Assembly (NCBI GenBank): GCA_017405965.1
Contig: JAFQZK010000004.1
Location: forward strand, 124,001 to 188,000
DNA from: Muribaculaceae bacterium
GTDB lineage: Bacteria; Bacteroidota; Bacteroidia; Bacteroidales; Muribaculaceae
Length of the DNA: 64,000 nucleotides
Direction: 5' to 3'
The position numbers were made by a program, and so were the translations under genes. The notes under the pieces were generated by a model, which was not told the DNA's origin, searched no databases, and worked only from the letters and a program-made list of their open reading frames with translations. This document shows positions 1 through 64,000 of the stretch, in pieces. Numbering within the stretch: position 1 is the first letter of the stretch; each line of letters starts with the position of its first letter.

Positions 1-741
1 CGTCTGGGTGATACCGTCTATATCGAGGGTACCAGCGACTGCAAGGGTTACTTCGCTAACCCCAGCATCCTGTACTGCCGCGCCGGTAGCGGTCAGTTCC
101 AGTCGGCTGAGTCAGGTACGTTCTACACCCGCGTGAGCTCGCCTACCTACATCGGCACCTATGCTGAGTGCTGCTTCATCAAGGCCGAGACCCTCCTCAA
201 GAAGGGTGACAAGGCTGGCGCTTACGATGCCTACAAGAAGGGTGTCAAGGCTAGCTGCGAGCTGATGAATGAGAAGCTGGAAGCATGGGTCGCCGAGGAT
301 CCCAGCCTTGCCGACTGCCCGTCCTTCACCCCGATGACCGACGATGCCATCAACAACTTCGTGGACAACGGTATCGGCACTCAGGCTGAGTTGACCATTG
401 GTCACATCCTCATGCAGAAGCGCATCGCCCTCATGTTCTCCTACGAGATCTGGAACGATATGCGCCGCTATGACTTCGATCCCAACATCTTCTTCGGTTG
501 GAAGATTCCCGCTTACCACTACAAGGTGGCTGCCGCTATGCTGGCTATCCCCGAGGGCAAGCAGTATCGCCGCTGGCGTCAGTGCTCGCACGAGTACAAC
601 TACAACAGCAAGAACCTGCAAGCCATCGGCAGCCAGGTTCCCGGCGCCCGCATGACCGACGGTGAAGGTAAGGAAGTGATGTGGAACCGTCAGGATGACG
701 CTTGGACCATCCCCGTATGGTGGGACAGCAACCAGGAGTAA
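1..741 (+). CDS. SusD/RagB-like outer-membrane lipoprotein, C-terminal part (5' end outside window)
   Basis: The reading frame is open from base 1 to the TAA at 739-741, so this is the last ~246 residues of a longer gene. The visible part has the C-terminal layout of the SusD-like family that partners SusC receptors: a helical TPR-like stretch (GTYAECCFIKAETLLKKG), then an LMQKRIALMFSYEIWNDMRRY segment typical of the family, then a tail rich in Trp, Tyr and Asn ending in VMWNRQDDAWTIPVWW. It most resembles the SusD-like_2 branch, like the gene at 5004. SusD proteins are surface lipoproteins that cap the SusC pore and bind the ligand; the ligand cannot be read from this fragment. A strong terminator follows 30 nt after the stop, so it closes its own operon. 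Confidence 0.85.
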   Translation, partial: RLGDTVYIEGTSDCKGYFANPSILYCRAGSGQFQSAESGTFYTRVSSPTYIGTYAECCFIKAETLLKKGDKAGAYDAYKKGVKASCELMNEKLEAWVAEDPSLADCPSFTPMTDDAINNFVDNGIGTQAELTIGHILMQKRIALMFSYEIWNDMRRYDFDPNIFFGWKIPAYHYKVAAAMLAIPEGKQYRRWRQCSHEYNYNSKNLQAIGSQVPGARMTDGEGKEVMWNRQDDAWTIPVWWDSNQE

Positions 742-770
742 TCCCCCACTCCACTCAACAATAAAAACGT

Positions 771-804
771 CCGCCGAGGCCTCAACGCCCCGGCGGCGTT
801 TTTT
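771..804 (+). terminator. Rho-independent terminator of the upstream SusC/D locus
   Basis: Stem CCGCCG (771-776), an A/C mismatch and GGC, loop CTCAAC, then GCC and CGGCGG (791-796), followed by CG and six T. Almost the same hairpin, with a different loop, ends the next SusC/D operon at 7838-7872. Confidence 0.85.
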
Positions 805-826
805 ATCAAACAACCCACTTTTTTAT

Positions 827-905
827 CAAACAACATGAACAACGTGGAACAACCAGAACAACAAAAAAGGTTGTTGATGTTGTTCATTGTTGTTCATGTT
901 GTTTG
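827..905. repeat. 17-bp perfect inverted repeat with nested repeats
   Basis: CAAACAACATGAACAAC at 827-843 is repeated as its exact reverse complement at 889-905. Inside lie further GAACAAC / GTTGTT copies, so the whole 79 bp can fold as a long hairpin. TTTTATCAAACAAC also occurs twice directly (801-814, 821-834). No gene is visible in it. Confidence 0.7.
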
Positions 906-1073
906 AAAATAGGTGAGATGTTTGATTTTGGTGTTTTTTTGATGTGTTAATTTTGTAAAAAATATGAGGTTAATCTATAATTCAAAAACCAAAAATATCG
1001 CTTTTTCTTTTATAAAAAGGTGGTTTTAGAGTAAAATCACGCCAAAATCGTCATTTTTTTATCAAAATGCTTG

Positions 1074-1101
1074 TTTGGATTAAACTTTTTTTGCACTTTT
1101 G
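1074..1101 (+). promoter_or_regulatory. Possible Bacteroidetes-type promoter of the SusC-OmpA operon
   Basis: TTTG at 1074-1077 and CACTTTTG at 1094-1101, a 16-nt gap. The -7 box matches TAnnTTTG at all but the first base and the spacing is a little short, so this is tentative. Confidence 0.35.
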
Positions 1102-1194
1102 CCTTCCGAAATTCAATTTCTCCCTAAAAAACGTAACTGATAAAGATGAGATATTAACCAATTCATTAACTAATCAATTAAAAGCAAAGTGCGT

Positions 1195-4100
1195 ATGAAA
1201 AAACAATTAGCACTGCTCTGCACACTGGCGATAGCCATGGGAATTCCCGCTGGACTGGTCCCGAACCACTCCAGCACGGGTTTCACGGCTGTGGCCCAGA
1301 GCAACCGAGTTTCGGGCGTCGTGAAGGACGCCAACGGAGAGCCGATGATTGGCGTTAATGTAAGGGTAAAAGGCACAAATACGGGTACGACCACCGATTT
1401 GGATGGCCGATATTCGATTAAGGCCGACCCCAACCAGACGCTTGTCTTCTCCTTTGTGGGCTATGATGCGATCGAAGTTCCTGCGTCACAAGCCGCTAAC
1501 GTTCAGTTGTCCGAAGGCGCCAATACCCTGCAGGATGTGGTGGTAACGGCCGAGTTCGGTATGAAACGTGTCGCCCGCACCGTGGGTTCCTCGGTGCAGA
1601 ACGTGAAGGCCCAGGACATTATCGAGTCGGGCCGCACCGACTTCATCTCGGCCCTGCAAGGTCGTGTGTCGGGTATGAGCGTTGTTAGTTCGGGTGGTGC
1701 CCCTGGTGCCTCAACGACTGTAGTACTGCGCAGTGCCACGTCACTGAGCGGTAACAACCAACCGCTGTATGTCATCGACGGTATCCCCATGAACAACACC
1801 TCGTTCAACCCCACGACTGGTTTGGCAGTTGCCGATGGTGGTTCAGCCCTCGCAGGCAGTGGACTGTCGCCCCGTTCGACCGACTACTCGTCACGTGGTA
1901 ACGACTTCAACCCCGAGGACATCGAGTCGATGACCGTGCTGAAGGGTGCTGCCGCAGCCGCTCTGTATGGTAGTGACGCTTCGAACGGTGCCATCATCAT
2001 CACGACCAAGAAAGGCCGCTCGGGCCGCGCACGCGTGACCTACAGCAACCAGATTACTTGGTCCAAGGCTTATGGTTGGCCCGAGATTCAGAACAAGTAC
2101 ATCAATGGTGCCTATGGTGCAGCGAACTTCTACTACACCAGCCGTTACGGTTCGTTGTATGACGGTTCAATGCCGTTCTATGACAACACGGCTGCTGTGC
2201 TCCAGACTGGTTTCATGCACCGCCACAACCTGTCGATGGAAGCCGGTAACGAGAAGATGTCAATCCGTGCCAGTGCTTCTTACTTCGACCAGGATGGTGT
2301 CATCAAGACCACTAACCTGACGCGTACCAACCTGTCGCTGGCCGGCCGCGCCGAACTGACCAAGTGGTTATCGATGGAAGGCAGCATGCAGTATGTGAAC
2401 GCCAAGAACGATAAGGCCCCGCGTGGTCTCTATGGTCCTGTGCGTTACAGTTACCGCTGGCCCAGCGTGGATGACATGAGCATCTATCTGGCCGAGGACG
2501 GAGCCCACCAGAAGTATCCCGCATACTACACCGACACCGACCTGTTGAACCCGTTGTTTGGCTTGAAGAAGAACCTGATGCACGATGAAACCGACCGCAT
2601 CATCAGCGCTTTCTCGCTGAACTTCACACCCATCGTTCACACCTACCTGCGCTTGCAGATGGGTTGGGACGTGAGCACATCGACCTATGAGACCGGTTCT
2701 CACCCCTACTATGTGAGCGCCAACCAGAGTGTCGATGACAGCAACAACAGCGGTACCTATAATATCACCAAGTACAACACCAACGATCCCACGCTCAACG
2801 TGCTCGCCGGTTATAACAACAACTGGAACGATAAGTTCTCGCTGGGCGTTCAGGTGGGTTACCACCAGTTGGAGAATGGTGTGACCAGCCTTTCATCCTA
2901 TGGTCAGAACTTCAAGGTGATTGACTTCTACAGCATCAACAACTGTACCGAGAGCACCGTAGTCAGCAAGAAGCGCTCCACCAAGCGCCGCGTGCAGGCT
3001 ATCTCGGGTCAGTTAGAGTTGGGCTTCAACAACATGATCTTCTTGACCGGCCGCTTCCGTAACGACTGGTCTTCGACCCTTCCCAAGGACAATAACCACT
3101 ACTTCTATCCCGCCGGCGAGCTTTCAATCGTGCTGAGCGAGATGAAGTTCATGAAGAATATCAACTTCATCAACTACCTGAAACTGCGTGGCGCTATCGC
3201 CCAGGTAGGTAAGGACGCTCCCGTGCTCTCGATCGATCCCGAACTTGAGCCCACTGGCCTGACTGGAGGCGGTTACAAGTATGGCTACACCGGTCCCAAC
3301 CGCAGCCTGAAGCCTGAGATGACCACCTCTGTCGAGGCTGGTGTTGAGGCCCGCTTCTGGAATGACCGCATCAATGCCGACTTCACCTGGTTCCACACTC
3401 ATTGCGCCGACCAGATTGTGACCGGCTTCCGTATGAGTTATGCTACCGGTTTCGTGCTGAACAATATGAACGTGGGTACGTTTAACACGTGGGGCTGGGA
3501 AGGCCACGCCGATGTTGACGTAGTCCGCACCCCTGACGTGCGCTGGAATGTGGGCGTGAACGTGTCTCACACCAACAGTGAGGTGGTTTATCTGCCTGAG
3601 AATCTGGTTGAGTTCTACAATGCCTACACCTGGAACTCGGGTGGTATCCGCAACGGTGTGATGAGGGGACATCCCATCAGCACCGTAACTGGTAACGCCT
3701 ACGAGCGCAACTCTAAAGGCCAGATCCTGATTAACCCGACGACCGGTCTGCCTCGCACAAGTTCTGAATGGAGCATCCTCGGTAACCGTGAGCCCAAACT
3801 CCGCTTTGGTTTCACTACTTCGCTTGACGTTAAGAACTGGCGCCTGAGTGCCATGTTCCAGGGCCGTTACCATGCCGACGTTGTCAACGCTACCATGCGT
3901 GACATGTTGGGCACCGGTCTGAACTGGCTGTCGGTTGACATGCGTGAGAAGGGATTCGTGGTATTCGACGGCGTGCTGTATGACGGCAAGCAGGAGACTG
4001 CCAATCCCACCAAGAACACCATCGCCGTTAACCTGGGCGAGTATGGTTCATACACCTACACTGGTGGTGATGAGGACTGGATCCAGCACAAGATCAACTA

Positions 4101-4902
4101 CATCCGCTGTCAGGAGTTGCGTCTGGCCTACATGTTCTCACGCAACTGGTTGAACCGCGTGACCAAGGGTACCATACAGAATGCCAGCATCTATGCTTCG
4201 GCCAATGACTTGTTCACCATCACTAACTACACGGGTACCGACGTTGCTGGTAACACCATGTCGGCTGCTGCCGGTGGTACCGGTGGTGAGGGTTACGACT
4301 GCTGGTCGCTGCCCACTCCCCGCTCCTACTCGGTTGGTTTGAGCGTGACCTTCGGCTCCAACGAAGAGGCTCCCAAGCCCGCCTATACGAACACTGCAGT
4401 CCTGAACGACCAGATCAATGACCTGCGCGCTCAGCTCGCCAACGCCGAGAACAACTTCAACGGCCGTCTGGCCCAGCTGCAGAGTGACCTCGATGCCGCC
4501 AACCGCGCACTGGCCAACTGCAAGAATGACCTGAATGCTGCCAAGAACGTGAAACCTGCCGTAATCGACAACAGCAAGCAGTACATGAACATCCTGGTTC
4601 ACTACCCCGTGAACAAGACCGCCGTCGGCGTTGATCAGCGTCCCAATGTGGAGCGCATCGCTTCCTACATGAAGAGCCATCCCGAGGCAACCTGCGTCAT
4701 CAAGGGTTATGCTTCGCCCGAGGGCAATCAGGACAACAACATCAAGCTCGCTAACGGCCGCGCCGCCAGCGTGAAGGATATGCTCGTCAACAAGTATGGT
4801 ATCGCCGCCAACCGCATCAAAGCCGATGGCCAAGGTATCAGCAACATGTTCGACGAATTGAGCTGGAACCGTGTTTCGATCTGCGAAATCATCGTGAAGT
4901 AA
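1195..4902 (+). CDS. SusC/RagA-family TonB-dependent receptor fused to an OmpA-like domain
   Basis: 1235 aa. Order: signal peptide (~1-34, ending near VAQS); carboxypeptidase-regulatory-like domain (VSGVVKDANGEPMIGVNV); TonB-box-like DVVVTAEFG; plug domain with LYVIDGIPMNN and VLKGAAAAALYGSDASNGAI; a TonB-dependent beta-barrel to about base 4360. After the usual barrel end comes an Asn/Ala-rich heptad coiled coil (4387-4545) and an OmpA-like domain (4546-4902) with NILVHYPVN, GYASPEG and NGRAASVKDML. SusC receptors are normally ~1000-1100 aa and end at the barrel, so the extra ~170 aa are unusual. OmpA domains bind peptidoglycan; the family Arg is present in NGRAASV, while the usual Asp of the GHTD motif is Ser here. 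The ATG at 1195 is preferred over the in-frame GTG at 1189. It is followed by its SusD partner at 5004. No glycoside hydrolase is adjacent, so the ligand is unknown. Confidence 0.9.
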   Translation: MKKQLALLCTLAIAMGIPAGLVPNHSSTGFTAVAQSNRVSGVVKDANGEPMIGVNVRVKGTNTGTTTDLDGRYSIKADPNQTLVFSFVGYDAIEVPASQAANVQLSEGANTLQDVVVTAEFGMKRVARTVGSSVQNVKAQDIIESGRTDFISALQGRVSGMSVVSSGGAPGASTTVVLRSATSLSGNNQPLYVIDGIPMNNTSFNPTTGLAVADGGSALAGSGLSPRSTDYSSRGNDFNPEDIESMTVLKGAAAAALYGSDASNGAIIITTKKGRSGRARVTYSNQITWSKAYGWPEIQNKYINGAYGAANFYYTSRYGSLYDGSMPFYDNTAAVLQTGFMHRHNLSMEAGNEKMSIRASASYFDQDGVIKTTNLTRTNLSLAGRAELTKWLSMEGSMQYVNAKNDKAPRGLYGPVRYSYRWPSVDDMSIYLAEDGAHQKYPAYYTDTDLLNPLFGLKKNLMHDETDRIISAFSLNFTPIVHTYLRLQMGWDVSTSTYETGSHPYYVSANQSVDDSNNSGTYNITKYNTNDPTLNVLAGYNNNWNDKFSLGVQVGYHQLENGVTSLSSYGQNFKVIDFYSINNCTESTVVSKKRSTKRRVQAISGQLELGFNNMIFLTGRFRNDWSSTLPKDNNHYFYPAGELSIVLSEMKFMKNINFINYLKLRGAIAQVGKDAPVLSIDPELEPTGLTGGGYKYGYTGPNRSLKPEMTTSVEAGVEARFWNDRINADFTWFHTHCADQIVTGFRMSYATGFVLNNMNVGTFNTWGWEGHADVDVVRTPDVRWNVGVNVSHTNSEVVYLPENLVEFYNAYTWNSGGIRNGVMRGHPISTVTGNAYERNSKGQILINPTTGLPRTSSEWSILGNREPKLRFGFTTSLDVKNWRLSAMFQGRYHADVVNATMRDMLGTGLNWLSVDMREKGFVVFDGVLYDGKQETANPTKNTIAVNLGEYGSYTYTGGDEDWIQHKINYIRCQELRLAYMFSRNWLNRVTKGTIQNASIYASANDLFTITNYTGTDVAGNTMSAAAGGTGGEGYDCWSLPTPRSYSVGLSVTFGSNEEAPKPAYTNTAVLNDQINDLRAQLANAENNFNGRLAQLQSDLDAANRALANCKNDLNAAKNVKPAVIDNSKQYMNILVHYPVNKTAVGVDQRPNVERIASYMKSHPEATCVIKGYASPEGNQDNNIKLANGRAASVKDMLVNKYGIAANRIKADGQGISNMFDELSWNRVSICEIIVK

Positions 4903-4913
4903 GTATAAATCAA

Positions 4914-4995
4914 GTTTAGAGTTTAGAGTTTAGAGTTTAGAGTGACTTAAGTTACTAAAAACTAAGGACTAAGGACTAAAAACTAAAAACTAAGA
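4914..4995 (+). repeat. Degenerate heptamer tandem repeats between susC-like and susD-like genes
   Basis: Four GTTTAGA units (4914-4943) are followed, after a short GTGACTTAAGTTA spacer, by repeated ACTAAAA and ACTAAGG units. Similar repeats lie at 58240-58299, in the same orientation relative to transcription, and related CTAATCA units lie near 56660 and 21642. Confidence 0.75.
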
Positions 4996-5003
4996 TATAT
5001 ATT

Positions 5004-6890
5004 ATGAAATCATTCAAATCAATTATACTGTGTGCGCTGGCTTGCTTGGCTATGGGACTGACATCCTGCGACGACTACCTGGATGTGAACAAGAACACCG
5101 ACGCCCCCGACTATGTGGAGGGTTACCTCTATCTGGCGGGTATTCAGCAGGCTTATCAGGGCATCTACTGGGACTTGCGTGCCATCGCGCCGCTCACCCA
5201 GATGATGGGTACCTCGAGCTACACCAACTTTGCCAACCACTACTACACCAAGGCCAGCGATGCCGGTGGTGAGGCTTGGCGCATGGTGTACTGGAACCAG
5301 GGTATGAATCTGGAGAACATGATCGACCAGAGTATTGATGCCGAGAATTGGACATTGGCCGGTATCGGCTTGGCCATGAAGGCCTTCTCTTGGGACCTGT
5401 TGACCAAGATCAACGGTGAGGCTCCCATGAAACAGGCCTATGAGGCTGGACGTCTCGACCATCAGTATGACTACCAGTATGACATCTATCCCCAAGTGCG
5501 CGAGTGGGCCTATCAGGCTATCGAGTACCTGCAGAAGGAGGATAATTCAGCCTATGGTAACCGTATCAAGAACAACGATTTCATGTATAGCGGTGACAAG
5601 GACAAGTGGATCAAGTTCGCCTATGCAGTGATCGCCCGCAACCTGGCCTCGCTGACCAACAAGAAGGACTTCAAGGAGAAATACTACAATGAGTTCATGA
5701 CGGCTGTGAACAATGCCTTTGCCAGCAACGCTGACAATGCCACGCTCAAGATTTGGGGTGGTGGTGCCGACGCTGCCGAGAGTGGCTACAACAACTTCTG
5801 GGGCACCTATCGTGGCAACCTGACCTACAGCTACTTCCAGCATGACTATGCCGTGCAGCTGTTCACGGGTACCATCCGCAAGTATGACGAGCAGGGCAAC
5901 TACATCCAGACCGAGGATACCCTGCCCCTGAACAAGCAGCACTATCCCTACCAGCTGCTCGACAAGCAGATTACCAGCGACACCCTGCCCGATGCCGGTC
6001 ACTTCGACCCGCGCCGCCTCGTGAAGCTGGCTACCACCGATAGCAGCAACTATGCTACCATCGCCGACCGTGAGGTGCTCCGCAGCCTCTACTACGTGGG
6101 CTCTGGCTTCACTGGTGCTACTGGTCCTATCGGCACTGCTCCCTCGTTCTGGGGCCGCAATGCTACGTCCAACACGACCTATGATGGCTCAGGCCACTGG
6201 CTGTATCGCGACGATGCTCCCTATATTATGGCAACCTATGCCGAGTTGCTGTTTGACCTTGCCGAGGTACAGTACAAGTACGGCAACAAGAGCGATGCCT
6301 TCGAGACCTGGAAGAAGGCCCTCGCAGCCGATATGGAGTTCACTGCCGAATATATCGTTGCAGGTACCGTGAACGGTAACTACCGTCAGGGTGACCGTGT
6401 GACCAAGGCCACTTTCAATACCCTGGCTCAGGAGTACCTGAATGGTCCTTATGTAGCAGGTCTGTCACAGAGCGACTTCTCGCTCTCGCACATCATGATG
6501 CAGAAGTATCTTGCCCTCTTCCCCTGGGGCGGCATCGAAGCCTGGGTTGACTTGCGAAAGTACTTCTACGATATCCAGTACACGGGTGAATATCCCAAGT
6601 ATGGCAATGGTTGGGACAAGACGACCCTCGACCAGAAGCTGGATACCGATCCTAACAAGGTTTACAAGGGATTCTGGCTGCAGCCCGCACAGGTACAGGG
6701 TCGCAAGAGCGCCTTCAATGCCGACAACAACGGCTCGCCCTGCTTCCGCCTGCGCCCGCGCTACAACTCCGAGTACATGTGGAACAAGACCAACCTGGAT
6801 GCCCTGTTGCCCATTGGCGGTCAAGAACTTGATTACCAGTGCTCTATCATGTGGTTCTGCTATCCTGGCGATATGCCCACTTCAAGATGA
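5004..6890 (+). CDS. SusD-like lipoprotein (SusD-like_2 branch), partner of the SusC-OmpA receptor
   Basis: 628 aa. A lipoprotein signal peptide ends in MGLTSC, so Cys22 would be lipidated and the protein displayed at the outer membrane. The start of the mature protein (DDYLDVNKNTDAPD), a Met/Tyr-rich helical region and the late motif LSHIMMQKYLALFPWGGIE identify the SusD family, nearest the SusD-like_2 type. It is larger than classical SusD (~550 aa). In this family the protein forms a lid over the SusC barrel and makes the first contact with substrate. The gene lies 101 nt after the receptor, separated by heptamer repeats, and 27 nt before the next lipoprotein gene, so all three are likely one operon. 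Confidence 0.9.
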   Translation: MKSFKSIILCALACLAMGLTSCDDYLDVNKNTDAPDYVEGYLYLAGIQQAYQGIYWDLRAIAPLTQMMGTSSYTNFANHYYTKASDAGGEAWRMVYWNQGMNLENMIDQSIDAENWTLAGIGLAMKAFSWDLLTKINGEAPMKQAYEAGRLDHQYDYQYDIYPQVREWAYQAIEYLQKEDNSAYGNRIKNNDFMYSGDKDKWIKFAYAVIARNLASLTNKKDFKEKYYNEFMTAVNNAFASNADNATLKIWGGGADAAESGYNNFWGTYRGNLTYSYFQHDYAVQLFTGTIRKYDEQGNYIQTEDTLPLNKQHYPYQLLDKQITSDTLPDAGHFDPRRLVKLATTDSSNYATIADREVLRSLYYVGSGFTGATGPIGTAPSFWGRNATSNTTYDGSGHWLYRDDAPYIMATYAELLFDLAEVQYKYGNKSDAFETWKKALAADMEFTAEYIVAGTVNGNYRQGDRVTKATFNTLAQEYLNGPYVAGLSQSDFSLSHIMMQKYLALFPWGGIEAWVDLRKYFYDIQYTGEYPKYGNGWDKTTLDQKLDTDPNKVYKGFWLQPAQVQGRKSAFNADNNGSPCFRLRPRYNSEYMWNKTNLDALLPIGGQELDYQCSIMWFCYPGDMPTSR

Positions 6891-6917
6891 TGTTTTATTA
6901 ATTGATCTAAAAATTCA

Positions 6918-7796
6918 ATGACTATGAAATTTTTCAAATATATAGCATTATTGCTGCTGGTGGCAGTGACGATGGGCTCCTGTGACAAGAAAGACGTCTC
7001 CTACATGGCTGAGCCCGTTGACGAGTCGGCAAAGGCATACATCCAGGTCGGCTACTACGAGCCTGTCACCGCTGGTGCAGCCAATTATATGTACTACATC
7101 GACATCAATGGTGTCGAGTACGGCAACGACGGTGCCACCTTCCTGGCTACCTTCAACACGGTTCCCTCGGGCGGTACCAACCGCTTCTATGCTGTTGATG
7201 CCGGTAATGTGAACATCAAGCTGCACAAGCGTGTGAGCGATGGCAGCGGCGGCTACACCTATCCCGTGGTCTATGACCAGAACGTGAACGTCGAGGCTGG
7301 CAAGCGCTATTGCCTGTATGTGCACGACCTGAACAAGGCACCCATCCCCATCGAGATGACGCCCGCTCCCGAGTTCGGCAAGGCTCTCGATACCGACTCG
7401 CTGTGCCGCGTTCACTTCGTCAACCTGCTCTATGAGGCTGACGGTACGCCCTACAGCGGCAAGGTGCAGTATGGTGTTCAGAACCTGGACACCAAGGAGT
7501 ACGAGCCCGTGGGTGAGCCCATCGGCTTCGGTGAGAGCACCAAGTGGTTCACTGTAAAGATCCGCAAGACCGTTTACAACAGTAGCGGTTCACAGCGTCG
7601 TGAGGTTTGCCTCTTTGCCGTGGATAACAATGGCAATGTAACCGGCAAGCTCCCCTACACCCTGTCAAACGGCAACACGGGTGAGTTCACCGACTACTGG
7701 ACCTGGTACATCGGCCGTGCTTATCGTCAGATTGCCGCCGGTAACTGCGGTAGCAAGAGCATCCGTTGCACGCTGTATCAGTTCGTGGTCGAGTAA
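6918..7796 (+). CDS. DUF4397-like lipoprotein in the SusC/D operon
   Basis: 292 aa. The signal peptide ends in TMGSC, giving a lipidated Cys at about residue 22. The rest is beta-rich with short repeats of the type seen in DUF4397 proteins (YYIDINGVEYGN, RFYAVDAGNVNIKLHKR, then a second module after residue 160). I read it as an accessory surface lipoprotein, possibly ligand-binding, made together with the receptor and its lid; no catalytic motif is visible. ATG at 6918 or 6924 could both serve as start. A strong terminator follows at 7838. The DUF4397 assignment rests on pattern resemblance and is moderate. Confidence 0.7.
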   Translation: MTMKFFKYIALLLLVAVTMGSCDKKDVSYMAEPVDESAKAYIQVGYYEPVTAGAANYMYYIDINGVEYGNDGATFLATFNTVPSGGTNRFYAVDAGNVNIKLHKRVSDGSGGYTYPVVYDQNVNVEAGKRYCLYVHDLNKAPIPIEMTPAPEFGKALDTDSLCRVHFVNLLYEADGTPYSGKVQYGVQNLDTKEYEPVGEPIGFGESTKWFTVKIRKTVYNSSGSQRREVCLFAVDNNGNVTGKLPYTLSNGNTGEFTDYWTWYIGRAYRQIAAGNCGSKSIRCTLYQFVVE

Positions 7797-7837
7797 ACAA
7801 GCAGGGGCATTCCCCCTACCCTATCAATTAAAAACGA

Positions 7838-7872
7838 CCGCCGAGGCTTCACTGCCCCGGCGGCGTTTTTTA
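7838..7872 (+). terminator. Rho-independent terminator of the SusC-OmpA operon
   Basis: CCGCCG, A, GGC, loop TTCACT, GCC, C, CGGCGG, then CG and six T. Stem bases are identical to those at 771-796; only the loop differs. Confidence 0.85.
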
Positions 7873-7916
7873 TAGTAACAACTGAGATTTCAATCCTCTG
7901 AGATCTCCGAGCTCCC

Positions 7917-9056
7917 TTATTCTTCGGGTTGCGGCGTGTCGATTTCAATGACCGGGGCCGTCTCGAGCAGACTGCGGTAGAGGTCGGTCATCTTCTTGTA
8001 GAAGGCGGGGTAATCGAGGCTGTCCTCAAAATCCTTCTGGGCCTGGGTGCCCATGCGGCTGCGGCTGGCCGTATCGCTGATGAGCCGGTTGATGGCATCG
8101 GTGAGTGCCTGCACGTCGCCAGGAGGCACCAGCAAGCCGTTCACGCCGTCATGCACATACTCGGGCTGGGCACCGTTGTTGCTGCAGATATGTGCCTTGC
8201 CGGCCATCATATACTCCAAGTTGCTGATTCCCAGGGCTTCAGGCTGGATTGACGGCAGGATGCCGAAGTCGGCCTGACGCAGATATTCAAGGATGTTGTC
8301 GCGGAATCCCAGCAGCGACACGTTCTGGACAAGTCCGTTGGCAACGATGAAACCCTTGATTTTAGCCTTATATTTGGGCTGTCCTTCGCCGATGATGGCC
8401 AGATGGTACTTGGTCTTGTCCACATGGGTTAATGCGCTCAGAAGGGCATCCAGGCCCTTTTCGGCGGCCAATTTACCATGGTACATGATCAGCGCCTGAT
8501 GGCTGTCGAGTTCCAGTTCGCGTCGCAGGTCAGGCACCTGAGTGCCGATTTGGCTGTCGCAGACGCTGTCACGCAGCACGACTGTGCGGTCGGCATAGGT
8601 CTTTTTGGCCTTGCCCAGGAACGCCTCACGGGCCATCTCCGACGAGAAGACGAAGCAGTCAATGGATTTGTACAACTTGGTGTACATGTAGTTCTTTTTA
8701 GGCTTGTAAACACCATGCACGCTCACCACAACGCGGGTGTCGCGGTTCTCGCTGATGCGACGCGCCATCACCGCCATGAATGCATCCCTGAAACTGTGCA
8801 CATGGATGATATTCTTGCCCTTGCGCAGCAGACGCGCGAAACGCACGGGCGAGTCGATATCGGTCACGCCCTTGAGCGGAAGGATGGAGATGGGTATCTC
8901 CAGGCGGCGGTATTGCTTGAGCACATTTTGGTGCTTGCGGCATACGACCTCGACATAGAAGTCATCGTCGTTGCGCAACCGTTCCACCAGGTCATAGGTG
9001 TATTGCTCGGCACCGGTCCAGTGCTTGTTGGATACGATATGGAAAACGTTAATCAT
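7917..9056 (-). CDS. Family-4-type glycosyltransferase (GT-B fold)
   Basis: 379 aa. The N-terminal half has HIVSNKHWTGAEQYTYDL, a glycine/acidic loop typical of GT4 acceptor domains; the C-terminal half has HGKLAAEKGLDALLSAL, LLGFRDNILEYLRQADFGILPS and the EX7E catalytic motif (Glu273 and Glu281 in EALGISNLE), followed by NGLLVPPGD. Such enzymes transfer a sugar from a nucleotide donor in the cytoplasm, often for capsule, O-antigen or glycolipid synthesis. The acceptor and sugar are not readable. It stands alone on the minus strand, with a -7 box at 9122-9129 and no polysaccharide cluster around it. Confidence 0.9.
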   Translation of the reverse strand: MINVFHIVSNKHWTGAEQYTYDLVERLRNDDDFYVEVVCRKHQNVLKQYRRLEIPISILPLKGVTDIDSPVRFARLLRKGKNIIHVHSFRDAFMAVMARRISENRDTRVVVSVHGVYKPKKNYMYTKLYKSIDCFVFSSEMAREAFLGKAKKTYADRTVVLRDSVCDSQIGTQVPDLRRELELDSHQALIMYHGKLAAEKGLDALLSALTHVDKTKYHLAIIGEGQPKYKAKIKGFIVANGLVQNVSLLGFRDNILEYLRQADFGILPSIQPEALGISNLEYMMAGKAHICSNNGAQPEYVHDGVNGLLVPPGDVQALTDAINRLISDTASRSRMGTQAQKDFEDSLDYPAFYKKMTDLYRSLLETAPVIEIDTPQPEE

Positions 9057-9121
9057 CTGTTAATTAGATTTTTATAGTCAAATCTCAACATGAGTCGCAG
9101 TATTCTCTTCACCACAAACCA

Positions 9122-9129
9122 CAAAGATA
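9122..9129 (-). promoter_or_regulatory. -7 promoter element for the glycosyltransferase
   Basis: On the minus strand the box reads TATCTTTG, a perfect match to TAnnTTTG, about 65 nt before the ATG. No clear TTTG lies at the expected upstream spacing. Confidence 0.55.
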
Positions 9130-9181
9130 CAAAAAAAATTGCATTTCTCCCCCACCACGCAAGTTTTTCTGGAATGCTCAC

Positions 9182-9209
9182 AAAAAAACACCGGGGCAAT
9201 ACCCCGGTG
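9182..9209 (-). terminator. Rho-independent terminator after the SPFH/NfeD pair
   Basis: CACCGGGG (9189-9196), loop of 5, CCCCGGTG (9202-9209), with a run of A at 9183-9188 that becomes the U tract for minus-strand transcripts. Confidence 0.8.
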
Positions 9210-9247
9210 CTTTAGTTGGTTCGGAAAGCAGGCTTTCCCCTACCCGA

Positions 9248-10213
9248 CTACTCTTTCTTGTCAGCTCCGAAGAGTTCCTTGATGCCGCCGATGGATCCCA
9301 GCAGATTGGTGGCCTCATACGGCAGATAAACCGTCTTGGTCTTGTCGCCGCTGGCAACGGTATCAAGCATCTGGATGTACTTCTGGGCCAGCAGGTAGTT
9401 GGCAGGATTGGTGCTCTGCCCTACTGCCTGGGTGATCCTGTCGATAGCGATAGCCTCGGCTTCGGCCTTGCGGATGCGAGCCTGGGCCTCACCTTCGGCA
9501 CGCAGGATTTCGGTCTGCTTGTCGGCCTCGGCCTGATTGATACGAGCCGTCTTCTGACCCTCGGACTGGAGGATGGCAGCCTGTTTCTGACCTTCGCTGG
9601 TCAAGATGGTGGCGCGCTTGTTACGCTCGGCCTGCATCTGCTTCTCCATAGCCTGAAGCACGGTTTGAGGCGGCTGAATGTCCTGTAACTCAACACGATT
9701 CACCTTGATACCCCACTTGTTGGTGGCGTCATCGAGGACGGCACGCAGCTTGGAGTTGATGGTGTCGCGCGATGTCAGCGTCTGGTCCAGCTCGAGTTCA
9801 CCGATGATGTTACGCAAGGTGGTCTGCGTCAGTTTCTCGATAGCGTTGGGCAGGTTGTTGATCTCATACACGGCCTTGAACGGGTCCATAATCTGGAAAT
9901 ACAGCAAGGCGTTGATCTGCGTCATGACGTTATCCTTGGTGATCACGTTCTGCTTGTCGAAGTCGTACACTTGTTCACGCAGGTCGATCACATTGGTGGT
10001 GCGGTAACGTCCGTGCTCATAGGCCACAATGCTCTTGGCGCGGTCGATGAAAGGGATAATCACGTTGATGCCGGGCTTGAGCGTAGCATAGTATTTACCC
10101 AGGCGTTCGATAATCTTGGTCTCGCTTTGCGGAATGATCACCAAGCTGTTCTTCACGAGAATCAGCGCCAGCAGGATAATGACGATAAGGAAAATTGTTA
10201 ACGTGGATGGCAT
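9248..10213 (-). CDS. SPFH/band-7 (stomatin-like, QmcA-type) membrane protein
   Basis: 321 aa. One N-terminal transmembrane helix (about residues 4-20), a band-7 domain (SLVIIPQSETKIIERLGKYY through roughly residue 200), and a long Ala/Glu/Gln-rich coiled coil with repeated SEGQKQAAIL and AEGEAQARIRKAEAEA units, as in stomatins. These proteins assemble into large cages or microdomains in the membrane and often work with an NfeD partner. The NfeD gene lies immediately upstream (41 nt apart, same strand), which supports the assignment. A terminator follows at 9182-9209. Confidence 0.93.
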   Translation of the reverse strand: MPSTLTIFLIVIILLALILVKNSLVIIPQSETKIIERLGKYYATLKPGINVIIPFIDRAKSIVAYEHGRYRTTNVIDLREQVYDFDKQNVITKDNVMTQINALLYFQIMDPFKAVYEINNLPNAIEKLTQTTLRNIIGELELDQTLTSRDTINSKLRAVLDDATNKWGIKVNRVELQDIQPPQTVLQAMEKQMQAERNKRATILTSEGQKQAAILQSEGQKTARINQAEADKQTEILRAEGEAQARIRKAEAEAIAIDRITQAVGQSTNPANYLLAQKYIQMLDTVASGDKTKTVYLPYEATNLLGSIGGIKELFGADKKE

Positions 10214-10254
10214 AATATTATAGTTTTAATCGTTAATAATGTCTGTTGATGATT

Positions 10255-10713
10255 TTATTCGGCCGTTACTGGCTCAACAGTGAGAATGATGCTGTTCATC
10301 TTCACGACACGCACGCGCACGTCTTTGTCGATGGCAGCGCCGTCAACACCCTGAGCTTTCCAGTCGTCACCGTCGATGGCTACACGGCCATAGCCGCCAG
10401 CCTCGATAGGTTCACTCACGCGACCCTCCTGCCCTATCATGGCCTCGGCATTGCTCAGACGCACGCGTTCGGGCTTGTGCAATTTCTTGAGCAGGGCCGG
10501 ACGCACAAGCAACAGGCTCAAAGCCGACACCACGGCAAACAGGATGATCTGCCAAGTGAGCGACAATCCGCAACCGGCAACAATGGCACTCACGGCTGCA
10601 CCGATGGCGAAACACAAAATGAAGAAATCACCTGATGATAATTCCAGGATGAGGCACAAGATGGAAATGGTTACCCAAATCAGCCACAGGTTGGATGTGA
10701 AAAAGTCAATCAT
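10255..10713 (-). CDS. Short NfeD-family membrane protein
   Basis: 152 aa, the size of the short NfeD type without the ClpP-like protease. Three hydrophobic segments (about 5-25, 28-48, 50-70) are followed by a C-terminal OB-fold domain (MIGQEGRVSEPIEAGGYGRV, then a DWKAQGVD segment and RVRVVKMN). Members pair with stomatin-like SPFH proteins and are thought to shape membrane microdomains; the SPFH gene follows 41 nt downstream. Confidence 0.88.
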   Translation of the reverse strand: MIDFFTSNLWLIWVTISILCLILELSSGDFFILCFAIGAAVSAIVAGCGLSLTWQIILFAVVSALSLLLVRPALLKKLHKPERVRLSNAEAMIGQEGRVSEPIEAGGYGRVAIDGDDWKAQGVDGAAIDKDVRVRVVKMNSIILTVEPVTAE

Positions 10714-11210
10714 AGCTGTATCTTTTTTAGTGATTATTGTTTTTTATTCTCTCTTTCACTTTTTAGACGCATCAACTAAACAAAAAACTACACTTGTTGA
10801 TGCTTTTTTTTCATTAATTCGTCACCAGACGAGAAATTTTCATCATCGGCTCTCTAAAAAAACTGTATCAAGGAGGTGATCGGCAGCCATCTCCAATGGT
10901 AGGGCTTTTTCTCTTTGATATGCAAATTTTATGCCAAATTACTTCAAAAATCACTGCACAGTTTATCGGCTGCTCCCGAATTTTGCATTCTCGCGGGGTT
11001 AAAATGACGTTTTTGGCTGTAATTCAGCCATTTTAGCGTTTTCTCGGTTTTAGTCAGAAAAATCGGGAAGGGGAGAGTTGCAGCCCTAAAACCCCAAGAA
11101 CAGCATCAAACGGCACAAGTTAGGCTACCTGACGTCAAATCTTGGCATTTTATGCTTGTTTATGAAAAATATGTGTTATCTTTGTGTCTCGTTTTTCAAG
11201 AACAGAAGTA
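10714..11210. other. Intergenic region between nfeD and ybeY
   Basis: Divergent-gene spacer of about 500 bp. GCATCAAC (10769-10776) pairs with GTTGATGC (10796-10803), followed on the plus strand by eight T, resembling an orphan plus-strand terminator. AAGGAGGTGATC at 10870-10881 is a perfect complement of a canonical 16S 3' end. GGCTG/CAGCC around 11016 makes a small hairpin. A 46-codon frame from 10896 follows the SD-like site at a poor distance and shows no protein-like features. Confidence 0.5.
11155..11184 (+). promoter_or_regulatory. Promoter of the ybeY-mnmG-apt-uvrC operon
   Basis: -7 box TATCTTTG at 11177-11184 with CTTG at 11155-11158 (18-nt gap). Transcription would start near 11190, which excludes the GTG at 11184 and fixes the ybeY start at the ATG of 11211. 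Confidence 0.7.
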
Positions 11211-11651
11211 ATGACCGAAATCAACTACATGACCCAAGGCAATGTCACCTTGCCCAACCTCAACGAGCAAGTCGTGCAAGAGTGGATTGTTGCCGTCGCC
11301 GCCTCCTTGAACCAGAAGGTGGGCTGCTTGACCTATGTCTTCTGTGATGATGATTTCATCCTGGAGACGAACCGTCAGTTCCTGGGACATGACTATTACA
11401 CCGACATCATCACCTTTGATTACACCAACTCGCGACACATCGCCGGCGACATGGTCATCTCGCTGGACACCGTGCGAACCAATGCCGAGGGATTAGGCAC
11501 GCCCTATGAGACCGAACTCATGCGCGTCATCATCCATGGCGTGCTCCACCTGTGCGGCATCAACGACAAGGGCCCCGGCGAACGCGAGATTATGGAACAG
11601 CACGAGAACAACGCTCTGGCTATTCTTCCCGACAACGTATTCAAGAAATGA
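11211..11651 (+). CDS. ybeY: Endoribonuclease YbeY (16S rRNA maturation factor)
   Basis: 146 aa, normal length. YbeY is a metal-dependent endoribonuclease for rRNA 3'-end maturation and ribosome quality control. The signature block reads IHGVLHLCGINDKGPGE: the first two zinc-binding His of HGxLHLxGYDH are present, but the third His position is occupied by Asp, a substitution I believe is common in this phylum. An upstream motif DIITFDYTNS corresponds to the family's DVLSFP block. The ATG at 11211 lies 27 nt after the -7 box. The stop overlaps the mnmG start (ATGA), indicating translational coupling. Confidence 0.93.
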   Translation: MTEINYMTQGNVTLPNLNEQVVQEWIVAVAASLNQKVGCLTYVFCDDDFILETNRQFLGHDYYTDIITFDYTNSRHIAGDMVISLDTVRTNAEGLGTPYETELMRVIIHGVLHLCGINDKGPGEREIMEQHENNALAILPDNVFKK

Positions 11652-13525
11652 ACAACGACTATGATGTGATAGTGGTAGGTGCCGGCCATGCCGGCTGCGA
11701 GGCTGCTTGTGCAGCAGCCCGTTTGGGTTCCCGTACACTGCTCATCACCATCGACATGAACAAGATTGCTCAGATGAGCTGCAATCCGGCTGTTGGCGGC
11801 ATCGCCAAGGGACAGATTGTGCGCGAAATCGATGCCATGGGCGGTCAGATGGGTATCGTCACCGACCGCAGCAGCATACAGTTCCGCATGCTCAACCGCA
11901 GCAAGGGACCAGCCATGTGGAGTCCGCGTTCACAAAGTGATCGTCAGCAGTTCATCCTGGAATGGCGCAAGGTGCTTGAAAACATGCCCAACCTGTACAT
12001 GTGGCAAGATTCAGTCAACGAATTTGTCATCGAGGGTGGGGTAGTGAAGGGTGTAAAAACCGCTCTGGGCATCACTTTCAACACCCAGGCCGTCGTCCTC
12101 ACGGCAGGCACTTTCCTGAACGGATTGATGCACGTGGGGCCCGTCAAAACCCCCGGAGGGCGCGTTTCTGAACCTCCTGCAACGGGCATTACCGAGCAAC
12201 TGGCTTCGCTGGGATTCAACGTCGGCCGCATGAAAACGGGCACACCGCCTCGCCTCGACGAGCGCTCAATCGACTTCTCGCAGTGCATCCGCCAAGACGG
12301 CGAACAGGATTTCCATCATTTTTCCTACCTGCCGGGCATCACTTCCACACTGCCGCAACGCCCCTGCTGGATTGTGCACACCAACGAACAGGTGCACGAG
12401 GTGCTGGAAAAAGGCTTGCCTCAGTCGCCGCTCTACAACGGCCAGATTACGAGCATCGGCCCCCGTTATTGCCCCAGCATCGAGACCAAGATCGTGACCT
12501 TTGCCGACAAGACATCGCACCAACTCTTCATCGAACCCGAGGGTGCCGACACCCACGAGATGTACCTCAACGGCTTCTCATCATCGCTGCCGTGGGAGGT
12601 GCAGATCGAGGCATTGCGACACATCCCGGCACTGAAGGATGTGCATGCTTTCCGTCCGGGCTATGCCATCGAATATGACTTCTTTGACCCGACACAGTTG
12701 TCACACACATTGGAGTCAAAGATCATCAAGAACCTGTTCCTTGCAGGACAGGTGAACGGCACGACCGGCTACGAGGAAGCGGCAGGGCAGGGACTCATCG
12801 CCGGCATCAACGCCCACCAGAACATCACGGGAGGCGAGCCTTTCACCCTGTCACGCAACGAGGCCTACATCGGCGTCCTCATCGACGACCTGGTGACCTG
12901 CGGTGTCGATGAACCTTATCGCATGTTCACTTCGCGTGCCGAGCACCGCATCCTGCTGCGCCAGGACGACGCCGACATGCGCTTGACCGAGAAGAGCTAC
13001 CGACTGGGACTCGCCACACAGGAGCGCTACCAATACATGTGCTCCAAGCGAGAGCAGATTGAACGCCTCACGACTTTCTGTCGCGAGTACACGGTAAAGA
13101 CTGCCTTGATCAATCCGCTCCTGGAGCAGCAGGGTATGCAACCCTTGACCCAAGGTCAGCGACTGCACGACTTGCTGCTGCGCCCTCAGCTGAACATGAT
13201 GCTGCTTGCCGAGGCCTTGCCCGACCTGAAAGCACAGATCGACGCCCTTGAGGACGCCCGTCGCGAGGAGATCGTCGAGGCGACCGAAATCGCCATCAAG
13301 TACCGCGGCTATATCGAACGTGAGACTCAAATCGCCGACCGCGTGGCACGCCTCGATAACGTCACCCTGAAAGGTAAATTCGACTACTCACAAATACATC
13401 AGATTTCGACCGAAGCGCGCCAGAAGCTTCAGGCCATCGACCCCGAGACGGTAGGGCAGGCATCACGCATTCCCGGCGTCTCACCCAGCGACATCAATAT
13501 TCTGCTCGTCCTGTTGGGCAGATAA
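11648..13525 (+). CDS. mnmG: tRNA uridine-5-carboxymethylaminomethyl(34) synthesis enzyme MnmG (GidA)
   Basis: 625 aa, full length. FAD-binding N-terminus DVIVVGAGHAGCEAACAAAR, then MSCNPAVGGIAKGQIVREID and FRMLNRSKGPAMWSPRSQ, all hallmarks of MnmG. With MnmE it installs the cmnm group on U34 of certain tRNAs. The C-terminal helical domain is present to the end (IPGVSPSDINILLVLL). The start is placed at the ATG overlapping the ybeY stop; upstream in-frame codons lie inside ybeY and add no homologous sequence. A parS site lies immediately after its stop. In many bacteria mnmG is near the replication origin, which fits the parS sites. Confidence 0.97.
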   Translation: MNNDYDVIVVGAGHAGCEAACAAARLGSRTLLITIDMNKIAQMSCNPAVGGIAKGQIVREIDAMGGQMGIVTDRSSIQFRMLNRSKGPAMWSPRSQSDRQQFILEWRKVLENMPNLYMWQDSVNEFVIEGGVVKGVKTALGITFNTQAVVLTAGTFLNGLMHVGPVKTPGGRVSEPPATGITEQLASLGFNVGRMKTGTPPRLDERSIDFSQCIRQDGEQDFHHFSYLPGITSTLPQRPCWIVHTNEQVHEVLEKGLPQSPLYNGQITSIGPRYCPSIETKIVTFADKTSHQLFIEPEGADTHEMYLNGFSSSLPWEVQIEALRHIPALKDVHAFRPGYAIEYDFFDPTQLSHTLESKIIKNLFLAGQVNGTTGYEEAAGQGLIAGINAHQNITGGEPFTLSRNEAYIGVLIDDLVTCGVDEPYRMFTSRAEHRILLRQDDADMRLTEKSYRLGLATQERYQYMCSKREQIERLTTFCREYTVKTALINPLLEQQGMQPLTQGQRLHDLLLRPQLNMMLLAEALPDLKAQIDALEDARREEIVEATEIAIKYRGYIERETQIADRVARLDNVTLKGKFDYSQIHQISTEARQKLQAIDPETVGQASRIPGVSPSDINILLVLLGR

Positions 13526-13526
13526 T

Positions 13527-13542
13527 TGTTCCACGTGAAACA
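13527..13542. other. parS centromere site 1
   Basis: TGTTCCACGTGAAACA matches the conserved bacterial ParB-binding site TGTTNCACGTGAAACA at every position. It lies 2-17 nt after the mnmG stop. A second perfect site is 1.1 kb downstream, so chance occurrence is very unlikely. Confidence 0.9.
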
Positions 13543-13569
13543 AAATTAACATAATAAACTGATACACAG

Positions 13570-14103
13570 ATGAATAACAAAGAATTAGAAAGAGTGAAAA
13601 GCGTGGTACGCAACATACCCGACTTTCCCGTTCCAGGCATCCAGTTCAAGGACCTGACAACCGCTTTCAAGGACCCCGAGGCCCTGCAAATCATGGTCAA
13701 CGCCTTGACCGACCTGTATCGCGACAAGGGTGTCACCAAGGTTGTGGGCATCGAGGCGCGCGGCTTCATCGGCGGCGCCATCCTCGCCACCCAGCTCAAT
13801 GCCGGTTTCGTGCCCCTGCGCAAACCCGGTAAACTGCCTGCCGAGGTCATCCAGAAATCCTATACCAAGGAATACGGCACCGACACCATCGAGATCCACC
13901 AGGACGCCATCACGCCCGACGATGTAGTGGTCATCCACGACGACCTGCTGGCAACCGGAGGCACGATGCTGGCCGCCTATGAACTGGTGAAGTCAATGAA
14001 CCCCAAGAAGGTTTACATCAACTTCATCTGCGACCTGGCCGACCTGCACGGACGCGAAGTGTTCCCGCCCGAAGTGGAAATCACCTCACTGTTCACCTTC
14101 TAA
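13570..14103 (+). CDS. apt: Adenine phosphoribosyltransferase
   Basis: 177 aa, typical length. Converts adenine and PRPP to AMP in purine salvage. The N-terminal IPDFPVPGIQFKDLTT and GIEARGFIGGAI blocks are characteristic of Apt, and the PRPP-binding loop VVVIHDDLLATGGTM spans residues 119-133. It lies 45 nt after mnmG on the same strand, with the parS site between, and is followed by a hairpin and uvrC. Confidence 0.96.
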   Translation: MNNKELERVKSVVRNIPDFPVPGIQFKDLTTAFKDPEALQIMVNALTDLYRDKGVTKVVGIEARGFIGGAILATQLNAGFVPLRKPGKLPAEVIQKSYTKEYGTDTIEIHQDAITPDDVVVIHDDLLATGGTMLAAYELVKSMNPKKVYINFICDLADLHGREVFPPEVEITSLFTF

Positions 14104-14112
14104 AAAACTTAC

Positions 14113-14153
14113 AGGCCAATTGGTCCAATCTGACCGGTTAGTCCAATTGGCCT
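14113..14153. repeat. 11-bp inverted repeat between apt and uvrC
   Basis: AGGCCAATTGG (14113-14123) is repeated as CCAATTGGCCT (14143-14153) around a 19-nt loop that itself contains ACCGGT. There is no T run, so attenuator, mRNA-stability element or intergenic repeat are all possible. Confidence 0.6.
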
Positions 14154-14171
14154 GATCTAAAAAAGTTGGCT

Positions 14172-15989
14172 ATGACCGACGACTTCAAGCTCAAACTGTC
14201 GCTGCTGCCCGAGGAACCCGGTGTCTATCGTTACCGCAATCGGGAGGGCACCATCATCTATGTGGGCAAGGCCAAGAACTTGAAGCGTCGCGTCAATTCC
14301 TATTTCAACCGTGAACACTCGTCGGTGCGCACCACCATGCTCGTGCGCAACATCGCCGACCTGGAATACACCGTCGTCAACACCGAGGAAGAGGCCCTCG
14401 ACCTTGAAAACTCCCTCATCAAGGAGTACCAGCCGCGTTACAACGTGCTGCTCAAGGACGACAAGAGCTACCCGTGGATCTGCATCTCGGGCGGCCTGTA
14501 TCCGCGCGTTTTCATCACCCGCGACGCACGCGCCAAGGGCGACCGTTTCTACGGCCCTTATCCGCGCGCCGAGGTGGCTAAAGTGCTCATTGACACCATT
14601 AGGCAAATCTATCCGTTGCGCACCTGCCGCCTGAATGTTTCACGTGAAACAATCGAGGCCGACAAGCACCGCCTGTGCCTGCAATACCACATCCACCGCT
14701 GCGAGGGTTGCTGCAAGGGCCTTGTCAGCGCCGAGCAATACGGGCAATACATCAGCGAAATCAGGCAGATCTTGAACGGAGACACCCATGTGCTCATGGA
14801 CGTGCTCATGGAACAGATGCAGCAATTGGCCAGCGAGCTGCGCTTTGAGGAGGCCGAGGTGGTCAAACGCCGCTACAAGTTGCTGGAGCACGTGCGCCGC
14901 CGCTCGGTCATCGTCAGCCCCAGCATCCACAACATCGACGTGTTCGGGCTGCTGCGCGACGAGGATGCCGCGTGGGTCAACTTCATGCATGTGCGGGGTG
15001 GGGCAGTGGTACAATCATTGACTCTGGAATACCGCCTCTCGACCCACGACGAGACCGATGCCGAAATCATGTCGATGGCCATTGGCGAGGTGCATCAGCG
15101 CTTTGCCGAGACCTACCTCCGCGACCATGTGACCGAGGCCATGGTCAACATCGAGCCGGATGTGGAGTTTGCCGGTCTCACGTTCACCATCCCGCAACGC
15201 GGCGACAAGAAGAAGTTGCTCGACATCGCCATCAAGAACGCCACCCAGCGGCGTACCGACCGCCTGCGCATGATGGAGAAACTCAACCCCGAGCAACGCA
15301 CCACACGCACGCTCACCACCATGCAGCGCGACCTGCGCTTGACGGTCATGCCACGCCATGTCGAGTGCTTTGACAACAGCAACATCAGCGGTTCCTCACC
15401 GGTAGCTTCATGTGTGGTTTTCCGCAATGCCAAGCCATCCAAGAAGGAGTACCGCCATTTCAACATCAAGACCGTGGAGGGGGCCGACGATTTCGCCTCG
15501 ATGCGCGAAGTCATCGTCCGTCGCTACAGCTGTCTGGTGCAGGAGGGACAGGAACTGCCGCAGCTGCTCATCGTCGATGGCGGCAAAGGGCAGGTGACGG
15601 CAGCACTCGAGGCGCTGGACAGCATCGGGCTCCAGGGACAGCTGGCCGTTGTGGGCATCGCAAAGCGCCTGAACGAGGTCTATTTCCCTGGCGACAGCGT
15701 CCCCTTGTACATCGACAAGAACAGCGAGACGCTGCATGTCATCCAGCGCTTGCGCGACGAGGCTCATCGCTTTGCCATCACCTTCCACCGCAAGCAGCGC
15801 AGCAAGGGCCAGGTGCACAGCGCCCTCGACGACATCCCCGGCATCGGTCCCAAAACACGCACACAACTGCTCAAGCAATTCAAGTCCTTGAAGCGCATTC
15901 GCGAGGCCAGCATCGAGGATCTCACAACACTCATCGGAAAAGCCAAGGCCGAAGCGCTCAAGGCGGCCTTGAGCACCACCGAGGACTGA
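14172..15989 (+). CDS. uvrC: Excinuclease ABC subunit C
   Basis: 605 aa. N-terminal GIY-YIG nuclease (GVYRYRNREGTIIYVGKAKN, about residues 16-36), a UVR motif region near LRFEEAEVVKRRYKLLEHV, the RNase H-like UvrC domain (HVECFDNSNISGSSPVAS, LLIVDGGKGQV) and a C-terminal helix-hairpin-helix pair (LDDIPGIGPKTRTQLLKQF). It makes both incisions in nucleotide excision repair. The ATG at 14172 is chosen over a TTG six bases upstream. Unusually, a perfect parS site lies within the coding sequence at 14636-14651, encoding VSRET in the Cys-rich region. Confidence 0.96.
   Translation: MTDDFKLKLSLLPEEPGVYRYRNREGTIIYVGKAKNLKRRVNSYFNREHSSVRTTMLVRNIADLEYTVVNTEEEALDLENSLIKEYQPRYNVLLKDDKSYPWICISGGLYPRVFITRDARAKGDRFYGPYPRAEVAKVLIDTIRQIYPLRTCRLNVSRETIEADKHRLCLQYHIHRCEGCCKGLVSAEQYGQYISEIRQILNGDTHVLMDVLMEQMQQLASELRFEEAEVVKRRYKLLEHVRRRSVIVSPSIHNIDVFGLLRDEDAAWVNFMHVRGGAVVQSLTLEYRLSTHDETDAEIMSMAIGEVHQRFAETYLRDHVTEAMVNIEPDVEFAGLTFTIPQRGDKKKLLDIAIKNATQRRTDRLRMMEKLNPEQRTTRTLTTMQRDLRLTVMPRHVECFDNSNISGSSPVASCVVFRNAKPSKKEYRHFNIKTVEGADDFASMREVIVRRYSCLVQEGQELPQLLIVDGGKGQVTAALEALDSIGLQGQLAVVGIAKRLNEVYFPGDSVPLYIDKNSETLHVIQRLRDEAHRFAITFHRKQRSKGQVHSALDDIPGIGPKTRTQLLKQFKSLKRIREASIEDLTTLIGKAKAEALKAALSTTED
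14636..14651. other. parS centromere site 2, inside uvrC
   Basis: TGTTTCACGTGAAACA is the fully palindromic consensus ParB-binding site. It lies inside uvrC and is read as part of NVSRET. With the site at 13527 it forms a pair 1.1 kb apart. Confidence 0.92.
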
Positions 15990-16505
15990 ATCCACGTCCC
16001 GGGTAGGGTAGGGCACGAGAGGCCAAATCAGGCCTCATTGCCGGTTACAAGTCATAAATATGTTAATAATCGGGGTTGACAGGTTAAAAATGGTCAATTT
16101 CCGATTCATTTATTCAACATTACCACTGTTTTGACGTTAGGTTAAAAGAAAGCGAAAATAACCCTTTCCCTCTGGAACGATGAAACGGCACGAGGCCATC
16201 TGCCAGCGATGGCGGGAAAAGAAACGAGACACTTGCCAGGAGGCTCGCCATTGCCGATGTGGACATGATCGCCCCGGCAGATTGACTGCCATATTCATCG
16301 TTAATTGAGTCAAAACACTATTTTTTGGCAAATATCACCTTATAGAAAGGGCTGTTTTCAAAGATTATAACTAATTTTGCCGTTTGAAAAATTTTGCCGC
16401 GGCCATCGCTGATGGAGCATACTTTTGCGAGTGGCCTGCACAGAATTCAGTTAACGATAACTCAACAAAACAGAATAAACCAAACTTTTTGACAAAACAG
16501 AAACG
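15990..16505. other. Intergenic region between uvrC and the GT117 gene
   Basis: About 515 bp without a credible gene. AGGCCaaatcaGGCCT near 16020 can form a small hairpin after uvrC but lacks a T run. A 64-codon minus-strand frame at 16137-16331 has no family features. The right half holds a promoter and a ~125-nt leader for the next gene. Confidence 0.5.
16352..16379 (+). promoter_or_regulatory. Promoter of the GT117 gene
   Basis: -7 box TAATTTTG at 16372-16379 followed by C, with a T-rich stretch near 16352-16358 in the -33 position. It implies a 5' leader of about 120 nt. Confidence 0.55.
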
Positions 16506-19500
16506 ATGAAGAAGTACAAACTCATCAACAACACGCTGGGATGGCTCATCTTTGTGGTGGCCGCTGCCACCTATCTGCTCACCATCGAGCCCACCGCCAG
16601 CTTCTGGGACTGCCCAGAGTTCATTGCACAAGGTTTTAAGACTGAAATCGGACACCCGCCCGGCAACCCCATCTTCATTCTTGCCGCCAATTTCGCCAGC
16701 AAGTTTGCCGGCGGTGACGTCATGGCTGTTGCCAAGTGTGTCAACGCCATGTCGGCCATCTTCAGTGCACTCACCATACTCCTGCTCTTCTGGTCCATCA
16801 CTCACCTGGTCAAGAGACTCGTCGTCAAGGACGGACAGGAGGACAACATGACGCTCGCCCAGTACCTCGTGGTCATGGGTAGCGGTATCTGCGGTGCGCT
16901 GGCTTACACCTGGAGCGACACCTTCTGGTACAGCGCCGTCGAGGCCGAGGTCTATGCATTCTCCTCGTTCTGCACGGCACTCGTGTTCTGGCTCATCCTC
17001 AAGTGGGAGAACAGGGCCGACGAGCCTGCCAGCGACCGGTGGATCATTCTCATCGCCTATGTGCTTGGCGTTTCGCTGGGTGTGCACCTGCTCAACCTGC
17101 TGTGCATCCCCGCCATCGCGCTCATTTTCTACTACAGGCAGTGCCAGTCCAAGGGTAAGGACTCGACCCTCAAGGGATCAATCATCACTCTGCTGCTCTC
17201 CTTCGTCATCGTGGGCGCCATCCTGTACGGACTCGAACCCGGTTTCGTAGAGATGGGACAGAAGTTTGATCTGTTCTTCGTCAACACGCTCGGCATGTCG
17301 TTCAACTCGGGTGTGCTCTTCTATGCCATTCTGCTCATCGCAGTCATCGCTTGGGCGCTTTGGGAGCTCTACACTCGCAAGAGCAACACCAGAATCAAGG
17401 TGTCGTTCGCACTGGCCATTCTGCTGTCGGGCATGCTGCTCTTCGGTGAAAGCATGCTCATTCCTATCGTGCTTTTCATTGCCCTGTGCGTTTATCTGTT
17501 CAAGTTCTGCAAGAACATCCCCGTACGCGTGTTCACCAATATCGTGTCATGCATACTGGTCATCTTCATCGGCTTCAGCTGCTATGCGCTGATTCTTATC
17601 CGCAGCTCGCAGAACACGCCGCTCGATGAGAACTCGCCCAACAACACCTTCGCACTGGCCAAGTACCTCAGCCGTGAACAGTACGGTGAGACACCGCTGC
17701 TCTACGGACGCACCCTGTACAGCGACATCATGTATCAGGAGACCAATTCAGGAACGATGCAGCCCGCCGTCAAGATCGGTCCGATGCAGTATGCTCCCGA
17801 GGTGAAGGCCACTCCTGACCAGCCCGACCGCTACAAGGAACTGGGTCCCAAGAAGACCTACCGTTACAGCCCCGAGCAGAACATGCTGTTCCCGCGCATC
17901 CACGATGACAAGCATGCACAGGAATACATCGACTGGCTGGGAATGCAAGGCACCGAGGTGCAGGCAACCACCCGCCTGGACGCTAACGGCAATCCTGACG
18001 GCTACGAGTCCAAAATCAAGCCCACAATGATGGAGAACCTGCGCTTCTTCGTGGACTATCAGCTCAACTATATGTACTGGCGCTACTTCATGTGGAACTT
18101 CGCCGGTCGCCAGAACGACATCCAGGGCATGGGCGAAATCACCCACGGCAACTGGATCACGGGGTACTCGTTCATCGACAATCCCAGACTCGGTGACCAG
18201 AGCCTCCTGCCCGATGACCTGGGTAAGGGCAACAAGGGACACAATGTCTTCTATCTGTTCCCCCTGCTCATGGGTATCATCGGTCTGCTGTGGCAAGCCT
18301 ACAGGGGACGCCGTGGCATCGAGCAGTTCTGGGTCATCTTCTTCCTCTTCTTCATGACAGGTATCGCCATCGTGCTTTACCTTAACCAGACGCCCAGCCA
18401 GCCCCGTGAGCGTGACTACGCCTACGCCGGATCGTTCTATGCCTACAGCATCTGGATCGGTATGGGAGTCGCCGGACTCTGGAGCCTCGTGATGTGGGCC
18501 ATCCGCAAGGCTGGCAAGAAACAAGCCAAGGGCGAAGCAGCCGCCGTTGCCGACAACGGTAATCGCGGCGGTGCTGCCACCGCAGTGGCCGCAGTGGCCG
18601 CCATCATCGGCATCCTCGTGCCCCTGCAGATGGTCAGCCAGACGTGGGACGACCACGACCGCAGCGGAAGAACAGCAGCCCGTGACTTCGGCCGCAACTA
18701 TCTCTCGAGCGTGGCGCCCAACGGTGTCATCTTCTGCAACGGTGACAACGACACCTTCCCCCTGTGGTACTTGCAGGAGGTCGAGGGCTATCGCACCGAT
18801 GTGCGTGCCGTCAACCTGAGCTATCTGGCCACCGATTGGTACATCAGCCAGATGCAGCGTGCCGCTTACGAGTCGGCTCCGCTGCCCATGAAGGCCGACA
18901 AAGATACCTACGCCTACGACCAGCGCCAGTTCTGCTACTTCATTCAGCCCGATATGACTCCTGTCGAGGCCCTCAAGTCCCTGGAGTTCATCTACGGTCC
19001 TGAAAGCAGGAACAGCATCTACGACATCAACGAGATCCGTTATCCCAAGGTTTATATCCCCGTTGATGCCGACCAGGCCATCAAGGCCGGCGTCGTGCGC
19101 GAGGAATCTCGAGACAAGATCCAGCAGTCGATCAACCTCGACCTGCAGCGCATGGGTGCTGGCATGACCGCCAGCCAGCTGATGTCATTCGACATCATCG
19201 CCAGCAGCATTGCTCAAGGTTGGAACCGTCCTTGCTACTTCGCCATGACCGTGCCCAGCAGCTACTACCTGGGCCTCGATCCTTATCTGCGTCTCACCGG
19301 TCTTGCCTATCAGGTGACTCCCATCGTCGCTGATTCTCAGAGTGGCGACGTTAACGTGTCGACCGACATCATGTATGACAACGTGGTGAACAAGTTCCTG
19401 TGGGGTGGTCTGGACACTGCCGAGCCCGGCTCGCTCTATCTCGACGAGACCATCTGCCGCATGGTGACCACGATGCGCAGCGCCCTGCTTGACCTGGTCA

Positions 19501-20078
19501 ACGGTCTGACTCAAGAAGGCGTCCTCGCCCAGAATGGCCAAAAGACCATTCCCGCCGGCATGACTCAGGAGGCCTATGTCGCCGACCGCTTCAAGAAAGC
19601 CCGCCACATCCTCGACCTGATGATGGAGAAGCTGCCCCTCAAGGCCTGTCCGTTCACGGTACAGATGGGTCAGCAGGTATCGCGCGCTTACTGCAACTTG
19701 GGCAAGGTCAGCGCTGACGAGACCAGCACCCAGAAGGGTGTCAAGATCCTGGAAGACGAGATCATGCGTTATGGCGCTTACATGAGGTACTATCAGTCAC
19801 TCAGTCCGTCACAGTACGAGCGTCTGACGAGAATCGACAAGGTCATCGACCAGCAGTACATGCTTGACTTGCTCGGTGACTACGGTCAGCAATGCGGTGA
19901 CGAGAAATATTCGGAGCTCGCCAAGAAACTCGTTGCTGCCGGTGTGAACATGGATCGTCTGCAGTCCTATCAGAAGGCCTACGAACAGGCTATGATGAGG
20001 CAGATGCAAGCCCAGCAACAGGCTGCAGCCGGCGAGGGTGAATCCTCGGTCAACCTGGAGGATGTGCTGGGTAATTGA
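16506..20078 (+). CDS. GT117 / DUF2723 multispanning membrane glycosyltransferase
   Basis: 1190 aa. The N-terminus (LINNTLGWLIFVVAAATYLL, then TASFWDCPEFI and GHPPGNPIF) is the DUF2723 signature; the Asp and Glu in FWDCPE are the likely catalytic acids of this GT-C fold. About a dozen hydrophobic helices follow, then PSQPRERDYAYAGSFYAY and a periplasmic region with NGVIFCNGDNDTFPLWYLQE, and a soluble C-terminal tail that is Gln/Ala-rich. The family is related to the animal O-mannosyltransferase TMEM260, and in Bacteroidetes it is a candidate for protein O-glycosylation in the periplasm. Substrate here is inference. It is followed 26 nt later by a deacetylase gene. Confidence 0.9.
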   Translation: MKKYKLINNTLGWLIFVVAAATYLLTIEPTASFWDCPEFIAQGFKTEIGHPPGNPIFILAANFASKFAGGDVMAVAKCVNAMSAIFSALTILLLFWSITHLVKRLVVKDGQEDNMTLAQYLVVMGSGICGALAYTWSDTFWYSAVEAEVYAFSSFCTALVFWLILKWENRADEPASDRWIILIAYVLGVSLGVHLLNLLCIPAIALIFYYRQCQSKGKDSTLKGSIITLLLSFVIVGAILYGLEPGFVEMGQKFDLFFVNTLGMSFNSGVLFYAILLIAVIAWALWELYTRKSNTRIKVSFALAILLSGMLLFGESMLIPIVLFIALCVYLFKFCKNIPVRVFTNIVSCILVIFIGFSCYALILIRSSQNTPLDENSPNNTFALAKYLSREQYGETPLLYGRTLYSDIMYQETNSGTMQPAVKIGPMQYAPEVKATPDQPDRYKELGPKKTYRYSPEQNMLFPRIHDDKHAQEYIDWLGMQGTEVQATTRLDANGNPDGYESKIKPTMMENLRFFVDYQLNYMYWRYFMWNFAGRQNDIQGMGEITHGNWITGYSFIDNPRLGDQSLLPDDLGKGNKGHNVFYLFPLLMGIIGLLWQAYRGRRGIEQFWVIFFLFFMTGIAIVLYLNQTPSQPRERDYAYAGSFYAYSIWIGMGVAGLWSLVMWAIRKAGKKQAKGEAAAVADNGNRGGAATAVAAVAAIIGILVPLQMVSQTWDDHDRSGRTAARDFGRNYLSSVAPNGVIFCNGDNDTFPLWYLQEVEGYRTDVRAVNLSYLATDWYISQMQRAAYESAPLPMKADKDTYAYDQRQFCYFIQPDMTPVEALKSLEFIYGPESRNSIYDINEIRYPKVYIPVDADQAIKAGVVREESRDKIQQSINLDLQRMGAGMTASQLMSFDIIASSIAQGWNRPCYFAMTVPSSYYLGLDPYLRLTGLAYQVTPIVADSQSGDVNVSTDIMYDNVVNKFLWGGLDTAEPGSLYLDETICRMVTTMRSALLDLVNGLTQEGVLAQNGQKTIPAGMTQEAYVADRFKKARHILDLMMEKLPLKACPFTVQMGQQVSRAYCNLGKVSADETSTQKGVKILEDEIMRYGAYMRYYQSLSPSQYERLTRIDKVIDQQYMLDLLGDYGQQCGDEKYSELAKKLVAAGVNMDRLQSYQKAYEQAMMRQMQAQQQAAAGEGESSVNLEDVLGN

Positions 20079-20104
20079 GGTTCGACCAAACAGGATAGAC
20101 AATC

Positions 20105-20722
20105 GTGTTAGTTGAACGTCCGCCCCTTATCTATCGAATGATATTCCCCGAGACCGTGTGGCGCATACACAAGCGCGACCACACGGTCTATTTGACCTTT
20201 GACGACGGGCCCATCCCCGAGGTCACCCCGTGGGTGCTCGACACGCTGGACCGCTACGGCATCAAGGCCACGTTCTTCATGGTCGGCGAGAATGTCGAAC
20301 GTCATCCCGAACTGCTCGAGGAGGTGCGCCGCCGTGGCCATTCAGTGGGCAACCACACGATGAGCCATCTGCAAGGAGCCCACGTGGGCACCAAGCACTA
20401 CCTGCACAACGTTTTCCGTGCCAACGAGCTGATAGGCAGCACACTGTTCCGCCCGCCCCACGGTCTCTTGCGCTGGGGGCAGTCCAAGGTCCTGAGGTCG
20501 CGGTTTGCCATCATCATGTATGACCTGGTGACGCGTGACTACAGCCGCAAACTCTCCGGTGAGCAGGTGCTCAACAACGTCAAACGATACGTCCGCAACG
20601 GGTCCATCATTGTCTTCCACGACTCACTCAAGGCCGAAAAAAATATGAAATATGCCTTGCCTCGCGCCATCGAATGGCTGCAAAGCAAGGGTTATCAATT
20701 CGATGTCATCCCCGACAAATGA
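20105..20722 (+). CDS. Polysaccharide deacetylase (NodB/CE4 family)
   Basis: 205 aa. CE4 motifs are all visible: TFDDG (31-35) with the catalytic and metal Asp pair, NHTMSH (83-88) with the metal His residues, RPPHG (116-120), and FHDS toward the C-terminus. CE4 enzymes remove N- or O-acetyl groups from glycans such as peptidoglycan or surface polysaccharide. No signal peptide is seen. The GTG start is preferred over the ATG at 20138 because ERPPLIYRMIFPETVWR fits the usual family start. It lies 26 nt after the GT117 gene and its 3' end overlaps queG by 20 nt, so the three are likely one transcript. Confidence 0.9.
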   Translation: MLVERPPLIYRMIFPETVWRIHKRDHTVYLTFDDGPIPEVTPWVLDTLDRYGIKATFFMVGENVERHPELLEEVRRRGHSVGNHTMSHLQGAHVGTKHYLHNVFRANELIGSTLFRPPHGLLRWGQSKVLRSRFAIIMYDLVTRDYSRKLSGEQVLNNVKRYVRNGSIIVFHDSLKAEKNMKYALPRAIEWLQSKGYQFDVIPDK

Positions 20723-21641
20723 CATATCATCATCTATCAAGTCCCAGGCCCTGAGCCTGGGATTTGACGCTTGCGGCTTTGCGGCAGCCACTGTCGTCGA
20801 TGAGGAGGCTGTGCTGCACTATGACCGCTGGCTTGAACTGGGGCACAACGGTTGCATGCAATGGGCGGCAGGGCATCAAGACTTGCGCCACGACCCGACG
20901 TTGCTGCTTGAGGGCGCCCAAACGGTCATCTCGCTGGCCATGAATTATTACCCCATACGGTTCCAAGATCCCGAAGCGTTACGCGTCGCCTATTATGCCT
21001 ACGGCCGCGATTACCATGAAGTCTTGCGGGAAAAATTAACCGAATTGGCCCATTTCATCGAAGAAATTACCGGATGTACCACCCGCCCATGCGTTGACTC
21101 GGCACCCATCCGCGAACGCTATTGGGCCCAGCGGGCAGGCATCGGTTTCATCGGGCGAAACAACTGCCTCATCCTTCCCGGTAAAGGTTCGTTCTATTTT
21201 CTGGGAGAGATCCTCACCACCGCACAGCTCACACCCGACGAGCCCTGCACTCTGACGTGCGGCGACTGTAACAAGTGTGTTGAGAACTGTCCGTCAGGAG
21301 CGCTGGCAACCGAAGGTGCCGCCGACTGCACCCGGTGTCTCTCGTGCCTGCTTATCGAGAATCATGACCAGGAACTGCCCGAGTGGGTAGGCCAGGTGGT
21401 GGGCAACCGTGTGGTGGGCTGCGACGAGTGCCAGCTGTGCTGTCCACACAACGTCCATGCCACGGCGACCTCGGTCGAGGATTTTTCTCCCACCGATGCC
21501 GTGATGACGCTCACCCGCGAGCGCATCAACGGCATGACCGCCGGTGAATTCAAGCGCACGTTTGCCCATAGCGCCATCGCCCGCGTCAGGAGCAAGGGCC
21601 TACGCCGCAATGCCGACCTCACTAAGCCCGAAGAAGATTAA
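20703..21641 (+). CDS. queG: Epoxyqueuosine reductase
   Basis: 312 aa. QueG catalyses the last step of queuosine synthesis in tRNA using cobalamin and two [4Fe-4S] clusters. Cluster ligands are in CGDCNKCVENCP, CTRCLSC and CDECQLCCPHN. The active-site region YAYGRDYHEVLREKL and CVDSAPIRERYWAQRAGIGFIGRN matches the family. The ATG at 20703 (MSSPTND) is chosen; an earlier in-frame ATG at 20652 lies deep in the deacetylase gene. Spacing suggests translational coupling with that gene. Confidence 0.94.
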   Translation: MSSPTNDISSSIKSQALSLGFDACGFAAATVVDEEAVLHYDRWLELGHNGCMQWAAGHQDLRHDPTLLLEGAQTVISLAMNYYPIRFQDPEALRVAYYAYGRDYHEVLREKLTELAHFIEEITGCTTRPCVDSAPIRERYWAQRAGIGFIGRNNCLILPGKGSFYFLGEILTTAQLTPDEPCTLTCGDCNKCVENCPSGALATEGAADCTRCLSCLLIENHDQELPEWVGQVVGNRVVGCDECQLCCPHNVHATATSVEDFSPTDAVMTLTRERINGMTAGEFKRTFAHSAIARVRSKGLRRNADLTKPEED

Positions 21642-21765
21642 TGATTAGAGATTAGTGATTTAACGAACCCAGTAATTACCCTATAAATCAATGATTTAAT
21701 GAATCATTCGTTTTTAAAAAGTTGTCTGTATTGTCTATCAATAGTCCCTGTTGTCTGACAAAAAT

Positions 21766-21865
21766 GGATGCCCTCAGAAAATTCAGAAAACTCAGTTGTT
21801 TTAAAAAGAGGACGCGGATGCCCTCAGAGAATTCAGAAAAATCTGTTGTTTGAAAAAGAGGACGC
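21766..21865 (+). repeat. Two tandem copies of a 50-bp repeat
   Basis: Unit 1 (21766-21815) and unit 2 (21816-21865) both begin GGATGCCCTCAGA and end AAAAAGAGGACGC, with a few substitutions in the middle; a third copy begins at 21866 (GGATGC) and stops. The CAGAAAA/TTCAG core resembles the hairpin at 60285-60362. Confidence 0.8.
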
Positions 21866-21950
21866 GGATGCAATAGTATTTATTGTACTTATTGTTTTCC
21901 TTTTCTGTTATTGTTCTGTCGTTGTTCTGTCGTCGTCAGTTTTGTTGATG

Positions 21951-21982
21951 TTTGCGTAATTCCCGGTTTTGGCTTATCTTCG
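21951..21982 (+). promoter_or_regulatory. Promoter of the TPR lipoprotein gene
   Basis: TTTG at 21951-21954 and TATCTTCG at 21975-21982, a 20-nt gap. The expected transcription start is near 21989, almost on the GTG start codon, which suggests a leaderless or very short-leader mRNA. Confidence 0.55.
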
Positions 21983-21987
21983 CAGGC

Positions 21988-23700
21988 GTGAAACAACTGT
22001 TGTGGGTCATATTGTCGATGCTGGTGCTTGGGGCGACGGTCACAGGCTGCGGCGGTGCGCACCGCTACGACAGCCGTCTGACGGCGGCCGACAGCCTGAT
22101 GCGCAGTAACCCTGACAGTGCTCTGGCTCTCGTCGAGGGCGTCTCCCACGACAGCCTCATCCGCGAGGGCGACCGCGCCTACCGCGACCTGCTGCTCACC
22201 CAGGCCCGCTACCGCTGCTACATCCCCGCCACCAGCGACAGCGACATCAACCACGCCCTGAGTTACTACCGCGCCCACAGTGGCGAGCGCGAGAAACTCA
22301 CCCGCGCCTACATCTACAAGGGTGCCGTCATGGAAGAACTGGGCCATCCCGACAGCGCCATGCTCTACTACAAGACAGCCGAAGCCACCGCCGCCCCCGA
22401 TGACTATTTCAACCTGGGCTACACCAAAATGAGAATAGCTTCGATGTATCAAGATCAGTATTCTCAAGACATTTCAGCAATTGAAAGCTTGACTCAGGCC
22501 ATTCAATACTTTGAGATGCTTAAAGACACTGCTTATCTCATTCCATGTTATGGAGACATGGGCTCTATTTGCGGTACATTATACCCTGATACGGCATTTC
22601 GTTTTCTGAATCATTCCATCAAGCTGGCTCAGCAATTCGACCCTCCCAAACAATACACTTACAAGACAAAACTCGCAGGACTGTACTTCTATGCTAAGAA
22701 CGATTTTGAATCTGCCAAATCATTGGCTATGGACATCGTCAAGAATGGGGCTGAAGACAGTTATGATACTCGGTTCTACTATTATGCTACGTTGTCATTT
22801 CTCAAACTCGGTTTACTTGATTCAGCAAAATATGTGTTCAGTATAACCCCCGAGCCAATTGATGCTGTCGACAGCATGGCATGGTATGACATGAACGCTC
22901 AGATAGCTGATGCTGAGTCCCAACAAACAGCGTACTTAGAAAACTCCCTCAAATCGAATAATTTGAAGCATCAGGTTTTGATTGACAGTAAAGAAAAAAA
23001 GATCGTCGAAGGTGAATCTATTTTTCACAAACAGCAGGTTGATGATAAAGCGAAAAAGAATAACGTTTTGGCCATCGTGTTGATTATTTTGGCCGCAATT
23101 TCTTTTTTGTTGTTTGCGTTAACGTTATGGCTAAAACACAGAATCAAGATAAAAAGCATTGAACGAACCGAGGTTGAGAGAGAATTGAAAACTTCAATCA
23201 ACGACTTGAATGAAATCATCAAGAAGCAAAAAGATCAGAATTCCGCTATTTCAAAATCTGTGAGTTACCGTTTTGAGGCACTTAACGAACTATTTGAGAG
23301 CATAAAGTTCACAGCGAAAGAAAAAAAAGACAATAAAAGGAGTATTGTTCCTCTTTCAAGGGTTCTCGGTTTTCTGGGTGAGTATTATGAGATGTCTGAC
23401 GTTGAATTGGCAAAGAGTTTTTGGAATAAAATTGAACTCTCTGTGAATGTTGAATACCGTGGCATTGCCACATATGTAAAGGAGAATTTTCCCGATATAA
23501 GTGAACGTGATTACAGAACCTTCTGTTTACTGTGTGCTAATATTTCACCTCAGATTATAAAAATCTGCATGAATTTTGCCAATGTCAAGACAGCTTCAAA
23601 TTACAGGAACTATATCATCAGGCAAAGATTGGGCCTTGACATGACATTCGATGAATTCATCAATAATTACATGAAAAATGCTTCTATTTTGAATCCGTGA
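21988..23700 (+). CDS. TPR-containing lipoprotein/transmembrane sensor-like protein, mosaic composition
   Basis: 570 aa from GTG 21988 (MKQLLWVILSMLVLG...GC); an ATG at 22018 is the alternative start but lacks a positive N-terminus. A lipobox-like VTGC is followed by tetratricopeptide-type helical repeats (ADSLMRSNPDSALALVEGV and later LGHPDSAMLYYKTAEAT), a transmembrane helix at roughly residues 360-385 (VLAIVLIILAAISFLLFALT), a coiled coil (RTEVERELKTSINDLNEII) and a C-terminal helical domain (FPDISERDYRTFCLLCANIS) that resembles the cytoplasmic end of Bacteroidales TPR regulators, though no classic HTH is obvious. Base composition changes sharply near 22425: the line 22201-22260 has 41 G+C of 60, the line 23101-23160 has 18 of 60. 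A terminator overlaps the stop. Function unknown. Confidence 0.7.
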   Translation: MKQLLWVILSMLVLGATVTGCGGAHRYDSRLTAADSLMRSNPDSALALVEGVSHDSLIREGDRAYRDLLLTQARYRCYIPATSDSDINHALSYYRAHSGEREKLTRAYIYKGAVMEELGHPDSAMLYYKTAEATAAPDDYFNLGYTKMRIASMYQDQYSQDISAIESLTQAIQYFEMLKDTAYLIPCYGDMGSICGTLYPDTAFRFLNHSIKLAQQFDPPKQYTYKTKLAGLYFYAKNDFESAKSLAMDIVKNGAEDSYDTRFYYYATLSFLKLGLLDSAKYVFSITPEPIDAVDSMAWYDMNAQIADAESQQTAYLENSLKSNNLKHQVLIDSKEKKIVEGESIFHKQQVDDKAKKNNVLAIVLIILAAISFLLFALTLWLKHRIKIKSIERTEVERELKTSINDLNEIIKKQKDQNSAISKSVSYRFEALNELFESIKFTAKEKKDNKRSIVPLSRVLGFLGEYYEMSDVELAKSFWNKIELSVNVEYRGIATYVKENFPDISERDYRTFCLLCANISPQIIKICMNFANVKTASNYRNYIIRQRLGLDMTFDEFINNYMKNASILNP

Positions 23701-23716
23701 CAAACCACGGTTTTTT
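23695..23716 (+). terminator. Terminator overlapping the stop of the TPR gene
   Basis: CCGTG (23695-23699), loop ACAAAC, CACGG (23706-23710), then six T. Confidence 0.65.
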
Positions 23717-23787
23717 CATATGACCTAATTAATTTCATAAATACCTGACAGATAGAATATTATACGTCAATAATATGACCTATTATT

Positions 23788-23820
23788 TTTGGTGACAACC
23801 AATTGTTTTGCGTAACTTTG
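23788..23820 (+). promoter_or_regulatory. Promoter of the dockerin/FGE gene set
   Basis: -7 box TAACTTTG at 23813-23820, with TTTG at 23788-23791 (21-nt gap). The leader is about 45 nt of A/T-rich sequence. Confidence 0.6.
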
Positions 23821-23871
23821 TAAAAAATTTTTACTAACTTTTCAAACACCAAAATCAAAACAGATGTAATC

Positions 23872-24657
23872 ATGAGAAAGACAACACTTTTCAAGGTTCT
23901 TGTGGCGCTTGTTGCGGCGGTGTTGATGTGGCCCCTGGGCGCATCGGGGCAGACGCTGCGCGGCGACTATAACTATGACGGCGAGTTCAACGTCACGGAC
24001 CTGACCACGCTGCTCAACTACCTGCTGACTGAGAGGTGGAACGACGCCCCGTCGGACCTGGAGCGCGACACGGTCACGGTGAAAGGCGTGGACATCGTGA
24101 TGGTGCACGTCGATGGCGGCACTCTGATCCGTGATGACGGCGGCATGTACATGGTCAACGACTTCTGGATCTGCCAGACCGAGGTGACCATCGAGCTGTG
24201 GGCGGCCGTGCTGGGCGGCGTGTCCAACAGCCAGACGGCACTGTCCAACAACTCGTGGAACGACTGCCAGGCGTTCATCGACGCCCTGAACGCGTTGACC
24301 GGCCGTGAGTTCCGCTTCCCCACCTGCAACGAGTGGGAGTTCGCCGCCCGGGGCGGCAACCGCAGCCGCGGTTACACCTATTGCGGCGGTAACGACCTCG
24401 ACGTGGTGGGGTGGTACAAGGGCAACTGCTACAAGTGCATGCCTGTCGGCCTGCTGAAGTGCAACGAGCTGGGTCTGTATGACATGAGCGGCAATGTGAC
24501 GGAATGGTGCCAGGACAAGAAGACGCCCAACGGCTCATCGCGTTATTATTGCGGCGGCAGGTATTACGGCACCGCCGAGGAGAACCGGCCCTCGACGAGG
24601 GGCACTGCCGACGAGAACAGCAGTTTCAACGGCTCAGGCTTCCGCCTCGCCATGTGA
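23872..24657 (+). CDS. Secreted half-dockerin plus formylglycine-generating-enzyme-like domain protein 1
   Basis: 261 aa. Signal peptide about 1-26 (cleavage near ASGQ). Residues ~29-52 hold one dockerin-type calcium loop and helix, GDYNYDGEFNVTDLTTLLNY, with ligands D-N-D-N-D at the canonical positions; true dockerins have two such repeats. From about residue 68 a FGE-sulfatase (SUMF1/EgtB/PvdO-like) domain runs to the end: FWICQTEVTIELWAAVLGG, FRFPTCNEWEFAARGG, GLYDMSGNVTEWCQD, GFRLAM. The catalytic Cys pair of true FGE (CxxxxC before the terminal Arg block) is not seen, so I expect a binding or structural role. The paralogue 42 nt downstream has the same order. Confidence 0.85.
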   Translation: MRKTTLFKVLVALVAAVLMWPLGASGQTLRGDYNYDGEFNVTDLTTLLNYLLTERWNDAPSDLERDTVTVKGVDIVMVHVDGGTLIRDDGGMYMVNDFWICQTEVTIELWAAVLGGVSNSQTALSNNSWNDCQAFIDALNALTGREFRFPTCNEWEFAARGGNRSRGYTYCGGNDLDVVGWYKGNCYKCMPVGLLKCNELGLYDMSGNVTEWCQDKKTPNGSSRYYCGGRYYGTAEENRPSTRGTADENSSFNGSGFRLAM

Positions 24658-24698
24658 TGAGAGACAGAACAACTGACAATAAAAGAAAACACAGGAAT

Positions 24699-25553
24699 AT
24701 GAAAGACATGAAGACAAATATCAGGAGTAAGTTCTTTGGGCTGGCCCTCCTGGCGGCGATGCTGCCGTTGTGCGCCCATTCCCAGACGCTGCGCGGCGAC
24801 TTCAACATGGACGGCGAGGTCAACGTCACCGACGCGGTCTCGATGATCAACTGCCTGCTCAAGGGTTCCCCGGGCGAGGTGCCTCCCAGTGATCGCGACA
24901 CGCTCACGGTGAGCGGCATCCCCGTCGTGATGGTGCGTGTCAAGGCGGGCACCTACACACTGCAATACGGTGACGTCAGGACGGTGGAGTCCGACTTCTG
25001 GATCGGGCAGACCGAGGTGACCTATGAATTGTGGTGGGAAGTGATGGGCCGCGAAAACTATCCGTCGAATGAGATGCTGCGCCACCATGCGATGCAGAAC
25101 GTGAGCTGGGACGAGTGCCAGGTTTTCCTGGATTCGCTCAACAGGATGACCGGCAGGAACTTCCGCCTGCCCTATGCCGACGAGTGGATGTTCGCCGCCT
25201 CAGGGGGCAAGCTGGCCATCGGCTACGACTACAGCGGCAGCAGCGACATCGACGAGGTGGCCTGGTACAGTGAAAACAGCGGCTATATCAATGGGGGCAT
25301 TTCCAATGATGTCGCGACCAAGGCGCCCAACGAGCTGGGTCTGTATGACATGAGCGGCAATGTGGCTGAATGGGTCCAGGAAATGAAGGAGTATCAGACC
25401 GATAACGGCGTGGTCAGGACAGCCTGGGTTTATGGCGGGCACTGCGTGAGCCCGGCAGAAAACTGCCGCCCCACGAGCTGGATCCTCAAGGATCCCTCGA
25501 CGAAGTATGGCGACCCCTGCGGCCTGCGTCTGGCGCTTCCGGTTGCCGAATGA
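24699..25553 (+). CDS. Secreted half-dockerin plus FGE-like domain protein 2
   Basis: 284 aa, paralogue of the preceding gene. Signal peptide about 1-31 (ending CAHSQ); one dockerin-type loop GDFNMDGEVNVTDAVSMIN; then an FGE-like domain with FWIGQTEVTYELWWEVMG, NVSWDECQVFLDSLNRMTGR, FRLPYADEWMFAASGG, GLYDMSGNVAEWVQE and CGLRLAL at the end. Two Cys in GGHCVSPAENCRP are spaced differently from the FGE catalytic pair. A start far upstream at 24504 is open in this frame but overlaps the previous gene and would put the signal peptide inside the protein, so ATG 24699 (or 24708) is used. The next gene begins at or just after its stop. Confidence 0.85.
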   Translation: MKDMKTNIRSKFFGLALLAAMLPLCAHSQTLRGDFNMDGEVNVTDAVSMINCLLKGSPGEVPPSDRDTLTVSGIPVVMVRVKAGTYTLQYGDVRTVESDFWIGQTEVTYELWWEVMGRENYPSNEMLRHHAMQNVSWDECQVFLDSLNRMTGRNFRLPYADEWMFAASGGKLAIGYDYSGSSDIDEVAWYSENSGYINGGISNDVATKAPNELGLYDMSGNVAEWVQEMKEYQTDNGVVRTAWVYGGHCVSPAENCRPTSWILKDPSTKYGDPCGLRLALPVAE

Positions 25554-25594
25554 GACATATCATATCAACATCAAATCACATCACATCAAATCGA

Positions 25595-26374
25595 ATGATT
25601 ATGGACAAGACACATCAATTGAAGACGGCGGTGCTGGCTGTGGTCATGCTGGCAAGCGCGTCGGGCGCAGCGACCGCCACCGAGTACGCCAGCTATTTCA
25701 CCATGGGCGTGAACGACACGGTCACCGTGCCCCGCAGCGCGCTGGGCAGCAGCATCACGGTGCCCGTGAGGGCGCATTTCGGGAATCCCGCGAACCAATG
25801 GGACATCACCCTGACCTACCCCGATGGCCTGCAGCCGATAGCCGCCGAGGCCAGCCCGTCGATGACCATCTCCTACACGGGCAGCCAAGGTCAGGACTGC
25901 GTCGTGGAAGTGCCGTTGGCCAGCACGAGCGACCTGACGCTGTTCACGGCATCAACCACCGTTTACGGCTACTTCCTGTACAGTGGCAGCTATATGCAGT
26001 ATGGCTTGGTCAAATGGGAGCTTGCTGACTATGACGAGATGTTCAGCATCATCTTCTTCCTTGCCGACGACTTCCCGGGCGGCACGGTGACGATGCAGGG
26101 CACGGTCACCAGCGGCTATGACCGCAGATACTGGACGTCGGGGTCGAGCAACATGTTCTTCAAGGCTGTGGTCTTTGCCGTGGAGTCGCTCATCGGCGAC
26201 GTGAACAGTGACGGTCAGGTCAACATCACCGACGTGACCGTATTGACCAACCTGCTGCTGGGCAGCACCGCCGAAATCAGCGCGACCGACCTGCCCGCCG
26301 CCGACATCGACGGCAACGGGACCATCAACATCACCGACGTGACGCAACTCATCAACATCGTCATGCACCAATAA
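25595..26374 (+). CDS. Secreted cohesin-like domain protein with C-terminal dockerin
   Basis: 259 aa. A signal peptide (KTAVLAVVMLASASGAATA) leads to a beta-rich domain whose start, NDTVTVPRSALGSSITVPV, and WDITLTYPDGLQPIAAEA recall the first strands of cohesin folds. The C-terminus is a complete two-repeat dockerin: GDVNSDGQVNITDVTVLTNL and ADIDGNGTINITDVTQLINI. Start codons at 25595 (ATG) and 25601 (ATG) are preferred; an ATG at 25550 overlapping the previous stop would add 15 residues before the signal peptide. The cohesin assignment is by resemblance only and needs a fold comparison. A strong terminator follows, so the three genes end here. Confidence 0.75.
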   Translation: MIMDKTHQLKTAVLAVVMLASASGAATATEYASYFTMGVNDTVTVPRSALGSSITVPVRAHFGNPANQWDITLTYPDGLQPIAAEASPSMTISYTGSQGQDCVVEVPLASTSDLTLFTASTTVYGYFLYSGSYMQYGLVKWELADYDEMFSIIFFLADDFPGGTVTMQGTVTSGYDRRYWTSGSSNMFFKAVVFAVESLIGDVNSDGQVNITDVTVLTNLLLGSTAEISATDLPAADIDGNGTINITDVTQLINIVMHQ

Positions 26375-26411
26375 GGGGGGCTAGAATAACGTAAAAATGT
26401 GAAATTCTTCG

Positions 26412-26455
26412 AGGTGCGGCGCCGCTGGTCAAGGCCAGAGCGCCGCACCTTTATT
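26412..26455 (+). terminator. Terminator after the dockerin gene set
   Basis: AGGTGCGGCGC (26412-26422) pairs with GCGCCGCACCT (26440-26450); an inner CTGG/CCAG pair closes the loop. TTTATTAT follows. Confidence 0.8.
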
Positions 26456-26542
26456 ATCATGAAACGGCTCCCGACGTGGAGAAAGAAGAATGATTAATGG
26501 ACTTAATTCATTATCCTTTCTCTACAAGTTCTGCTCGTTCTT

Positions 26543-27301
26543 TTACTGATAGTCGCGGATACGCACATCGATGCCGCTGCCTTCAAGCAACTTCACAACC
26601 TGCTGGATATCGGTATTGCCGTAATGGTAGGGGAACAGCACGGTGGGCTTGAACATCTGGGCCGCATGGGCGCACTGCTCGGGCGTCATCGTGTAGGGCA
26701 GATTGCAGGGCAGGAAAGCCACGTCAATGTCCTTGAGGTCAGCCATTTCGGGAATGTCCTCGGTATCGCCGGCGATGTAGATGCGCATGCCCTCGATGGT
26801 CAGCACAAAACCGTTGTCGCGTCCCTTGGGATGGAAATTCAGTTTCTCCTGCGAGTAATTGTAAGCAGGCACGGCATCCACCGTCCAGCCCTCAGCCAGG
26901 GTACGGCTGTCGCCGTTGGCCATCACATCACCTTTTCCTCCCAGCATCTCGTGGCAGCGGGCATTGGTGATGAGGACAGTGCCCTGCTTGCTCAACTGGT
27001 TGATAGCCACCGAATCCAGGTGGTCAAAATGCTCGTGAGTCACCAGGATGTAATCGGCCTGGGGTAGGGTGGAGTAGTCGGTCACCGGCTTTACCGCTGT
27101 GGTCACGGGATCGACATAAATCCACTTCTCGCCCACCTGCATCCTGAGGCTGCCGTGCTTGATGCAGTACATCTTCACTGTCGTGCCGGCCTCGGTCTTG
27201 AACACGTCACAACCCGGCCCAACGTTCTCTCCGTTTTGCGCCGTGCAGCTGCACATGGCGCCAACAATCATCATAGCCATAATCAATAATTTCGTTTTCA
27301 T
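26543..27301 (-). CDS. Metallo-beta-lactamase-fold hydrolase, lipoprotein
   Basis: 252 aa. The signal peptide ends in VGAMCSC, so it is probably a lipoprotein. The metal-binding motif is THEHFDHLD (HxHxDH), with later GDTED and a final PYHYGNTD supplying further ligands. Together with WIYVDPV and the UlaG-like spacing this fits the L-ascorbate-6-phosphate lactonase/UlaG-like branch, but here it is exported and the substrate is unknown. The longer frame from 27379 is rejected because a -7 box lies at 27326-27333; the ATG at 27301 gives a proper signal peptide. Confidence 0.88.
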   Translation of the reverse strand: MKTKLLIMAMMIVGAMCSCTAQNGENVGPGCDVFKTEAGTTVKMYCIKHGSLRMQVGEKWIYVDPVTTAVKPVTDYSTLPQADYILVTHEHFDHLDSVAINQLSKQGTVLITNARCHEMLGGKGDVMANGDSRTLAEGWTVDAVPAYNYSQEKLNFHPKGRDNGFVLTIEGMRIYIAGDTEDIPEMADLKDIDVAFLPCNLPYTMTPEQCAHAAQMFKPTVLFPYHYGNTDIQQVVKLLEGSGIDVRIRDYQ

Positions 27302-27325
27302 CGTCACATGAGTGTTAAGTTTGCC

Positions 27326-27333
27326 CAAAGATA
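27326..27333 (-). promoter_or_regulatory. -7 element for the metallo-hydrolase gene
   Basis: Minus strand TATCTTTG, perfect match; the start codon at 27301 is 25 nt further on. A possible TTTG lies at 27358-27361, spacing a little long. Confidence 0.6.
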
Positions 27334-27439
27334 TACAAATCAATCCATACGAGTGCTCAAAAACACGATATTTCATCATTTATATGCCTCAATCTGAAGT
27401 TTATCTACTAAAACTAATGGTTTTTTCAGGAATTATTAC

Positions 27440-27447
27440 TACTTTTG
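27440..27447 (+). promoter_or_regulatory. -7 element for the nucleoside kinase gene
   Basis: TACTTTTG, 31 nt before the ATG at 27478; a T-rich stretch near 27421 takes the -33 place. Confidence 0.55.
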
Positions 27448-27477
27448 CCACTCATAAACCCATAAGCGCTGGCTTTT

Positions 27478-29163
27478 ATGAGAAAGTATGATGAACTCAA
27501 GGTGTTCTGCAAGAACACCAACGAGTATCTGAGCATAGATGGCGGTGAGGCACTCATCGACCTGTATGACACCGTTAAGGACCGTCTGGGCCTGCAGGGT
27601 GATGCCGTGTGTGTGTTGGTAAACAACAAGGTCGAAGACTTGCATTACCCCGTTTTTTCTCCCAAACACATCGAGTTTATTGATATCACCAACAATGCTG
27701 GTTATCGCGTAATGACGCGTTCGCTGTGCATGGTCCTTTACAAGGCGCTCAACGACCTCTATCCCGGTAAGCGCCTGTGCATCCAGCACAGCATCAGCAA
27801 CGGCCATTATTGTCAAATCAAGCACGAGGAGGATTTCCTCTCGCCCGAAGTCATCACCCAACTCAAGCAGCGCATGGCCGAGATCATCGAGGCCGACCTG
27901 CCCTTCAAGCGCCGCGAGCGTTTGACGACCGACGTCATCGAGATGTTCCGCAAGCAGGGCCTCAAGGACAAAGTACGTCTGCTGGAAGGCTTTAACCAGC
28001 TCTACACCGTCTATTACAAGCTCGACGACATCATCGACAGCTTCTTCGGGCCGCTGGTGTCTTCAACGGGTATGCTCAAGGTGTTTGACCTCGTCCCCTA
28101 CGAGCGCGGTATGCTCTTGCTGGGCCCTGACCGCAAGCATCTTGACCAGGTTGTCAACTGGGAGCCGCAACCCAAGCTGTTCCAAGCTTTTACCGACTAC
28201 ATCAACTTCAACAAGATTATCCGTCTGGGCGACGTGGGCGAGCTCAACCGGGCCATCAGAGCCGGCTATGCACCCTTGCTCATCAACGTCGTGGAGGCGC
28301 TTCACAACAAGCACTTCATCCAGATTGCCGACGAAATCACACGGCGCTATCACGAGGGCGGCGCCCGAGTGGTGCTCATCGCCGGCCCGTCGTCGAGCGG
28401 CAAGACCACATCGTCCAAGCGTCTGGCCATCCAGCTGATCACCAACTGCATCGTGCCCAAGGTCATCGAGCTCGACAACTACTTCATCAACCGTGAGCGC
28501 ACCCCGCGCGACGAGAACGGCGACTACGACTACGAGTCGCTCTATGCCCTTGACCTCGAGCAGTTCAACAAGGACGTGACCGACCTGCTGGCCGGCAAGG
28601 AGGTGGCCATGCCCACCTATAACTTCAAGAAGGGCGAGCGCGAGTACCTGGGCAACAAGCTCAAGCTCGAGGATGGTGACATCCTGCTCTTGGAAGGCAT
28701 CCATGGCCTGAATCCCGAGCTCACGAGGCTCATCCCCGAGGAACAGAAGTTCCGCATTTTCGTGTCGGCTCTCACGACATTGAGCATCGACGACCACAAC
28801 TGGATAGGCACCTACGACAACCGCTTGCTGCGCCGCATCATCCGCGACCACAAGTACCGCGGAGCCAATGCCTTGGACACCATTCAGCGATGGCCCAGCG
28901 TGCGTCGCGGCGAGGACAAGTGGATCATGCCGTTCCACGAGAATGCCGACGCCATGTTCAACTCGTCACTGCTGTTCGAGCTGTCGGTGATGAAGAACTA
29001 CGCGTTGCCCATCCTGCAGCAGGTGCCCATCAATACGCCTGAGTATTCCGAAGCGGACCGACTGATAAAATTCCTGAATTATTTTGAGCCGCTGGACGAG
29101 AAAGACATTCCCAGCACGAGCTTGCTGCGCGAATTTCTGGGAGGCAGCAGCTTCCACTACTAA
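27478..29163 (+). CDS. Large uridine-kinase-like nucleoside kinase with TGS and tRNA-synthetase-like N-terminal domains
   Basis: 561 aa. Residues 1-70 resemble a TGS domain; residues ~80-200 (LYPGKRLCIQHSISNGHYCQ) resemble the second additional domain of Thr/Ala-tRNA synthetases; from about 290 a P-loop kinase of the phosphoribulokinase/uridine kinase type begins (VVLIAGPSSSGKTTSSKRL, then VIELDNYFINRE and LLLEGIHGLNPEL). The layout matches the family of Udk-like kinases with TGS/SAD modules. Likely reaction: ATP-dependent phosphorylation of a nucleoside or related sugar; substrate unproven. A strong terminator separates it from a shorter paralogue at 29258. Confidence 0.9.
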   Translation: MRKYDELKVFCKNTNEYLSIDGGEALIDLYDTVKDRLGLQGDAVCVLVNNKVEDLHYPVFSPKHIEFIDITNNAGYRVMTRSLCMVLYKALNDLYPGKRLCIQHSISNGHYCQIKHEEDFLSPEVITQLKQRMAEIIEADLPFKRRERLTTDVIEMFRKQGLKDKVRLLEGFNQLYTVYYKLDDIIDSFFGPLVSSTGMLKVFDLVPYERGMLLLGPDRKHLDQVVNWEPQPKLFQAFTDYINFNKIIRLGDVGELNRAIRAGYAPLLINVVEALHNKHFIQIADEITRRYHEGGARVVLIAGPSSSGKTTSSKRLAIQLITNCIVPKVIELDNYFINRERTPRDENGDYDYESLYALDLEQFNKDVTDLLAGKEVAMPTYNFKKGEREYLGNKLKLEDGDILLLEGIHGLNPELTRLIPEEQKFRIFVSALTTLSIDDHNWIGTYDNRLLRRIIRDHKYRGANALDTIQRWPSVRRGEDKWIMPFHENADAMFNSSLLFELSVMKNYALPILQQVPINTPEYSEADRLIKFLNYFEPLDEKDIPSTSLLREFLGGSSFHY

Positions 29164-29169
29164 CGAGAC

Positions 29170-29213
29170 TTTGTGGGCCTTATTGCGAACTGCAATAGGG
29201 CCCACAAATTTTA
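29170..29213 (+). terminator. Terminator between the two kinase genes
   Basis: TTTGTGGGCC...TTGC pairs with GCAA...GGGCCCACAAA around loop GAACT, followed by TTTTAA. The A/T run is symmetric, so it may act on both strands. Confidence 0.7.
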
Positions 29214-29257
29214 ATATAAGACTTCAAAATCAACAACATACAAACTGATTAAACTCA

Positions 29258-30304
29258 ATGACAGACATTACAGCAAGTGCCAACGGGCAGCAACAACAAG
29301 CAAGTGAAAGCCGCTTATCTCTAGAAGAGTTTTGCGGCAATATCAGGCGCCTGGAGTCGCAGGGACGTGATGGCATCGCACTGTTCAACGATGCGATTTC
29401 GCACGGTCTAGCACCCGACCTCATCGCCGAGGACGAGGTGCAGCACAGCCGTCGTCTGGAACGCATCACCACCGAAATCACACGACGCTTTCGCACCGAG
29501 GGGCTGCGCATAGTGCTTGTCGCCGGACCGTCGTGTTCGGGCAAGACCACCACATCGCGTTTCCTCAACCACATGCTGCGCGACAACGGCATCCAGCCCT
29601 GTGTCGTCTCGCTTGACAACTATTTCCTTAACCTGGATCAACGCCCGCTTGACCCCAACGGCAATATCGATTACGAGTCCTTCTACGGCCTCGACCTCAA
29701 GCAATTGAGCCGTGACGTCTCCAGCCTGCTGGCAGGCGACCAGGTATCGATGCCCACCTACGATTACGTGCTGGGACAACGCACCTACCGCGGAAACACG
29801 CTCAAACTCGAAAACAACAGCCTCCTCTTCCTCGAGGGCCTGCATGCCCTCAACCCGCTGCTGATACCCGACATCGGGGATGACTTGAAATTCCGCCTCT
29901 TTATCACGGCACAAGCCACTATCTACTACGGCGAGAAAATGGGCCTTGACGAACACGACAACCGCTTGCTGCGTCGCATCTATCGCGACTACAACAGCCG
30001 TGGAGCCAGCGCATTGCAGACCCTGCAGTGGTGGCCCGGTGTGCTGCGTGGCGAGAACCTGTGGATTCTCCCCTTTGCCAGCCATGCCGATGCCTGGTTC
30101 AACACATCGATGGTATTTGAATTCTCGGCGATCAAATCCCGCGTTGCGCAACTGTTGAGAGAGGTTCCCGAGAGTGAACCCGTCGAATACCGCATCGCAC
30201 AACGCCTGTCGGCCATCCTCGACCGCATCGCCCCGCTCTCCAAGGAAGACTTTGCCGCCATCGCTCCCAAGCGCCAATTCCTTCTCAGCAACGAGGGAAA
30301 ATAA
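29258..30304 (+). CDS. Uridine-kinase-like nucleoside kinase, short paralogue lacking the TGS module
   Basis: 348 aa. Aligned by eye with the C-terminal half of the preceding protein: ITTEITRRF, VLVAGPSCSGKTTTSRFL, VVSLDNYFLN, NGNIDYESFYGLDL, LLFLEGLHALNPLL, DNRLLRRIYRDYNSRGASAL and WFNTSMVFEFSAIK all have counterparts at matching spacing. The N-terminal TGS and synthetase-like domains are missing, replaced by ~60 residues of unrelated sequence. Walker A and the following Asp are intact, so an active kinase is expected. The pair probably arose by tandem duplication and loss of the N-terminal module; what differs in substrate is unknown. Confidence 0.88.
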   Translation: MTDITASANGQQQQASESRLSLEEFCGNIRRLESQGRDGIALFNDAISHGLAPDLIAEDEVQHSRRLERITTEITRRFRTEGLRIVLVAGPSCSGKTTTSRFLNHMLRDNGIQPCVVSLDNYFLNLDQRPLDPNGNIDYESFYGLDLKQLSRDVSSLLAGDQVSMPTYDYVLGQRTYRGNTLKLENNSLLFLEGLHALNPLLIPDIGDDLKFRLFITAQATIYYGEKMGLDEHDNRLLRRIYRDYNSRGASALQTLQWWPGVLRGENLWILPFASHADAWFNTSMVFEFSAIKSRVAQLLREVPESEPVEYRIAQRLSAILDRIAPLSKEDFAAIAPKRQFLLSNEGK

Positions 30305-30380
30305 AGCCGGCGCCCAGCGCCACCTCAATCTAGAATCTCAAGAGCATCTAGATTATCTAGTTATTCCAGAAAATAATAAC

Positions 30381-30408
30381 AAAAAAAAGCGGCAAAATGC
30401 CGCTTTTT
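30381..30408. terminator. Bidirectional terminator between the short kinase and obg
   Basis: Eight A, GCGGC, loop AAAAT, GCCGC, five T. It abuts the stop codon of obg on the minus strand and lies ~75 nt past the kinase stop on the plus strand. Just before it, AATCTAGA/TCTAGATT (30329-30356) forms another small inverted repeat. Confidence 0.85.
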
Positions 30409-31632
30409 CTATTCGTCGTCGGGATCGCTGACGACTTGGAAGTCCTTGTTCTCGTCCTCGTAGTCGCTCTCCCAGTATTCCTCGCTCCATTGCTTGGCTC
30501 CGGAATCCACCATCTTGCCGCCGGCATCGGGGGCTTCTTCCTCAAAGTCTTCGGCACCGAAGATGAAGTCGTCCTCGGCCTGTTCGCGGTGGCGCGCATC
30601 CAGGTCGTGATGGGTAGGTGTCTCGGGAATGCGGTTGCGCTCGTCGTTGATCGTGCGCCACAGCAGGTCCTTGAGTTCGGTCAAGCCCATCTGGGCCACA
30701 CTGGAGATGAACACGCTGGGGATGTCGTCGGGCACTTCGGGACGCATCTGCTCGATGAGTTCCTCATCCAGCATGTCACACTTGGTGATGGCGAGCACAC
30801 GGGGTTTCTCCACCAAGTCGGGGTTGAAGGTCTCAAGCTCACGGCACAGGATGCCGTATTCCTTGCGGATGTCATCGCTGTCGGCAGGCACCATGAACAG
30901 TAACACGGCATTGCGCTCGATGTGCCGCAGGAAACGCAGTCCCAGGCCGCGGCCCTCGCTGGCACCCTCGATAATGCCAGGAATATCGGCCATGACAAAC
31001 GACTGCGAACCGCGATAGGACACGATACCCAGGTTGGGTTCCAGCGTGGTGAATGGATAGTTGGCAATCTTGGGTTTAGCAGCGCTGATGACACTCAGCA
31101 AGGTCGATTTTCCCGCATTGGGGAAGCCCACGAGGCCCACATCGGCCAGCAGCTTAAGCTCCAGGATGACAGCCTTTTCTACACCTTTCTCGCCCGGCTG
31201 GGCAAAGCGAGGCGTCTGGCGCGTCGCCGTCTTGAAGTGCTGGTTGCCCAAGCCACCGCGACCGCCACGCAGCAGGCGAACGACCTGGCCATCCCGGGTC
31301 ACGTCACACAGGAACTGCCCTGTCTCGGCATCATAGACTGCCGTGCCACAGGGCACCTCGATGGTGCGGTCCTCGCCGTCCTTACCCGTCATCTGGTTCT
31401 CGCCGCCAGACTGGCCATCGGTGGCGAACACGTGGCGCTGATATTTCAAGTGAATCAGGGTCCACAGGTTGCGGTTGCCTTTCAGGAAGATGTGGCCGCC
31501 ACGACCGCCGTCGCCGCCGTCAGGACCTCCTTTGGGGACATACTTGGCGCGGTGCAGGTGGGCCGAACCGGCTCCGCCCTTGCCACTGCGACACAGAATC
31601 TTCACATAGTCGATAAAATTGCTCTCTGCCAT
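30409..31632 (-). CDS. obg: GTPase Obg/CgtA
   Basis: 407 aa. Glycine-rich Obg fold at the N-terminus ([18 protein letters not shown]), then the G domain with [13 protein letters not shown] (G1), TTLEPN (G2), [16 protein letters not shown] (G3), TKCD (G4) and SSVAQMG (G5). Obg is an essential GTPase acting in late large-subunit ribosome assembly and stress control. The C-terminal acidic tail (about residues 350-407) is longer than in many Obg proteins and rich in Asp/Glu; its role is not known. A -7 box at 31654-31661 precedes the ATG by ~25 nt. Confidence 0.96.
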
Positions 31633-31653
31633 AACGATCTCTTATTTTGTCCA

Positions 31654-31661
31654 CAAAGGTA
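31654..31661 (-). promoter_or_regulatory. -7 element for obg
   Basis: Minus strand TACCTTTG, perfect match to TAnnTTTG, 22 nt before the obg start. A T-rich minus-strand region lies upstream. Confidence 0.6.
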
Positions 31662-31720
31662 GTGCATTTTTTCTAATAACCCATCTTTCTCATCTTCTAA
31701 ACAAGGTCTTGTCAACGTAC

Positions 31721-31739
31721 TCCGAGCCTCGGGCTCGGA
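31721..31739. repeat. Small hairpin between divergent obg and lgt promoters
   Basis: TCCGAGCC, loop TCG, GGCTCGGA followed by five A. It sits between two divergent promoters, so it may be an operator or a remnant repeat; no T run on the plus strand. Confidence 0.45.
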
Positions 31740-31780
31740 AAAACAAACAACCAAAACAAACAACCAAAAACTATTTTCAC

Positions 31781-31788
31781 TACCTTTG
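31781..31788 (+). promoter_or_regulatory. -7 element for lgt
   Basis: TACCTTTG, 33 nt before the lgt ATG. It overlaps the longer reading frame that opens at 31786, so the start at 31822 is supported. Confidence 0.6.
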
Positions 31789-31821
31789 TCACCGCTAAAC
31801 AAGAGAAAAACAACATCAACT

Positions 31822-32706
31822 ATGATACTGGATTCTATCACTTGGACCGCGAGTCCCAATCTGTTCAGCGCAGGCCCCGTCACCGTGCGGTGGTACGGCC
31901 TGATGTTCGCCATCGGTTTTCTGGTGGGCTATGAGATCGTTTACCGCATCTTCCGTCACGAGGGCGCTCGCGAGAGCTGGGTGGGCAGCCTGTTCATCTA
32001 TGTAGTGGTCGCTACCATCGTGGGAGCAAGGCTGGGACACGTCTTCTTCTATGATTGGTCCTATTATTCTCAGCATCTGGGCGAGATTCCCAAGATCTGG
32101 GAGGGTGGATTAGCCAGCCACGGCGGCACACTGGGCATCATAATCGCCATCTGGCTCTACAGCCGCTATGTGACGCACAAGAGCATGCTGTGGACGCTCG
32201 ACCGCCTGGTGGTGCCCGTGGGCTTTGTCGCCGCACTCATCCGCATCGGCAACCTGATGAACCACGAGATCTACGGCGGCGAGACCTCATTGCCGTGGGG
32301 ATTCCGCTTCGTGGAGAACCTGGGCGAATGGATGCGCGGTGCCGAGCCCGTTTTCACAGCTCCTAGTCACCCGACGCAGATCTATGAGGCGCTTTTCTAC
32401 CTGCTGACGTTTGCCGTGTGCATGCTCATGTACTGGCGATGGCGCTGCCAGGAGAGGGAAGGACTCATCTTCGGCGTTTTCATGCTGGGCATCTTCGTGC
32501 CGCGTTTCTTCATCGAGTATATCAAGAACGTGCAGGAATCATGGGAAATCGCCATGCGCGCCAACTGGGGCATCGACCAGGGACAGTTGCTGAGCATCCC
32601 GTTCATCGTGCTGGGCATCTGGCTCATCGTCAGGGCCATGCGCCGCCCGCGCGTGCCGTTGCAATATCCTGACCGCTTTGCCGACGAGAAGAAGAAAGGG
32701 AAATAA
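31822..32706 (+). CDS. lgt: Prolipoprotein diacylglyceryl transferase
   Basis: 294 aa. Seven hydrophobic helices; family motifs VRWYGLMFAIGFLVGY (first helix), GARLGHVFFYDW, GGLASHGGTLG, RIGNLMNHEIYG with the essential Arg/Asn pair, and PSHPTQIYEAL. Lgt moves diacylglycerol from phosphatidylglycerol onto the Cys of lipoprotein precursors in the inner membrane, the first step for the many lipoproteins in this window. The ATG at 31822 is chosen because the upstream TTG sits in the -7 box. Confidence 0.96.
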   Translation: MILDSITWTASPNLFSAGPVTVRWYGLMFAIGFLVGYEIVYRIFRHEGARESWVGSLFIYVVVATIVGARLGHVFFYDWSYYSQHLGEIPKIWEGGLASHGGTLGIIIAIWLYSRYVTHKSMLWTLDRLVVPVGFVAALIRIGNLMNHEIYGGETSLPWGFRFVENLGEWMRGAEPVFTAPSHPTQIYEALFYLLTFAVCMLMYWRWRCQEREGLIFGVFMLGIFVPRFFIEYIKNVQESWEIAMRANWGIDQGQLLSIPFIVLGIWLIVRAMRRPRVPLQYPDRFADEKKKGK

Positions 32707-32742
32707 CAATTACAATCTATTGCTAGTTAATATTTTACAACA

Positions 32743-33501
32743 ATGAAGACTGCTCTCCATCTCATTATTGCTATGCTTGCAGCGGTACTGATGATCTGCT
32801 GCAACGGCAATACCGATAAACAGACTATGAACAGCAACGATACCACATCCCTGCAGGATTCACCCGTTGCCATCGACGATACTACTGTCGATGGCCTGAT
32901 CGTGTATTACCCGCAATTCACCCGCATCGACCTGGTGTGCGAGACGATGCCTTCACAACAGGACACGAGCGTCATCTTCTGCGCCGAGGCCGCCTTCACC
33001 CACGAATTGCTTGACGAGTTCAGCCACAGCAACATCGACGGCGACCATGTGAGCGGCGGCAAGCGCTACACGGGTGCCAAGTGCAAGGACAACACCGGCG
33101 CGTTCGCCTGGTTCGACGACACGACGTGGGAATTTGTCAACGGTGAATACAACACCCTGCTCGACAGCGTAGCTGCTGCCGGAGGCATGGGCTTCGGACA
33201 GGCCATCATCATCCACGAGGGCGAGAGTCTTCGCCCCTTGTGGCGCGAAGGTGTGAACCGCTACCGCGCTTTGTGCGAGAAAGACGGCCGCCTGTGCATC
33301 GCCGACAGCCGCGACGAGGTGAGCTACGAACAGTTTGTCGCCCTGCTCGAGGCTTTTGAACCGCGCCATGCCCTGTACATGGATATGGGCAAGGGCTGGA
33401 ACCACTCGTGGTGGCGCGACGGCGATGGTAAGGTGCATGAGATTCACCCCGTGGCCGAGAAATCGCGTTACTGCACCAACTGGATCACTTTCTACAAGTA
33501 G
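32743..33501 (+). CDS. Lipoprotein, possibly phosphodiester-glycosidase-like
   Basis: 252 aa. Signal peptide ending LMICC gives a lipidated Cys near residue 20. A Thr/Asp-rich linker leads to a globular domain with IVYYPQFTRIDLVCE, FAWFDDTTWEF and, near the end, YEQFVALLEAFEPRHALYMD and GWNHSWWRDGDG. The last block (a helix, then AL-D-M-G followed by an aromatic patch) recalls the C-terminal motif of NAGPA/phosphodiester glycosidase proteins; the match is weak. The gene follows lgt by 36 nt and probably shares its transcript. Its stop runs straight into a palindromic repeat. Confidence 0.65.
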   Translation: MKTALHLIIAMLAAVLMICCNGNTDKQTMNSNDTTSLQDSPVAIDDTTVDGLIVYYPQFTRIDLVCETMPSQQDTSVIFCAEAAFTHELLDEFSHSNIDGDHVSGGKRYTGAKCKDNTGAFAWFDDTTWEFVNGEYNTLLDSVAAAGGMGFGQAIIIHEGESLRPLWREGVNRYRALCEKDGRLCIADSRDEVSYEQFVALLEAFEPRHALYMDMGKGWNHSWWRDGDGKVHEIHPVAEKSRYCTNWITFYK

Positions 33502-33575
33502 TAGAGACGCAAAATCTTGCGTCTCCATATAGCGAATAAATTGAGCATCAACGCTTTATTTTCGTCAAACTCACA
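33501..33575 (-). repeat. Palindromic intergenic repeat, GAGACGC family, copy 1
   Basis: GTAGAGACGCAA...TTGCGTCTCC at 33501-33526, with a conserved flank (33527-33575). Read on the minus strand it matches the region at 47915-47984: CTCAATT(T/A)ATTCGCTAT then GAGAC. Copies 2 and 3 are in the 47.9-48.1 kb spacer. Confidence 0.75.
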
Positions 33576-33658
33576 TTAAGTACAAAAAAATACAATGCCA
33601 TCCGGTGCGTGGCATTGTATTTTTTGTACTTATTGTTTTCCCTTTATGGTGTGTTGCT

Positions 33659-36121
33659 TCAGGCCTTGACAGGAAGGGCGGTGCGGATGTGGAGGTCGGC
33701 TTGCGGGAAGGGAATCTCGATGCCGTTCTCGTTCAGCACACTATAGATATTCTCCTTAACCAGAGCCACATCGGCTGCCTGAGACTTGACACGCACCCAG
33801 ATGATGATCAGCAGGTCAACACTGCTCTCGCCGAAGTTCTGGAACAGCACCTGAATGCCTTTCTTGGTATCGTAGCAGTTGAGCTGCTCCAGGCGACGGA
33901 TAATCATCTCACGCACGGCGTCAATCTTGCTGCCATAGGCCACGCCGACGGTGATCTTGGCCATCTCGTAGCCGTGGTTGCGGGTCATGTTCTTGAAATT
34001 CTTGGTGAACAGCTGGCTATTGAGGAAGGCGATGACCGAGCCATCGACAGTCTCGACCAGCGTGCTCTGGTAATTGATGTTGCTCACCTTGCCTCGCACG
34101 CCGTCACACTCGATGACGTCACCGATCTTGACGCGCCCGTTCATCAGTGACAGGCCGTAGAACAGATTCTCCAGGGTATCCTTCATGGCAAAACCAATAC
34201 CTGTCGAGAGGCCGGTGAGGATGAAGGTGATACCTGTGCGGTTGACATGGAGCGTCACCAGCACGATGTAGATGTAGATACCCCAGCCGATGTACTTGAT
34301 GATGTTCATCGACAAGGTGACGGCCTTGGAAGCGGCCTTGACCTGAGCTTTGGCATCGGGATTGTCCTGAATGACGGTTTCGATGTCAATTACCTCATTG
34401 TCATTAATTTCGTTATCACGCTCATACACCGAGATGGCCTTAGCCTCGGCACGGTTCTGCTTCCACAGTTGATATCCCTGAATGAACAGGTAGATGATGT
34501 ACTGGAACACAAAGGCAAACGCCACACATGCCAGAATCCTGTCCAGCGACAGCACGATAAGTCCCGGCTGGTCCACGAACTTGTAGCGGAAGATGTGCTC
34601 ACACCACTGCGTGAGATCAAACACCCTCGCCGCCCAATAGATCGACAGAGCAACGCTCAGCGTGGCGGCAATCGGGATAATCATCTTGTAAACAGCGTCA
34701 TAGAACCAGGTGCGCCTCACATCGGCACTCTTGGGTATGTACTTGTTCTCGTAGGAATGCATCAAGTCATAGATGACGGTGATGGTCTGGATGAGCGTCA
34801 GCTGCATGATCCACCAGATGAGCACCTGCACGCTCATCAATGTGTAGCCCATCCAAGACATGACTGTGGACACGGCCATGACGATGAGTGAAATCCACGA
34901 GTAGAACACGTCGCTGCGCGGCACTTTGCTGTTGTGACGACGATTGACAACCAGTTGCCAGATGGTGAAAACAAGCAGCAGGGGAGGGAAGAGCATGTTG
35001 ACGACCGTGCTGGGCAAGAACACGATGCGGAAGAAGAACACCACAAAGCCCACCAGCAGCACCGGCACATAGAGCTTGATACCGCTCTTGACGGTATCGC
35101 CTTCCATGCGAATGATGATGGAGAGCGTGATGGCAGCGATAAGCCAGGCATACTCGCTCAACAGCCGCGTCGCCATCGTCATGAAATTCTGATCGGTGAC
35201 ATTGCTGATGATGAAAGTGGCGATGGCAAACACTGCCGCTGCCCCGCAGATGATGATGCAAGAACGCTTGGGCAGGAATTTCTTATAGGTGCTGTTAGAT
35301 AAGAACCGCCGCGGTATCAGTTTGATGATGAGCCAACTGATAATCAACGCACCGACAATATATATCGCCATGAAGATGAAAAGGAAACCGATGAGCGGAC
35401 CGCGCCACTCGCTGCGCGTCTTGCGAGAGCGGGAATACTTCTCCGACAAATCATCCTTGCTGCTCTTCAAATTGTAGCTCAGGCGGTTAAGAATCTGGAA
35501 ATAGTTCTGACCGCCGTTGACAAACACGCTCTGGCGGATGCGCTCATACATCGACAAGGCGTAATCGTTGAGTTTCTTGGCCTTGACGGCGACCCATTGC
35601 CGCTTCTCGTGATTGTCCTTCATCGTCTCGCGCGTGTGGCGAATGTCGCTCTCGATGATCTTTGCCAGATAGATGCAGCTGTCGCGGTTGGCACGCATCG
35701 CCGGGGTCTTGAGCTGATTCTCAGGAATGTTGTTCAGGGCCTTGACCAGATTCTCGTATTGGGCAATCATCTCGTCTTGCTGCTGCTCAAATTGCTTGAA
35801 TGAGCGCGTGCGTGACACGCGTTTATAGAGCGAGGTCGCCTGGCCGCAGGCATAAGCCAGGTCAAAGATATTCTGCTCTTTTTGACTATAGAGCATCAAC
35901 TCGATGTTGTTGCACAACTCCAGGTCTCGACCGATGCTGCGCTGAAACTGCTTGTTGCGTTTCTCAAAGCGCTCGGCACGTTCCTTGTGCTCCTGATGGG
36001 TCTCGCTGAGTTCCTCACACAGCACGCCCAACGTCTGCTCCATATTGCTCTCCTTGAGCACGGCTCCTGCCGGTAGCACAACTGCCAGCATTGCCAGCAC
36101 AATCAATATACTCTTCTTCAT
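33659..36121 (-). CDS. Large mechanosensitive ion channel family protein (MscS superfamily, MscK/MscM-like)
   Basis: 820 aa. A signal peptide (MKKSILIVLAMLAVVLPAGA) is followed by a long periplasmic helical region (~residues 25-240, rich in Glu/Lys/Arg), about ten transmembrane helices, and a C-terminal MscS core: ILTGLSTGIGFAMKDTLENL (pore-lining TM3, glycine/alanine pattern), then the beta domain (RVKIGDVIECDGVRGKVSNI, TVDGSVIAFLNSQLF) and the cytoplasmic alpha/beta domain (ITVGVAYGSKIDAVREMI). Such channels open under membrane tension and release solutes on osmotic downshift. The start at 36121 is preferred because a -7 box lies at 36149-36156, upstream of it and inside the longer frame. 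Confidence 0.93.
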   Translation of the reverse strand: MKKSILIVLAMLAVVLPAGAVLKESNMEQTLGVLCEELSETHQEHKERAERFEKRNKQFQRSIGRDLELCNNIELMLYSQKEQNIFDLAYACGQATSLYKRVSRTRSFKQFEQQQDEMIAQYENLVKALNNIPENQLKTPAMRANRDSCIYLAKIIESDIRHTRETMKDNHEKRQWVAVKAKKLNDYALSMYERIRQSVFVNGGQNYFQILNRLSYNLKSSKDDLSEKYSRSRKTRSEWRGPLIGFLFIFMAIYIVGALIISWLIIKLIPRRFLSNSTYKKFLPKRSCIIICGAAAVFAIATFIISNVTDQNFMTMATRLLSEYAWLIAAITLSIIIRMEGDTVKSGIKLYVPVLLVGFVVFFFRIVFLPSTVVNMLFPPLLLVFTIWQLVVNRRHNSKVPRSDVFYSWISLIVMAVSTVMSWMGYTLMSVQVLIWWIMQLTLIQTITVIYDLMHSYENKYIPKSADVRRTWFYDAVYKMIIPIAATLSVALSIYWAARVFDLTQWCEHIFRYKFVDQPGLIVLSLDRILACVAFAFVFQYIIYLFIQGYQLWKQNRAEAKAISVYERDNEINDNEVIDIETVIQDNPDAKAQVKAASKAVTLSMNIIKYIGWGIYIYIVLVTLHVNRTGITFILTGLSTGIGFAMKDTLENLFYGLSLMNGRVKIGDVIECDGVRGKVSNINYQSTLVETVDGSVIAFLNSQLFTKNFKNMTRNHGYEMAKITVGVAYGSKIDAVREMIIRRLEQLNCYDTKKGIQVLFQNFGESSVDLLIIIWVRVKSQAADVALVKENIYSVLNENGIEIPFPQADLHIRTALPVKA

Positions 36122-36148
36122 CGATATCATGATTTCAAAATGTGGCCG

Positions 36149-36156
36149 CAAAGATA
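36149..36156 (-). promoter_or_regulatory. -7 element for the mechanosensitive channel gene
   Basis: Minus strand TATCTTTG, 28 nt before the ATG at 36121; it rules out the frame extension to 36151. Confidence 0.6.
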
Positions 36157-36243
36157 CTCATTTTTTAAGCAAATTGTCCACAATCGCTACCACAACAATT
36201 GTTATTCAAGCATCATCACCCGATTTCAGGCCTGTTTACAACA

Positions 36244-36275
36244 ACTGGGGATGCACCGTTAGGCACATCCCCAGT
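36244..36275 (-). terminator. Hairpin after the SusC/SusD pair
   Basis: ACTGGGGATG (36244-36253) and CATCCCCAGT (36266-36275), with inner GC/GC pairs. On the minus strand the 3' side continues TTGTTGT, a weak U tract. It separates this operon from the channel gene downstream. Confidence 0.6.
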
Positions 36276-36306
36276 AATGATTAAGCGTTATAATCTATGT
36301 CAAAGA

Positions 36307-37959
36307 TTATTCAGCAGTAGGATCATTGATGCTCTTGTAGGCACCGTTATAGTCGGTCTCCTTCAAGGGAACCTCCCATACCCAGTTGTTCACCTCATTG
36401 GGCATAATCGTGATAGCAACAGCAGCGTGTGCATTGCCACCCTGAGCAAAGCTGTGACGAATAACAGGCAGTTTCCAACGCTTAAGGTCACTCCACTGGA
36501 AGCCTTCGCCCCAGAGCTCAAGTGCACGGTAGTCGGCGATCTCGTTGAACAGGTCTTGACCGGTCTTGTCGCAGGTGTAACCGGGGTTGCGGCCCGAACC
36601 GGCGTTCAAGCGAACGAGGGCTTCCTGAGCATTGGCAGGCTGGTTCAAGAAGTAGTAGCACTCAGCCTCGATAAGAAGCATCTCACTGGTGCGGATGTAG
36701 GGCAGATAGCCAACACCCGGGGTGTCGAAGACGTAGAACTTCAAGTGTGCACCCAGGTGATATACACCAGCAGCGTAGGGCTCACTCAGGCCGGGAGCTG
36801 CATGCTCCTGAACGTAGTTGTAAGCCTTCATGTAAGCATCCATGCTTGAGAATGACAAGCCGGCGGTCAAACCAATGTAACCGTAGGTCTGGTCAACCTG
36901 AGCGGGATCACTGCCATCGATGCCCAGACCGCTCTCGGTGAGGAACAGCGACTTGCGGAAATCCTCGTCGGGAATGCGGTTGATGAGCTCACGGCCGATG
37001 GTACCAGCACCATTCTGGGTGTTGGAAGCATAGTAGCCGTTGCAGCTGTACTGGGTACCGTAGCTCCAGTACCAGTTGTTCTCATCGGCACTGCCATAGC
37101 TACCGAGAATCCACTCACTGGTGGGACGGCAGAAACCAGCAGCATAAGCATCATTGGTCATCAAGGGATAACCATCCTCGGCCAGCTTAGCATGGCTGAG
37201 GGCAGTCTGATAATCCTCCTTGTAGAGGGCAGCACGGGCATAAACAGCATGTGCACAATTCAAGTTAGGAGTCCAGCAGTCACTGGCAGCACGGTCAACA
37301 TCGCTCTCGTTGAACAGCGTGATAGCCTCGTCCAGATCCTTATAAATCTGAGCATAAACCTCGGCCATGGTCGAGGGAGCGAGGTCACCGGTCGACTCAT
37401 CAAGACGCAGGGGCACACCCTGTGAACTACCATTATTGGAGTCTTTCCAGCGCTGGCAGTAGTAGTGGAGCAACTTCTCATAGCCATAGGCACGGAAGGT
37501 CAGGGCCGAACCCTTGATGAACTTCTTGTCAGCCTCACTGCCTTCGGCATTGTCAATGCGATTGATAATCACATTAGCTTGAGTAATGATCTGATAGTAG
37601 TAGTACCAAGCATAGTGGTTGTAAATGCTGCTCTTATTGGTGTGAAAGGTCTGGTTGTGGATAGGAGCCCAACCCGATGCATACTGGTTGTAGTTGTAGT
37701 CCTGGCAAGGATAGTTCTCATACAGACGCATGATGGCATTCTCACCACAGAAACCCTGTGAATAGTTACCATGCTGGATGGTCATCGTCTTAGCTACACC
37801 GTTCAATGCCTTGTAGGCATTATCGACAGTTGCAATGGCCGAAACATCGCTGATCGATTCGGTGGGTTTTGTCTCGAGATAGTCTTCACCACATGAGGTC
37901 ATGAGCATTGCCGATCCTAACAGAAGACCACTCAATAAAACTTTACTTATATTTTTCAT
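36307..37959 (-). CDS. SusD/RagB-family nutrient-binding lipoprotein
   Basis: 550 aa, classical SusD size. Lipoprotein signal ending AMLMTSC; mature start GEDYLETKPTESISD is typical. TPR-like helices (HAVYARAALYKEDYQTAL), a ligand-region of Asn/Tyr/Gly, and the terminal block YRALELWGEGFQWSDLKRW followed by VWEVPLKE identify RagB/SusD. It is the surface partner of the SusC gene 46 nt upstream. An in-frame ATG 12 nt earlier (37971) is possible. No glycoside hydrolase, regulator or sulfatase is next to the pair, so substrate is unknown. Confidence 0.93.
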   Translation of the reverse strand: MKNISKVLLSGLLLGSAMLMTSCGEDYLETKPTESISDVSAIATVDNAYKALNGVAKTMTIQHGNYSQGFCGENAIMRLYENYPCQDYNYNQYASGWAPIHNQTFHTNKSSIYNHYAWYYYYQIITQANVIINRIDNAEGSEADKKFIKGSALTFRAYGYEKLLHYYCQRWKDSNNGSSQGVPLRLDESTGDLAPSTMAEVYAQIYKDLDEAITLFNESDVDRAASDCWTPNLNCAHAVYARAALYKEDYQTALSHAKLAEDGYPLMTNDAYAAGFCRPTSEWILGSYGSADENNWYWSYGTQYSCNGYYASNTQNGAGTIGRELINRIPDEDFRKSLFLTESGLGIDGSDPAQVDQTYGYIGLTAGLSFSSMDAYMKAYNYVQEHAAPGLSEPYAAGVYHLGAHLKFYVFDTPGVGYLPYIRTSEMLLIEAECYYFLNQPANAQEALVRLNAGSGRNPGYTCDKTGQDLFNEIADYRALELWGEGFQWSDLKRWKLPVIRHSFAQGGNAHAAVAITIMPNEVNNWVWEVPLKETDYNGAYKSINDPTAE

Positions 37960-38005
37960 AATGAGTTTCATTTAGAAATTAATGGTTAATTGATCATCTG
38001 ATTTA

Positions 38006-41000
38006 TCAGAACTGGAACTGAAGACCGAAGTTGAACACGCGAGCGGTAACATAGGTGTTATCAGAACCACCGCTGAAACTGTACTGGGGATTCACACCCC
38101 TGCGGGAAGTGAACGTAGCCAGGTTCTCGACACCAGCAGTGAGGGTGAGACCCTGCATACCAATCTTGTTCATCAACAGCTTGGGCACTGAGTAGCTCAA
38201 GGAGATGTTCTTCACTACGAAGTAGGAAGCGCTGGTCAGCCAGCGGTCACTGGTAGCATTGTTATAGGTGCTGTACTCAAAGTCGAGCTGAGGCAGACCC
38301 TTAGGATCGATGCGGTTGGGTGAATCCTCAGTCATGCCGGCGGGAACACCGTTCCAAGACTTGGCCAGGTCAACGTGGTTAGCACCTGCCGAAGAAGCCG
38401 AGTTGGTCGACATCAGAGTCTGGTAAGCCGAGTCGTAAACCTTACCACCCAGGCTATAGGTAAACAGAGCGTTCAGAGCAAAGCCCTTGAATTGCAGAAC
38501 AGAGTTCAATGAACCGAAGAACCAGGGATGAGCAGTACCTGCCCAGTCACGCTTGCCATAGGAGCCAGGCATGGTGGTATAGGTCTCGTCACCGATGGTA
38601 ACGGTCTCACCAGCAGCCTCAGCGCGCTCGGCCATTTCAGGATCCAGGGTGTACAGCGAGCGACCGGTCATCTGGTCAACGCCGACAAAGTGATAGGTGT
38701 AGAACTCATAGGGGTCATGACCCTCGGAGTAGTTCTGCTGTCCATGGAGAATGTCCTTGCCGTCAGGAAGCTTCTTGATTTTGCTCTTCATGAAGGTACC
38801 CTCGGTCGACAGCGTCCAGTTGAGGTCACGGTTGCGGATGACATCAGCGCTCAGCGAGATCTCGATACCGCGGTTAGAAATGGTACCGATGTTCTTGTAG
38901 ATGCTCATGTTGTAGTCATCACCCCAAACGAACGAACCAGCCGACAGGGGCAGGGGAACTGCGAACAACAGGTCCTTGTTGCGCTTGTCAAACAGAACGA
39001 AGTTGAAGTTCAGGCGATTAAACAGGCGACCCTCAATACCGAAGTCGATATTCTGGCAGGTCTCCCACTTGATGTCCTCGGCCGAGAGGCTCTGCTTCAT
39101 GAAGGCAGCGCTACCAGCGTTCTTCTCAATGTAATAAAGTGCCTGGTAAGCATAGAGGCTAACGCCCATGTTGTTACCGGTCTCACCGTAGGAAGCACGA
39201 ACGCGCAGCTCGTCAACCCAGTTTACATCCTGCATGAAGTTCTCCTTCTTAACGTTCCAGTTTACACCGAACGAGAAGAAGTTACCCCAGCGGTTCTTCT
39301 TGGCAAAGCGTGAAGAACCATCACGACGGAACGAGAAATCAGCGAAGTATTTCTCGTGGTAGTTGTAACGAGCACGACCCAGATAGGACTCGGTCTTGTC
39401 CTCGTCATCCGAACCCAGGAAGTAGGAGTTGGTCTGGAAGTTACCGGGGGTGTAGATACCATCGGCAGCCGAACCGGTGTTCATGCCATAGGCCGAACGC
39501 ATGTTGTACTCATAGTTCTCATGAGCGGCCATGATGTCGATGTGGTGAACATCGAACTCACGCGACCAGTTCAGGATTTCCTGAGCGGTGCGGGTATTGT
39601 ACTCATAAGCATAGCTGGTCAGACGACCATTGTTGGTAGAACCATCACCAATGAACGGGTTGTTGTAGTTACGGCGATTGGTGTTGGAGTGCATGAAGTC
39701 GGCCTTCAACGTGATCGAGAAGCCTGCAGGCAGAGTAAAGGTACCATAGGCCATACCCTCGACAACGGCACGACGACGACGGTCGAAGTCGTGACGCAGC
39801 TCAAAGGCGATGTTGCGGTTGTCAAGATAAGAGGACTCGGTATCATACTGCTTCTCACCATTCTCGTCAAGCAGGAAACTGCCATCGGGGTTGTGCAGGA
39901 ACAGAGGATAAACAGGAGCCATGTAACGAGCTACATAGAAGGGGTTAGCATAGTAGTTACCGGTTGCATTGTCGTTGAAGTTACGGGTTGCATAGGTACC
40001 ACTCAGGTTAATACCGGTCTTGAACCAGTCACTGGGAGTGAAGTTGGTGTTGATACGACCAGTGAAACGCTCATAGGCGCTGGCATAGATATAACCCTTC
40101 TCGTTGGTGTAACCTGCCGAAGCATATACATTGTACTTCTCGCCACCTGCGGTGCCCGAGAGGCTGTAGTCCTGACGATAACCGGTGCGCTCAACGTCCT
40201 TTTCCCAATCCAGATCGGTATAGCCGGGCAATACTTGGGCAATCAGTTTACCGTTGGCATCGAAAAGCTTATCATCGGGAGCATTGTAGATATTCTTGCG
40301 AGCATAGTCACCAATCAAGTGTTCGGTAGCATACTGGTTAGCAGCAGCCTGATCCAGACCCATGCTTCCGTTCATGGCAAAGTTCCTCATGGCAAGCCAT
40401 GAAGCCTCCATCCACTGGTCAGCACCCATGCGCTCATACTCAGCGATACCACGCTTGTACATACCTTGGTTGATGCGCAGGGTTACATTGGGCTTGTTGC
40501 TGTAGGAACCCTTCTTGGTGGTGATCAGAACGACACCGTTAGCAGCACGGTTACCATACAGGGCAGCCGAGGCAGCGTCCTTCAACACGCTCATGCTCTC
40601 GATATCAACGGGGTTGATCTCGGCGATGTTACCGTCGAAGGCCACACCATCAACTACATACAGAGGTGAGCTCGAACCGGTGATACTACCGATACCGCGG
40701 ATGCGGATGTTGGGAGCGGCACCAGGCTCACCATAGGTGTTGTTCACCTGGATACCAGGGGTGCTACCCTCAAGCGCTGCGGTAACCGAAGAACCGATGC
40801 GGTCCTTGATCTTCTTCTCGTCAACTACCGAGATAGAACCGGTAATCGACTGGCGCTTGGCGCTACCGTAAGCGACAACCACAACCTCATCAAGGCTCTG
40901 ACCAGAGTCGGTCAACTTAACGAGCATTTGAGAGGAAACCTCAACCTGACGAGTAGCATAGCCAACGTAGGATACATTGACAAACTTCACATGATCAGGT

Positions 41001-41188
41001 AAAATCAGGGTAAAATTACCATTGACATCGGTTGCAGTACCATGATTAACACCCTCGCCTTGGATTGTAGCTCCAATCAGGGGTTCACCATTGGCTGCAT
41101 CCACTACTTGTCCACTGATTGTGCGGTCGGCATATGCCGACAGTGCCATGAAGCACATCGCAAACAATAATAGAAATAGCTTCTTCAT
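38006..41188 (-). CDS. SusC/RagA-family TonB-dependent outer-membrane receptor
   Basis: 1060 aa, ordinary SusC length. Signal peptide (~1-20), carboxypeptidase-regulatory-like domain (TISGQVVDAANGEPLIGATI), TonB-box-like DEVVVVAYGSAKRQSITG (~100-118), plug with IRIRGIGSITGSSSPLYVVD and VLKDAASAALYGNRAANGVV, barrel ending in VFNFGLQFQF with the terminal Phe needed for outer-membrane insertion. It lacks the OmpA extension of the receptor at 1195. Transcribed together with the SusD gene. Confidence 0.95.
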   Translation of the reverse strand: MKKLFLLLFAMCFMALSAYADRTISGQVVDAANGEPLIGATIQGEGVNHGTATDVNGNFTLILPDHVKFVNVSYVGYATRQVEVSSQMLVKLTDSGQSLDEVVVVAYGSAKRQSITGSISVVDEKKIKDRIGSSVTAALEGSTPGIQVNNTYGEPGAAPNIRIRGIGSITGSSSPLYVVDGVAFDGNIAEINPVDIESMSVLKDAASAALYGNRAANGVVLITTKKGSYSNKPNVTLRINQGMYKRGIAEYERMGADQWMEASWLAMRNFAMNGSMGLDQAAANQYATEHLIGDYARKNIYNAPDDKLFDANGKLIAQVLPGYTDLDWEKDVERTGYRQDYSLSGTAGGEKYNVYASAGYTNEKGYIYASAYERFTGRINTNFTPSDWFKTGINLSGTYATRNFNDNATGNYYANPFYVARYMAPVYPLFLHNPDGSFLLDENGEKQYDTESSYLDNRNIAFELRHDFDRRRRAVVEGMAYGTFTLPAGFSITLKADFMHSNTNRRNYNNPFIGDGSTNNGRLTSYAYEYNTRTAQEILNWSREFDVHHIDIMAAHENYEYNMRSAYGMNTGSAADGIYTPGNFQTNSYFLGSDDEDKTESYLGRARYNYHEKYFADFSFRRDGSSRFAKKNRWGNFFSFGVNWNVKKENFMQDVNWVDELRVRASYGETGNNMGVSLYAYQALYYIEKNAGSAAFMKQSLSAEDIKWETCQNIDFGIEGRLFNRLNFNFVLFDKRNKDLLFAVPLPLSAGSFVWGDDYNMSIYKNIGTISNRGIEISLSADVIRNRDLNWTLSTEGTFMKSKIKKLPDGKDILHGQQNYSEGHDPYEFYTYHFVGVDQMTGRSLYTLDPEMAERAEAAGETVTIGDETYTTMPGSYGKRDWAGTAHPWFFGSLNSVLQFKGFALNALFTYSLGGKVYDSAYQTLMSTNSASSAGANHVDLAKSWNGVPAGMTEDSPNRIDPKGLPQLDFEYSTYNNATSDRWLTSASYFVVKNISLSYSVPKLLMNKIGMQGLTLTAGVENLATFTSRRGVNPQYSFSGGSDNTYVTARVFNFGLQFQF

Positions 41189-41641
41189 AAAATGTGATGT
41201 TTATAAATTAATATAATTAGTTAAAAATGTGTTTGTTTCTCAAATCAACTAAATTTTCTGTAAGGTCTCGATGGTACTAAAATGGTAGTCTCTATCGATT
41301 AATTACAAGTTTGCAAAATAAGTCAAAAAATGTAAATGAGGCAAAATAAATGGATTACTTTAACTAAATGTCCGTCTTTTCTATCTTTTTATTCACTTCA
41401 TAAAAAAATGTAAGAAAAAAATTATTTTCTTACAAAAAAAATTATAACATATTGATTAACAGATGAATTATATATGTTATAGTGCAAATTCCTTGATTTG
41501 ACAAGCAAAATAAACTGAATGTTAAAATCAACATCGTTTAACATTCAATTTTTAACTAAATATCAAGGGCTATTTTATATATACCTCAATAAACAAAGAC
41601 GGTTATCAGTGATTCTCCTTAATTATAAATAGGGGAATGAA
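41189..41641. other. AT-rich intergenic region upstream of the SusC/SusD operon
   Basis: About 450 bp, strikingly A/T-rich, no gene. A minus-strand TTATTTTG near 41313-41320 is a possible -7 box, implying a ~120-nt leader for susC. Nothing else stands out. Confidence 0.5.
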
Positions 41642-42166
41642 TCAATTGGAATACACGTGCCACATCACGATAGCGGCACAGCAAGAGATATTCAACGAAT
41701 GCTTTGTGCCCTCTTGAGGTATTTCGACACAAAGGTCACTTACATCGACCACTTCCTGGGATACTCCTTTCACTTCATTACCCAGCACGATGGCCAATTT
41801 GTTATACGCGTTGACGTCGAAGTCTTTCAAATTCACACTGTCGTGTACCTGCTCGATCGAGCAGATGACATATCCCTCTTTCTTGAGCTCTTCAACAGCC
41901 GACAGGGTAGTGGAGTAGTACTTCCAATTGACCGACTCCTCGGCACCAAGCGCTGTCTTGTGAATCTCGGGTTTGGGAGGTTGCGGCGTGATGCCGCACA
42001 GGCAGATGCGCTCGATCAAAAAAGCGTCGGCAGTGCGGAACACCGACCCCACGTTCATCTCGCTGCGCACATTGTCGAGCACAACCGTCACCGGCAACTT
42101 CGCTGCCTGCCTGTATTCTTCCACACCCACGCGGTGCAACTCAACCATGGATTTCTTTCGTGACAT
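41642..42166 (-). CDS. TrmH/SpoU-family RNA 2'-O-methyltransferase
   Basis: 174 aa. SPOUT motifs: VVLDNVRSEMNVGSVFRTAD (motif 1 with the conserved Asn and Arg), AIVLGNEVKGVSQEVV (motif 2, SAM knot), and EIPQEGTKHSLNISCCAAI (motif 3, with Leu-Asn). It is the short form without an N-terminal substrate-binding extension, near TrmL/TrmH size. It methylates a tRNA or rRNA ribose; the site is unproven. ATG 42166 (MSRKKSM) is chosen over 42220 because a -7 box lies at 42192-42199. Confidence 0.9.
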   Translation of the reverse strand: MSRKKSMVELHRVGVEEYRQAAKLPVTVVLDNVRSEMNVGSVFRTADAFLIERICLCGITPQPPKPEIHKTALGAEESVNWKYYSTTLSAVEELKKEGYVICSIEQVHDSVNLKDFDVNAYNKLAIVLGNEVKGVSQEVVDVSDLCVEIPQEGTKHSLNISCCAAIVMWHVYSN

Positions 42167-42191
42167 CTGCTTTGCTCTTTTTTTATCACCA

Positions 42192-42199
42192 CAAAGGTA
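42192..42199 (-). promoter_or_regulatory. -7 element for the RNA methyltransferase gene
   Basis: Minus strand TACCTTTG, 26 nt before the ATG at 42166; it excludes the longer frame. Confidence 0.6.
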
Positions 42200-42280
42200 T
42201 AAAACATTTCTCACAACCATCGGTATCCTTCACCATTATTTGCTCCTATGGAGCAAATAAAACAATTATCAATACACTGG

Positions 42281-42342
42281 TTGTCAATTAATTAAATGAT
42301 TATCAAAAAACGATTGACAATCATTATCATCATCTTGTCAAT
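42281..42342. repeat. Three alternating TTGTCAAT sites
   Basis: TTGTCAAT at 42281-42288, its reverse complement ATTGACAA at 42313-42320, and TTGTCAAT again at 42335-42342. Each neighbouring pair is an inverted repeat. Could be operator sites for the divergent genes. Confidence 0.6.
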
Positions 42343-42532
42343 AACCTTGTAAAATACTGTTCAAAACTATTTCAAAAAAAACGGCAAAAAACTCTTGACA
42401 AATTCAAATCAATTTGGCTTATCATTCTTTTTTGAACCGCCAAAAAAGCAATTAATTTTTTTTAATTGGACTATAAACATGGTTTTCGCCACTTTTTATC
42501 AACTTATACCATAAGATTTTATTAACTTTGCA

Positions 42533-42540
42533 GTTTGTTA
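42533..42540 (+). promoter_or_regulatory. -7 element for nadA
   Basis: TAACTTTG followed by CA, the usual Bacteroidetes pattern. Leader to the nadA ATG is about 190 nt. Confidence 0.55.
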
Positions 42541-42737
42541 ACACCCTGTTAATAATGTACCGAAGTTGCTATGACTCAGCAATTAGGCTTGTTGATAAAC
42601 TATCAATAACTCTGAATTGTGGTTGATAATTAGCCGGCAGCCTCTCGGGACTGAAAAGTTTTCAACACAATTAACAGGCATAGTTATTGTAGTTAGATTT
42701 TAGTTTTTAAAAAATTAAAACACAAAAAATATATAAT

Positions 42738-43724
42738 ATGAATGTTGAAAATGGCTATGTCGATGAACCCATCGAGGCTGGCATCGACCTGAAAGAAGAA
42801 ATCCTGCGCTTGAAGAAGGAGCGCAATGCCGTCATCATGGCACATTATTACCAGCGCGAGGAAATCCAGCAGCTGGCCGATCATATTGGCGATAGCCTGG
42901 CTCTGGCGCAGCTGGCGGCGAAAACCGATGCACCCGTCATCATCCTGTGTGGTGTGCACTTCATGGGTGAGACGGCCAAGATCTTGTGTCCCGACAAGAC
43001 TGTCATCGTTCCCGACCTGAGTGCCGGCTGCTCGTTGGCCGACAGCTGTCCTGCCGATGAGTTTGAGAGATTTGTCAATGAGCATCCCGATCACACGGTC
43101 ATCAGCTATGTCAACACCAGCGCTGCTGTCAAGGCCGTGACCGACGTGGTGGTGACTTCGTCCAACGCCAAGGAGATTGTGGGCAGCCTGCCCGAGGATG
43201 AGAAAATCATTTTCGGACCTGACCGCAACCTGGGTAATTACATCAACAGCATTACCGGACGTGAGATGCTGCTGTGGGACGGTGCTTGCCACGTGCACGA
43301 GAAGTTCAGTGCAGCCAAGTTGGCCGACCTCAAGCGTGAGCATCCCGATGCCAAGGTGCTGGTGCATCCCGAATGTCCCAAGCCCGTGCGCATCATGGCC
43401 GACAAGGTGGGCTCGACCCAGGCCTTGCTCAACTTTGCCGTTGACGACGAGAGTCAGGAGTTCATCGTGTGCACCGAGAGCGGCATCCTCTTCGAGATGC
43501 AGCGTCGCTGCCCCGAGAAGACTTTCATTCCCGCTCCGCCCGAGGATGGTACCTGTGCGTGCAACGAGTGTGAGTACATGAAACTGATTACGCTGGAGAA
43601 ATTATATAATTCACTCAAGTTCATGGCACCCGAAATCAAGGTTGACGAGCGCATTGCCGAGCGTGCTGTAAAGCCCATTCAGCGCATGCTCGACATCTCG
43701 CGTGACTTGGGTATCATTAAATAG
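42738..43724 (+). CDS. nadA: Quinolinate synthase A
   Basis: 328 aa. NadA condenses iminoaspartate with dihydroxyacetone phosphate to quinolinate in NAD synthesis, using one [4Fe-4S] cluster. Family motifs: VIMAHYYQREEIQQLADHIGD, CGVHFMGETAKIL, PDLSAGCSLADSC, VTSSNA, FGPDRNLGNYI, VLVHPECP, and the Cys-rich CACNECEYMKL near the C-terminus. Cluster Cys residues are expected in CGVHFMGE, HPECP and the last block. nadB and nadC are not adjacent. Confidence 0.95.
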   Translation: MNVENGYVDEPIEAGIDLKEEILRLKKERNAVIMAHYYQREEIQQLADHIGDSLALAQLAAKTDAPVIILCGVHFMGETAKILCPDKTVIVPDLSAGCSLADSCPADEFERFVNEHPDHTVISYVNTSAAVKAVTDVVVTSSNAKEIVGSLPEDEKIIFGPDRNLGNYINSITGREMLLWDGACHVHEKFSAAKLADLKREHPDAKVLVHPECPKPVRIMADKVGSTQALLNFAVDDESQEFIVCTESGILFEMQRRCPEKTFIPAPPEDGTCACNECEYMKLITLEKLYNSLKFMAPEIKVDERIAERAVKPIQRMLDISRDLGIIK

Positions 43725-43772
43725 ATCATATTGTAATCATATTAAGCAGCATTATATATAGAATTTAATGTA

Positions 43773-44333
43773 ATGAATGTTATGGCACAGAATGTTTATG
43801 ACTTTACAGTGAATGATCGTCGTGGTAACGACGTGTCGTTAAGCGATTATAAGGGTAAGGTGTTGCTCATTGTCAACACGGCAACCCGCTGCGGTTTCAC
43901 TCCGCAATACGAGGAATTGGAGACGCTATACAAGAAATACAAGGAAGAAGGTCTTGAGATTCTTGATTTTCCCTGCAACCAGTTCGGTGAGCAGGCACCC
44001 GGCACCGAAGAAGAAATCCATCAGTTCTGCACATTGAACTACGGCACCGAGTTTCCTCAGTTCAAGAAAATCGAGGTGAATGGCGAGAACGAGATTCCCC
44101 TGTACACTTTCCTGAAGTCAAAATGCGGTTTCAAGGGCTTCAATCCTGATCACAAAATCGGTCAACTCCTTGACCAGATGCTCTCCAAGGACAACCCCGA
44201 CTATGCCAGCAACCCCGACATCAAGTGGAATTTCACCAAATTCCTGATTGACCGCAAGGGCAACGTGGTGGAGCGCTTTGAGCCCACGACCGAGTGCTAT
44301 GTCATTGAGGAAGAGATCAAGAAATTACTTTAA
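43773..44333 (+). CDS. Glutathione peroxidase-family thiol peroxidase
   Basis: 186 aa. Active-site Cys40 in [16 protein letters not shown], with the conserved [15 protein letters not shown] and [13 protein letters not shown] blocks that hold the Gln and Trp/Asn of the catalytic tetrad. It uses Cys rather than Sec and probably thioredoxin as reductant, reducing peroxides in the cytoplasm. ATG at 43773 or 43782. It lies 48 nt after nadA and 54 nt before leuS, same strand. Confidence 0.92.
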
Positions 44334-44387
44334 TTTTAATATTACTGGCTAATAGCAAAACGCTAATGGCTTACAGCAAAAAATAAA

Positions 44388-47159
44388 ATGGATTATAACT
44401 ATAAGGAAATAGAGAAAAAGTGGCAACAATACTGGCGTGAACATCACACCTACAAGTGTGATATTGACAACAGCCGTCCTAAATTTTATGTGCTCGACAT
44501 GTTCCCTTATCCGTCTGGAGCGGGTCTGCATGTGGGTCATCCGCTGGGTTACATCGCCAGCGACATCTATGCGCGTTACAAGCGCTTGAAAGGCTTCAAC
44601 GTGCTGCATCCCATGGGTTATGATGCCTATGGTCTGCCTGCCGAGCAGTATGCCATCCAGACGGGTCAGCATCCCGAAATCACTACCATCCAAAATATCG
44701 CCCGCTATCGTGAGCAGCTCGACAAAATCGGGTTCTGCTATGACTGGGACCATGAAGTGCGCACCTGTGATCCGAACTATTACAAGTGGACACAGTGGGC
44801 TTTCTTGAAGATGTTCAAGAGCTATTACAACACCGAGCTCGATAAGGCTCGTCCCATCGAGGAACTGGTGGCTCACTTCGAGAAGCACGGAACCGACGGT
44901 TGCAACGCTCACACCAGCTGTACCGACAAGTTCACCGCCGACGAGTGGAACGCAATGACTCAGATTCAGCGCAACGACGTGCTGATGAACTATCGCATCG
45001 CCTATCTGGGCAACACGATGGTGAACTGGTGCCCCAAATTGGGTACCGTGCTGGCCAACGATGAGGTGAGCGAGGGTGTGTCGGTGCGCGGCGGTTATCC
45101 TGTCGAGCAGAAGATGATGAGCCAGTGGTGTTTGCGCGTGTCGGCCTATGCCGGCCGTCTGCTTCGCGATTTGGACACCATCGAGTGGACCGAGTCCATC
45201 AAGGAGACGCAGCGCAACTGGATCGGTTACAGCGAGGGTGCCGAGATGACTTTCCCTGTGGCCGACAGTGACAAGAGCCTGCTGATTTTCACCACCAGGG
45301 CCGATACCATCTTCGGTGTCACCTTTATGGTGCTGGCCCCCGAGAGCATCTATGTCGATGAGGTGGTGACACCCGATCAGCGCGCTGCCGTCGATGCTTA
45401 TCTCGATGAGGTGAAGCACAAGACCGAACGTGAACGCATGATCGAGAAGAAGGTGAGCGGTGTGTTCACCGGCAGTTATGCTGTCAATCCCATCACGGGA
45501 AAGAACATTCCTATCTATATCAGTGATTATGTGTTGGCTGGTTACGGTACTGGCGCCATCATGGCGGTGCCGGCTCACGACAGCCGCGACTACGCCTTTG
45601 CCAAGCACTTCGATCTGCCCATCATTCCGCTGATTGAGGGTGCCGATGTGAGCGAGGAGAGTTTCGACGCCAAGGAAGGCATCATGGCCAATTCGTCCAA
45701 CGAACGCTTGCAACTTAACGGCTTGCAGGTCAAGGAGGCGATAGCCAAAACCAAGAAATACATCGAGGAGGCCGGAATAGGTCATGTGAAGGTGAATTAC
45801 CGCCTGCGTGACGCTATTTTCAGCCGTCAGCGTTACTGGGGTGAACCGTTCCCCATCTACTATGATGAGAACAACCAGCCTCAGGCGCTTGACGAGGATT
45901 TCTTGCCGCTGCAATTGCCCGAAGTTGATAAATTCTTGCCCACCGAGACTGGCGAACCGCCCCTGGGCCGTGCCAAGAATTGGGTGACCGCCGACGGATA
46001 TCCCTTGGAATTGAACACCATGCCGGGCTTTGCCGGTTCGTCGGCCTATTACCTGCGTTACATGGATCCTCACAACGACAAGGAACTCGTCTCGCATGAG
46101 GCCAATGAGTATTGGCGTCAGGTGGACCTCTATGTGGGTGGTACCGAGCATGCTACGGGTCACTTGATTTACAGCCGTTTCTGGAACAAGTTCCTCTATG
46201 ACTACGGTTTTGTTTGTGAGGTTGAACCGTTCCGCAAACTGGTTAACCAGGGTATGATTCAAGGTCGCAGTAACTTTGTTTACCGCATCAAGGACACCAA
46301 TAAGTTTGTCTCGCTCAATCTCAAGGATCAGTATGACGTGACACCTATCCATGTGGATGTGAATATCGTTCATACCGATGCGTTGGACATCGAGAAATTC
46401 CGTGAGTGGAGGCCCGAGTTCAAGGATGCTGAGTTCATTCTTGAGAACGGCAAGTACATTTGTGGATGGGCTATCGAGAAGATGTCCAAGTCAATGTTCA
46501 ATGTGGTGAACCCCGACGACATCGTGGATAAATATGGTGCCGACACCTTGCGTCTGTACGAAATGTTCCTGGGTCCTGTCGAGGCCAGCAAGCCTTGGGA
46601 TACCAACGGCATCGATGGTGTGAATCGTTTCCTCAAGCGCTTGTGGGCTTTGTTCTACAAGGGCGACACCATGCAGTTGACCGACGAGAAACCCGATGCC
46701 AATTCCTTGAAGTCACTGCACAAACTCATCAAGAAGGTGAGTGGCGATATCGAGACCTTCAGCTACAATACGTCAGTGGCAGCGTTCATGATCTGTGTCA
46801 ACGAGTTGACAACCTTGAAGTGCCGTTCGCGAGAAATCTATGAGCCGCTCGTGGTATTGTTGGCACCCTTTGCTCCCCACATCGCCGAGGAATTGTGGCA
46901 TGTGCTGGGTCACGACACCACCGTGTGCGATGCCCAGTGGCCCACGTGGAATGAGGAATACCTGAAGGAATCGACGGTGAAATACGGTGTGTCGTTCAAC
47001 GGCAAGTCCCGTTACACCATCGAGGTGCCCGCCGATGCCGACGAGGAAGAGGTGAAGCGCCTTGCCCTTGCCGATACCGGTGCCGAGCGTTGGCTCGACG
47101 GCAAGGAACCCAGGAAGATCATCTTCGTCAAGGGTAAACTTGTCAACATCGTCGTGTAA
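44388..47159 (+). CDS. leuS: Leucyl-tRNA synthetase
   Basis: 923 aa. HIGH-type motif in [16 protein letters not shown] (about residues 43-58), editing CP1 domain ([32 protein letters not shown]), KMSKS loop in [12 protein letters not shown], and the C-terminal anticodon-binding region. It charges tRNA-Leu and hydrolyses mischarged tRNA in CP1. Length is within the usual bacterial range, slightly long. Confidence 0.97.
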
Positions 47160-47167
47160 ACAACTTC

Positions 47168-47231
47168 AAACTGCGAATTACGCGAATTATACTGATGAAT
47201 CAATAAGTTTAATTCGTGTAATTCGCAGTTT
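47168..47231. repeat. 22-bp nearly perfect hairpin between leuS and rdgB
   Basis: Left arm 47168-47189 (starts AAACTGCGAATTAC) and right arm 47210-47231 (ends GTAATTCGCAGTTT) differ at one base, which can pair as G-U. Loop of 20 nt. No T run of terminator length, so its role is open. Confidence 0.7.
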
Positions 47232-47250
47232 ATAATATGATTGTTTGGAA

Positions 47251-47835
47251 ATGAAGAAGATTGTTTTTGCTACCAACAATGCCCACAAGTTGCAGGAACT
47301 GAGGCAGATGCTGGGCAATCGTTATGAGATATTGGGTCTTGCTGACATCGGGTGCAATGAGGATATTCCCGAGACTGCCGATAACATCGAGGGCAATGCC
47401 CGGATGAAGGCCGAGTATGTCAAGGAACATTACGGGTATGACTGTTTCAGCGATGACACGGGATTGGAAATCGATGCGCTGAACGGTGAGCCTGGCGTAC
47501 ATTCGGCGCGCTATGCCGGTCCTGGCCATGATAGTGAAGCCAATATAGATAAGGTGTTGGGTAAACTGCAAGGTGTGACCGAGCGGACCGCTCGTTTCCG
47601 CACGGCCATCGCACTGTTGCAAGGCGACCAGTTGCACATCTTCGAAGGCCAGGTCGAGGGCATTATCCTCACCGAGCGTCACGGTACTGGTGGCTTCGGT
47701 TACGACAGTATTTTCCAACCTGTTGAGGGTGACGGCAGTACATTTGCTCAAATGTCGCCCCAAGACAAGAACCGCATCAGTCACCGCGGTCGTGCTGTGG
47801 CCCGACTGGTGGAATTTCTCAATGCCCAACAATAA
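47251..47835 (+). CDS. rdgB: Non-canonical purine NTP pyrophosphatase (RdgB/HAM1)
   Basis: 194 aa. Opens with KKIVFATNNAHKLQELRQML, then FSDDTGLEIDALNGEPGVHSARYAG and GGFGYDSIF, FAQMSPQDKNRISHRGRA: all HAM1 signatures. It hydrolyses dITP/XTP to monophosphates and so keeps deaminated purines out of DNA. ATG at 47251 is preferred over a TTG six bases upstream. Confidence 0.96.
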   Translation: MKKIVFATNNAHKLQELRQMLGNRYEILGLADIGCNEDIPETADNIEGNARMKAEYVKEHYGYDCFSDDTGLEIDALNGEPGVHSARYAGPGHDSEANIDKVLGKLQGVTERTARFRTAIALLQGDQLHIFEGQVEGIILTERHGTGGFGYDSIFQPVEGDGSTFAQMSPQDKNRISHRGRAVARLVEFLNAQQ

Positions 47836-48177
47836 CCTGAATCTTTATTGATGATATTGACAAGTGGAGCAAACATTTTGCTCCACTTGTCTTTTCTAAC
47901 CAATGACTAACGTGAATTCGATGAAAATAAATCGTTGACACTCAATTAATTCGCTATGTAGAGACATTAAATTTTGCGTCTCTAGGTCACCATTTGGTAA
48001 TACTTAACGATTGGAGACGCAAGATTTTGCGTCTCTACTAATTCACTGAAATCTGGAATAGAATATCGTTGAACTTACGTTAACTGGAATCCTTTCCCCT
48101 TTTTGGCATGAAAATTGCAGATATTGAAGAAAAACAATTGATTGAATGAATTAATAAAAGTAGAAAGGAGTGGAACT
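47836..48177. other. Intergenic region with palindromic repeats
   Basis: Begins with a hairpin (TGGAGCAAA...TTTGCTCCA, 47863-47885) followed by CTTGTCTTTTCT, a likely rdgB terminator, then the two repeat copies at 47915-48085 and the leader of the Pmp3-like gene. Confidence 0.6.
47915..48085. repeat. Palindromic GAGACGC-family repeats, copies 2 and 3, head to head
   Basis: Copy 2 spans about 47915-47984: CGTGAATTCGATGAAAATAA region, TTCGCTATGTAGAGAC, then GCGTCTCTA. Copy 3 (about 48013-48085) is in inverted orientation: GGAGACGC...GCGTCTCTAC, then TCGTTGAACTTACGTTAAC, whose reverse complement parallels the start of copy 2. Copy 1 is at 33501-33575. Confidence 0.75.
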
Positions 48178-48405
48178 ATGTCACTGTTCAGAGTTTTATT
48201 ATCGATTATCTTCCCGCCGCTGGCTGTGTTGGACAAGGGTTGTGGCTCGGTACTGATTGTACTACTGCTCACCTGCGCCGGCTGGATTCCGGGTGTGATA
48301 GGCGCTCTGGTAATCCTCAACAAGGAACAGAAGACGGTAATCAACCAGCCCACCTATCCGACTTATCCCACTACCAACTACAATCGTACGCACTGCGATT
48401 ACTAG
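48178..48405 (+). CDS. YqaE/Pmp3-family small membrane protein
   Basis: 75 aa. Two hydrophobic helices separated by a short turn: LFRVLLSIIFPPLAVLDKGC and SVLIVLLLTCAGWIPGVIGA, with the family features IFPPLAV, GCG and GWIPGVIGAL. The polar C-terminal tail (INQPTYPTYPTTNYN) is longer than in the shortest Pmp3 proteins. In yeast and plants members affect membrane potential and salt tolerance; bacterial role unproven. The ATG at 48178 follows AAAGGAG by 7 nt, an unusually good SD sequence for this phylum; an in-frame ATG at 48145 is not preceded by one. Confidence 0.85.
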   Translation: MSLFRVLLSIIFPPLAVLDKGCGSVLIVLLLTCAGWIPGVIGALVILNKEQKTVINQPTYPTYPTTNYNRTHCDY

Positions 48406-48455
48406 TGAAGTTGCCAAAGGGAAAAAATAAGCACCATAAAAGCTTGACACACCAT

Positions 48456-48500
48456 ATGAGGGACTAATGGCCTTCGGGCCTTTAGGTCCTTCATTTTTTT
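48456..48500 (+). terminator. Terminator after the Pmp3-like gene
   Basis: ATGAGGGAC...TGGCC, TTCG tetraloop, GGCC...GGTCCTTCAT, then seven T. Stem interrupted by one internal loop. Confidence 0.8.
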
Positions 48501-48575
48501 GTTGCACGGTAGTTGAGGGGGAACTGCAATCGAATTGTTAAAAATAATCAATGGGGCAAAAAAATCGGCTGGAAT

Positions 48576-48606
48576 TTTGCCAGTTCGGCAAGTTGCCGTA
48601 ACTTTG
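48576..48606 (+). promoter_or_regulatory. Promoter of tryptophanase gene
   Basis: TTTG at 48576-48579 and TAACTTTG at 48599-48606, exactly 19 nt apart: the best promoter in the window. The leader is about 80 nt; no tnaC-like leader peptide with a conserved Trp was found in it. Confidence 0.75.
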
Positions 48607-48694
48607 CATAAAATTTGAATATAATTACCTTTTTAGGAGTTCAGATTTTGATTGATTAAGCTAAAAAAAGTTTAACCTAAATATTTGATTATCA

Positions 48695-50071
48695 ATGGAA
48701 TTACCATTTGCTGAATCTTGGAAAATCAAGATGATTGAGCCGTTGCGCAAGAGCACTCGTGCCGAGCGTGAGCAGTGGCTCAAGGAAGCTCACAACAATG
48801 TGTTCATGCTCAAGGCTGAGCAGGTTTACATCGACTGCCTGACCGATTCGGGTACGGGCGCTATGAGCGACCGTCAGTGGGCCGAGATGATGCTGGGTGA
48901 CGAGAGTTACGCCGGTGCCACCTCGTTCTACAAGTTCGAGAGCGTTGTACAACGCATCTTCGGTTTCAAGTATGTTATCCCCACCCACCAGGGCCGTGCT
49001 GCCGAGAACGTGCTGTTCTCCTATCTGGTGAAGGAAGGCAATGTCATCCCTGGCAACGCCCACTTCGACACCACCAAGGGTCACATCGAGGCTCGTAAGG
49101 CCAAGGCCATCGACGTCACCATCGACGAGGCCAAGGACACCCAGCTCGAGATCCCCTTCAAGGGCAACGTATCGCTCGAGAAGCTGGAGAAGGTGTTGAC
49201 CGAGAACAAGGGTAACGTGCCCTTCATGGTACTCACCGTGACCAACAACACCGTTGGTGGCCAGCCTGTATCGATGAAAAACATCAAGGAGACTTGCGAG
49301 CTTTGCCACAAGTATGGCGTGCCCGTCGTGATGGACAGCGCCCGCTTTGCCGAGAACTCCTACTTCATCAAGACCCGTGAGGAGGGCTACGCCGACAAGA
49401 CCATCAAGGAGATTGCCCGCGAGATGTACTCCTACGTTGACGCCATGACGATGTCGGCCAAGAAGGACGGCGTTGTGAACATGGGTGGTTTCATCGCTAC
49501 CAACAACCAGGATTGGTACGAGGGTGCCAAGCTGTTCTGCATCCCCTTCGAGGGCTTTATCACCTACGGTGGTATGAACGGCCGCGACCTCAATGCCCTG
49601 GCAGTAGGTCTTGACGAGAACACCGAGTTTGAGATGCTCGAGACCCGCATCCACCAGGTTCAGTATCTGGCTAAGAAGCTTGACGAGTACGGCATTCCTT
49701 ATCAGCGTCCCGTGGGCGGTCACGCTCTGTTCATCGACGCCGACAAGGTGCTGTGCAACGTTCCCAAGGAGGAGTTCCCCGCTCAGACCCTGACCTGCGA
49801 ACTCTATCTGGAGGCTGGTATACGTGGTTGCGAAATCGGCTACATCCTGGCCGACCGTGATCCCGTGACCCGCGAGAACCGCTTCGGCGGTCTCGACCTG
49901 CTGCGCCTGTGCATCGCCCGCCGCGTGTACACCGACAACCACATGAATGTCATCGCAGCTGCTCTGAAGAACGTCTATGACCGTCGTGACGAGATCACCC
50001 GCGGTGTCGCCATCGAGTGGGAAGCTCCCCTGATGCGCCACTTCACCGTGAAACTCAAGCGACTGGGTTAA
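48695..50071 (+). CDS. tnaA: Tryptophanase
   Basis: 458 aa. Beta-eliminating PLP lyase turning tryptophan into indole, pyruvate and ammonia. Visible: LTDSGTGAMSDRQWAEMMLGDESYAG, PTHQGRAAEN, DSARFAENSYFIK, and the PLP lysine in MSAKKDG (Lys257 by alignment with E. coli Lys270). Tyrosine phenol-lyase is the close alternative; the C-terminal RHF (His449, counterpart of E. coli His463) favours tryptophanase, where TPL has Phe. No tnaB permease follows. Single gene with its own promoter and terminator. Confidence 0.92.
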   Translation: MELPFAESWKIKMIEPLRKSTRAEREQWLKEAHNNVFMLKAEQVYIDCLTDSGTGAMSDRQWAEMMLGDESYAGATSFYKFESVVQRIFGFKYVIPTHQGRAAENVLFSYLVKEGNVIPGNAHFDTTKGHIEARKAKAIDVTIDEAKDTQLEIPFKGNVSLEKLEKVLTENKGNVPFMVLTVTNNTVGGQPVSMKNIKETCELCHKYGVPVVMDSARFAENSYFIKTREEGYADKTIKEIAREMYSYVDAMTMSAKKDGVVNMGGFIATNNQDWYEGAKLFCIPFEGFITYGGMNGRDLNALAVGLDENTEFEMLETRIHQVQYLAKKLDEYGIPYQRPVGGHALFIDADKVLCNVPKEEFPAQTLTCELYLEAGIRGCEIGYILADRDPVTRENRFGGLDLLRLCIARRVYTDNHMNVIAAALKNVYDRRDEITRGVAIEWEAPLMRHFTVKLKRLG

Positions 50072-50106
50072 ATAATCTCGATAATACCATTAACTTGAAC
50101 ATTATC

Positions 50107-50138
50107 AACGGCAGGGGTAACCCTGCCGTTGTTTTGTT
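50107..50138 (+). terminator. Terminator after tnaA
   Basis: AACGGCAGGG (50107-50116), GTAA loop, CCCTGCCGTT (50121-50130), GTTTTGTTGT. Confidence 0.8.
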
Positions 50139-50181
50139 GTGATGTGCTGTTGTTGTTATTGGTGGTTGAGGATTTTTTTAT

Positions 50182-50189
50182 TATTTTTG
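50182..50189 (+). promoter_or_regulatory. -7 element for the TPR/AraC regulator gene
   Basis: TATTTTTG; ATTGG near 50158 sits at the -33 spacing. It lies inside a longer open frame starting at 50129, so the ATG at 50210 is used. Confidence 0.55.
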
Positions 50190-50209
50190 TGGCTCCATTA
50201 ACCGTTGTA

Positions 50210-51895
50210 ATGCGTCATGCCGTTAGAGCCATATTGTGTGTCATCGCCCTGCTGCTGAGTGGGACGACTCCACTCTTGTCTCAATCGTGGGAACACAGCA
50301 AGTGGCTTAATTTGCCTCTTGAGCAACTGATGGACATGGCCGACAAGGATTTTACCGACGGCAACAAGAAGGACACGGCACTGATGTGCTACACGATTGC
50401 CGCCAATCGCTATGAAGCCTCCTTGTCCCGGGAGCAGAAGGTCATGTGCAAGGATGCGAGCATGCGCTTGTGGTCGATCTATTTCTATGATTTCTATGAC
50501 TATCCAAAGTGCTTCGACTGCCTGACACGTGCCTTGGAAATTGCCGATGCCGCCGGCGTCGAGGATGCCAACATCTACTTGGGCTTCGGTTGCATGTACC
50601 AGACCATCTCCGAGGAATGCAATGACTATAAGTTGGGCACCACGGCCCTCAGTTACTACCAGCGGGCCCTCTCGGTGGGATTGAAGACTCACGACGACAA
50701 GCACACCGACATGGCCTGTACCGACGTGCTGTCGATGGCTCACGTTCAGGGAGGACTGGCACCGGTTGCCGACATTTGGCAGAACTACCTGCAACTGCCC
50801 GAAGATAACGAGACCTGGATATTGCGCCGCTACAACAAGATGCTTTATCAGGCATTCAACAGTGTTGAGAATAAACGGTTTGATGATGCCATCAAGGTGT
50901 ATGACAGTCAATTGCAGCTGATCGACACTACCGAGTACACACGTCTGATCTACTTCACCCATGTTGAGAAAGCCAAGGTCCATGCCATGAAGAATGACTA
51001 CCGTCGGGCCATCGAAGCGTTGAAACAGTCCGAGCGCATCGCCGTTGACCTGGAGATGAAGGATTGCAAGCTGGAGGTGTACAAGATGCTGGCGCAATAC
51101 TATCAGGAATTGGGCGACCACGGCTCGCGCGAACATTATTACAACGAGTATTCCCAGCTTAAGGACACGTTGACCAATTACCAGCAGCTTGCCAGCGTGA
51201 GCGAGATGGAATTCCGCAATGAGCTGAAAGGCATGGAGCAGGAAATGAGCGAGATCAGGCAGCACCGTGAGGTGATGAGCATCGTCGCGATGACGTCGTT
51301 GGGCTTCCTGCTGATTCTGGCCGTGCTCCTCTATCTCGTTTACCGCAAGAACGGCGAACTGACGCGTTCCAACCAGTCCCTGTACCTCAAGAACGTGGAA
51401 ATGCTGCGTGCCGAGGAGGAAGAGCGCCAGTTGCGGCGCCAGCTGCAGGTCAAGGAAGCGCCTGCCGTCGCCGATGCCGCCGATTCCTATGGTGCCGCCG
51501 ATGTCAAGTACAAGAGCAGCCACCTGAGCGATGAGGACAAGCAGCAACTGCTGTCAAGCATTCAACAGGTGATGGACAACAGCGATGAGATTTTCTCGCC
51601 TGAATTTTCGCTCGAGCGTCTCGCCATGCTCTCCGAGTCCAAGTCCAAATATGTGTCCCAGGTCATCAACGAGTACTACGAGCAGAATTTCAACAATTTC
51701 CTCAATTCCTACCGCATCAAGGAGGCATGCAAGCGCATGGGTGACATTGCCAACTATGGAAATTACACCATCGAAGCCATCAGCGAGAGTGTCGGCTTCA
51801 AGTCGCGCTCCACTTTTGTCTCGTCGTTCAAGCGCATCACGGGCCTGACTCCGTCACAATATCAGCGCATTGCCCGCAAAGAGGCCCAGTTGTGA
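50210..51895 (+). CDS. TPR-transmembrane-AraC one-protein regulator
   Basis: 561 aa. Signal or anchor helix at the N-terminus (ILCVIALLLSGTTPLLSQS), TPR-type repeats through ~residue 350 (LTRALEIADAAGVEDANIYL, NDYRRAIEALKQSERIAVD), a transmembrane helix at ~363-382 (VAMTSLGFLLILAVLLYLVY), a coiled coil, and a C-terminal AraC-type HTH (FNNFLNSYRIKEACKRMGD, then YTIEAISESVGFKSRSTFVS and FKRITGLTPSQYQ). It looks like a sensor with a periplasmic domain and a cytoplasmic DNA-binding end, a Bacteroidetes arrangement. The large surface-protein gene downstream is a plausible target, but separated by its own promoter. Confidence 0.85.
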   Translation: MRHAVRAILCVIALLLSGTTPLLSQSWEHSKWLNLPLEQLMDMADKDFTDGNKKDTALMCYTIAANRYEASLSREQKVMCKDASMRLWSIYFYDFYDYPKCFDCLTRALEIADAAGVEDANIYLGFGCMYQTISEECNDYKLGTTALSYYQRALSVGLKTHDDKHTDMACTDVLSMAHVQGGLAPVADIWQNYLQLPEDNETWILRRYNKMLYQAFNSVENKRFDDAIKVYDSQLQLIDTTEYTRLIYFTHVEKAKVHAMKNDYRRAIEALKQSERIAVDLEMKDCKLEVYKMLAQYYQELGDHGSREHYYNEYSQLKDTLTNYQQLASVSEMEFRNELKGMEQEMSEIRQHREVMSIVAMTSLGFLLILAVLLYLVYRKNGELTRSNQSLYLKNVEMLRAEEEERQLRRQLQVKEAPAVADAADSYGAADVKYKSSHLSDEDKQQLLSSIQQVMDNSDEIFSPEFSLERLAMLSESKSKYVSQVINEYYEQNFNNFLNSYRIKEACKRMGDIANYGNYTIEAISESVGFKSRSTFVSSFKRITGLTPSQYQRIARKEAQL

Positions 51896-52008
51896 TTCGC
51901 CCTTTGTCGGGGCGACAAAATCGCCGAAAATAGGCGCTTTTTGTGCGAATTGCCGAAATTTGTACATTTTAGAATCTCGTTCCAGCCTCCTTTCAGTCCC
52001 AAAAATAG

Positions 52009-52016
52009 TAAATTTG
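52009..52016 (+). promoter_or_regulatory. -7 element for the modular surface protein gene
   Basis: TAAATTTG followed by CG; leader of ~75 nt to the ATG at 52099. Confidence 0.5.
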
Positions 52017-52098
52017 CGATGTGTAACTTAAAATCGTCACTCATGGTCCCGTCATGTGTGGCAAAAGAATTATTCATCCTTTAAACCCTTTTTGGATA

Positions 52099-55000
52099 AT
52101 GAGAAAACCAAGATTATTACTCGCATTGATGGCGCTGGTGGCCTTGATGGCATCAGCCGCCGGACAATCCACGACCTTCACATCGGCGCCTAACCCGGTG
52201 CTCAAGCAGGTTGTGAAGACCGAGTCAAGGGCCAAAATCCTGGCTCCTGGCAAGGTGGTTTCCAGGCAAAAGGCTCCGAGTGCCGACCAGTTCCAGGGAT
52301 TGAACATGTATGTCAACCTGACCAACTCCGACACTTGGGCTGGTGTGGGCATCGGTTCGGTACCCTATGGTATCTACAGCCACACCATCGGTAACGATGA
52401 CTTCCAGGCTTTGGCTACCGACCTCCGTTATAACTTCATGGCCAGTGCCATGGGACGCGATCAGCTCGTGGGCGCACGCCCCATGCAGATGCTGGGTGTC
52501 CTGAATGGTGTTGAATACCTCGGGTTGAGCCGTTCAGGCTTCGGTGAGTTGTGGTCCATGGTTTATGACTATGCCGATTACAGTTTCATCCCCTCGGTGA
52601 TGGCCTATGACGTGACCAGCGACATCATCTACTCCATCCAGTATAATTCCGACCTGACTGGCCTCAACCTGGCAAAATGGAGCCCCATCAGCCGCATGTT
52701 CGAGACCATCTGTGCTTGGCCCAATCGCTTCCAGCCGATGACCTTGGGTTTCATGCCCAACGGCGATATGTATTGCGTGGGTGCCGACGGCGGTTTCTAC
52801 CAGTTGGATAAGGAGACGGGTGACGCCCGCATGCTGGGAAACCTGGATGTAGCGCCCACCATGTATGTGCAGAGCATGGGCTACGAGCCCAGGAGTGCCT
52901 GCTTCCTGTGGATGGCCGTGACTCAAGAGGGTTCTGCCTTGTATGCCATCAATCCCTATGACGCTTCAATGACGCTGGTCGAGAGGCTGAACAATAATGA
53001 GCAGGCTCCCGCTGTGTTCTTCCTGGACAATGCGGCTCCTGCCGATGCTCCTGCAGCAACAACCGACTTGGCATTCACCTTCGATGGTGGTAGCACCAAT
53101 GGCACTATCAGCTTTACCGTGCCCACCACCACCTACGGCGGCAGTGCCTTGAACGGAAACGTGACGATGAGCGTATGGCTCGACGGCGAAGCCATCGCCA
53201 ACTACGTCAGCGTTGCTCCCGGCAGCACCCAGTCCTTCAACTGCGAGGTTGAGAACGATAACCACTATGTGTATGTGCTCTTCAGCAACGACGGCGACTA
53301 CTCGCCCGTTAACAGCCTGTATGTGTATGCTGGCTATGACACGCCGCTTCCTGTCACCAATGCTGTGCTGACGGTCGAGAATGGTGTGAGCCACCTGGCG
53401 TGGGACGCTCCCGCCGGTGGTGTGAACAACGGCTACCTGGCCGATGTGACCTACACCGTAATCCGCATGCCCGGCGGCGTGACGGTTGCCGAGGGCTTGA
53501 CCGAGTGTGAGTTCAGCGAGACCTTGCCCAGCCAGATGGAGCGCTACTACTACATCATCATCCCGTTCAACGGCGATGGCAAGCGTGGCGACGAGGCCCG
53601 TTCCAACGATGTGCTGACCGGTACTGCTTTTGAGGCTCCCTTCTTCGATGACTTCTCCGACATGAATGCCCGTGAGTTGTGGACTATTGTCAATGCCAAC
53701 AACGATGTCAGCAGTTGGGGCAGTGTCTATACCTGGACATTTAACGACTACAACAAGTGCTGGAGCATGAATACGGGTCCCTATAGCATGGGTGATGACC
53801 AGGACGGCGCCGATGATTACCTGATTTCTCCGGGTATCAATATCGAGCAGGGCATTTCCTACGCCCTCATCTTTAACATGCGCAACACCTTCGCCAACTA
53901 CAAGGAGCGCGTGAGCCTGATGGTCGGCACCGATCCCAACGATGTTTCGACCTTCCAGGTGCTGGACTACAACGATGCCTATGATGTGGATGGAACCTTG
54001 GCCGATTGGGAGGTAGACTTCCAGATGGAGGAGACCGGTACCTATTACTTTGCCGTTCATGTCTATACCAAGCGCGAGGACAATGCTTCGGGTATCTTTG
54101 TTTACTCAATGGCATTGGACAAGCTTGGCAAGAACGGTGCTCCCGCCGAGGTGACTAACCTCACCATCACCCCCGAGGAGAGCGGTGAGATGATTGCCGA
54201 CGTGACCTTTACCGTTCCCACCACCACGCTCAATGGCCAAGAGCTGGCAGCCCCGTTGACGGCCAATATCTACCGTGACGGCAGCGAGGAAGCTGTGGCT
54301 CAGTTCCCCGTTGAGGTTGGTGCCGAAGCCCAGTGGACCGACAACACGGTCGAGGGCGTGGGTGTACACACCTACACCGTGGGCATCAGCAACGAGTTTG
54401 GCGAGGGCAAGCGCGTGAGTGCCGAGGCCTTTATCGGAGTATATACCCCGACCTACACCAACACGTTTGACACCGAGGAGGATGCCCGCTTCTTCACCAC
54501 CGTCAACGATTCGTCGATCTACTCGTCCAACGAGTATCGCTGGATCTGGAGTAGCTACAACCAGAACCTGGCATTAGGCGGCTATGGCTACTTCGTGCAG
54601 CATCCTGTCGAGAACATCTGGCTCTACATGCCCGCCATCAAGCTGGAGAAGGATATGGTTTACACCTATGCCTTCAACTGGACCTACAGCAACTACAACC
54701 AGACTTGCCCGGGCTTTGCCGGTGTAGGTATGGCTATGGAACCTGATGCTCAGACCATTTATCCCGATCAGTTGCCGTTCACCAACTATGGCGAGAAGGT
54801 ATGGATCGAAAACGAGGTCATTGCCACCGAGACGGGCAAGTACTATCCTTCGATCTTGATCACCGCCGACCAGGCCAGCAGTTACATCTCGCCCAGCATC
54901 GACGACATCTCAATCACGCTCGTGGGCTCGGCCTTTGCCCCCTACAGTGTCGAGAACCTGGTTGTCGAGCACGACATGACGGGTCTGCTGAAGGTGAACT

Positions 55001-56286
55001 TCGACTTCAATGCTCCGTCGGTTGACTACGCTCAGCGTCCCCTCGAGGGCCCGCTCACGGTTTACATCTACCGTGAAGGCTCAGCCATCCCCTTGATGAC
55101 GTTCGAGAACGTGGAACCCGGTCAGGCGCTGGAGTGGATTGACGAGCAGCCCCTGCGCGGCAACAATTCCTACATCATCGTTGCCGAGAACAGCTACGGC
55201 CGCGGTAAGGCCAGCACGGCTCTCGTATTTGCCGGCGTGGATGTGCCCATGGCAGTTGAGAACTACTGGATTCGTGGTAACGAGGATAACCAGAAGGCTG
55301 TCTTCACTTGGGATGCCCCCGCGGGCTCAGTCAACGGCGGTGTAATCGACGGTTCGCTGACTTACACGGTTGTCGAGTTCTTCCCCGACGGCGCTACCCC
55401 CGAGGAGCAGATGGTCATCCTGGGCACCACCACCGAGACCACCTTCACCGTTGACCGTGAACCCACCGATGAGATGGAGATGCACTACTATGCTGTCATC
55501 CCGTCAACGTCGGCAGGTGTCGGCCAGGCAGTGATCGATGACATCATCCTGGGTAAGTTGAAGGATGTTCCCTTCGTCGAGTCGTTTGAGAATGCCATCC
55601 TGTCCACCACGGGCTGGATGACCGAGGGCGATGTTGCCAACTATGGCACCGTCTGGTACATCCTGAGCGATGATGACGAGCAGACCGCTCAAGACGGTGA
55701 TAACGGCTTCGCTATGTGCTACAACGGCAATTACTACAGCCAGTATCACTGGTCAGACCTCGTTTCACCCAAGATGAAGCTTGACCCGGACAAGCAGTAC
55801 ACGCTCTCGTTCTACGTTTACATGGGTTATCCCTCAAGCTCGGCCGTTCTGCCCACGCTGGTTGTGTCGCAGAGTCTGAACGACGATCCCTATGAGGAGC
55901 TGATGACCATCGATGTCACCGAGGGCGAAGCCGGCTGGCAGTTGTTCGAGATCCCGTTGACGGGCACCGAGATTGCCAACTTTGTCAAGTTCAGCTTCCG
56001 TGGCTACATGAGCACGATGAGCGAGCGCATCTGGATTGACAATATCAGCGTCACCGCCGAGGACAAGCCCAGCGGAATTGACGAGCTGGCCGACGTACAG
56101 CGCATCGCTACCGTCAGCGGCGGCATCAGCTTCGAGGGCTTTGAGGGTCAGCAAGTGCGTGTTTACACCGTCGATGGTCGCCAGGTTGGCGCCTTCGTTG
56201 CCGGTGGCAGCCGCACCCTGTCGGTAGATCCCGGCATCTATGTCGTGACTGTCGGCAAGCAGGCCGTCAAGGTGATTGTCAAGTAA
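52099..56286 (+). CDS. Large secreted modular protein: N-terminal propeller-like region, Fn3-like and choice-of-anchor-J-like modules, T9SS-type tail
   Basis: 1395 aa. Signal peptide MRKPRLLLALMALVALMASAAG. Residues ~60-320 form a repeat-rich domain (MYVNLTNSDTWAGVGIGSVP, WSMVYDYADYSF, GDMYCVGADGGFYQLD) resembling a beta-propeller. Then three units follow, each with Fn3-like beta domains (TDLAFTFDGGSTNGTISFTV; AEVTNLTITPEESGEMIADV; ENLVVEHDMTGLLKVNFDF) and a MAM/choice-of-anchor-J-like jelly roll (FFDDFSDMNARELW; TNTFDTEEDARFF; FVESFENAILSTTGW). The last ~75 residues (VYTVDGRQVGAFVAGG, DPGIYVVTVG) match a type IX secretion C-terminal sorting domain. Likely a surface or secreted adhesin/binding protein; no enzymatic site seen. 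Start ATG 52099 is at the signal peptide; upstream ATG 52054 would add 15 residues. Confidence 0.85.
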   Translation: MRKPRLLLALMALVALMASAAGQSTTFTSAPNPVLKQVVKTESRAKILAPGKVVSRQKAPSADQFQGLNMYVNLTNSDTWAGVGIGSVPYGIYSHTIGNDDFQALATDLRYNFMASAMGRDQLVGARPMQMLGVLNGVEYLGLSRSGFGELWSMVYDYADYSFIPSVMAYDVTSDIIYSIQYNSDLTGLNLAKWSPISRMFETICAWPNRFQPMTLGFMPNGDMYCVGADGGFYQLDKETGDARMLGNLDVAPTMYVQSMGYEPRSACFLWMAVTQEGSALYAINPYDASMTLVERLNNNEQAPAVFFLDNAAPADAPAATTDLAFTFDGGSTNGTISFTVPTTTYGGSALNGNVTMSVWLDGEAIANYVSVAPGSTQSFNCEVENDNHYVYVLFSNDGDYSPVNSLYVYAGYDTPLPVTNAVLTVENGVSHLAWDAPAGGVNNGYLADVTYTVIRMPGGVTVAEGLTECEFSETLPSQMERYYYIIIPFNGDGKRGDEARSNDVLTGTAFEAPFFDDFSDMNARELWTIVNANNDVSSWGSVYTWTFNDYNKCWSMNTGPYSMGDDQDGADDYLISPGINIEQGISYALIFNMRNTFANYKERVSLMVGTDPNDVSTFQVLDYNDAYDVDGTLADWEVDFQMEETGTYYFAVHVYTKREDNASGIFVYSMALDKLGKNGAPAEVTNLTITPEESGEMIADVTFTVPTTTLNGQELAAPLTANIYRDGSEEAVAQFPVEVGAEAQWTDNTVEGVGVHTYTVGISNEFGEGKRVSAEAFIGVYTPTYTNTFDTEEDARFFTTVNDSSIYSSNEYRWIWSSYNQNLALGGYGYFVQHPVENIWLYMPAIKLEKDMVYTYAFNWTYSNYNQTCPGFAGVGMAMEPDAQTIYPDQLPFTNYGEKVWIENEVIATETGKYYPSILITADQASSYISPSIDDISITLVGSAFAPYSVENLVVEHDMTGLLKVNFDFNAPSVDYAQRPLEGPLTVYIYREGSAIPLMTFENVEPGQALEWIDEQPLRGNNSYIIVAENSYGRGKASTALVFAGVDVPMAVENYWIRGNEDNQKAVFTWDAPAGSVNGGVIDGSLTYTVVEFFPDGATPEEQMVILGTTTETTFTVDREPTDEMEMHYYAVIPSTSAGVGQAVIDDIILGKLKDVPFVESFENAILSTTGWMTEGDVANYGTVWYILSDDDEQTAQDGDNGFAMCYNGNYYSQYHWSDLVSPKMKLDPDKQYTLSFYVYMGYPSSSAVLPTLVVSQSLNDDPYEELMTIDVTEGEAGWQLFEIPLTGTEIANFVKFSFRGYMSTMSERIWIDNISVTAEDKPSGIDELADVQRIATVSGGISFEGFEGQQVRVYTVDGRQVGAFVAGGSRTLSVDPGIYVVTVGKQAVKVIVK

Positions 56287-56313
56287 TCCGATACAGTTTC
56301 CCTGATTAATCGA

Positions 56314-56347
56314 GTAGGCGCGTCAACGATTGACGCGCCTACTTATT
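56314..56347 (+). terminator. Terminator after the surface protein
   Basis: GTAGGCGCGTCA (56314-56325), loop ACGAT, TGACGCGCCTAC (56331-56342), TTATTC. Perfect 12-bp stem. Confidence 0.75.
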
Positions 56348-56395
56348 CTTTGGTTAGCTGAACAAACAACTACCACGAAGCATCATGCTGTAGTG

Positions 56396-56550
56396 GGCTG
56401 TGTCATAATTGTTTCGCCTGTAAAAATAACCGCCCTAGCGGGCGGGAAATTAATCAAATTAGAATAAAAATTATTCAAATTGAAATAATTTTGTTTAATT
56501 TCCCGTGCGTAGCACGGTTTATTTCTGCGACATTGCATCTTGACACAGCC
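56396..56550. mobile_element. 155-bp MITE-like element with 10-bp perfect terminal inverted repeats
   Basis: GGCTGTGTCA (56396-56405) and TGACACAGCC (56541-56550) bound the element. Inside, GCGGGAAATTAA and TTTAATTTCCCG give a second inverted repeat, with CCCTAGCGGG and GCGTAGCACGG hairpins. No transposase. A target duplication is not obvious. TIRs of this kind occur in several IS families, so mobilisation by a partner element elsewhere is plausible. Confidence 0.6.
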
Positions 56551-56625
56551 TCGTTCCTGTATGGTAAATTGAACACAATTGATGCAGCCTGCAGTAGGGC
56601 CTCGCCAACCTTTAACCTCTAACCT

Positions 56626-56701
56626 GCGAGCCCCGCTCGCATCAACGCGTAAGCCTCACTAATCACTAATCTCTAATCACTAATCAGCGAGCTTCGCTCG
56701 C
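56626..56701. repeat. GCGAG hairpins flanking CTAATCA simple repeats
   Basis: GCGAGccccGCTCGC (56626-56640) and GCGAGCttcGCTCGC (56687-56701) bracket repeated CACTAATCA/CTCTAATCA units. The second hairpin ends one base before the stop of the minus-strand gene, so it may terminate that gene. Confidence 0.65.
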
Positions 56702-56702
56702 C

Positions 56703-57359
56703 TCACAACGCCCCTTGCTCGATGCGCACGCAGATGCGCTCGATCATGGCGTCCTTCTTGTCCTTGTTGGGATGGTACCCGGCCTTGAGGCTGGCGCCGA
56801 AAAATTTGCTGAAGGTTTGCCAGAAACCCGCGCGGAATTTTCCCAGAAACGCTTTCAGGATGCTGTAACTGCTCTGGTTGGTCTCGCGGTTGATAAGCTT
56901 GATGAGCATCTTGCCCTGGTTCTTGGTCAGTTTATTCATCTGGGGCTTGTACTGGTTGAACAGCTCTTTCTCGAACCGCTTCAGATAGGCCTGTTTCTGT
57001 TTCTCGGTCTGATAGGTGTCGATGTACTCATAGGTCTCGAGCAGCGTCGAGCTGATGAGTTTGGCATACGGTAGCGTCTTCTTGATGTCGCGCACCGTCT
57101 TCCAGTAGTATTTTTCCTCAGCCTTGTTGCGAAAACGCTCGCGCGGATAGATGATGATGGGATTGAAGACGATCATCGCCAGCGTGTCGCCTGTCGACGG
57201 CTCGATGAAGTGGTAGTAGCCGGCAAAGGTCTTCTGCAACACCGATGGCAGCTCGATATGGTCGAGCGGATCCTCCACAGCAGGAGCGGCGTGCACATGA
57301 GTGCCCGTTAAAGCCGTCATGGCCAAGGCAATAGCTAATATGAGGAATAACCGTTTCAT
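56703..57359 (-). CDS. DUF4294 family protein
   Basis: 218 aa. Signal peptide MKRLFLILAIALAMTALTG. The body has the DUF4294 blocks IYPRERFRNKAEEKYYWKTV, KKTLPYAKLISSTLLETYEY, LTKNQGKMLIKLINRETNQS and AGFWQTFSKFFGASLK. Function unknown; exported. ATG 57359 is chosen because a -7 box is at 57370-57377, leaving almost no leader. Shares direction with the next two genes. Confidence 0.8.
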   Translation of the reverse strand: MKRLFLILAIALAMTALTGTHVHAAPAVEDPLDHIELPSVLQKTFAGYYHFIEPSTGDTLAMIVFNPIIIYPRERFRNKAEEKYYWKTVRDIKKTLPYAKLISSTLLETYEYIDTYQTEKQKQAYLKRFEKELFNQYKPQMNKLTKNQGKMLIKLINRETNQSSYSILKAFLGKFRAGFWQTFSKFFGASLKAGYHPNKDKKDAMIERICVRIEQGAL

Positions 57360-57369
57360 TTCTCGGCGG

Positions 57370-57377
57370 CGAAGATA
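57370..57377 (-). promoter_or_regulatory. -7 element for the DUF4294 gene, very short leader
   Basis: Minus strand TATCTTCG, 10 nt before the ATG at 57359; transcription would start near 57363, giving a leader of only a few bases. Confidence 0.5.
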
Positions 57378-57422
57378 GGACAAAGAAATGAATGCCAGCA
57401 AGAAAAGGGTGTTAAATAGTCT

Positions 57423-58148
57423 TTAATTCGTGACAGCGCGCAAGAGACCAGCGTAGGAGACGGTGAGGCCCACACAGCAGCCCTTGACCGATGGGTTGAA
57501 ACTGTTGAACTTGGCATGAGTGACAAACGGCGAGATGCGTAGCGACGAGACGTAATGCCCCTGTCGGTCTTCGCTGGACGGATAGTCCACCACTTTGCCA
57601 TGCAGCTTGATATCGATATCGACGCTGGCCATCCAACTGAAATTATTCACATGATCGCCGGTCACGTTGTCGATCATCGGGCGCTCGGTGCCCTCGGTGT
57701 CCTTCTCATACTTGATGTGGTTGATGTCCCAAGACAGGCGGTTCCAGTTCACGCCCACATTGGGCGTTACCGACACCTTGCCCTGGCGCCAGATGGTATA
57801 ACCCAGTTGAAGCCCCACTCCCAGCAGTGTGGGATTGGCTGTCGCGTTGAGCTGCAGGTTGCGGCCCTGGTCATCAAGAACAGCATAGGGGTTCTTGTTC
57901 TTGAACGAGGGCTGGCCATAGGCAACATCGGCCTTGAATCTCAACAGGTTGTACTCGACATTCAGTCCTCCGGTGAACAAGGCACATCCCTTGAGGTCGT
58001 CACTCAACGAGCCCGTGGGCAGCATGCCGCCCACGCCCACCTGGAAACCGAATCCCCAACCATGAGACAACGATTCATTCTCCTGGGCGCGCAGGGCGGC
58101 AGGAGTCATTGTCAGTATAGCCAAAAGAATCAAAATCGTCCGTTTCAT
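57423..58148 (-). CDS. Outer-membrane beta-barrel protein (porin-family-like)
   Basis: 241 aa. Signal peptide MKRTILILLAILTMTPAALRA. The mature part alternates polar and hydrophobic residues with a Gly-rich first strand (WGFGFQVGVGGMLPTGSLSD) and typical OMP_b-brl strands (LLGVGLQLGYTI, VTPNVGVNWNRLS). The terminal residues (VGLTVSYAGLLRAVTN) do not end in Phe. Probably an 8-10-strand barrel; role unknown. ATG 58148 is at the signal peptide; the longer frame to 58226 adds a basic leader. Confidence 0.75.
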   Translation of the reverse strand: MKRTILILLAILTMTPAALRAQENESLSHGWGFGFQVGVGGMLPTGSLSDDLKGCALFTGGLNVEYNLLRFKADVAYGQPSFKNKNPYAVLDDQGRNLQLNATANPTLLGVGLQLGYTIWRQGKVSVTPNVGVNWNRLSWDINHIKYEKDTEGTERPMIDNVTGDHVNNFSWMASVDIDIKLHGKVVDYPSSEDRQGHYVSSLRISPFVTHAKFNSFNPSVKGCCVGLTVSYAGLLRAVTN

Positions 58149-58239
58149 CGTCTTTTTTTGCTTTTTTCTATAATAACGGACAGATTTACATGAAATTGTT
58201 TTTGCCTTCAAATATCCTAAATCCAATAAGATACTATTC

Positions 58240-58299
58240 TCTCTAAACTCTAAAGTCTAATCTCTAAAGTCTAATCTCTAAACTCTAAACTCTAAACTA
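58240..58299 (-). repeat. Heptamer tandem repeats between two minus-strand genes
   Basis: Repeats of CTCTAAA/GTCTAAT/CTCTAAA on the plus strand, i.e. TTTAGAG on the coding strand, the same unit and orientation relative to transcription as at 4914. Confidence 0.75.
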
Positions 58300-58308
58300 C
58301 GAAGTAAA

Positions 58309-58680
58309 CTACCACCACAGGTTGCGGTAATATTTGTGATAGAGCGAGAGGCCCTCGCTGATGGGCTTGAGCGAGGCCTTGGCGGCACGTTTGAGGTCGG
58401 CCAGGTCTTCCTCATTGTTCCAGATGGCCTTGATATAGGCCTTGTACTCGGGGGTATCTTCCTCGGTTTGGCAAGCAATGCGCTCAAAGGCGTAGATCAT
58501 CTTGTCCAGAATAGCCCTCCACTCCTCAAGGGACATGTTCAAGTTGGGAGTGCGTTCACAATGCTCCTTGAACACCATCAGGCGAGGCAGGATAAAGCGC
58601 GCGATTGACACATCAAGGTCATACAGCTCCTCGATTTTAATGGTCTTGGCAATGGTTTCGGGTTTATACTTTTTGTTCAT
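58309..58680 (-). CDS. Conserved hypothetical protein
   Basis: 123 aa, all helical, no signal peptide or membrane segment. Distinctive blocks: RFILPRLMVFKEHC, MSLEEWRAILDKMIYAFERI and the aromatic C-terminus YHKYYRNLWW. I do not recognise a family with a known function. It lies upstream of the outer-membrane protein gene with the heptamer repeat between them. Confidence 0.6.
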   Translation of the reverse strand: MNKKYKPETIAKTIKIEELYDLDVSIARFILPRLMVFKEHCERTPNLNMSLEEWRAILDKMIYAFERIACQTEEDTPEYKAYIKAIWNNEEDLADLKRAAKASLKPISEGLSLYHKYYRNLWW

Positions 58681-58952
58681 AATCGTGTTAAGATGTCTTG
58701 AGGTTAATTGTTTTCAGCGAGCAATTATACGCACAATTCTTGACATGGCCAAAAATTATTATAAAAAACTGCAAAAAAATCACATGTTTAGCATTTTCCT
58801 GGCCCATAATCAACAAATCTGTAGTTATGGTTCATTGGCCCGGCGACCTGGTTCATGGACAAAAAACTAAGAATCAGGTTCTTTTAGCATTGTTACTGAG
58901 AAGAAAATCAGATTTCTTTATCCTACGGGCTTACTTTTCCGAGAATTCTGTG

Positions 58953-58960
58953 TAAATTTG
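58953..58960 (+). promoter_or_regulatory. -7 element with an almost leaderless start
   Basis: TAAATTTG; the expected transcription start coincides with the ATG at 58967. Confidence 0.5.
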
Positions 58961-58966
58961 CACACG

Positions 58967-59293
58967 ATGACAATACAAGAGGCTCAAGAGCGTGTTGACG
59001 CGTGGATCAAGCAATATGGCGTTCGCTATTTCAGCGAACTCACCAATATGGCGGTGCTCACCGAGGAGGTGGGCGAGGTGGCGCGTGTCATCTCACGCCG
59101 CTATGGCGACCAGTCGAGCAAGCCTGGCGACGAACTGGACCTGGCCGACGAACTGGCCGATGTGATGTGGGTGGTGATGTGCCTGGCCAACCAGACAGGC
59201 ATTGACCTGGACGCTGCACTCGAGCGCAACTTCGCCAAGAAAACTAACCGCGACAGCCACCGTCATCTCGACAACGATAAACTAAAACATTAA
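58967..59293 (+). CDS. MazG-like nucleotide pyrophosphohydrolase
   Basis: 108 aa. Single MazG/all-alpha NTP pyrophosphatase domain: the metal-binding pattern is LTEEVGEVARVI (EExxE) and DELADELADVMWVV (ExxD). It likely hydrolyses (d)NTPs to monophosphates and PPi. The C-terminal KTNRDSHRHL is charged. ATG at 58967 is chosen; the TTG at 58958 is part of the -7 box. The gene is followed 20 nt later by deoC, so one transcript is likely. Confidence 0.88.
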   Translation: MTIQEAQERVDAWIKQYGVRYFSELTNMAVLTEEVGEVARVISRRYGDQSSKPGDELDLADELADVMWVVMCLANQTGIDLDAALERNFAKKTNRDSHRHLDNDKLKH

Positions 59294-59313
59294 CCTATAA
59301 AACAGAACGTATT

Positions 59314-60261
59314 ATGAGCAATCACGAACACGAACACTGCGGATGCGGATGTGAGCATCACGATCATGACCACAAACCCATGGACAAGTACATGACCGCT
59401 ATCAACCAGAGCAGCGTCATCATCGACGATGCCGCTGTGACTGCCGCCGTGCAGGAAATCATCGACAAGCATGCTGCCGAGAACAATACCCCCGAGGTGC
59501 AGCAATTCCTGCTGAACTGTGTGGACCTGACTACGCTGGCCACCGAGGACAGCGAGAGCAGTGTCGCCCGCTTTGTACAAAAGGTCAACGACTTCGACAA
59601 CAACTATCCCCAGTACAAGAACGTGGCCGCCATCTGCGTTTACAGCAACTTCGCGGCCGTCGTTCGCGGCACGCTCGAGGTGAGCGGTGTTGACGTGGCC
59701 GTGTGCAGCGCATGCTTCCCCTCCAGCCAGGCCCATATCGAGACCAAGATTGCCGAGACCGCACTGGCGATTGCCGACGGTGCCGACGAGGTGGACATCG
59801 TGTTGAACGTGGGCTACTTCAAGGACGAGGCCTACGAGGAATTGTGTGACGAGATCGCCGAGATCAAGCACGTGGTTGGCGACCGTCCCTTGAAGGTCAT
59901 CCTCGAAACGGGTCTGCTCAAGAGTGCCGAGGCCATCCGCCGTGCCAGCATCCTGTCGATGTACTCGGGCTGCGACTTCATCAAGACCTCGACTGGCAAG
60001 ATTTATCCCGGCGCTTCGCTCGAGGCTGCTTACGTGATGTGCCAGTGCATCAAGGAATACTTCGTCCAGCACGGACGCATGGTGGGCTTCAAGGCATCGG
60101 GTGGCATCCGCACCACCGAGGACGCTGTCAAGTACTATACCATCGTCAAGGAAGTCCTGGGCGAGAAGTGGTTGAACAACAAGTACTTCCGCATCGGCGC
60201 TTCCAGCCTGGCCAACTCCCTGTTCCAGTCCTTCACCGGCACCGACGCCAAGCCCTTCTAA
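59314..60261 (+). CDS. deoC: Deoxyribose-phosphate aldolase with a His/Cys-rich N-terminal leader
   Basis: 315 aa, versus ~220-260 for the usual bacterial enzyme. Residues 1-20 contain 7 His and 3 Cys (HEHEHCGCGCEHHDHDH), a likely metal-binding tail. The aldolase domain has VDLTTLATEDSE, VAAICVYSNFA, EVDIVLNVGYF, VILETGLL, the Schiff-base Lys in FIKTSTGK and the second Lys in GFKASGGIRT. It splits deoxyribose-5-phosphate in nucleoside catabolism. An inverted repeat/terminator follows. Confidence 0.93.
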   Translation: MSNHEHEHCGCGCEHHDHDHKPMDKYMTAINQSSVIIDDAAVTAAVQEIIDKHAAENNTPEVQQFLLNCVDLTTLATEDSESSVARFVQKVNDFDNNYPQYKNVAAICVYSNFAAVVRGTLEVSGVDVAVCSACFPSSQAHIETKIAETALAIADGADEVDIVLNVGYFKDEAYEELCDEIAEIKHVVGDRPLKVILETGLLKSAEAIRRASILSMYSGCDFIKTSTGKIYPGASLEAAYVMCQCIKEYFVQHGRMVGFKASGGIRTTEDAVKYYTIVKEVLGEKWLNNKYFRIGASSLANSLFQSFTGTDAKPF

Positions 60262-60284
60262 CCCAAACACCGACAGGTTTTAAT

Positions 60285-60362
60285 CAACAACTGAATAATC
60301 AGGAAAAACTGATTTACTCCAGCCAAGGATTAAATCAGAAAACTCAGATTATTCAGTTGTTG
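60285..60362. terminator. Long inverted repeat between convergent deoC and ATPase genes
   Basis: Left arm 60285-60316 (CAACAACTGAATAATC then ACTGATTTA) and right arm 60331-60362 (TAAATCAG then GATTATTCAGTTGTTG), with mispaired centre bases. Could serve both strands. Its CAGAAAACTCAG core resembles the 50-bp repeat at 21766. Confidence 0.6.
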
Positions 60363-60368
60363 TCTTAT

Positions 60369-61808
60369 CTAGAACAATAGAGGCATGAATAATTGCGACA
60401 ACTTAATATCGCCCTGAACAATAGATGAATTCTTTCCCCGATTAATTCCAAAAGTGGTGATGAATGTGGTCAATAACGTGTCACGTGTGTGAGTCTGACT
60501 TCGATAAATGCTCATACGTTCACGCAATTTATTGGCATATTCAGACGTGATATCATACTGTTCAGATGAGAATTTGAACTCACATAAGTGAGTAATGTGG
60601 TCAGCGCGTTTGATGATAAGATCTATTTGAGTACTCCTTCCGGTTTCGGCATCTTTGGTGCTTCTCCAAGAAGAATACATGGCACTCATGCCGATAACAC
60701 CCAAAGCTTGCCTGATTTGGTCAACATGAGTCAAACCGATTAATTCAAATGTAAGCCCCTGCCACGAGTTAACACTTGGTGTCGTCATCTGCGTTATCCA
60801 ATAATGTGAAACATTGTCTGGAGCCGTTTCTATAAAACGCAGATAGAAAAGTGTATAGAAGTCACACAACCTATAGATAATCCCTTTACGTTTATTGCCA
60901 ATGGGCTTTTGCGCCATGATAAAACTGCATCTTTCAAGATTGGTAAGTCGTTTTGTCAAAGTTCCTCCATTTGAGTCAATTGCCTCAGCAATCTCTTGTC
61001 GCGTATATCCCTCACGTCTATTTGCCAATAAACGGACAATACTGATATATGAGTCAGCATCTTTAAAAAGCACTTGGTACAGTTCATCAAATTCTCCTTT
61101 CAATTTTCCACTTGGAGAGAAAAACAATTCATCTACATTTTCGGCTACACCTTTGGAAAAATCGATCAGGCTCCAGTAAAACGGAACCCCTCCGATATAC
61201 ATGTACATCTGAGTTATCTGGTATTCGTCCCACACACCATTCTTTTGTTCGACATATTGCTTGCATTCATTTAAGTTAAATGGCTGAAGGATTATTCTTG
61301 ATGTAATGCGGTTGTGGAGCCCTCCCTGATTTTCAATCAACTGATCAACCAACCACGATGTTGCAGATCCACACGCTACAAGCACGATATCATTTCGCAA
61401 CGAAGCCCAACCATTCCAGAAATCTTCAAGTGCAGCGACAAATTCGCTGCCAGGGGTGTCAATCCATGGCATCTCATCAAAAAACAGCACTTTTTTATGA
61501 TCCTTATTGTATTTTGGCAGCAATCTTTCCAATAAATCAAACGCATCATACCATGACCTAAGCAATGGCATGACATCAGTCAAACCACTTCGCTGTAATG
61601 ATTGTGCAAATCGCTGTAATTGGCGAGATTTAGGCGATTTATGTGACCCTACATAAGATAAAGTGATACGGTCGTTCAAGACACTGTTTACTAGAAATGT
61701 CTTCCCCACACGGCGACGACCAGCAACGACTACAAACTCTGAACGATGTGAAATCATGCACCCCTCCAATGCTGCTATTTCACGTTCACGACCAATTAAC
61801 TTTTCCAT
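60369..61808 (-). CDS. AAA ATPase with DUF234-type PD-(D/E)XK-like C-terminus
   Basis: 479 aa. Walker A VVAGRRRVGKTFLV (about residue 26), Walker B KVLFFDEMPWID, then a sensor-like ACGSATSWLVD. The middle is a winged-helix-like region (YTRQEIAEAIDSNGGTLTKRL). Near the C-terminus, RSTQIDLIIKRADHITHLCEF has the D-x(n)-E-x-K pattern of PD-(D/E)XK nuclease folds. This matches the ATP-binding protein/DUF234 group of unknown function, often in variable genome regions. The gene is more A/T-rich than its neighbours, a hint of transfer. Start ATG 61808 is chosen because a -7 box is at 61843-61850. Confidence 0.85.
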   Translation of the reverse strand: MEKLIGREREIAALEGCMISHRSEFVVVAGRRRVGKTFLVNSVLNDRITLSYVGSHKSPKSRQLQRFAQSLQRSGLTDVMPLLRSWYDAFDLLERLLPKYNKDHKKVLFFDEMPWIDTPGSEFVAALEDFWNGWASLRNDIVLVACGSATSWLVDQLIENQGGLHNRITSRIILQPFNLNECKQYVEQKNGVWDEYQITQMYMYIGGVPFYWSLIDFSKGVAENVDELFFSPSGKLKGEFDELYQVLFKDADSYISIVRLLANRREGYTRQEIAEAIDSNGGTLTKRLTNLERCSFIMAQKPIGNKRKGIIYRLCDFYTLFYLRFIETAPDNVSHYWITQMTTPSVNSWQGLTFELIGLTHVDQIRQALGVIGMSAMYSSWRSTKDAETGRSTQIDLIIKRADHITHLCEFKFSSEQYDITSEYANKLRERMSIYRSQTHTRDTLLTTFITTFGINRGKNSSIVQGDIKLSQLFMPLLF

Positions 61809-61842
61809 AATAGCATCATGTATTGACTCATTGTTGTTTTTG

Positions 61843-61850
61843 CAAAAGTA
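61843..61850 (-). promoter_or_regulatory. -7 element for the AAA ATPase gene
   Basis: Minus strand TACTTTTG, about 35 nt before the ATG at 61808; it overlaps the longer frame that starts at 61856. Confidence 0.6.
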
Positions 61851-61890
61851 GTGCATCTGATTGATAAAAACAAGAAAATTGCTGAAATTC

Positions 61891-61979
61891 CAGCTAAATG
61901 TTGGTTTTTATAGTGAGATTTAGCTGAAAAGTAATCACAAGAATCAGCTAAAATGTAATTTTGGGATGACTTTTAGCTG
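61891..61979. repeat. Four alternating CAGCTAAA / TTTAGCTG sites
   Basis: CAGCTAAA at 61891-61898 and 61945-61952; TTTAGCTG at 61919-61926 and 61972-61979. Start-to-start spacings are 28, 26 and 27 bp. The outer sites extend to TTCCAGCTAAA and TTTAGCTGGAA. They look like protein-binding sites just upstream of the ATPase promoter. Confidence 0.65.
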
Positions 61980-62080
61980 GAATCTCAAGGCTTAATATAT
62001 TAATGTCACAATACCGGGAAAAACTAGATACCTGAGGGTCTAAATTATCTGTTTGTTTGGATTGAATTGAATTTGTGACT

Positions 62081-62135
62081 CTTGATTTTACTGCAAAAAA
62101 TAGAGTAAACTCTGTGTTTTTACAGTAAAATCAAG
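62081..62135. promoter_or_regulatory. 13-bp inverted repeat upstream of the MATE gene
   Basis: CTTGATTTTACTG (62081-62093) and CAGTAAAATCAAG (62123-62135), perfect. It ends 10 nt before the -7 box and covers the -33 area, so it is a good operator candidate. Confidence 0.6.
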
Positions 62136-62145
62136 TGCAAATAAG

Positions 62146-62153
62146 TACCTTTG
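62146..62153 (+). promoter_or_regulatory. -7 element for the MATE gene
   Basis: TACCTTTG; transcription would start near 62160, so the ATG at 62171 is favoured over the one at 62159 (which would be leaderless). Confidence 0.6.
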
Positions 62154-62170
62154 CAGGCATGAAAGAGGGC

Positions 62171-63472
62171 ATGAATCGGGAGATATTGAAAATTGCGTTG
62201 CCGGCGATTGTCGCCAACATCACGGTACCGCTGCTGGGACTGGTGGATACCGCTATCGCGGGGCATCTGGGTGACAAGGTGTTCATCGGTGCTGTGGCAG
62301 TGGGTGCGATGATGTTCAACCTGGTGTATTGGAACTTCGGCTTCCTGCGCATGAGCACGTCGGGCATGACGGCTCAGACCTATGGCAGCGGCGATTTCAA
62401 CGAGAGTGCTAAACTGCTGGGCGAATCCACCGCGCTGGCGGCACTCATCTCGGGCCTCATCATCCTCTTGCAGTGGCCCATCCGCTTGCTGCTGTTGTGG
62501 ATTATCGGACCCTCGCCCGAGGTCACCTCGCTGGCCATCACCTATTTCACCATCTGCATCTGGGGTGTGCCGCCCGTGCTGGTGATGATGGCCTTCAAGG
62601 GCTGGCTTTTAGGTATGCAGGACTCCAAGAGCGCCATGTGGATCTCCATCATGACCAATGTCTTCAACATCGGCGCAAGTCTGATTTGCGTCTATCTGTT
62701 CAAGATGGGCTTTGTGGGTATCGCCGTCGGCACGCTGGCAGGTGAATGGCTGGGACTGTTGTATGCCGCGCTGACGGTGCAACGCAAGTTCCCTCGCCTG
62801 AACGGTTTACTCGACTGGCGCCGCGTGTGGCGCTTCAAGGGCGCCGGACGCTATTTCAAGGTGAGCCGCGACATCTTCGTGCGCAGTTTCCTGCTGATGA
62901 CCGTGAGCCTGGCATACGTCTCGATCGGAGCCCGCAGCGGCGACCTCATCCTTGCCGTCAACGCCTTGATATTGCAACTGTTTACCCTTTACAGCCACTT
63001 CATGGACGGTATCGCCTTTGCCGGCGAGGCCGTTGTGGGCAAGTACTACGGCATGGGCGACATGAGCCGCATGCGGCGTTGCGTGAGGCTGTTGTTCGGC
63101 TGGGGCCTGGCCGTAGCCGCTCTGTTCACGTTGATTTATTCGTTCCCGCGCATCGCCTTCTGGCTGCTGACCGACCAGCAGAGTGTCATCGAGGCCGCCA
63201 TGGACTACCGCGTGTGGTGCGCCTTGATACCTGCTGCCGGTATGGCGGCTTTTGTGTGGGATGGCGTGTTCATCAGCCTGACTCGCTCGATGGGCATGCT
63301 CATCAGCGCCGGCATCGCTTGGTCGCTGTTCTTCGTCATCTACTGGCTCACACCCGAGGCTTGGGGCAATAACCGCCTGTGGATTGCTTACCTGAGTTTC
63401 CTCGCTTTGCGCGGCATCATCCAGACCATCCTCTACCGTGGCTACCTCAAGCGCGGCGTGCTGGAACATTGA
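62171..63472 (+). CDS. MATE-family efflux transporter (DinF/NorM type)
   Basis: 433 aa, 12 predicted transmembrane helices. The start MNREILKIALPAIVANITVP with LGLVDTAIAGHLG is typical of the DinF/NorM group; MSTSGMTAQTYGSGDF and GWLLGMQDSKSAMWISIMTN follow. MATE proteins export cationic drugs or metabolites using Na+ or H+ gradients; substrate unknown. The inverted repeat directly upstream suggests specific repression or drug-induced expression, though no regulator gene is adjacent. A symmetrical terminator follows. Confidence 0.9.
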   Translation: MNREILKIALPAIVANITVPLLGLVDTAIAGHLGDKVFIGAVAVGAMMFNLVYWNFGFLRMSTSGMTAQTYGSGDFNESAKLLGESTALAALISGLIILLQWPIRLLLLWIIGPSPEVTSLAITYFTICIWGVPPVLVMMAFKGWLLGMQDSKSAMWISIMTNVFNIGASLICVYLFKMGFVGIAVGTLAGEWLGLLYAALTVQRKFPRLNGLLDWRRVWRFKGAGRYFKVSRDIFVRSFLLMTVSLAYVSIGARSGDLILAVNALILQLFTLYSHFMDGIAFAGEAVVGKYYGMGDMSRMRRCVRLLFGWGLAVAALFTLIYSFPRIAFWLLTDQQSVIEAAMDYRVWCALIPAAGMAAFVWDGVFISLTRSMGMLISAGIAWSLFFVIYWLTPEAWGNNRLWIAYLSFLALRGIIQTILYRGYLKRGVLEH

Positions 63473-63491
63473 CTCGACCCAGCCCTAATAT

Positions 63492-63540
63492 AAAACGATG
63501 TGACGGGAACGCTTGAAACTCCCGTCACATCGTTTTTTTT
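63492..63540. terminator. Bidirectional terminator between MATE and dockerin genes
   Basis: AAAACGATGTGACGGGA (63492-63508), 11-nt loop, TCCCGTCACATCGTTTT and four more T. Perfect 17-bp stem with A run on one side and T run on the other. Confidence 0.88.
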
Positions 63541-63562
63541 GTGTGGTTTTGTTAATGGATGA

Positions 63563-64000
63563 TTATTTGGTTTGTGATAGCTGCATGTTGATCAAGGCGG
63601 TCACATCAGTGATGTTGACAAGACTGTCCTTGTTGATGTCGGCGCAGGTCTCGCAGGTACCGTTCATGGAACCCAACAAGAAGCTGATAAGTACGGTGAC
63701 ATCGGTAACGTTGACAAGATTGTCATGGTTCACGTCGCCGCTGGTGTGCAGCTGTTTCATATACCAGAAACTGGCTGTGCCGTCGCGGTTGATGACCATC
63801 TCGGTCACGGGTTTGCCCAGGTAGCCCGCATTGCCGGTGATCTCGCCCCTGAAATCCATGTTGAGCTTGGTTGCCGGCGTTGATTCATCGCTCACCTCTC
63901 GCTTGTTGCCATATGGCCAGGTATCCCCGCTCTGGGTGTATTTGGACAACTTGTTATCGGCCGGAAGTATGGTAATCAGCTGAATCTTCTCGTTGTTGGG
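63563..64000 (-). CDS. Secreted protein with C-terminal dockerin, 5' part outside window
   Basis: The frame is open to the right edge (146 residues visible). C-terminal dockerin with both repeats: GDVNHDNLVNVTDVTVLISF and ADINKDSLVNITDVTALINM. Upstream is a beta-rich region (LNMDFRGEITGNAGYLGKPV, VINRDGTASFWYM). A TTG at 63949 is not a start; the frame simply continues. The catalytic or binding module, if any, lies beyond the window. Confidence 0.8.
   Translation of the reverse strand, partial: PNNEKIQLITILPADNKLSKYTQSGDTWPYGNKREVSDESTPATKLNMDFRGEITGNAGYLGKPVTEMVINRDGTASFWYMKQLHTSGDVNHDNLVNVTDVTVLISFLLGSMNGTCETCADINKDSLVNITDVTALINMQLSQTK

Follow-up and report, generated by a model that had tools for sequence, protein, structure and literature searches.

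SusC-type receptors with an OmpA-like C-terminal tail: putative wall-anchored importers in a genus of Muribaculaceae

OmpA tethers its own barrel to the cell wall. The OmpM proteins are described as binding peptidoglycan and as nutrient channels in one, and as absent from the Gracilicutes (PMC10628300). In the Bacteroidota, PorE, a protein with an OmpA-like domain, has been proposed as a tether (PMC12204202) and is said to bind peptidoglycan in vitro (PMC12204202, PMC5053529). SusCD complexes are reported to be dimers (PMC7782687), and contact between ExbD and peptidoglycan is reported to be necessary for Ton action (PMC10771500). The part taken by the cell wall in TonB-driven import is an open question. 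A literature search covering open-licence papers returned no description of a fusion between SusC and OmpA.

The window (the whole stretch of DNA analysed, 64,000 nucleotides of contig JAFQZK010000004.1, Muribaculaceae bacterium assembly GCA_017405965.1) contains a gene that a first-pass annotation had read as a SusC-type receptor continued in frame by a coiled coil and an OmpA-like domain. Its features, and those of its neighbours, are given in Table 1. Profiles and the structure model bore out the three domains as parts of one real gene. TIGR04056 (SusC/RagA TonB-linked outer membrane protein) scored 634.9 bits against a curated cut-off of 368.25, and the Pfam families PF13715, PF07715 and PF00593 were found in the expected order from the N- to the C-terminus. 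The proposed OmpA-like nature of the C-terminus was confirmed by PF00691, which scored 40 bits on the tail against a cut-off of 27.2, and by the OmpA-like fold of the tail's structure model. The heptad pattern of the stalk was significant. Five Pfam families matched the protein, none of them SLH, and no small N-terminal OmpA barrel was found with Pfam or NCBIfam, the N-terminal part being filled by the SusC plug and barrel. By family the product is a SusC/RagA TonB-dependent importer, with import activity predicted.

The frame of this gene is already open from a GTG at 1189. For the third gene, searches of Pfam and NCBIfam returned nothing, and no PDB hit was better than E 0.2; Rfam gave zero matches in positions 1-12000 of the window. 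Much of the gap between the SusC and SusD genes is taken up by tandem repeats, AGTTTAG at 4913-4943 (4.4 copies) and ACTAAAA/ACTAAGG-like units at 4954-4995; further heptamer arrays lie at 56656-56686 and 58241-58298.

Table 1. Coordinates of the tailed SusC gene, its parts and its neighbours, as positions in the window
Feature	Position	Strand	Remarks
Tailed SusC/RagA receptor gene	1195-4902	+	SusC, then a 53-residue helix, then an OmpA-like domain
N-terminal export region with the start; this tailed SusC is of type i	1195..1308	+	Signal peptide by eye only
Carboxypeptidase-regulatory-like domain PF13715, N-terminal	1309..1545	+	Residues 39-117, 65.6 bits
TonB-dependent receptor plug PF07715	1576..1992	+	Residues 128-266, 64.1 bits
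SusC beta-barrel, last strand SVGLSVTF	1993..4353	+	TIGR04056 to residue 1053; untailed orthologues stop there
Short linker from barrel to stalk	4354..4386	+	
Coiled-coil-like stalk, a single 53-residue helix in the model	4387..4545	+	Exceeds the aligned donor OmpA stalk by about two heptads
OmpA-like domain PF00691	4576..4899	+	Profile match and fold
Ser codon aligned with Asp271 of A. baumannii OmpA	4714..4716	+	Alignment
Arg codon aligned with Arg286 of A. baumannii OmpA (residue kept)	4759..4761	+	Alignment
SusD-like partner PF12771	5004..6890	+	86.2 bits; gene adjoins the tailed SusC
Third gene, by eye like a lipoprotein, with MGSC close to the N-terminus	6918..7796	+	

Seventeen SusCs above the cut-off were found in the source genome (G000; other G labels denote further genomes and L labels loci), of which three are tailed. 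The other 14 have no OmpA match, in agreement with the earlier statement that SusCs end at the barrel. The same genome has eight OmpA-domain matches, three of them in frames of 1242-1282 aa within about 14 kb of contig C37. Tail matches were obtained in 38 of the 101 genomes of the genus (37 plus G000), with at least two in 35 of these 38 by hand count. A contig scan of the named genomes gave 74 distinct loci from the best 80 of 103 confirmed matches, all assigned by position to 36 genomes. A single frame of at least 1000 aa was present at 67 of the loci; four of the other seven are cut by a contig end, and in three (L046, L060, L065) the barrel frame is interrupted. Goat, buffalo, roe deer or sheep is named in the record titles of six of the 36 genomes, and most of the other named carriers are labelled SRR or RUG, the latter presumably standing for rumen uncultured genome. 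Wider scans were run with the four best candidates per genome scored. Outside G000 no fused frame was found among the matches listed for 393 genomes of the order or the rows listed for 395 genomes of the phylum (sets that overlap partly and both contain G000), and for 397 genomes of the family all listed tailed frames came from the genus of G000; with four candidates per genome in these scans, and eight in the barrel searches below, members can escape, and distant OmpA tails would. Tailed SusCs, which bear an OmpA stalk, are a real and conserved SusC variant.

An assembly artefact, against which the first-pass annotation had argued, was rejected as the cause of the fusion: such an error is very unlikely because three of the 17 SusCs of the source genome are tailed and tail matches occur in more than a third of the genomes of the genus. 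At a finer scale, near-identical tails seem to break assemblies, and two contigs end inside the tail (L095; the second frame of L194). At least three tails stop short of the end of the OmpA domain (L089 and L193, both of G211, and L194 of G199). The two in G211 lie on one contig and are truncated near the same point, perhaps as an assembly effect of near-identical tails. Apparent swaps of tails between SusC types in the tail/OmpA tree (L050; L085 and L191; L046-L048; L051 and L095) may in part be assembly chimeras, since near-identical tails seem to disrupt assembly; the main claim is independent of them.

Four barrels were searched against the 101 genomes of the genus with eight candidates per genome scored, and both tailed and untailed orthologues were recovered. 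Identity to the window's type i barrel was 91-100% for full-length tailed and 65-76% for untailed proteins. From the barrel-search lists 71 untailed orthologues, belonging to sister species, were picked; 68 of them finish with the last barrel strand, the point from which tailed proteins run on. Of the rest, L129 is cut off by a contig end, and L134 and L182 break off early within the barrel. Types were assigned by short motifs and best BLAST match. Among 146 barrel rows (76 tailed and 70 untailed, after leaving out eight rows of 700 aa or less and the duplicates L188, L190 and L192), five SusC types each had tailed and untailed members. Other SusCs with the same tail, as envisaged earlier, are thus found in five types and 38 genomes. 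In the FastTree barrel tree eight changes of state, each undirected, were counted: four in type ii and one each in types i, iii, iiib and iv. The tailed barrels of type ii do not form one clade (AU p 2.1e-05, with the long row L155 removed beforehand; type ii has three changes without L155 and four with it). The placement of L155, on a long branch, is unsure, and it may be a separate type. L155 (G164:C38:47200-51100) is a divergent untailed type-ii-like SusC, 51% identical to the nearest tailed row, and is the sole untailed row from a tailed genome among the barrel rows. A sixth, related type, which shares 37-39% identity with type iv, lacks the tail in eight tailed genomes (the source genome included) and in G212. 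Gene order is partly common to the two states, the divergent types ii and iii being adjacent in tailed (G000, G191) and untailed (G151, G185, G176, G193) genomes.

The relative of the tail is the C-terminal half of the OmpA of the same species group, coiled coil included. In a 133-row tree, 83 tails and 50 standalone OmpAs were separated by one change. A more careful 82-row tree was built from 42 OmpAs, with eight long, distant or short OmpA rows left out, and 40 of the 83 tails, most of them drawn at random. Here the tails formed one clade (99/97), and the tails together with the OmpAs of the tailed group, G212 and G177 were set apart from eight other OmpAs of the genus (100/98); the latter branch had an SH-aLRT of 80 in the larger, outgroup-rooted tree of 133 rows. 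In 33 of the 38 tailed genomes a standalone OmpA could be read. On alignment, the helix of the tails exceeds that of OmpA by about 14 residues, and the IN-x-LR motif and the domain are 56-61 residues apart in the 83 tails vs 47-52 in OmpA (34 parsable proteins of 50). Within genomes, 41 paralogue pairs (each frame longer than 1100 aa, with a single one taken per type and genome) had barrels 27-52% identical and tails 62-90% identical. Both states occur in five types with eight changes between them, yet the tails are one clade beside the OmpA of the same group; most simply, therefore, an OmpA stalk seems to have been copied onto one SusC once and then to have spread across neighbouring SusC genes. 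That the tail is a copy of the resident OmpA stalk, common to several SusCs, goes beyond the first-pass annotation. An ancestral tail that was lost in the sister species is disfavoured because, within the genus, the tails fall together with the donor OmpAs. G212 and G177 (94% and 57% complete) have the donor-type OmpA and no tail match at the tail threshold; in G212, moreover, barrel types i-iii had no match at E 1e-150, and type iv had one of only 38%. The whole tailed-SusC cluster may be missing from G212, since its donor-type OmpA is accompanied by neither a tail match nor a close barrel of types i-iii.

Asp271 of A. baumannii OmpA contacts DAP. By alignment, Asp271 of this DAP clamp is replaced by Ser in the tail and Arg286 is kept, and both the Ser and the Arg occur in every one of the 46 rows of an alignment of 21 tails and 25 standalone OmpAs. 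The substitution that had been noticed at the window is therefore real and yet not peculiar to its protein: as the standalone OmpAs in the alignment carry Ser as well, the change was inherited from the donor OmpA and is not specific to the fusion. With Ser in place of the DAP-contacting Asp the wall contact of the tail may be weak or different, and any such effect on binding would apply to the donor OmpA too. When the type i protein was compared with 15 orthologues (one of them, from G211, a truncated copy), the Nei-Gojobori dN/dS lay between 0.08 and 0.15 in the barrel and between 0.11 and 0.25 in the tail, values which show purifying selection on the tail.

This protein joins a SusC/RagA importer in frame to what seems a copy of the periplasmic half of the resident major OmpA, and on balance we think it likely that this copy holds the SusCD complex to the wall and that the stalk was spread by recombination. 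Tethering to the cell wall, the first of two ideas of the first-pass annotation, is retained as the best explanation, and the tailed SusCs are probably, as their putative function, tethered importers; the OmpA profile and fold, the kept Arg, the occurrence in 38 of 101 genomes, the single tail clade, the selection and the OmpM precedent argue for it. From the domain order and the known topology of such barrels we infer a periplasmic tail, as in OmpA. With the barrel's C-terminus in the periplasm, the helix would carry the OmpA domain to the peptidoglycan layer, where it would hold the SusCD complex to the wall in the way that OmpA holds its own barrel and OmpM the porins of diderm Firmicutes. 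The importer would then double as an outer-membrane tether, and the wall would give it a fixed position near the Ton motor. Neighbouring SusC genes could acquire the stalk via recombination within the cluster. Doubtful, though conceivable, is a broader form of this claim, in which a set of TonB importers has been made wall-anchored by the copied stalk, the principle of OmpM being re-invented, with the anchor as a counter-hold for TonB and the stalk as an exchangeable module. Counted against tethering are the poor AF2 model of the whole protein (pLDDT 59.0), the lack of a tail in most SusCs of the source genome and in the sixth SusC type, the truncated tails, the Ser in place of the DAP-contacting Asp, a tail dN above the barrel dN in 14 of the 15 type i comparisons, and the nature of the 36 named carriers, which by title are MAGs or uncultured isolates.

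The tail might serve envelope stability only, the abundant SusCs being extra barrels that bear OmpA stalks while import is unaffected. Because the resident OmpA is retained, read from the great majority of the tailed genomes, the stalks have been multiplied and not moved, and nearly all of these genomes have at least two tail matches; however, 14 of the 17 SusCs of the source genome have no tail, and we regard this explanation as unlikely. A slim chance is given to energy coupling, the other idea of the first-pass annotation, in which the tail would fix the receptor against the pull of TonB or keep it beside wall-bound ExbD. This would suit the reported need for contact between ExbD and peptidoglycan (PMC10771500), but the same barrels have untailed orthologues in sister species.

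The significant heptad pattern in the stalk, the dimeric state reported for SusCD complexes (PMC7782687) and the Ser in the pocket would all suit a coiled coil that pairs or clusters receptors, with an OmpA domain that no longer binds peptidoglycan. The domain has nevertheless been retained with its Arg under purifying selection, and the donor OmpA has the Ser as well, so that receptor pairing is quite improbable. Least credible is a tail that is a functionless by-product of recombination: tails do look exchangeable among neighbouring SusC genes, and at least three are truncated, but the tail is under purifying selection and persists on five types of SusC in 38 genomes from different species.

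Within one genus, related species have orthologous receptors that differ in bearing or lacking a tail of a wall-binding type, which makes a natural comparison. It would allow a direct test of what wall anchoring does to import, to the mobility of the receptor and to the shedding of vesicles. The tailed SusCs also show one domain spreading across several transporter genes of one cluster.

Among known proteins, the best PDB match by sequence was the SusC BT2264 (PDB 5fq6; BT2261-2264 SusCD of Bacteroides thetaiotaomicron; E 2.1e-89, residues 102-1051), which was also the best Foldseek match for the whole model. As in that system, a SusD gene follows the window's SusC, but the match stops at residue 1051 and the stalk and OmpA domain lie outside it. 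These have their counterpart in the standalone OmpA of the source genome (C15, 414 aa from Met), whose coiled coil and OmpA domain are the same, with 59% identity over tail residues 24-180 and 65% over the last 110 aa; in OmpA the aligned stalk is shorter and a smaller barrel stands ahead of it in place of SusC. PorE (PG1058, Porphyromonas gingivalis) is likewise described as a multidomain protein of the Bacteroidota with a C-terminal OmpA-like domain, which in the published accounts is preceded by TPR, propeller and CRD domains and not by a transporter barrel (PMC12204202, PMC5053529). Alike in principle is OmpM of Veillonella and other diderm Terrabacteria, described as combining a nutrient channel and a peptidoglycan-binding periplasmic stalk in one protein (PMC10628300), the binding by the SusC tail being putative. 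OmpM is given there as a trimeric porin with an N-terminal SLH domain, whereas the tailed SusC is a TonB-dependent receptor with its OmpA domain at the C-terminus.
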